Source: a virus | Reading direction: 5' to 3' (one strand) | Virus record (IMG/VR): IMGVR_UViG_3300032047_001945 | Coordinates: 1-23,619 of that record | Length of the DNA: 23,619 bases | Shown: piece by piece, positions 1 through 23,619 of the stretch | Numbering within the stretch: the first letter of the stretch is position 1 | How the letters are laid out: each line of letters starts with the position of its first letter | Notes under the pieces: model-generated | The model's database searches: none | Seen by the model: only the letters and a program-made list of their open reading frames with translations | Told to the model about the DNA's origin: nothing | Program-made: the position numbers and the translations under genes

Positions 1-2152
1 AAATGCTAAAAACTTCAGTAGCTAAAACGGCCCTAGACCAAATCGCTAGCTCGTCGATAGTCTGCTCTCCACCGCCATGCGTGCCCAGCCAACTTGCATA
101 AAAGTTTTCTGTCAACCCATTTAGTGCAGATGTGTGGACTTTAGTAGAAACCAAGCCTCCATTCAGATAGGCTTTAATGTTAGCCCCATCCCACGTCATT
201 AAGATGTGATTCCAGTTTGCAGCTGATACAGTTATATCAGCATAGTTGCCACCATAGGACCCCACAAAGCAGCGAATCGTTGTGGCGTTGTGCCAAAATA
301 TACCAAATCCCGAGTTCCAAACAAAAGCGTTAGACGCACCCACAATTGAATCGTAAACTGCTGGAGTCCATGCCGCATCTCCCTTGAGCCAAAGGCTGAT
401 AGTGAAATCCGCAGTGATGAAGTTCGACGCGGCACCGAAATTGATATTATCAGCTGCGCCAAACTGGTACGCCTGTAAGCCCACCTTGCCTGTTACAAGG
501 CTAGCACCTGTAACTGTACCGTTGCGGCTATTCCCAGAGGTGTCGTTAGCATTTCCCTCGAAGTGCCACAGCCCCTCGTTATCCGTCATGTTGATAGGAG
601 ACGTGGCCCCGCTATCTGGGAAAGGTATCGACGCGTTAGCGATGCTAGAACCACTCGGCACGCGCGGAAGCCCGATAGTCTGGGCTGTATAGATTCCCGA
701 AACCTCACTAGCCGAAATAACTCTAGACCAAACTGCAAGCTCGTCTATCTTCCCGTCATAAAACGCTGACGTACCTGATTGCGCACCAATAACCAGCTTT
801 GTGATTGTAGGTAAAGCATCAGTCTTTCCAGTTCCAGACTCCCACAATGTACCATTAAGATACATTTCCATGGTGCCAGAACTAACGTCCTTGGTGAATA
901 CCCAGTGGTTCCATTGCCCGCTATATTCGCTAGCAGCAGCACTTTTGCTTAGTCGGCTTGCAGATCCATATCCAGACCCACAATCGAAATAAACAGTCGT
1001 ACCCCAAGGTAAATGGATATTAATTACTCGGGTGCCCGACCCATCCTCGGCCCACATAATAGAGTTATTGCCTCCATCGCCATACTGCCAAAACGCAATG
1101 GAGATTGCATTAGTTGTACCGGGTAGGACATCCGCTGCTGTGTATTCTAAGTAGTCGTTAGTTCCATCAAAATCAAAGGCATAGTTCCCGACTTTACCTG
1201 CGGATTGTGTGGCACCATTTACAGTTAAGTTCCTACTCCCACCACTCGTATCAGGAGTGGTGGCCCCAGTCGTTTCAAAATGATACAGAGCCAAGTTGCC
1301 TGTCATGTCAATCGGAGTAGCGGCCCCGTTGTCAGGAAAGGGCAACGGCAGCCCACTCAACCATGACCAATGATAGTAGGCAGCACCCGTTGAGCCTGAA
1401 CCGTCAAACGTTGCTGTGACAGCCGGGCTGCCGGTTATGTCAGGCACAGAGGCAACGCGCAAAAGAGTAGATAAATTCCCACGCCCTGCATTGTAAATTT
1501 GGAGCACTTCACTTGCTGTGACAGCACGCTGCCATATTGCAAGCTCATCCATTTCGTCAAAAGCTCCGTATGAGTAATCAGTCCATGACCCAACATTCTG
1601 AAGCTTAAACGCGCCGGTCGTATTTACGGGCACTCCCACTTGTGCCCCATTTATGTAGTACGTCATTTGTGTACCGTCAAAAACGCACATCATATGATGC
1701 CATCCAGTGCCATTATACAATGCTTGGGTCATTTGGTAACCGGTACTGTTTAGGGTGCTCAACGACGCGCTAGTGTTCGCGTGACCATATGCACCAAGCA
1801 TATCATTAGTATAGATTACGACATCATAGTTTGTTTCATAGTCCCAATAAGCATACCCGCCTGCGCCGCCTGTCTCCTTGTTATAACCTAAAGCCATCAA
1901 AAAACCGTATGGAGCAGCAGCCCTATTTTTTAAGTCTTTGAACCAAAATGAATGTGTGTAGTTATCAGTAGCAGCATTTTTAAGCGTTAAATATGGAGAG
2001 TTCAGATAATAGGCACTGGACTGGTTCGGAAAATCTGCCACATTGCCCACATGATTGACACCATTTGCCGCAATGAATGTGGCAGATCCCAAAGTAGGTG
2101 CCCCGCTTGTGTCAAATGAGTAAAGAGCCACTAGGTCGTCAACAATTGCCAT
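1..2152 (-). CDS. LamG-repeat tail fibre/spike protein, 3' end cut off
   Basis: The frame is open from ATG at 2152 to the left edge (717 codons, no stop). I read three tandem concanavalin/LamG-type modules, at about residues 6-217, 285-485 and 525-717. Each ends in the module signature DELAIW-R or DELAVWSR followed by a short helix (ASEV, ATEV). Each contains the W(N/H)H(W/M/I) strand and a Y(L/I)NG turn typical of the fold. Between modules 1 and 2 there is a PKD/Ig-like fragment (FDGSGSTGAAYYHWSW). Before modules 2 and 3 there is a shared linker, PFPD-GA--PI-MT-N. LamG modules usually bind glycans, so a receptor-binding or adhesion role in the tail is inferred. Its start overlaps the stop of the upstream gene by one base (TGATG), so translation is probably coupled. 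It lies beside recombination genes, apart from the other tail genes. Confidence 0.85.
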   Translation of the reverse strand, partial: MAIVDDLVALYSFDTSGAPTLGSATFIAANGVNHVGNVADFPNQSSAYYLNSPYLTLKNAATDNYTHSFWFKDLKNRAAAPYGFLMALGYNKETGGAGGYAYWDYETNYDVVIYTNDMLGAYGHANTSASLSTLNSTGYQMTQALYNGTGWHHMMCVFDGTQMTYYINGAQVGVPVNTTGAFKLQNVGSWTDYSYGAFDEMDELAIWQRAVTASEVLQIYNAGRGNLSTLLRVASVPDITGSPAVTATFDGSGSTGAAYYHWSWLSGLPLPFPDNGAATPIDMTGNLALYHFETTGATTPDTSGGSRNLTVNGATQSAGKVGNYAFDFDGTNDYLEYTAADVLPGTTNAISIAFWQYGDGGNNSIMWAEDGSGTRVINIHLPWGTTVYFDCGSGYGSASRLSKSAAASEYSGQWNHWVFTKDVSSGTMEMYLNGTLWESGTGKTDALPTITKLVIGAQSGTSAFYDGKIDELAVWSRVISASEVSGIYTAQTIGLPRVPSGSSIANASIPFPDSGATSPINMTDNEGLWHFEGNANDTSGNSRNGTVTGASLVTGKVGLQAYQFGAADNINFGAASNFITADFTISLWLKGDAAWTPAVYDSIVGASNAFVWNSGFGIFWHNATTIRCFVGSYGGNYADITVSAANWNHILMTWDGANIKAYLNGGLVSTKVHTSALNGLTENFYASWLGTHGGGEQTIDELAIWSRAVLATEVFSI

Positions 2153-2604
2153 CACTTCACCCGACGATACACAAACACCTGTCCCCTTGTGCCCGTTGCA
2201 GAGTCAACCCATACAATGGGCGCAAAGTATCGCTGTCTCACAGGAAAGGTGAAAGTGAACTCACCAACGGCGCCGACTAGCATTTCAATCTGATAGGGCA
2301 CACACGTGGCAACGCCTGTTGACTTGTTCAAGTCCTCTGTGACAACCGGGCTGTAGTCTGCTGGAGTACCAACAACAGGGTCAGCAGCACCTGAAACACG
2401 ACCCACAAGCAATAGCTTTGTCATCGGCCCAGAACCAACGTTTGTGATTTTTACCGTCACATCAACGTACTCAACACCATCACAATCGATTCTGGCACAT
2501 TGTGCAGCAGCGTCAGACACTGCCACACCATAATTTGCAGCACCTGACAAGTCCGCACCAGACCTATCAAGAACCAATTGACGTACTGTATCCACTTGAC
2601 TCAT
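2152..2604 (-). CDS. Hypothetical beta-rich protein upstream of the LamG tail gene
   Basis: 150 aa, ATG start preceded by GGAG nine bases upstream. I do not recognise the family. The sequence is rich in alternating hydrophobic residues (YVDVTVKITNVG, KLLLVGRVSG, GEFTFTFPV, QVFVYRR), which suggests a beta-sandwich. There is no signal peptide or membrane segment. It is coupled by a one-base overlap to the LamG protein, so a virion role such as a fibre attachment or baseplate accessory protein is the best guess, inferred only from position. It is the first gene after a 97-bp gap following recT and may have its own promoter. Confidence 0.75.
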   Translation of the reverse strand: MSQVDTVRQLVLDRSGADLSGAANYGVAVSDAAAQCARIDCDGVEYVDVTVKITNVGSGPMTKLLLVGRVSGAADPVVGTPADYSPVVTEDLNKSTGVATCVPYQIEMLVGAVGEFTFTFPVRQRYFAPIVWVDSATGTRGQVFVYRRVK

Positions 2605-2667
2605 ATTATCGCTCCATAGTTTATATGCTTGTGTCAGCTTTTACGGACGCGATCCGAGTATGCAATA

Positions 2668-2697
2668 CCTATATCACAAACAAGCCAACACATACAA
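2668..2697 (-). promoter_or_regulatory. Possible sigma70-type promoter for the LamG gene pair
   Basis: The 97-bp gap 2605-2701 is the only spacer between recT and the tail genes. On the minus strand it holds TTGTAT (2692-2697), an 18-base spacer and TATAGG (2668-2673). Only five to seven consensus bases are met and other pairings are possible, so this is a weak call. A hairpin CGGA-5 nt-TCCG near 2643-2655 is too short to be a convincing terminator. Confidence 0.25.
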
Positions 2698-2701
2698 CAA
2701 T

Positions 2702-3448
2702 CTATGCATCAGAAGCCCCAGATGCCAGAGGCTTGTCACGTTGTTCAATTACAAGAGGCTCATCAACTACCTCAACAACCGTGTGCTCATCGGGCTCTGT
2801 GTTGACTGCTTCAATAAGTTCCTCACTCAAATCAACCAAGCCACCCGTCAACAGTGCTTTGATTGCACTTTTGCGAGCCATCGCCGCAAAGTCATCGCGC
2901 CAAGGTCCCGACTTGCCGCCAGACATGGCCTTTTTCATACGCTTTTGTATGTCTGAACGTGTCAAAATCACCTGTATTTGTGACCCGTCTCTCATCTTTG
3001 CGACAGCCCATGCACCTGCAAGCTCATCATCTGTCTTCTTTACGTCATGAGCCCATTGGTGCACTATTTCAGCAGGCTCATTAGATGCCCGAAATAGACC
3101 ACGCTCGATGTCGTCATGATAAAACACGCCTGCATTCAGTCCTGCTACCTTGCCAGAGCGACGCGCTAGCTCTGCCCATCCTTTATAGCCAATCTGGACC
3201 GTTACATGTCCACCACGTGGAATGAGATGCACATATCCCATCTTTCCACCGGGCTCTAGCCCCAGCATGGCACACTGCATGATTGCCGCTGCAAATGACT
3301 GCGCGCTGCAATCCGCTAGCTTGGGAGTACGGGCAACCTCAATCAAAGCCACGCGTGCAAGTCGGTCAGGAGTCAGGTGATGGTTGATGACCTCTTCAAT
3401 CTTGGGCATCATGTGTTTTAGTACCAATTTCATGTCTGTTTTGCTCAT
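2702..3448 (-). CDS. recT: RecT-family single-strand DNA annealing protein
   Basis: 248 aa, close to the usual RecT length (about 270). The core is typical of the family: ARVALIEVARTPKLADCS, SFAAAIMQCAMLGLEPG, GYVHLIPRGG, VQIGYKGWAELARRSG and WRDDFAAMARKSAIKALL. RecT binds single-stranded DNA and anneals complementary strands in phage homologous recombination. It works with a 5'-3' exonuclease, which is encoded immediately upstream here and overlaps by four bases (ATGA). An AGAGGACAC ribosome-site box lies just before the ATG and is shared with five other genes in the window. The C-terminal 30 residues are acidic and low in conservation, which is normal. The call is secure. Confidence 0.96.
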   Translation of the reverse strand: MSKTDMKLVLKHMMPKIEEVINHHLTPDRLARVALIEVARTPKLADCSAQSFAAAIMQCAMLGLEPGGKMGYVHLIPRGGHVTVQIGYKGWAELARRSGKVAGLNAGVFYHDDIERGLFRASNEPAEIVHQWAHDVKKTDDELAGAWAVAKMRDGSQIQVILTRSDIQKRMKKAMSGGKSGPWRDDFAAMARKSAIKALLTGGLVDLSEELIEAVNTEPDEHTVVEVVDEPLVIEQRDKPLASGASDA

Positions 3449-4395
3449 TTTGTGTCCTCTTTCTTTTTAGTAAATCGCGCAACTCTGCTTGGCTCTGACG
3501 TTTTGCTGAATTGCTCATACAAGTCAGGCCTGTCAGCCTTCAACCGCTTGCTGTCAAGCCTCGTGATGCCCTTCTGACGGCTCCACGTAAACCTTCCAAG
3601 GTCACTATATATGCCCACATTGTCGCCTGCCGCCAAGGCAAGTTGATTTTTGATCCTCTTGACCTCTTTCTGTGCATTTGACAAAATATCATTATGCTTG
3701 ATGAGGTCTTCAATCAATTTCTGCTCATCGTCATTTGCTGGCTTTGCTGCCTCCTTTGGCTCTGGGTACACGTTATATAGGCCTTTCATACACTCAATTG
3801 ACCCATCAACATCAGGCACTTCACCGTTGACGATGTGGCGCGTCCACCAATCGCGTGTCTTCTTGATGACCTCCTTTTCTTTTGCTGCGTCTCTTTCAAC
3901 GACCCACTTGGCACGTTTCCAGCTGCCCGGTAAATATGCCCCAACATGCCACACGTTTGTGTCAGTGCAAATCATACACCACAAAGCCTGAAGATACACA
4001 TAATCAGGCACGCCAGCACTCCAGAGGCCTCCTTTGCTGGACACCTTACACTCAAGCCCCTGCTGTGCACCTGACGCATCCTTCAACCAAAAGTCAGGTG
4101 TGCACCTCATCCAATCCTCTGGACCTTGCACAGCCTCGGCATCAATCAACGTGCTTTTTGTTTCATCTGCAACCCATTGCGCGATTGGACGCTCTAACCA
4201 ATTACCGATACCCATTGCAGCATTGGCCTCATCCATCACGACTTCTTGCTTTTTGCTCAACCACACATCCCAAGGACCGCCATATGGCCTCACCTCGTCA
4301 GGCAAAAGGATTTGCATAATGTCTGAACCGCCAAGCCCTGACTGTCTCCACTTCAGCCAATCTAGTCGATCGCTTTTTTCATTTTCAGTTTGCAT
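3445..4395 (-). CDS. YqaJ/lambda-exonuclease-type recombination nuclease
   Basis: 316 aa. The PD-(D/E)XK nuclease core is visible: the N-terminal GLGGSDI motif (residues 20-26), GNWLERP with Glu68, TPDFWL with Asp101, GLECKVS with Glu115 and Lys117, and the downstream VYLQALW with Gln136. In this family Asp, Glu and Lys bind the metal and cut DNA, and the enzyme resects double-stranded ends 5' to 3' to make substrate for the annealase. The recT gene overlaps its stop (ATGA), which is the classic exo/annealase pair. The C-terminal third (about 215-316) is predicted helical with a charged tail. The start is the ATG nearest the divergent control region; its upstream site (GCGAG) is weak. Confidence 0.93.
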   Translation of the reverse strand: MQTENEKSDRLDWLKWRQSGLGGSDIMQILLPDEVRPYGGPWDVWLSKKQEVVMDEANAAMGIGNWLERPIAQWVADETKSTLIDAEAVQGPEDWMRCTPDFWLKDASGAQQGLECKVSSKGGLWSAGVPDYVYLQALWCMICTDTNVWHVGAYLPGSWKRAKWVVERDAAKEKEVIKKTRDWWTRHIVNGEVPDVDGSIECMKGLYNVYPEPKEAAKPANDDEQKLIEDLIKHNDILSNAQKEVKRIKNQLALAAGDNVGIYSDLGRFTWSRQKGITRLDSKRLKADRPDLYEQFSKTSEPSRVARFTKKKEDTK

Positions 4396-4409
4396 ATTTT
4401 TACTCGCTG

Positions 4410-4441
4410 TTGTAATTACAATAATATGTTGAGAATATTAT
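4410..4441. promoter_or_regulatory. Divergent control region with two inverted repeats (putative operator)
   Basis: The 67-bp gap between the divergently read exonuclease and HTH genes holds a perfect 12-bp palindrome TTGTAATTACAA (4410-4421). Directly abutting it is a perfect inverted repeat, ATAATAT, 7 nt, ATATTAT (4421-4441). The region is very AT-rich compared with its surroundings, so both promoters probably overlap here. I could not place the -35/-10 boxes with confidence. The neighbouring HTH protein (4463) is the natural candidate binder; this is inference. Confidence 0.55.
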
Positions 4442-4462
4442 CAATGAAATGGAGATTATCAC

Positions 4463-4699
4463 ATGTCATCAAAATCTGCAATCACTCCTAATTCACCCGG
4501 TCAATTTCTGGCTTGGTGTCGACAAAAAGCCGGGCTGACACAGGACCAGCTTGCATCAATGGCCTCATGCCATCGGCAAACGGTCCACAATGTGGAGTCT
4601 GACAAGAGCAAGCCTTCTGCAAGACAATGGGCTGTCTTCATGGACATCCTTGAGGTTGACCCTGCAAAGGGCTCTGAAGTGTGGCTAAAACAATGCTGA
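4463..4699 (+). CDS. Small XRE/Cro-type HTH regulator
   Basis: 78 aa. Residues 14-63 form one helix-turn-helix domain of the XRE/Cro/CI type: FLAWCRQKAGLTQDQLASMA, then a recognition helix region CHRQTVHNVES, then ARQWAVFMDIL. There is no dimerisation or peptidase domain, so the size fits a Cro-like protein rather than a full CI repressor. ATG is preceded by GGAG (4451-4454) at a good distance. It is the first gene of the rightward replication operon and faces the exo-recT operon, so it probably controls one or both promoters in the 67-bp gap. Its last codons overlap the start of the helicase gene. Confidence 0.85.
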   Translation: MSSKSAITPNSPGQFLAWCRQKAGLTQDQLASMASCHRQTVHNVESDKSKPSARQWAVFMDILEVDPAKGSEVWLKQC

Positions 4700-6051
4700 T
4701 TGCAGGAGCACTCTTTTACAAATTTGAAGAAATAACCACTGCCCGGCGTGCCGCAATGCTCACACGTCAACTGAACCCAAAATGGACACAGAACCAGAAG
4801 GCTTCAAAGTTTGGCAAGAGGCGCAAGCCAGTTGAAAAGAGCATTTTCAATGCGGGTGCGGTTAAGATTCATCCATACAAAGACTATTATGGAGGCGTGT
4901 GGGTAGCCAGACACGCCAGCAAATCAGTTGACATATCTGGCGCAACAGATGCCACGTCTTGGCCCTTGAGGACCAAAGAAGAGGCAAACGAGGCGCGCTG
5001 TGATTTGGAGTTAAGGCCCCATCAGACTGAAGCCGTCAAGGACTGGAGGCGTTTGGATGGTGATGGTGTTTGTGTGATGCCTACCGGCGCAGGCAAGACT
5101 ATCACAGGCGTACATATAGCAGCATCATGTGCCTCAAAAGTGCTCATCCTTGTGCCGTCTATTGATTTGATGGAGCAATGGAAGCAGACCATCGAAAAGC
5201 ACACACGTGTCAAGGTGGTAAAGTGGAGCAATAAACGAGGCAAGACGGGCAATATCACAATTGCAACCTTCCAGAGCATTGCACGGCTTGACCTTGTGGA
5301 TGCTTGGTCAATGGGTGAAAGGCATGGGTTGGTGATTGCAGACGAGTGTCACAGGGTGTCCGCTGTTACCTTTGGTCAAGTGATGGCCAGCTTGCCATGT
5401 AGAAAGCGTCTTGGTTTTACAGCAACGCCTGACAGAGATGACGGATTAGGTGAATGGGTGACTCAAACGTGTGGCCCAATCTTCCACACGGTCAAGGATG
5501 AAGACGTTGAAGGTCTGGGCTATGTCTTGAAGCCTTCTGTGCGGTTTGTGCGGCATGGATGGGACGATGATTTTAATGGGCTGCTCGACAGACTCCAGAA
5601 CGACATCCAGCGCAACCACCTCATTGCCAACACTGCCCGCAATAGAGTGAATGAAGGCGGTTCTGTGCTCATACTCACTAAACGAGTCAAGCACGTTGAA
5701 ATACTCACGAGGTATTTGGCCTCCGAACTAGGTGAAGAGAAGGTCAGAGCCTTGCATAGCAAAATCAAAGACCGTGAAGAGGTTATTCAAGCAGCCCGTG
5801 ATGGCGTTTGCAGGGTACTTATAGCAACCACAATTGCAGATGAGGGGCTGGATATACCTAGGTTAGACACTCTTATCTGTGCCATGCCCGTCAGTGCCGT
5901 TGAGCGCGTCAAACAGCGTGTTGGACGCATCAGGAGGCCTTGCACTGGCAAACTTGAGCCAGTTGTTTATCTGATTGATGACAACGATGTCATTGCCTCA
6001 AGGTGCCTCACCAAGGTCAAGAAGCTTTGTCGAGACCAGACGTGGATTTGA
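4681..6051 (+). CDS. SF2 (DEAD/DEAH-like) helicase, phage replication
   Basis: 456 aa from GTG 4681; ATG 4693 is the alternative start. All main SF2 motifs are present: LRPHQTEAV (111-119), Walker A PTGAGKT (134-140), Walker B DECH (221-224), motif III GFTATP (245-250), motif V ATTIADEGLDIPRLD (382-396) and motif VI QRVGRIRRP (412-420). Together they predict an ATP-driven DNA or RNA helicase/translocase. The N-terminal 105 residues are basic and contain a small beta segment (VKIHPYKDYYGGVWVARH) of unknown role, perhaps DNA binding. AAAGGG lies nine bases before the GTG. It overlaps the HTH gene upstream and the primase gene downstream, so the replication genes are translated as a block. It most likely unwinds DNA or restarts forks for the neighbouring primase; exact role unknown. 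Confidence 0.92.
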   Translation: MAKTMLIAGALFYKFEEITTARRAAMLTRQLNPKWTQNQKASKFGKRRKPVEKSIFNAGAVKIHPYKDYYGGVWVARHASKSVDISGATDATSWPLRTKEEANEARCDLELRPHQTEAVKDWRRLDGDGVCVMPTGAGKTITGVHIAASCASKVLILVPSIDLMEQWKQTIEKHTRVKVVKWSNKRGKTGNITIATFQSIARLDLVDAWSMGERHGLVIADECHRVSAVTFGQVMASLPCRKRLGFTATPDRDDGLGEWVTQTCGPIFHTVKDEDVEGLGYVLKPSVRFVRHGWDDDFNGLLDRLQNDIQRNHLIANTARNRVNEGGSVLILTKRVKHVEILTRYLASELGEEKVRALHSKIKDREEVIQAARDGVCRVLIATTIADEGLDIPRLDTLICAMPVSAVERVKQRVGRIRRPCTGKLEPVVYLIDDNDVIASRCLTKVKKLCRDQTWI

Positions 6052-6887
6052 GCATTAGCCTATTTGAATCACCTTACTACTGGCCAAAAAAGGACACTTG
6101 GGTCTACCCTAAACAACCGAAAACCATCAGCACGACGTGGACAAGTTTGATTAAAAGCCTCACACGATACCAGAAGACACCTGACAAACGACTGTCAAGG
6201 CTGTGGTCACCCGCTCGATTCAAAGAAGGTGAAACCAGAAAGGCCACAAATGTGGTTGATGTGTCTTGTCTTGTGTGGGACTTTGACGACGGCATAAGCT
6301 GGCAGAAGGCTGCAAGGCCATGGTCTGACTTTAATCACGTCATTCACGCGTCGTACAGCCACACAGAAGAGCACCACAAGTTCAGAATCGTGATACCTTT
6401 TGAGCGACCTGTCACGGCTGCTGACTGGTCTGTGGTGTGGAAGGTGTCACACAAGCGTGCTTTGTCCTGTGGTGAGTCGCCTGACGTGAAATGCAGTGAC
6501 CCATCGAGGATGTACTATGTGCCCACTTGCCCACTTGATTCAGACTGTCACTTCACGCATGTCAATCACACAGGTGAATGGTACACAGTAACGGCATCAG
6601 AGAAGGTGAAGGCTCGCAAGCCCATTGCACAGCCTGCTGTCAGCTGGAAAGCACGCCAGAGGTTGAACAAGGGCCGTGCAAACTATCGAGCAGACACACA
6701 GGCCCGGCTTGACCTTGCTCAACGTCTTGGTGCGCAAATCGATGCAAACCGAGCCCACAAAATCAAGTGCCCAAAATGTAACGCTCAAAGCGTGTGGTAT
6801 CTTTTGAACCCTGAAACCCGATACACTGCCTCTTGTAACCACCAGAATTCATGTGGATGGTTCGGGCCATTGGATGAACTACAATGA
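6042..6887 (+). CDS. Archaeo-eukaryotic-type primase (AEP-like) with zinc ribbon
   Basis: 281 aa if started at GTG 6042; TTG 6048 (TTGA overlap with the helicase stop) or GTG 6003 are also possible. I chose near 6042 because the family-like N-terminus starts at ISLFESPYY. AEP-type motifs are visible: WDFDD (Asp80, Asp82) for metal binding, SYSHTEEHHKFRIVIP with Ser106-His107, and SDPSRMYYVP with Asp153. A C-terminal zinc ribbon follows: CPKC (243-246) and CNHQNSCGW (265-273). Such proteins make primers for DNA synthesis. Its neighbours, an SF2 helicase and a VapE ATPase, fit a self-contained initiation module. The stop overlaps the next start (ATGA). The AEP assignment rests on motif reading only. 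Confidence 0.75.
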   Translation: MDLSISLFESPYYWPKKDTWVYPKQPKTISTTWTSLIKSLTRYQKTPDKRLSRLWSPARFKEGETRKATNVVDVSCLVWDFDDGISWQKAARPWSDFNHVIHASYSHTEEHHKFRIVIPFERPVTAADWSVVWKVSHKRALSCGESPDVKCSDPSRMYYVPTCPLDSDCHFTHVNHTGEWYTVTASEKVKARKPIAQPAVSWKARQRLNKGRANYRADTQARLDLAQRLGAQIDANRAHKIKCPKCNAQSVWYLLNPETRYTASCNHQNSCGWFGPLDELQ

Positions 6888-8167
6888 AACTGAAGCTGAT
6901 GACTGAACAGATAGGCCCTGAACCGGCTGTGGTTCCACACCTTGACACAATGAAGATGCCCGCCACATATGAAGGCCCGCCCAAATTCAAAGGCACTACC
7001 AAAAACGTGAAGACCATCCTTCAACGCGATAGCCGATGGTCAAACCGCATTTGGAAAAATGAGTTTACAGACCTCACGATGGTTGAGGCTCATGAATCTT
7101 CAGATGTCCAAGAGGTCACAAGTTGGAAACAGCAACACTTGCTAGACGTGATTGATTTTGTTCAGGTGAACTATGAAATTGACCCAACCACGAAAATGGT
7201 TGAATTGGCTGTGGATATTGTTGGAAGTAGAAAGGGAGTATCAAGGCATCCATTGAGAGAGTATTTGAGGCAATGCATGGCTGACTATCCTGTGTCAGAG
7301 TATTCAGGTTTGATAAATACTTGGATGTTTGACTACCTCGGCGTGTCAACTGACATGAATGGCGTTGACGCTGAAGATCTGCTCTCTACAGTTGGCAGAA
7401 AGTGGTTGATAGGTGCTGTCGCCCGTGCGTTCCGGGCAGGCTGCAAGATGGACAATGTTCTCATTCTGAAGGGTACACAAGGCACAGGCAAGAGCACAGC
7501 CCTTGAGTTCTTAGCGTCGAAGGAGTATTTTCATGATTCGCAAATTGACCTTAAAAGCAAGGATGCATATCAGGCTTTGACTGGTTGTTGGATAGTTGAG
7601 TTTGCAGAACTGGACAGCATGAAGAGGTCACAGGCAACAGCAATCAAGGCTTTTCTGTCATCGAGTAAAGACCGTTTCAGGCCTTCATATGGGTCAAAGG
7701 TTGTCGAGGTTCACAGGCATACTGTGTTTTGTGGGACTACAAACGATCAAGAATTTCTGATTGATACGACTGGCAATAGACGCTTCTGGCCTGTGGAGAC
7801 GAATGAGATTGACTGTCTCGGGCTGAAGAAGATTAGAGACAGGCTGTGGTCAGAGGCTTGTCACGCGTTCTTTGGTGGTGAGACTTGGCACCTGCCGCCT
7901 GAACTAGAGGTAGAATATGAGCAGAGGCGTTCAGAGTACGTGCAAAGCCATCCTTGGGAAGGCTTGGTCAAATCATACTGCGCCCGGCAAACAGGCCCTG
8001 TGAGCGTCAATGACGTGCTTGAGAAGGCAATTGAGATCGAGAAGGGCCGTTGGAACCGAGCCCATCAGCAAATCGTCAGCACGATGTTGAAAGACATGGG
8101 ATGGAAAGCAGCAAGGAAGCAAGGAAAGCGCGTCTGGATGCCGCCATACTGGGAGGATGGGCAATGA
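6884..8167 (+). CDS. VapE-family P-loop ATPase (SF3-like helicase)
   Basis: 427 aa. The C-terminal two thirds match the virulence-associated E (VapE) domain: Walker A GTQGTGKST (197-205), Walker B WIVEFAELD (236-244), sensor-type GTTN (284-287) and the diagnostic GNRRFWPV (297-304). The N-terminal 160 residues include a WKQ-containing helical region and no visible catalytic motif. VapE-type ATPases in phages and islands act with a primase in origin melting or replicative unwinding. Here the primase is a separate gene directly upstream, overlapping by four bases (ATGA). The gene after it also overlaps by ATGA. The call is firm at family level; the mechanistic role is inferred from relatives. 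Confidence 0.92.
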   Translation: MKLKLMTEQIGPEPAVVPHLDTMKMPATYEGPPKFKGTTKNVKTILQRDSRWSNRIWKNEFTDLTMVEAHESSDVQEVTSWKQQHLLDVIDFVQVNYEIDPTTKMVELAVDIVGSRKGVSRHPLREYLRQCMADYPVSEYSGLINTWMFDYLGVSTDMNGVDAEDLLSTVGRKWLIGAVARAFRAGCKMDNVLILKGTQGTGKSTALEFLASKEYFHDSQIDLKSKDAYQALTGCWIVEFAELDSMKRSQATAIKAFLSSSKDRFRPSYGSKVVEVHRHTVFCGTTNDQEFLIDTTGNRRFWPVETNEIDCLGLKKIRDRLWSEACHAFFGGETWHLPPELEVEYEQRRSEYVQSHPWEGLVKSYCARQTGPVSVNDVLEKAIEIEKGRWNRAHQQIVSTMLKDMGWKAARKQGKRVWMPPYWEDGQ

Positions 8168-8364
8168 GCAGTGCAAAGCAGTGCAGCGAGTGTGCACATC
8201 TAGACTACACCTACCCAAAAAGCCCGTGCTCAAAGGGTCACACGCCTAGGTACTACCAACCAAAAAACGCCTGTGCTCCTTTCGGATACAAGCGTATCTG
8301 TGATGACTTTGCAGAGGCCCCATTGCAGCCCCTGCGCGTCCTTTGGAAGCGTCTGCGCGCCTAG
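8164..8364 (+). CDS. Small Cys-rich, probably zinc-binding protein
   Basis: 66 aa starting at ATG 8164, which overlaps the VapE stop (ATGA). This start is preferred over an upstream in-frame one that would lie deep inside vapE. It has a Cys pattern CSEC (7-10), C22 with a nearby GH, C36 and C46, which is consistent with one small zinc site. The C-terminus is basic (LRVLWKRLRA). I do not recognise a family. As last gene of the replication operon it may be an accessory to the primase or ATPase. Its stop lies one base from the stop of the convergent gene at 8366. Confidence 0.7.
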   Translation: MSSAKQCSECAHLDYTYPKSPCSKGHTPRYYQPKNACAPFGYKRICDDFAEAPLQPLRVLWKRLRA

Positions 8365-8365
8365 G

Positions 8366-8695
8366 TTACCAGTCTAAGTAGGCAAGGCCAGCCCATTGCA
8401 CCTCCGGGTCAAAGTGATACAACGGATTCCCTTCAGCTTCGTCACGGTCCCATGACTGCACCTCGACCATCTCGAAAGCTGTATAAGTTGAATCACCGCC
8501 TACCCAGCGCAGCGCGACGTTGTAACAGTCAAAATCCGCCTCATGGTTCAGCATTATCATGTAGGCCATTGCGCGCTTAGATCGCAGCCTTGACCAGCCT
8601 GAAACCGTCATAGCCCAGTCTACAGTTCGCGCTCCCACAGTTATTTCAACTCTAACCTTTTCAGGTGGCCATCCTTTCAATTTTAACGTTTTCAT
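8366..8695 (-). CDS. Hypothetical protein, 109 aa
   Basis: Family not recognised. ATG is preceded by AAGGAGGACAC, one of the strongest ribosome sites in the window and a member of the GAGGACA box group. The product is Trp-rich and soluble (WPPEKVRVEITVG, VDWAMTVSGWSRLRSKRAMAY, VALRWVGGDSTYTAFEMVEV) with no membrane segment or zinc motif. It is the second of two small leftward genes between the replication operon and the methyltransferase, a place where phages often carry host-takeover or anti-defence genes. That role is only a possibility here. A hairpin with a GAAA loop precedes its ribosome site. Confidence 0.72.
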   Translation of the reverse strand: MKTLKLKGWPPEKVRVEITVGARTVDWAMTVSGWSRLRSKRAMAYMIMLNHEADFDCYNVALRWVGGDSTYTAFEMVEVQSWDRDEAEGNPLYHFDPEVQWAGLAYLDW

Positions 8696-8704
8696 GTGTC
8701 CTCC

Positions 8705-8718
8705 TTGCCCCTTTCGGG
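8705..8718 (-). promoter_or_regulatory. GC hairpin with GAAA tetraloop before the 8695 ribosome site
   Basis: On the minus strand GCCCC-GAAA-GGGGC forms a five-bp all-GC stem closed by a GNRA-type loop, followed at once by AAGGAGG and the ATG at 8695. It is not followed by a U-run, so an intrinsic terminator is unlikely. It could space, protect or regulate the downstream start. Confidence 0.5.
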
Positions 8719-8730
8719 GCTGTGAAATTG

Positions 8731-9006
8731 TTAGTTTTGTTTTACGTATTCAAGACATGCGTTGACTGCCTCGTCTCTCGAAAGCCGAGGGAAAAAACTC
8801 ATTTCATATCCTACACTATCGTCGGCATCTAATTCTAACGCTGAAACAGACGAGCCATTTTTATACAAGTAACCAACGTTCCCCACCAAAACCGTCCAAT
8901 ATATCTCTCCGCCAAATAATGCTTCGCAGACACTATACGTTTTGCCGTTCATTTGGGCCCAACCGGTTTTTTCTAGCTTTGCTTTAAGTGTGTGTGCGTT
9001 TGTCAT
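8731..9006 (-). CDS. Hypothetical protein, 91 aa
   Basis: Start set at ATG 9006 because AGAGAGGACACA lies immediately before it; an in-frame upstream ATG at 9036 falls in the hairpin leader and has no ribosome site. The product (MTNAHTLKAKLEKTGWAQ...) has no recognised domain. It is mixed alpha/beta by eye, slightly acidic, with no signal peptide or TM segment. It is the first gene of a two-gene leftward transcript, fed by a promoter at 9054-9082, with the gene at 8695 35 bases downstream. Confidence 0.72.
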   Translation of the reverse strand: MTNAHTLKAKLEKTGWAQMNGKTYSVCEALFGGEIYWTVLVGNVGYLYKNGSSVSALELDADDSVGYEMSFFPRLSRDEAVNACLEYVKQN

Positions 9007-9020
9007 TGTGTCCTCTCTAC

Positions 9021-9042
9021 GAGGGGGGCTGTTCATCCCCTC
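9021..9042 (-). promoter_or_regulatory. GC-rich hairpin in the leader of the 9006 gene
   Basis: The arms GAGGGG and CCCCTC (six bp, ten-base loop) lie between the predicted transcription start and the ribosome site at 9010-9018, two bases from the latter. No U-run follows. Its position matches that of the hairpin before the 8695 gene. Confidence 0.45.
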
Positions 9043-9053
9043 ATGTACAAGAT

Positions 9054-9082
9054 TCTATACATTTGAAAACATGGGTCAACAA
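9054..9082 (-). promoter_or_regulatory. Leftward sigma70-type promoter
   Basis: On the minus strand there is a -35 TTGTTG (9077-9082), a 17-base spacer and a -10 TATAGA (9054-9059). It reads into the hairpin leader and the 91-aa gene. The spacing is ideal and the region is AT-rich and gene-free. Confidence 0.6.
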
Positions 9083-9101
9083 CTATTTTATTTTTTCTAC
9101 A

Positions 9102-9131
9102 TTGTTGCACATTTTAATCAGATGATATACG
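9102..9131 (+). promoter_or_regulatory. Rightward sigma70-type promoter
   Basis: TTGTTG (9102-9107), an 18-base spacer and TATACG (9126-9131). Transcription would start about 20 bases before the ribosome site (AAGGAG, 9146-9151) of the 27-aa peptide gene, leading into the methyltransferase locus. Confidence 0.5.
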
Positions 9132-9156
9132 CTCTCAAAACAACCAAGGAGTTTGT

Positions 9157-9240
9157 ATGTCTGACATTATTGCACATCTTTTGTTTGCTGGCCTCTTGGC
9201 CATAATGGTACTTGCTGAGTTCATACGGGTGAGCATGTGA
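9157..9240 (+). CDS. 27-aa membrane peptide upstream of the methyltransferase
   Basis: A short frame, ATG 9157 to TGA 9238-9240, with a strong AAGGAG ribosome site at 9146-9151 and a plausible promoter just upstream. The peptide starts MSDIIAHLLFAGLLAIMV and ends AEFIRVSM; residues 5-20 are a continuous hydrophobic helix, so one membrane segment is likely. Its stop codon overlaps the GTG start of the methyltransferase, and the ATG of the nested frame follows directly, so it may act as a leader that couples translation. It may also be a functional micropeptide. I know of no family it belongs to. Confidence 0.55.
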   Translation: MSDIIAHLLFAGLLAIMVLAEFIRVSM

Positions 9241-10280
9241 ATGAGTTGGCACTATTTGCAGGAGCAGGAGGGGGTCTGTTGGGATCGCGCCTCCTTGGAT
9301 GGCGCACCAAATGCGCTGTTGAAATTGATGCCTATGCCAGAAGCGTCTTGCTTGCCCGGCAAAGAGATGGGCACCTTGAACCGTTCCCGATCTGGGACGA
9401 TGTCTGCACGTTCGACGGCAGACCGTGGAGAGGTTCAATTGATGTTATTTCCGGGGGTTTTCCATGTCAGGACATCGCAGCCTGTGGCAAAGGTGCGGGT
9501 ATTACCGGCGCACGTTCAGGATTATTTTTTGAAATGCTGCGAATTGTTAAAGAAGTACAACCTCGATTTGTCTTCGCGGAAAACTCACCAAACTTGCGCA
9601 CTAGAGGACTGCAAGAAGTTATCGAAGGGCTTGACCGCTTGGGGTATGATGTCAGATGGTGTGTTTTGGGAGCTTGGCACGTTGGCGCGCCCCATAAAAG
9701 GAACCGAATGTGGGTCCTTGGGCACCGTTCCAACGCCGCTGGCCAGCAAAAACCTCTGGCCCACCCCAACAGTGCACGGCAACAACAACCGCAAAGGCCT
9801 GACGCAGAAGAGTGGCGACGGGCTATCAACTTCGGTGAAGCGTCAAATGTGGGCAACACCCAAGGCTTGGGACTCCAGAAACATACTAGACCCCTTGGCG
9901 TACTTTCACAGGAACTCACCGCCATTGAGCGCAGCGGTTCATTATTGGCCCACTCCGCTAGCGTCGGATCATCGAGATCGGGGGAATTTGTCAAGCCCCT
10001 GCATACAACGCCGAAAGGCGAAAGGAAAGCAGATCAGTTTATCGGCCTCGGTTTCGATCAAGTCTGGGCAATTGAACCCGACGTGGGTCGAGTGGCTAAT
10101 GGGGTGGCCGCTAGGGTGGACCGACTTAGAGCCATTGGAAACGGACAAGTACCAGCAGTGGCTGTTCTTGCATTTGAAATCCTAAGTGCTGGCCTAATTA
10201 CAGGAAGCGAAAGCAGCACCAAGCATGAAACATATGCCACATCCGCCGCCCAGCAGCACAAAGAAGATGCCAATGGTTGA
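9237..10280 (+). CDS. C5-cytosine DNA methyltransferase (Dcm-like)
   Basis: 347 aa, GTG start; motif I begins at residue 5, so no later start is possible. Conserved motifs in order: motif I LALFAGAGGG (4-13) for SAM, motif IV GGFPCQDIA with catalytic Cys77, motif VI variant FAENSPNL (Glu115; ENS rather than ENV), motif VIII GAPHKRNRMW (150-159), then a variable target-recognition stretch (about 165-275), and a C-terminal EPDVGRVANG (280-289) with motif X AIGNGQVPAVA (299-309). The enzyme methylates cytosine at carbon 5 in a specific DNA site, probably to protect phage DNA. No restriction partner is seen nearby. The ribosome site GGGTGAG lies a few bases upstream. The whole gene except its ends is overlapped by a second long frame (9241-10185). 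Confidence 0.93.
   Translation: MNELALFAGAGGGLLGSRLLGWRTKCAVEIDAYARSVLLARQRDGHLEPFPIWDDVCTFDGRPWRGSIDVISGGFPCQDIAACGKGAGITGARSGLFFEMLRIVKEVQPRFVFAENSPNLRTRGLQEVIEGLDRLGYDVRWCVLGAWHVGAPHKRNRMWVLGHRSNAAGQQKPLAHPNSARQQQPQRPDAEEWRRAINFGEASNVGNTQGLGLQKHTRPLGVLSQELTAIERSGSLLAHSASVGSSRSGEFVKPLHTTPKGERKADQFIGLGFDQVWAIEPDVGRVANGVAARVDRLRAIGNGQVPAVAVLAFEILSAGLITGSESSTKHETYATSAAQQHKEDANG
9241..10185 (+). CDS. Nested +1-frame protein inside the methyltransferase gene
   Basis: 314 codons without a stop, entirely inside the methyltransferase gene in the +1 frame. ATG 9241 directly follows the stop of the 27-aa peptide and sits about eight bases after GGGTGAG. The product has internal repeats: VPTPLAS (163-169), WPTPTV (173-178), WATPKA (204-209) and WPTPLASD (236-243). 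It ends with LNPTWVEWLMGWPLGWTDL (278-296). From memory, the PTP-repeat plus LNP-WVEWLMG-P-GWT layout is a recurring phage protein type found beside or within cytosine methyltransferase loci and often left as hypothetical or methyltransferase-like. The middle (TAWGMMSDGVFWELG, 132-146) also fits that type. The function is unknown; a target-recognition or partner subunit is a guess. Confidence 0.6.
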   Translation: MSWHYLQEQEGVCWDRASLDGAPNALLKLMPMPEASCLPGKEMGTLNRSRSGTMSARSTADRGEVQLMLFPGVFHVRTSQPVAKVRVLPAHVQDYFLKCCELLKKYNLDLSSRKTHQTCALEDCKKLSKGLTAWGMMSDGVFWELGTLARPIKGTECGSLGTVPTPLASKNLWPTPTVHGNNNRKGLTQKSGDGLSTSVKRQMWATPKAWDSRNILDPLAYFHRNSPPLSAAVHYWPTPLASDHRDRGNLSSPCIQRRKAKGKQISLSASVSIKSGQLNPTWVEWLMGWPLGWTDLEPLETDKYQQWLFLHLKS

Positions 10281-10288
10281 CGCTAGCA

Positions 10289-10519
10289 TCACATCGTCGT
10301 GCGACACTTCAGCCCCTTCATCTCTGGCGTTTCACATTCCAGAAAGTATTGATCGAGGTCATAGGCCTCTGCACGTTCTGCAATGGCCTCTGGTACAGTT
10401 AGCCAGCCCTCAAGCACTTTGATGCCGTGCAGCCTGCAAACAAAGGCAAAGGCCACACCATCAGGTGCCTCAAGTGGCTCAACACAACCCAGTAACAAAA
10501 AGAAAAGAAGTCTCCACAT
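10289..10519 (-). CDS. Small lipoprotein (o-spanin-like or exclusion protein)
   Basis: 76 aa from ATG 10519, preferred over the in-frame ATG 10531 because GGGG lies six bases before it. The N-terminus is a short signal peptide with a lipobox, MWRLLFFLLLGC, predicting lipidation at Cys12 and a mature chain of about 65 residues with Cys28, Cys62 and Cys72. Residue +2 is Val, not Asp, so outer-membrane sorting is expected in a Gram-negative cell. It could be the outer-membrane spanin of the lysis cassette (endolysin-like and coiled-coil/TM genes lie upstream on the same strand), or a superinfection-exclusion lipoprotein. The intervening gene on the opposite strand makes the first less certain. 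Confidence 0.65.
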   Translation of the reverse strand: MWRLLFFLLLGCVEPLEAPDGVAFAFVCRLHGIKVLEGWLTVPEAIAERAEAYDLDQYFLECETPEMKGLKCRTTM

Positions 10520-10545
10520 TTTGAACCCCATAGTAAGAGGATAGC

Positions 10546-10851
10546 ATGAGCGAAGATCAAAATCTCAAAAAGTACCATCGAAAGTCTAAAAGGCTGCACC
10601 TGAACCTGACAGAAACGCAAATGAATCACATTGACAAGGCGCGCAAGCACCTGAACCGCAGTGAGTTTGTGGTCAAGTGCATTGAGGCTTGTCGGGGCAT
10701 CACTTACGGCATGGCTGAAGAGGTCATCTTTGCAGACCTTGCACCTCATGTGTGCGGCATGTGTAGCACCAAAACCAAGCCCGGTGTCTATATTACTTCA
10801 GCCGTTGGAGACAAGTTGTTCGTATGCAATGACTGTGTTGTGGAGTGGTGA
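10546..10851 (+). CDS. Ribbon-helix-helix plus zinc-ribbon regulator
   Basis: 101 aa, AGAGGA ribosome site five bases before ATG. Residues 16-50 resemble a ribbon-helix-helix DNA-binding domain: a basic strand KRLHLNLTETQ, then helices MNHIDKARKHL and SEFVVKCIEACRG. The C-terminal part has two CXXC pairs, CGMC (70-73) and CNDC about 20 residues later, which fits a zinc ribbon. The protein is probably a DNA-binding regulator. It is the only rightward gene inside the lysis region, and its stop codon abuts the stop of the convergent coiled-coil/TM gene (shared TGATCA). It may control the late or lysis genes; this is inferred from position. Confidence 0.75.
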   Translation: MSEDQNLKKYHRKSKRLHLNLTETQMNHIDKARKHLNRSEFVVKCIEACRGITYGMAEEVIFADLAPHVCGMCSTKTKPGVYITSAVGDKLFVCNDCVVEW

Positions 10852-11178
10852 TCACGGCCTCTGTTCTTTCTTAGACCCTATCTCAAATTCTCCCCATGTG
10901 AAGGCCATGCCGCTGCCTGCTGCAAGGACACTGACCACAATGATGCAAAGTGGTATCAGTGTTTTAGGCTGCAACACAGCCATCCAAAGCTGCATACGTG
11001 ATTCTCTGGCCTTTGTCTGTGCTCTAATCTCGCTGACAAGCGCACGCCTGAAGGCGCGTAGCTCTTCTTTGAGTTCACTAACATCGGCAGACAATGCCTT
11101 GACCTGTTCTTCAAGCCTAACCATTCGCACCTCTTGACGTGATACCGCGTCTAGCGTGCTGGTCGGGCTTGAAGACAT
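10852..11178 (-). CDS. Coiled-coil protein with one C-terminal membrane helix (XhlA/holin-like)
   Basis: 108 aa from ATG 11178, chosen over GTG 11190 because GAGG lies seven bases before it. Residues 17-60 form a charged heptad-rich coiled coil (VRLEEQVKALSADVSELK). Residues 71-93 form one membrane helix (LIPLCIIVVSVLAAGSGMAF), followed by a short charged tail. The order of soluble coiled coil then TM segment resembles XhlA/hemolysin-type phage accessory proteins and some holin partners. It directly follows the L,D-transpeptidase-like gene, whose stop lies within its leader, so a lysis role is likely but not proven. Confidence 0.72.
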   Translation of the reverse strand: MSSSPTSTLDAVSRQEVRMVRLEEQVKALSADVSELKEELRAFRRALVSEIRAQTKARESRMQLWMAVLQPKTLIPLCIIVVSVLAAGSGMAFTWGEFEIGSKKEQRP

Positions 11179-11186
11179 TTGAAACC

Positions 11187-11783
11187 TCACTCACATAATA
11201 GAGTATAGCTGATGGTAGGGCCAAATGCTCGCATAGAATATCGGACGATGGCTAAAAACTCGTCGAAGAAATCAGGGTCAGAAAATACCTGACACCCAGC
11301 AGACCACCTGTCAACGGTTTGGCTCGTTCGGCTGCTGCTTGCACGATGGCAACAAATGCCAAATCTGCCCATGTCTTCAGCCCCATCAAGTTCAATCGTC
11401 GCTGATTTGTCGTTGTCTCGATAGACGACGCACGGGCCTACTTGTAGCAAAGCTTCATATCTGCCCTTGAACGTGCCTAGCTTCCAGAGTCCACGCCACT
11501 GACCGGGCTTGAGAATTGCTGTGCCTTTGACGTTCATGGGGTGTTCTCGATAGTACACGCCCGGATCTGTAGTGATAGGCCATCGCCTGAAGAACCACAT
11601 GCCCTGCCCATCATTCCAACTGACTGTCATCCAATCGTTGAACGTGTTTGAATTGATGTCTGCTGTACGATACCCCACGACATTGACGCTGAACGGCTTT
11701 GAAAACCACACATAATCATTCTTTTTCATGAGGTTTCTGATCATGGTCAGAGTTGGTGGCTTACTGTGTTTGGATTTTGCCAT
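11187..11783 (-). CDS. L,D-transpeptidase-like cell-wall enzyme (probable lysis protein)
   Basis: 198 aa from ATG 11783; ATG 11801 is an alternative start. The key stretch is ICCHRAS (His146) followed by RWSAGCQVF (Ser161, Cys164), which resembles the His-(about 14)-SxGC active site of YkuD-type L,D-transpeptidases. Before it come NVKGTAILKPGQWRGLWKLG and VVYRDND, which I recall from similar phage proteins usually left as hypothetical. L,D-transpeptidases use the Cys to act on peptidoglycan peptide stems; phage relatives might cleave or remodel the wall. Its place between virion genes and a coiled-coil/TM gene supports a lysis role. No signal peptide is present, so export would need a holin. 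It overlaps the upstream gene by 23 bases. Confidence 0.7.
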   Translation of the reverse strand: MAKSKHSKPPTLTMIRNLMKKNDYVWFSKPFSVNVVGYRTADINSNTFNDWMTVSWNDGQGMWFFRRWPITTDPGVYYREHPMNVKGTAILKPGQWRGLWKLGTFKGRYEALLQVGPCVVYRDNDKSATIELDGAEDMGRFGICCHRASSSRTSQTVDRWSAGCQVFSDPDFFDEFLAIVRYSMRAFGPTISYTLLCE

Positions 11784-12144
11784 CGGCCACCATCTGCTCA
11801 TAGAGTCGTTGAATTTGTGGCTTTACAAGTGCACCAAATAGTGCAGCAATCAAAGGCCCGTCAATTGCCTCTAACAGCAAACCGACCACGCCTAACTTCT
11901 CCCACTTGAGCCAATCGTCAGCCTCTTCTGAAAGAGACGCTAGCACCTCGTCCATCTTGTCGGGTCCGGGTATATCGTCAGCCACAATGTCAAGCATCAA
12001 GTCTCTTGCCCGCTCTAGCAAACCATCCCAATTAATTTTGATGTTGATTCCTTTCTTTGGACGTTCTGCCCGTCGTTCTGCGCGCAGTGCTTTGCGCTCG
12101 TCAGCGTCTAGGTTTCTTCTTTCATGTTTTGTGAGTAGTGCCAT
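11761..12144 (-). CDS. Hypothetical protein, basic N-terminus and hydrophobic C-terminal segment
   Basis: 127 aa with an AGAGAGGACAGAC ribosome site of the GAGGACA group. The first 35 residues are very basic (RRAERPKKG and nearby Arg/Lys). Residues 82-107 are hydrophobic (LGVVGLLLEAI-GPLIAALFGALVK), perhaps an amphipathic or membrane hairpin. It lies between the tail hub gene and the L,D-transpeptidase-like gene. It could be a membrane-active lysis protein or a small virion protein; I cannot choose between them. Confidence 0.68.
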   Translation of the reverse strand: MALLTKHERRNLDADERKALRAERRAERPKKGINIKINWDGLLERARDLMLDIVADDIPGPDKMDEVLASLSEEADDWLKWEKLGVVGLLLEAIDGPLIAALFGALVKPQIQRLYEQMVADGKIQTQ

Positions 12145-12161
12145 GTCTGTCCTCTCTTTTG

Positions 12162-13895
12162 TTAAGCGTAGTCACCCGGATCTGCCTGACCTTGATCTGG
12201 GCTTGGTCCCGTTGACTTGTTACCTCTTGCAACATTCTCCACAATTTGCAGGGTTAAATCAATGCGTCCTGTGTCGTTTATCTGATTGCCCTGAACAAGA
12301 GCCACCACATCCTGCAAGTATAACTCTGCATCCGTTAACAGGATCACAGAACCTAGCTCAAGATATGCATATTCTTGGCTGACTTCATAGGTGATGCTTC
12401 TGTGGCTGAACGCCTCTGCTAGTATTCGCCAATTCGTGACCTTGTGCGCAGTCGCATCGTCGTTCACAACTTCAGATGTGAATATTGATTCAGCCTTCAA
12501 GCCGTATTGAAGCTTTGAGCGTTTTGCAAACTCCGATGTGATTTGCTCGCTGTCTGTCAGGTCTGGGTCAGGTGTGTGGATGGCAGAGCGTTGGTGTTCA
12601 CCTTCAACCACGTCATAGCCATACTTGAGTGTGATTTTGTTTCTAAGCTTTGACGGTTGTGTCTGGTACTCCATGCCGGACACTCGCACCACGCCTGGCC
12701 CATGCTCAATAGAGTCAACCGCATCTCTTGACGTTGCAGCATAGTCCCAGAAGACAGGATACAGACCTTGTGCACCAGAGTGCATTGACACAGGCATCAA
12801 AGGCAACAGGTTGTCACTTATCCACTCCCAAGGCGAGACGTTGCTGTCCATAAAAAAATCGAGAAAATAGGCGTTCATCTTTTGACGCACAGCGTTAAAC
12901 CTTCCCCAATCCACCCGCAAAGTTGATTGCTTGAGCACGTATTCCATCACGTCACCCGCTCCACGCGTCAAGCCTCCTGAATCCGTTCTCACAAGCCCAC
13001 CATTTTCACCCTCTGCCGCACCTACCCATTGAACCTGAAACTCTACTGACCTGCAAATTTCAGCAGCAGCCCCAGAAATATCAACAGTGCTCACATAGTT
13101 TCCAAGCCCATCCTGACGATATGAGACAGGCCTCTCATAGTTTATGCCTGCACCAATCTCAATAAGGCCCTCATCAGGTGTCCAGCCCTCTGCCCCTACG
13201 TAATAGATGCGCACTGTTGGGCTCTTTACCCGATGACCTGCAATCAGCAAAGTGCTTGCTTGAGTTGAATCACCCACACGCGTTTCAACCACTTGCGCCC
13301 TCGTGCCGTTGCCCTCAACCACAGTGCCGTCAGGCTGCGTATACACACCGGGCCTGCCAATGACTTGCACATATGGCCTGTTGACCTCTGCATCTCTATA
13401 TCTGGGCCATGTTTCTTTATTGATTCTCTGACTGGATGGAGGCCATTCAGCAACGTCCTCAAATGGTGCCTCTTCAATTGTAAAGCTCACGGGCTCATTG
13501 TATGCGGCATATATAGGCTGACGAACACGACCCGACACAAGAACCTGTCTGTTTTCGTAGGTGTTGCCCTCGATCCATGCACTCAACTCACCTCTTGCAG
13601 TGCTCAAGTCATGACCGTTGCTGACCAGTTTAGCAATGTCAACGGGCCACATCAAATCGAGGCTGATGCTTGTCTGGTCAGGTGCATCTGCCAGCGTCTG
13701 CAATACCGTCTCAAAATCAAGCTCATTGAGCCCACCATCAAAAGAAAGGCTGTCACCGTTCACGTCTTCGATGACAACTGGCTTGGTTGACCATCTGAAA
13801 GTCTGCCCTGCATAATCAACAGACACAAGCATGTACACCTGTGCGTCTCCTAAAAGTTCAGACCAGAACAACCGACGTGTTGCAGCGTATGGCAT
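12162..13895 (-). CDS. Tail hub / tail-tip attachment protein
   Basis: 577 aa from ATG 13895, whose first base overlaps the stop of the upstream tail-tip gene (TGATG); GTG 13898 is a less likely start. There is no motif I can name with certainty. The N-terminal 150 residues (VYMLVSVDYAGQTFRWS, VLVSGRVRQPIYAAYNEPV) look like the beta domains of a baseplate ring protein. The C-terminal half (KLRNKITLKYGYDV, ITYEVSQEYAYLELGSVI) resembles gp27/J-type hub domains. Position fits too: after tape measure and distal tail, before lysis genes. It probably forms the central hub that closes the tail and carries receptor-binding parts. Confidence 0.7.
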   Translation of the reverse strand: MPYAATRRLFWSELLGDAQVYMLVSVDYAGQTFRWSTKPVVIEDVNGDSLSFDGGLNELDFETVLQTLADAPDQTSISLDLMWPVDIAKLVSNGHDLSTARGELSAWIEGNTYENRQVLVSGRVRQPIYAAYNEPVSFTIEEAPFEDVAEWPPSSQRINKETWPRYRDAEVNRPYVQVIGRPGVYTQPDGTVVEGNGTRAQVVETRVGDSTQASTLLIAGHRVKSPTVRIYYVGAEGWTPDEGLIEIGAGINYERPVSYRQDGLGNYVSTVDISGAAAEICRSVEFQVQWVGAAEGENGGLVRTDSGGLTRGAGDVMEYVLKQSTLRVDWGRFNAVRQKMNAYFLDFFMDSNVSPWEWISDNLLPLMPVSMHSGAQGLYPVFWDYAATSRDAVDSIEHGPGVVRVSGMEYQTQPSKLRNKITLKYGYDVVEGEHQRSAIHTPDPDLTDSEQITSEFAKRSKLQYGLKAESIFTSEVVNDDATAHKVTNWRILAEAFSHRSITYEVSQEYAYLELGSVILLTDAELYLQDVVALVQGNQINDTGRIDLTLQIVENVARGNKSTGPSPDQGQADPGDYA

Positions 13896-16800
13896 CACAC
13901 ATCCTCTGTAAAGCTGACTGTGCCCACACGGATAACCTCACTGTCAATCTCTTCACCCTGAACGCTCTCAAGCCTCACAGGTGACGTAATTCTACACAAC
14001 GCGCTCTGATGTCTTCTGTTTAGCGTTTGCGTTGTTCCTAGTGCCTGCTTGTCAATCCTTGGTAGATAGATGACCTGCTTGTTAGGGCCTGACAAGAGAT
14101 GAAAAACACCCTCAAAATCAAAAGGAGTGATGTCTTTCAGCGCAATGGGCTCACTGCTGCCTGCTGTGTTGGGCATCACATAGTCAGGATCTGGATCTCC
14201 TGCCGGGTTGATCCCATCCGTTGTGTCAACCGCGTCTGTCCATCCGTACTCGATGATCCTTCTAGTTGGGGCGATCTTTCGAGTCTTCACAGTTCTGTCA
14301 CGTGCCTCTTGAACCTCTGTACCGCTTGAGGTTTCGATGACTCGACCCCACGATGTCTGATCTCCATGAACAATCACAGGCCCAACCACACACCGCCCGA
14401 TCTGGAAAAAGCTATCTTTCATAGCAGGTATGAACCCACCCGGAGCAAACAGTGTGATTCTAAAGGCTTGATAGTCAGAGCCTTGCAGATGGAAAAGTAT
14501 CACATTGTCCTTTGACAGTATTTGAGCAGTGCCAGATGCCGCCTCTGCGCCTGTAATCCCGTCAAGCACTAACGATGCAGGCTTTGTGTTAGCGTTGCTC
14601 CACTTACCTGACAGATGTGACTTGATGGTGTGAGCACTCGTAGACCCAAAACAAAAGAGCGCATCCTCAAACTCACCAGCATAAATGACAGGAGCGGCAC
14701 CCGCAGGCACACCGTTGGCCTTCACATTGTCACCCGTTCGCGCAAATGGAAGCCCATTGAGGCCTTCATAGAAAGCAATGTTGCCCAAGGAAACCCATGC
14801 CGCTGTGCTGCTGTTGTACCCATGCAACTGGGCAAAAGGAAAGTTGCAATTGTAAAGACCAATGCCAAGCACGTCAGACTCCAGCGCGCTATTGCCTAGG
14901 CTCGACAACTGGAAAGAGATAGTCTGTGAAGAGGTTGAGGTGCTGCGCCAGACGCGTCTTGGATTAGGGTCAAGCACGTTCGAAAGAGGGTAATCATAAC
15001 GAGTTGCAATCTTCCACTCATCCGCTCTAATTGTAGGACCATCAACAGCACGGACAACAACACCATCATCAACGTATGTGCCTGACGCGCTGAATGGTGC
15101 TTGCATGAGGTCATTTGGATTGACCTGACCCTCTGCTATCTGCAAGCCTGTGAAGCTGCCTGTCACGCTTTGAAGCGTCCACCATTTTGAAATAGATCCA
15201 GAGGTTGCAAGATTGCCCCACAAAATCTGACTGTTGCCACCACCACCGGTATTGGCAAGGCCTGTTGATGTCGGGCCTACTGTCCAGCTTCTATCTGCTG
15301 CATCATCTCTTGGCTTCAACCAGCTTGCAAATTTAGAGCCAGCAAGACCAATGAGCACGTCAACGCCATTCCCCTGAACGCCCATCGGAATTGATCCAAG
15401 CGTTGCACCACTCTGCCCATCAAGAAAGATGACCTGATCGAAGTTAAACCTAACAATCAAGCTGTAGCCGTTCACACCACCATCATCCAAATTCAAGGTG
15501 ATTGCAACGTCATTCGTGGCCATCGATCCACCGGACTCAATGGCCATCGAGCATTGAAAAATGATCCCCTGCTCGATTGTGTGGCCCGCTGGCAGGCCTT
15601 GTGTCACATAGGAAACTGAAGAAGATGACCCATCACCTAGCTTGAGATACCCATTCAATAGCGTTTCTGTGCCGCCACCTGACTTAGACCATCCGCTTGA
15701 CCATCTGGTTGTGATGGCTCCGGGCAGATCAAAGGGAAGATATGTGTCTTCAAAATTGACGCGCCTGAAGCCTGTTTGAAAACGCTGAAAGCCCGGCATC
15801 GTCACTGTGCTTGAACCGCCCAAGTAACTGACCGCAAGACTAGGCTCGTCAATGGTGCCTGAAACACCCGGATTTGCACGCCAATTGTGGAGCACTGCCA
15901 TTCGACCTTCTGTAAAGGTCATCTGAAAAGCACGTGGACAAGTGTCTACTTTGTTCTGATTGTACCAACCGCCAGAGAAAGCTGTGAGCCCAGACAAACC
16001 AGCAAACTGGCCAATGCCTGCCCACGTGTCACCATAATCATCAGAGCGCAGCATCATGCACTGATTTGTCTCGTCGTAACTGCTGAAACTGCCGTTTGGC
16101 GTTGTGCGTCCTGTAGCGTACAACGTGCCCTGTGGCGTGCTTGCAATGCTCAAGTCACCATCTGTCAGCAATGGACCTGTCGCACCCGCTCCATAGTCGC
16201 CCCAACCAACAGGAGCGATCACAGTGTGTGCAACGCTTGTGCCTCTCTGATAAGCATTGCCAAGCCTGAACACATGAGGCTGTGCAGTGCTCAAAGGTTC
16301 GGTCTGAATGTAACCCACCACAAAATGACCAGCAGACTCAATTACATCAACATAACCGCCCGCATAGTTAACCCCATCCCATTCTTCTATGCTGTCAAAG
16401 CTGTTGCCCTCGTCCGCACTTGCATACTGCCGGATGACATCGCGGCCTGTGTACGCTGTGTTGTTAGATCTCAAATGACACATCATCAGTATCTGGCCTG
16501 AACAGTATGCAACCCTCAACCGCCTCACATCGTAGCCCGTCAACGCTGCTGAAACAGATACTGGATTGTCCAAGACATTGTCTTGACCTATTGCCCATGT
16601 TGATCCGTCATCGTCTGAAAACCACATACGGACTTGAGCCACATCACGAACCAAATCCTCAACCCAATGAAACAAAAGCACACGACCAGAAGGTAGAAGG
16701 CACAGGCAAGGATGAAACTCGGCTTCATCGGCTGTGGGCTGTGTGGCTGTTGTGTTAACTCTGACATATGTCCAAGCCCCTCCTGACCTCTTTCCAACCG

Positions 16801-17236
16801 TTACACTGAAGGGCAAGGCCTCACTGTCATCCCGCTCATAAAAGGCACACAAGATTGATTCATCCTCAAGCGTGATTGCATGTGGTTGAATGTACCACTT
16901 TTGAGGCACACTGAAGTCAGACCATTTGAGCACGTCATAATGTGTGATTATTCCGGGCACATCACGACCACGCCACAAAGTGTCAGCGTTGTTCTTCCAA
17001 CAGAATCCAGCACCGTCCGGCTCACTAAATCCACCACGTTGAGTTCTGATGCGCAAGTCTTTGTTTGCTGACTGGCTCCCAGATGCCTGTAGAGTCATTC
17101 CTGTCTGGTTTTGGGGTTCTGGCACGCCCGGCTTTGGTCCGGCTTCTGTAGCCGTCGTCTGCGCGTCCCAGATTGAGATCCTTGAGTCTTCAATCAATAA
17201 ACCTTGATAATGATCTCTGCTTGCATCGTTGCCCAT
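13895..17236 (-). CDS. Large tail-tip protein with Asp-box beta-propeller
   Basis: 1113 aa; ATG 17236 lies one base beyond the tape-measure stop (TGAAATG). Three Asp-box (BNR/sialidase-type) motifs are visible: SDDDGSTW (207-214), SADEGNSF (273-280) and SDDYGDTW (398-405). They mark a beta-propeller over about residues 90-480. Next comes a jelly-roll/LamG-like stretch (about 490-690, with FEDTYLPFDLPG and NGYSLIVRFNFDQVIFLDG), then a long beta-rich C-terminal half. The position between tape measure and hub is that of distal tail proteins. The propeller could bind or cleave host glycans; Asp boxes are structural and do not prove sialidase activity, and I did not find a clear arginine triad. 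Roughly twice the usual size for this slot. Confidence 0.78.
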   Translation of the reverse strand: MGNDASRDHYQGLLIEDSRISIWDAQTTATEAGPKPGVPEPQNQTGMTLQASGSQSANKDLRIRTQRGGFSEPDGAGFCWKNNADTLWRGRDVPGIITHYDVLKWSDFSVPQKWYIQPHAITLEDESILCAFYERDDSEALPFSVTVGKRSGGAWTYVRVNTTATQPTADEAEFHPCLCLLPSGRVLLFHWVEDLVRDVAQVRMWFSDDDGSTWAIGQDNVLDNPVSVSAALTGYDVRRLRVAYCSGQILMMCHLRSNNTAYTGRDVIRQYASADEGNSFDSIEEWDGVNYAGGYVDVIESAGHFVVGYIQTEPLSTAQPHVFRLGNAYQRGTSVAHTVIAPVGWGDYGAGATGPLLTDGDLSIASTPQGTLYATGRTTPNGSFSSYDETNQCMMLRSDDYGDTWAGIGQFAGLSGLTAFSGGWYNQNKVDTCPRAFQMTFTEGRMAVLHNWRANPGVSGTIDEPSLAVSYLGGSSTVTMPGFQRFQTGFRRVNFEDTYLPFDLPGAITTRWSSGWSKSGGGTETLLNGYLKLGDGSSSSVSYVTQGLPAGHTIEQGIIFQCSMAIESGGSMATNDVAITLNLDDGGVNGYSLIVRFNFDQVIFLDGQSGATLGSIPMGVQGNGVDVLIGLAGSKFASWLKPRDDAADRSWTVGPTSTGLANTGGGGNSQILWGNLATSGSISKWWTLQSVTGSFTGLQIAEGQVNPNDLMQAPFSASGTYVDDGVVVRAVDGPTIRADEWKIATRYDYPLSNVLDPNPRRVWRSTSTSSQTISFQLSSLGNSALESDVLGIGLYNCNFPFAQLHGYNSSTAAWVSLGNIAFYEGLNGLPFARTGDNVKANGVPAGAAPVIYAGEFEDALFCFGSTSAHTIKSHLSGKWSNANTKPASLVLDGITGAEAASGTAQILSKDNVILFHLQGSDYQAFRITLFAPGGFIPAMKDSFFQIGRCVVGPVIVHGDQTSWGRVIETSSGTEVQEARDRTVKTRKIAPTRRIIEYGWTDAVDTTDGINPAGDPDPDYVMPNTAGSSEPIALKDITPFDFEGVFHLLSGPNKQVIYLPRIDKQALGTTQTLNRRHQSALCRITSPVRLESVQGEEIDSEVIRVGTVSFTEDV

Positions 17237-17237
17237 T

Positions 17238-19226
17238 TCAACCCCTGTGACCGACTTTCTTTTTGCCTTTGATGGCTCTGCGAATTGGTGAGTTAGTCAT
17301 TCTAACAGAGTCCTCCATCACAACAGCCAAAGGCCTGTGCTGATACTTCTGCACAACTACCATTTCACGGCTCCCACTACCACCACGATTTGCATCAGCC
17401 AGACCTTGACGGCCTCCTATGGCTCGCATGCCTGCTCCTGTGAGTACGCCTTCACCTGACTTTGCTTTGACCATCACCTCATCAGGCGCTGTGGTACTTG
17501 TGCCAATCCCACCACCGATGTGAAAAGAAGGTGGTGGCGTTGCAACGACTGTTGCAAGCTGTGCCGCACCTGCAACCCCTGCCGCACCTGCTGCGACAAA
17601 TGACATCGGCGGAGGCATTGAGCCAAGAGCCTGCATAATCGCCTGTGCCGTGCTCATAGTAATGCTTGAGATTGCAAGGGCCTGATTGATTGCAAAGGCT
17701 GCACGCGCTGCTTTCTTCTGTGCGTCTGTGCCCTCCTTGGCGTTGTCTGCAAGCTGGCTTGCAAAAGCACCAATGTGCTTGCCTGCGCTAAGAATGATTT
17801 GCTGCGTTGCTTGAACAGACATTTCATGCTCTGACTGTTCTTTTGCCCTGATATCCTTGACTCTTTCTGCGGCACCTTCAATCAATTGAACGCGGGATGC
17901 TTCAAACTGGCTCAATCTGCTTTCAACAGCAGAGAGGTTTTTTTCAAGAAGTGCTGTGTCAATCCCACGACTAGAGGCGATAGAAATAGACTGCTCAAGC
18001 TTTGATCGTTGCTTTTCAAGCTCTTTCCTTGAGTCTTCAAATTGTGCAAGAGTATTTGCAAGCTCTATCTGTACTTTTTGAACTGGGTTAGCTATTCCTA
18101 GCAACGCCTTGTTTTGAAAATTATCAAAGGTTTTAATAAGGCCAGAAGTTGATGCACCAACTTGGCCCAGTCTAACACGCAAGGCCTCCAACTGCTTTTG
18201 AGCCTCTTCAATGTTCGACTTGTTCTTCTCGTTAGATATTTGCTTGAAAAAGTTCCTTATCTCTTCATCGTACTTTGAAAGGTTTGTGCTCGCTTTGCCC
18301 GCAGCAATGCCAATCAGATCAAAGGTTGACTCAACGCCTGACCTTATCAACCCATCCACAGTTGCATCAATAGATTTGAGGCCTGACCTTAGTGACTCAA
18401 TTGCTGGGTTTGTTTTGCCCAGCGCGTCAAACACTGCAACAGTCATATCAGCCAAAAGCTTCAAGGCACCCACAGGCCCTGTGAGCAGAATACCAAAGCC
18501 CTTAACAAGCTTGACCACGCCTTCTACAACCAGATCTGTGCTTTCTGCTAACCCTATCAGGCCATCTCTGCCCGCCAGCGTCAACCTTAGCAACAACTCA
18601 CCAGCCGTGCGCAAATGTGGAGCAAACTCCGACGCAAGCAAAACCGCGATCTGCTTAAAAACAATGCTGGTTGCTTTGATTTGTTGATTAAACTCTGCAA
18701 TCATTTTCATCTGTTCGCTGCTGACTGCATCCTTAAAACCGCCCAAATCATTGAACTTAGAAATCTCTTTGTTGAGATCATCAGCCTTTAGAACTAGCCC
18801 CACCATTGCAGCAGTCACAGCACCAATTGCAACAACTCCACCAGTAGCCAAAGCACCAAGGGCCAGCCCTACAAGCCCCACAGGGCCAGCAGCAGAGGCA
18901 AACTGAACAAGGCCCTCACCTAAGTTGAAAACTCTAGTTGTGATGCTACCAATTGAGCCTTGTGCAGCGTCACCAAACTTCTTGAAAGACTCGATCTTTG
19001 ATTTAGTTGCCGCTCTTATTGCTGACCGACGCTTGCTGCTTTCTCTTTGTTCTTTGGCTGTGATTCTTGCCTGTTGCCTCATCGCTTTTGTTTCTCTGAT
19101 GCGCAATTGCTTCAAAAGCTCTTTCGTTTCTTTTTCAGACAAGCCCTTCTTTTTTGCTGCTGCCTTTACAACGTCATCAAGATCAACCTCATATGCAATT
19201 CTGACAATTTCATCTTTTCTAGCCAT
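17238..19226 (-). CDS. Tail tape measure protein
   Basis: 662 aa. It has a charged helical N-terminus (1-85), a long hydrophobic Gly/Ala stretch at 106-147 (GPVGLVGLALGALATGG and on), a second hydrophobic region near 235-275, long coiled coils in the middle (EEAQKQLEALRVRL, KELEKQRSKLEQSI), and the C-terminal tape-measure signature PPPSFHIGGGI...PDEVMVKAKSGEGVLTGAGMRAIGG. By the rule of about 0.15 nm per residue the tail would be near 100 nm long. This protein sets tail length and helps DNA exit. It overlaps the upstream gene by eight bases. The call is secure. Confidence 0.93.
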   Translation of the reverse strand: MARKDEIVRIAYEVDLDDVVKAAAKKKGLSEKETKELLKQLRIRETKAMRQQARITAKEQRESSKRRSAIRAATKSKIESFKKFGDAAQGSIGSITTRVFNLGEGLVQFASAAGPVGLVGLALGALATGGVVAIGAVTAAMVGLVLKADDLNKEISKFNDLGGFKDAVSSEQMKMIAEFNQQIKATSIVFKQIAVLLASEFAPHLRTAGELLLRLTLAGRDGLIGLAESTDLVVEGVVKLVKGFGILLTGPVGALKLLADMTVAVFDALGKTNPAIESLRSGLKSIDATVDGLIRSGVESTFDLIGIAAGKASTNLSKYDEEIRNFFKQISNEKNKSNIEEAQKQLEALRVRLGQVGASTSGLIKTFDNFQNKALLGIANPVQKVQIELANTLAQFEDSRKELEKQRSKLEQSISIASSRGIDTALLEKNLSAVESRLSQFEASRVQLIEGAAERVKDIRAKEQSEHEMSVQATQQIILSAGKHIGAFASQLADNAKEGTDAQKKAARAAFAINQALAISSITMSTAQAIMQALGSMPPPMSFVAAGAAGVAGAAQLATVVATPPPSFHIGGGIGTSTTAPDEVMVKAKSGEGVLTGAGMRAIGGRQGLADANRGGSGSREMVVVQKYQHRPLAVVMEDSVRMTNSPIRRAIKGKKKVGHRG

Positions 19227-19683
19227 TGGCGCGCCTCAATATGTTTCGATATTCAGCAATCATCTCATTGATCATTTTTTTTGTTGTTTTACCGAATGGC
19301 TTTGAAACGTAAACAGCCCAGACTTTTTTCCCTTTGGTAGCCCTTGTTCTCACAACGTATGGGTATTGGAAACCATCTCTAGGGTTTCTTGCACTATTAG
19401 AAATAGACGTTTTTAGCACTCCATTCTTTGAAAGATAGGCGCGCCTGTATTGAAAGGCATGGTATGACCTTCCGGTCGATTGTGGGTTCTTTTCACCCGG
19501 AGTAGGCCAGTGCGCTAATGTGGTTTTGTATATTGGGGACATTGCTCCATCTAATATTTTAGACATCTCAGGGAACAAGGACCTAGCGACTTCTTCAGCT
19601 TGCGCAAATGTTGGGTCTGTCGTTATTACCTTAGATGATCCAAATCTGACAGTCGTCTTGTTCCTATTCCTGATGATGCTCAT
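19219..19683 (-). CDS. gp10-like minor tail/morphogenesis protein
   Basis: 154 aa. The C-terminal half (VLKTSISNSARNPRDG, QYPYVVRTRATKGK, VWAVYVSKPFGKTT) resembles the pattern of HK97-gp10-like proteins (a strand LKTSI-N followed by Y-YV and a Gly/Lys turn), but I cannot confirm this. Its start overlaps the end of the -1 chaperone frame by 20 bases, and its end overlaps the tape measure by eight. A gp10-type gene normally lies between the connector and the major tail protein; here it separates chaperone and tape measure. If the match is wrong it is simply an unassigned minor tail protein. Confidence 0.7.
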   Translation of the reverse strand: MSIIRNRNKTTVRFGSSKVITTDPTFAQAEEVARSLFPEMSKILDGAMSPIYKTTLAHWPTPGEKNPQSTGRSYHAFQYRRAYLSKNGVLKTSISNSARNPRDGFQYPYVVRTRATKGKKVWAVYVSKPFGKTTKKMINEMIAEYRNILRRANG

Positions 19684-20166
19684 GCTTTATTCTCCACCAA
19701 CTAAGAAGCCTTGTCTGTTGTTTTGCATCCAAAGTCTGAAACCAACCGGGCTCACGACTCCAAGCACACTCAATATCAAGAATCACCCAGTCGATAGATC
19801 CGGCTGGGCTTCTGAAAAATCCGCCGTTGCTTCGACATCCTCCGCTGAAATGATGCCCTCTGTGCACATAATGAACGCAACAGAACCAACCTCCAAAGCT
19901 TTTTCTATATCAAACTCACGTGCCCGCAATTCATCAAAAACGGCCTTGCCGAACTTCGCATAATTATACTTGTGACTCTCAACCTTTGTTTTGGGCCTGC
20001 CCGGTCCCCTCCAGCACGCTCCCAGCGCAGCGCACACCGCAAACCATTGATTGTCTGACGCAAGTGTGGTGATACACCATCTGTCTGATTCGCTGTTTGG
20101 TGGTGCAAGCCTGAACTTGTACTCACCTTTGTTGTCTTTGAGCGTGTACTCTTCATTGTTATCCAT
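19664..20166 (-). CDS. Tail assembly chaperone, long -1 frameshift product (G-T type)
   Basis: A second frame, -1 relative to the 127-aa gene, stays open through its end and stops at 19664. It adds a distinct 50-residue tail (VILDIECAWSREPGWF, then LLSWWRIKHEH), a Trp-rich acidic/basic pattern typical of gpT-type extensions. Slippage at the five-T run 19815-19819 (frame GAT TTT TCA) would join residues 1-117 to this tail, about 167 aa. The site is not a canonical X-XXY-YYZ heptamer; tRNA-Phe re-pairing on TTT is perfect, but the next codon is not. An independent internal start is the alternative. Confidence 0.55.
19783..20166 (-). CDS. Tail assembly chaperone, short form (gpG-like)
   Basis: 127 aa with a strong AGAGAGGACACAC ribosome site. 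It follows the major tail protein and precedes the tape measure by one gene, the standard slot for the gpG-type chaperone that guides tape-measure and tail-tube assembly. The sequence has a small beta N-terminus (YTLKDNKGEYKFRLAPP), a central WFAVCAALGACWRG, and a helical C-terminal half ending in an acidic stretch (SAEDVEATADFSE). No catalytic motif is expected. It has an overlapping -1 frame at its 3' end. Confidence 0.78.
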   Translation of the reverse strand: MDNNEEYTLKDNKGEYKFRLAPPNSESDRWCITTLASDNQWFAVCAALGACWRGPGRPKTKVESHKYNYAKFGKAVFDELRAREFDIEKALEVGSVAFIMCTEGIISAEDVEATADFSEAQPDLSTG

Positions 20167-20187
20167 GTGTGTCCTCTCTGATTGATT

Positions 20188-20706
20188 CTATTCTGTAGTT
20201 GCAAGACCGCCTGTGAGTGCACCATAGCAGGTGAAAGCAACGCTGAAGCTGTTAGGGTCATTTTCACTGAAGTCAATGACGCACTCGCATTTGGTCATGC
20301 CAAAAATATGGTCGCTCGAATCTCCATAATCCGTGCCCTCACACGTAAATTCGAGGTCTACTAAGTAGACATCAGCATTTGCGCCGCCTGCATCAGTTGA
20401 AATTGCAGCAGACCAGACAGTGCCATTCTTGAGAATTGCATCGGCTAGCGTGCCCACACTGTTTTCACTAAATTCAGCCATGTATGCCGTGAATGAACCA
20501 GTCGGATAAATGCGTGTCGTGTGTCGCACTGTGCGCAATTGACCACGTGTTTCGTATGCTGTTGTCTCTGCAAGCTTGGCCTTGAGGCCAGTGATTGAAA
20601 AGTCTCCAGTATCAAACTGGACTGTGATTGATAGGGGTGTGCCTGTGCCGTCTTTGATGGTCAAAGAACCGTCACGCATGTTTTTTACTACGGTTGAAAG
20701 TGCCAC
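20188..20706 (-). CDS. Major tail (tube) protein
   Basis: 172 aa, GTG start with GGAG seven bases upstream. The sequence is a beta-rich tail-tube type: LTIKDGTGTPLSITVQFDTGDFSI, then IYPTGSFTAYMAEFS, then a C-terminal KCECVIDFSENDPNSFSVAF. Position after the tail terminator and before the chaperone is exactly that of the tube protein. It polymerises into stacked hexameric rings around the tape measure. The 61-base leader before it holds a five-bp hairpin but no obvious terminator. Confidence 0.83.
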   Translation of the reverse strand: MALSTVVKNMRDGSLTIKDGTGTPLSITVQFDTGDFSITGLKAKLAETTAYETRGQLRTVRHTTRIYPTGSFTAYMAEFSENSVGTLADAILKNGTVWSAAISTDAGGANADVYLVDLEFTCEGTDYGDSSDHIFGMTKCECVIDFSENDPNSFSVAFTCYGALTGGLATTE

Positions 20707-20767
20707 TTTAAAGCTCCAATATGTCTAATTTTGCCGCAGCACTTATTACGGTTGTGAACCGAGCGGA

Positions 20768-21211
20768 TCATGTGAGAGGTAGTCTATGTTCAGAGATGAA
20801 CTGAAGTTCGCCAAGAAAAAAATCACCATCGGTTGAAACTGTCCGGGATGGAATAGTGTCAAGCTCAATGTGTAAGTTGTTAAGGTCTGTAGACATGACC
20901 GCTGCAAGGACATCCTCTTCAGCGTCCAGTGCTGCGTCATAGTCAGATAGTTGGTTGTCTGCGCGCAAACGCCAAGCAAACCGCACCACAAGCTGTGTGC
21001 GTACAACAGTGCCCACTGGTAGACGTTGACGATCACCCACTGGCGTGCTCGATGACACGCCGACTGCAAAAGATCGAGGCGTAATTTGATCTGTGTCTTG
21101 TCCGAATAGGTCAGGCACATATCTTGAGTGTCTCCAACCCTGCCCAGAAAGCACAGTTGTGATCCTATCCTGCACGCGTTTGCGCACTCCTGACACAGAC
21201 AAAACAGCCAT
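20768..21211 (-). CDS. Tail terminator / tail completion protein
   Basis: 147 aa from ATG 21211, whose first base overlaps the upstream stop (TGATG); TTG 21214 is a less likely start. The N-terminal helix VRKRVQDRITTVL, then FAVGVSSSTPVGDRQRLPVG, then VVRTQLVVRFAWRLRADNQLSDYDAALDAEEDVLAAV resembles the layout of gpU/gp17-type terminators. It lies between the connector-like protein and the tube protein. It would cap the tube and join it to the head. Assignment is by pattern and order, not a diagnostic motif. Confidence 0.68.
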   Translation of the reverse strand: MAVLSVSGVRKRVQDRITTVLSGQGWRHSRYVPDLFGQDTDQITPRSFAVGVSSSTPVGDRQRLPVGTVVRTQLVVRFAWRLRADNQLSDYDAALDAEEDVLAAVMSTDLNNLHIELDTIPSRTVSTDGDFFLGELQFISEHRLPLT

Positions 21212-21945
21212 CAACGCCTACCTGAAAGCCAGACCGTGCTGACTGCGCCTTTCCGGCTGCCCGGCTCATCACTTGTGCCGTCTTCTGCGCCGTCATCATA
21301 TCGAAACTTTAACTGCCCAAAACTGCTCTCAAACATATCATCGTACTTTTCTGCATGCTCAATGAAAGCCTCATTCAGACGCGTTGACAAGTCTCTGAAA
21401 ATCAAAGCCAGAGTCAGAAACAAATGACAATCTCGGAGCGCAGCGGGTGACATAATAAGGTTGGGCCTGTTGCCTTGCGACCACAGACGCAATTGAATTG
21501 TTACCCACGCCTCACTGATATAGCTCTGAAAGTTTGCAACGCTTGTGATGGGATTTGTGCCCGCTGGATCCAAACTAGAGGCGCGTCGAAAGAGGTCTTG
21601 ATCTGTCACAACCGGGTACAGCTTGCGCCTGACCAATGCAGCCTCATTGCGCCACACGTACACATCACCTGCACCCGTCGTCACTGTCCACTCTACTGAC
21701 CAGCCGTCTCCATAATCGTTTGCGCTAAACGTACCCGCGCCGAAAGTATGCGTTGGCTTGTCGGCAACAATACTGAAAGCAACCGGGCCAGCCTTCGCTG
21801 TGCCCGCGTCATCATACACGCTCACTGTGCCTGTTGTGGTGGCCGATGTGACACGTGCACCATTGAACCAAGCATCAACCTCAAGCGTATTGTTAAGGCC
21901 TTGCTCAATCAAATCAGGCATCTGGAAGCGTGCTGTAACTGTCAT
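21211..21945 (-). CDS. Head-tail connector/adaptor protein with N-terminal beta domain
   Basis: 244 aa. The first 110 residues look like an immunoglobulin-like beta domain (VTSATTTGTVSVYDDAG, WSVEWTVTTGAG). The following part (VVTDQDLFRRASSLDPAG, VANFQSYISEAWVTIQLRLW, then LTLALIFRDLS) is helical, as in gp6/gp15-type connectors. It overlaps the 66-aa gene upstream by four bases (ATGA). An accessory Ig-like domain on a connector is unusual in my experience; it might instead serve as a virion-surface domain. Confidence 0.62.
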   Translation of the reverse strand: MTVTARFQMPDLIEQGLNNTLEVDAWFNGARVTSATTTGTVSVYDDAGTAKAGPVAFSIVADKPTHTFGAGTFSANDYGDGWSVEWTVTTGAGDVYVWRNEAALVRRKLYPVVTDQDLFRRASSLDPAGTNPITSVANFQSYISEAWVTIQLRLWSQGNRPNLIMSPAALRDCHLFLTLALIFRDLSTRLNEAFIEHAEKYDDMFESSFGQLKFRYDDGAEDGTSDEPGSRKGAVSTVWLSGRR

Positions 21946-22142
21946 TGCTGTTTCCTTGAGGCCTTGTTTGCACAGCGTACAGAAATCTCTTCAGCTTTTG
22001 AGGCTTCGTATCCATTCTGAATCAACTGGTTCTTAAAACGAGTTTTTCTACCACGCATATCTGTGCGCTTTTCACCCGTTTCATCAGCAGACCCGTCAGG
22101 AGTCGCTAGCATTCTTCTCCAAAATTTTAAGCCCTCATCCAT
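21942..22142 (-). CDS. Small basic head protein, 66 aa
   Basis: Start set at ATG 22142, overlapping the upstream stop by eight bases (ATGGATGA); in-frame codons further upstream would lie within the 232-aa gene. Sequence: MDEGLKFWRRMLATPDG, then TDMRGRKTRFKNQLIQNGY, then a basic end. It is strongly basic with no membrane segment. It lies between two virion genes and probably acts in head assembly or at the neck. No family recognised. Confidence 0.6.
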   Translation of the reverse strand: MDEGLKFWRRMLATPDGSADETGEKRTDMRGRKTRFKNQLIQNGYEASKAEEISVRCANKASRKQQ

Positions 22143-22833
22143 CTGTGGCCTCTGGTTTTGTTGCTTTTTTAGCTGCTGCCTTCTTTCTCGGAGCGCGTTT
22201 TTTAGGTGCTGGCTTAGGTTTGCGAGTACCGCAGGCAATCTCAACCGCCTCAAGCTTTTCAACCATTCGCTGATGTATCGCCTTTCCCGCCTCGGTGGCT
22301 GTGAAAGGTGCAGAACGATCAACCGCCTGCTGTGCTCGCTCAACCAAGTCCCTCAAAACGTATTTGCTAGGGGGCTGAATCACACCATTTGCAACCAAGC
22401 TTTTCAAGAACCCCTCAAAGCCTTCTGTGTCTGTTTCAGGGTCATACACTCGACGGCCCACCTGTCTGGGAGTCTCCCAAATTGACAAGTGCACTGCGCC
22501 CCTATACCCCTCGTATTTTTTGACGTATCCGCCCGCAATGACATCGTGCGGAATAATCTGCCAACCATTTTGAATCTTCATACCGATAGCTGACGACATG
22601 TCACCGCCTGCACGAGGTGAAACGTTGTTCAATCCCGGCACCTGTTCGAGCTTTGTCAAGCATGGCAACACATGACCGTTCATGATCTGCCACCGATTTG
22701 GATGGTGCATAAATAAAAAGTTCGCGCTAGGCTCCATGCGTAGCTTCTCAACTGCACCCTGTCCCGTAAGTGAACTTGCAGTGCTGGATGCAAAATTGCC
22801 GTTGGTAGTTGTCGTTTCAAAATTATGTGCCAT
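22135..22833 (-). CDS. Virion-region protein with histone-like Lys-rich tail
   Basis: 232 aa with an AAGAGGACACACAC ribosome site. Residues 1-200 are a soluble domain without a motif I know (FMHHPNRWQIMNGHVLPC, NGWQIIPHDVIAGGYVKKYEG). The last 28 residues are Lys/Ala/Pro-rich (KPAPKKRAPRKKAAAKKATK), like histone H1 tails, and would bind DNA or another polyanion. It directly follows the capsid gene, so a capsid-associated protein contacting packaged DNA is a reasonable inference. Its ribosome site can pair with a copy of its complement upstream (22882-22890). Confidence 0.7.
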   Translation of the reverse strand: MAHNFETTTTNGNFASSTASSLTGQGAVEKLRMEPSANFLFMHHPNRWQIMNGHVLPCLTKLEQVPGLNNVSPRAGGDMSSAIGMKIQNGWQIIPHDVIAGGYVKKYEGYRGAVHLSIWETPRQVGRRVYDPETDTEGFEGFLKSLVANGVIQPPSKYVLRDLVERAQQAVDRSAPFTATEAGKAIHQRMVEKLEAVEIACGTRKPKPAPKKRAPRKKAAAKKATKPEATDG

Positions 22834-22839
22834 GTGTGT

Positions 22840-22890
22840 GTGTCCTCTTCATGAAAATGAGACTAGCCCAGAGACTAGCCCAGAGGACAC
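22840..22890 (-). promoter_or_regulatory. Inverted repeat covering the ribosome site of the 22833 gene
   Basis: GTGTCCTCT (22840-22848) and AGAGGACAC (22882-22890) are perfect nine-bp inverted copies. On the minus-strand transcript the downstream arm contains the AGAGGA ribosome site, so pairing would hide it. The 33-base loop holds two copies of GGGCTAGTCT. No U-run follows, so it is not a classic terminator. Confidence 0.55.
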
Positions 22891-22915
22891 CAAAGGCATA
22901 CCCCCAGACTAGCCC
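22860..22915. repeat. Three direct copies of AGACTAGCCC between the capsid gene and the next gene
   Basis: Exact ten-base copies start at 22860, 22872 and 22906 in the 93-base gap 22834-22926. On the coding (minus) strand they read GGGCTAGTCT. The first two lie inside the loop of the inverted repeat 22840-22890, the third lies upstream of it near the capsid stop. Possible protein or RNA-binding boxes. Confidence 0.75.
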
Positions 22916-22926
22916 CAAAATCAAGA

Positions 22927-23619
22927 CTATCGATCTGTGATAATAGCGGTTCCAAGCCCATCCTGAAGGATGCTGACCCCAACATAATAGTTGTGAACAA
23001 GGCGTGTCAACGCTCCTGAACTGTCACGACTGATTTCAGTAAAGATCGGAGATGATGCAATAGGCACAATCTCTGAACCGCCACGCACTGAATTGACGCT
23101 CATTTCAGCGTACCCCATAGCTCCCTGCACAAACATGCACCCGGCTGAGTCGGCTCCAGCGTTGGCTGTCGGCACTCGTGAGCTAGAGTAAATATCCACA
23201 CCGTTAAAAGTTCCTGCATACCCTTGCCCTTTCAGATTGACTAATTCGGCATTTGCTGGCGTGTAAGCAATCACGTTTGACGTTTCAGCGCGCAAAGATG
23301 CTTGCAGATCAGTCAATTGGGTTGGGAAAAGAATCGCTACGGCTGGACCATCGGCAGAGGCCTGCGTCAGGTTGAACTGTGCATCCATCCAGTCATTAAC
23401 TGAAAGGTTCACGCCTGTTGCTCCTGCTGTCTGCGAAAAGCCCGCCCCTGCTGCGCAAACCATCGACATGAACGCCATAGTGGCAGCCCCAAATGCATCC
23501 TCAGCTAAAGCGTTGACGTTGAGTCCAATGCTGTCTGTGGAGTTTGCAAGGTCAGAAATGCCACGTTGTAACACTTGACGCGCAACAGTGATGTTGACTG
23601 ACGCGTCTGTGATGCTTGT
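22927..23619 (-). CDS. Major capsid protein (HK97-fold type), 5' end cut off
   Basis: The frame is open to the right edge (230 codons in the window; the first visible codons read TSITDASVNITVARQV). The pattern fits the C-terminal two thirds of an HK97-type major capsid protein: PAVAILFPTQLTDLQ, then GTFNGVDIYSSSRVPTA, MFVQGAMGYAE, and the closing SSPIFTEISRDSSGALTRLV, NYYVGVSILQDGLG. It assembles the icosahedral head. The next gene downstream starts after a 93-base gap with repeats and a possible ribosome-site hairpin. The N-terminus and any scaffold or protease genes lie outside the window. Confidence 0.85.
   Translation of the reverse strand, partial: TSITDASVNITVARQVLQRGISDLANSTDSIGLNVNALAEDAFGAATMAFMSMVCAAGAGFSQTAGATGVNLSVNDWMDAQFNLTQASADGPAVAILFPTQLTDLQASLRAETSNVIAYTPANAELVNLKGQGYAGTFNGVDIYSSSRVPTANAGADSAGCMFVQGAMGYAEMSVNSVRGGSEIVPIASSPIFTEISRDSSGALTRLVHNYYVGVSILQDGLGTAIITDR

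Follow-up and report, generated by a model that had tools for sequence, protein, structure and literature searches.

A viral C5-cytosine methyltransferase probably built from two chains, with the gene of one nested in the +1 frame of the other

The window, a complete IMG/VR virus record of 23,619 bases, contains a locus that we read, with a probability of about 0.82, as a two-chain C5-cytosine methyltransferase in which the gene of one chain lies almost wholly inside the gene of the other, in the +1 frame. The alpha chain occupies positions 9237..10280 (+ strand, 347 aa, GTG start), and the beta chain, whose start lies 4 nt downstream, occupies positions 9241..10185 (+ strand, 314 aa, ATG start). 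Ribosomes would start either at the GTG at 9237, giving alpha, or at the ATG at 9241, giving beta; alpha would supply the catalytic domain, the AdoMet site, the PCQ and ENS motifs, and motif X, and beta the PTP modules and motif IX. Beta would then pack on alpha between motifs VIII and X, in the place taken in one-chain enzymes by the small DNA-recognising domain, and complete the enzyme. Both chains are presumed to be translated and to bind each other, the PTP modules of beta may help to recognise the target, and the complex could methylate the phage’s own DNA and protect it from host restriction, which is the likely use given the known roles of phage methyltransferases. Hundreds of relatives from phages and bacteria preserve the arrangement, although the databases usually annotate only one of the two proteins.

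An earlier sequence-only reading had described a 314-codon +1 frame within a 347-codon methyltransferase gene, and its coordinates and lengths proved exact; the longer frame, to which it had attributed every catalytic motif, carries FAGAGGG, PCQ, ENS, APHKRNR, and GNGQVP. All of them lie on the + strand. Motif I, FAGAGGG (9255..9275), overlaps the beta N terminus; motif IV, PCQ (9462..9470), holds the catalytic Cys77, with P76 and C77 invariant and Q78 nearly so; the ENS of motif VI (9579..9587) is invariant among relatives; the motif VIII region is APHKRNRMW (9687..9713); and motif X, GNGQVP (aa 301 to 306; 10137..10154), contains an invariant GNGQV. Alpha matched Pfam DNA_methylase (PF00145) with an E value of 6.9e-34, in a match confined to aa 5 to 184, and PHROG_363 with 2e-61, and structure comparison assigned its catalytic part to the HhaI/HaeIII fold. 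These family matches, the fold, and the relatives indicate that alpha holds motifs I to VIII and X, including the motifs I, IV (PCQ), VI (ENx), and VIII by which C5-methyltransferases are recognized, in the same chain as motif X and without motif IX. The AlphaFold model of alpha as a single chain was confident over residues 1 to 170 and motif X, not over most of residues 175 to 300, and showed no confidently folded target-recognition domain (TRD).

In the beta frame, we located four PTP-type modules on the + strand by sequence: VPTP (9727..9738), WPTP at W173 (9757..9768), WATP at W204 (9850..9861), and WPTP at W236 (9946..9957), the last with a nearly invariant T238-P239. The three similar 11-mers that had been pointed out at 9757, 9850, and 9946 correspond to the second, third, and fourth of these modules and are all in phase with beta, and VPTP adds a fourth PTP beyond them. 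Downstream, the nearly invariant motif-IX-like segment LNPTWVEWLMGWP (aa 278 to 290; 10072..10110, + strand) overlaps EPDVGRVANGVAARVDR of alpha. The assignment of beta as a chain of PTP modules plus the motif-IX-like LNPTWVEWLMGWPLGWT draws on PHROG_1008, the stop counts, and profile matches. Beta matched PHROG_1008, labelled ‘DNA methyltransferase’, at 2.8e-22, and its last 30 to 50 residues are also covered by several short PHROGs; 109/109 beta homologues matched PHROG_1008 as well. Beta had no Pfam match, and neither beta nor the C-terminal halves of staggered relatives gave a useful match in sequence searches of Pfam and PDB. As a single chain, beta was folded poorly by AlphaFold (pLDDT 55, pTM 0.27), and a fold search with this model returned no structural relative; such a model would fit an obligate partner, but it also resembles a failed model. 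Among the 109 beta homologues, between 103 and 109 matched PHROG 1008, 26627, 27243, and 35493, and 68 matched 31772. The PHROGs holding beta-chain fragments carry the labels ‘unknown function’ or ‘DNA methyltransferase’, and PHROG_1008, 26627, 27243, 35493, and 31772 likely belong together as fragments of a single family of second chains of methyltransferases.

The two frames begin at a double start (9235..9243, + strand), where the sequence reads ...GGGTGAGC-ATG-TGA-ATG-AGT..., with an ATG-TGA start-stop pair just ahead of the beta ATG and overlapping the alpha GTG. This geometry is widely retained: a beta ATG or GTG lies 4 nt past the first aligned alpha codon in 173/182 genes, and the [AG]TGA pattern was kept in 174/183. 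At the same position, alpha has ATG, GTG, or TTG in most genes and no start codon in 35, all but one of which have an in-frame upstream start within 30 codons. For the alpha and beta starts of the window alike, the Shine-Dalgarno match is weak (3 of 6).

Both frames are real, as the sequence-only reading had supposed, and selection acts on each of them over the full length of the overlap. A search based on beta showed that 598 of 600 candidate viral-contig stretches encode relatives, and in the best 80 loci found in this way, both frames stay open at the same offset for several hundred bases, and in most of them for about 900. Since a choice based on beta favours open beta frames, the search was redone from alpha alone, giving 80 viral and 80 genome loci with 40 to 67% identity to alpha, the latter from Pseudomonadota, Verrucomicrobiota, Spirochaetes, Planctomycetota, and others. 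In all 160 alpha-selected loci, the +1 frame is open over at least 86% of the length of the alpha open frame, whereas the +2 frame is open in none (0/160). Some loci retrieved with L253 (among L332 to L349) lack the full nested frame and were excluded from the support. For the counts of stops, the genes were thinned to less than 90% identity and both frames were required to exceed 550 nt (11 of 231 loci were dropped for length, completeness, or start position), giving a set of 182 nonredundant genes in which beta stops numbered 0, against 875 expected from synonymous shuffling of alpha. The deficit is present in every region, also where the N-terminal extension of beta covers alpha motifs I to IV (0 versus 213), and the converse shuffle of the beta codons predicted 9.5 alpha stops per gene, with none observed. 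For the window alone, the synonymous codons of alpha were shuffled 20,000 times, and beta was free of stops in only 3 of these shuffles (5.8 stops expected, 0 observed). Homologues of the nested frame therefore exist and are free of stops. Single stops interrupt alpha in four loci, L204 (at alpha codon 41), L212, L213, and L243, where beta is intact over the same region; they may be sequencing errors or early decay.

The silent sites of alpha are constrained as well. At 85 to 95% amino acid identity, its fourfold sites are 0.90 identical versus 0.65 in flanking genes, and third-position differences per codon amount to 0.10 in alpha versus 0.31 in flanking genes of the same contigs; these comparisons comprise 9 and 24 pairs, and the same trend holds across hundreds of more distant pairs. 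Third-position variation is thus not explained by alpha alone, and none of the three findings that the sequence-only reading had named as refuting it was obtained. The balance between the frames shifts along the gene: in the first part, beta is less conserved than alpha (0.72 versus 0.92), whereas from motif VIII to the C-terminal region with motif X, it is more conserved (0.43 versus 0.29), and alpha residues 166 to 275 are hypervariable. The possibility that beta is a passive shadow, left open because the protein sequence and codon use of alpha leave few +1 stops, could draw on the high conservation of the first part of alpha and the lower conservation of beta there. However, a passive shadow implies stops at the chance rate and unconstrained silent sites in alpha, and beta departs from it in both respects; moreover, beta is conserved above alpha in the variable region, it stays intact in a spirochaete genome locus (L241) where alpha has decayed, and conventional C5-methyltransferases have no such open frame, their +1 stops occurring at the chance rate (235 versus 230 expected). 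On the strength of the codon shuffles, the silent-site constraint, and the conventional enzymes used as controls, we rejected this explanation, to which almost no probability can be given.

The distribution of motifs IX and X over the two frames points to a methyltransferase function of beta. Using a short regular expression, we recovered motif IX in its own frame in 15 of 16 conventional phage C5-methyltransferases (L265 to L281). In genes of the window type, the same expression finds it in alpha, where a C5-methyltransferase would carry it in the same chain as the other motifs, in 0/155 and in the +1 segment or beta in 135/155; the very different ESSI2 type gave 0/80 in alpha and 74/80 in beta, the R9.1 type 3/64 versus 46/64 in the +1 frame, and the Spikelee type 0/20 versus 14/20. 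In profile-profile comparisons, the beta C termini matched the motif IX part of staggered relatives (E 1.9e-13) and of one-frame relatives (E 4e-9), and the alpha C termini matched the part next to it, which holds motif X, in these two sets of proteins (E 3.8e-8 and 2.4e-7, respectively). The segment that is contiguous there in one chain is thus divided in the window, with motif X on alpha and motif IX on beta. Aligned directly with conventional motif IX by hhalign, beta fell in the right register at a nonsignificant E of 0.59, and the link was therefore made through the one-chain and staggered relatives. These bridging families themselves match conventional motifs IX to X weakly (E 0.009 with clean sets); a value of 1.4e-6 came from a mixed set containing nested sequences and was set aside. 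In three loci of the Spikelee group (L369, L370, and L372), alpha is about 190 aa long and the +1 chain has TP-type modules, with no recognisable motif IX or X nearby. From base 601, loci L335 and L339 encode another type of phage C5-methyltransferase, in which a stop ends the alpha frame beyond motif VIII, and LSSKACEGILRRAxRRGKVLPKAL is read in the +1 frame before that frame stops as well; a frameshift may be the cause, or these may be split methyltransferases of a second kind.

The relatives also differ in where the boundaries between the frames fall. Mycobacteriophage Drake94 (gp76/gp75) and Arthrobacter phage Juno112 (gp41/gp42) each have a first gene that ends after motif VIII; the second gene, which lies in the +1 frame and overlaps the first by about 180 to 240 nt, encodes PTP repeats followed by EWMMGxPxGW and the GNGV of motif X. 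This staggered arrangement occurs in about 30 further viral loci. In the spirochaete locus L241, the alpha frame is full of stops past motif VIII, and beta continues through the PTP modules, LNPDWVEWLMGWP, and GNGQVP; motifs IX and X occur together on the small chain in L004, L005, and L241. In three one-frame enzymes (L472, L474, and L481), the PTP modules stand in the methyltransferase’s own frame, between motifs VIII and IX, which is where the target-recognition domains of C5-methyltransferases sit (PMC3404938). A group of actinophages that we call type D (L482, L483, L485, L510, L511, L513, L516, and L525) has both motifs IX and X in alpha, with a shorter +1 chain that retains only the PTP modules, so that motif IX is not always the contribution of beta. 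From the one-frame and actinophage types taken together, the PTP region emerges as the constant part of the +1 chain, with motifs IX and X moving between frames. In a tree of the catalytic domain, which is unrooted and has long branches, the overlapping types are separated from the conventional ones by a branch with support of 99/97, and the one-frame PTP enzymes fall inside the actinophage group; the tree would suit an overlap that arose once, long ago, with shifts and partial re-fusions coming later.

It had also been proposed that proteins with PTP and WVEWLMG features are stand-alone phage open reading frames near Dcm genes and that the locus could show how such a family arose by overprinting. 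This found no support: the loci read in detail show a +1 overlap with a methyltransferase and include no stand-alone phage family, leaving the proposed origin unsupported as well. Moreover, since the C-terminal half of beta is homologous to the motif IX part of other C5-methyltransferases, beta is probably not a wholly new, overprinted protein. Its N-terminal half has no known homologue outside the overlaps and no counterpart in one-chain enzymes, and at most this part of beta and the middle region of alpha look overprinted. The accompanying suggestion of a two-chain methyltransferase whose second chain comes from the same DNA has instead become the best explanation.

Other explanations accept beta as functional and differ about its role. 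It might be an overprinted protein with an unrelated job, for example in anti-restriction or host takeover, and the lack of a Pfam match, of a methyltransferase-like fold in the AlphaFold model, and of a one-chain counterpart for its N-terminal half would all agree with this; nevertheless, its C-terminal motif matches the motif IX that relatives carry fused to motif X, nested-type alphas are without motif IX where beta has it, and the one-frame enzymes place PTP modules between motifs VIII and IX of a methyltransferase, which makes such a role improbable. Programmed frameshifting could alternatively join the catalytic half of alpha to the C-terminal half of beta in one chain holding the catalytic motifs, the PTP modules, and motif IX, much as in the known one-frame versions (L481 and L472). 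Yet the product would be without motif X, beta retains a separate start 4 nt after that of alpha in 173/182 genes, and it is open over the whole catalytic half, for which a fusion would have no use (0 stops versus 213 + 360 expected); we regard a frameshift fusion as very improbable.

A closer variant retains the two-chain enzyme and assigns target recognition to alpha, with beta contributing no more than motif IX and support to the structure. In M.EcoHK31I, the TRD is predicted to lie on the large chain (PMC3404938), and the hypervariability of alpha residues 166 to 275 is what would be expected of a TRD. On the other hand, beta is better conserved than alpha in that region, AlphaFold gives no confident TRD fold in alpha, and the type D actinophages keep a PTP chain even though motifs IX and X are both in alpha. 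This division of labour is possible, although we consider it doubtful.

Among known systems, the closest is M.EcoHK31I, alongside which M.EaeI is named; the beta chain of M.EcoHK31I has about 176 aa, and Lee, Kam, and Shaw reportedly placed the small EcoHK31I gene inside the large one, in another frame, in 1995. The window resembles it in having motif IX on the second chain and motif X on the first and, if that reported nesting is right, in the nesting of the second gene in the other frame; it differs from EcoHK31I in that its beta starts 4 nt downstream of the alpha start and reaches 314 aa, with an N-terminal extension and several PTP modules. M.EcoHK31I (YGGCCR) consists of two polypeptides, the large one with motifs I to VIII and X and the small one with motif IX only, and M.AquI (CYCGRG) is a C5-methyltransferase that occurs naturally as two chains, divided at the variable region (PMC3404938). 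In M.AquI, motifs IX and X are both on the small chain, whereas the window has motif X on alpha; an M.AquI-like build is seen in the staggered Drake94 gp76/75, Juno112 gp41/42, and L241. In a Fernvirus (Paenibacillus larvae phage), gp56 is annotated without explanation as ‘g55 internal gene’ and occupies the +1 frame of the methyltransferase gp55, with a shorter beta of 234 aa; no study of this gp55/gp56 pair was found in the literature searched. The conventional phage enzymes (L263 and L265 to L281) share the same catalytic domain with motifs I to VIII and X and differ in having motif IX in the same frame and a +1 frame full of stops. The ShiLan element (PMC11855218) also hides a second frame within a phage methylase gene, but it is a mobile insertion with an out-of-frame HNH homing endonuclease and no methyltransferase chain. 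Our literature search, which was incomplete in coverage, returned only M.EcoHK31I and M.AquI as precedents, together with the unrelated ShiLan element. Whereas M.EcoHK31I is the known precedent for the motif split, the literature searched contained no account of an overlap running from end to end, of how widely it occurs among phages and bacterial phyla, or of relatives with a staggered or hybrid build, all of which appear to be undescribed.

We think it slightly better than an even chance that, in a large and old clade of phage and bacterial C5-methyltransferases, one stretch of DNA encodes both chains of an obligate two-chain enzyme, the catalytic chain in one frame and a sequence-recognition chain in the +1 frame. 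The latter would consist of exchangeable PTP modules, to which motifs IX and X may or may not be added. Over evolutionary time, the frame boundaries would shift among nested, staggered, hybrid, and re-fused forms, and a change of specificity would alter both proteins at once. If this is true, the pair would be, to our knowledge, among the longest and most widespread same-strand overlaps in phages and bacteria, with about 300 codons selected in both frames. It would also follow that phage families of ‘unknown function’ (e.g., PHROG 26627, 27243, and 35493) are missing halves of methyltransferases and that, for many of the phage methyltransferases now annotated, cloning a single frame would give an inactive product. 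How a protein complex evolves when its chains share their coding DNA would become testable, with the staggered and re-fused relatives as natural controls.

The neighbours of the locus in the window are replication and recombination genes, with RecT-like, RecE-like, and helicase/primase genes at 2702-4395 (- strand) and 4681-8167 (+ strand). Two long open reading frames on the - strand, of 578 aa (12162-13898) and 1113 aa (13895-17236), adjoin a tape-measure-like gene and had no PHROG match at an E value of 0.001. In Klebsiella phage BUCT711 (L264, 1603-2118), the annotated methyltransferase starts inside alpha, so that its N terminus is missed; the full alpha (VNELALFAGAGGG...) continues upstream in frame.
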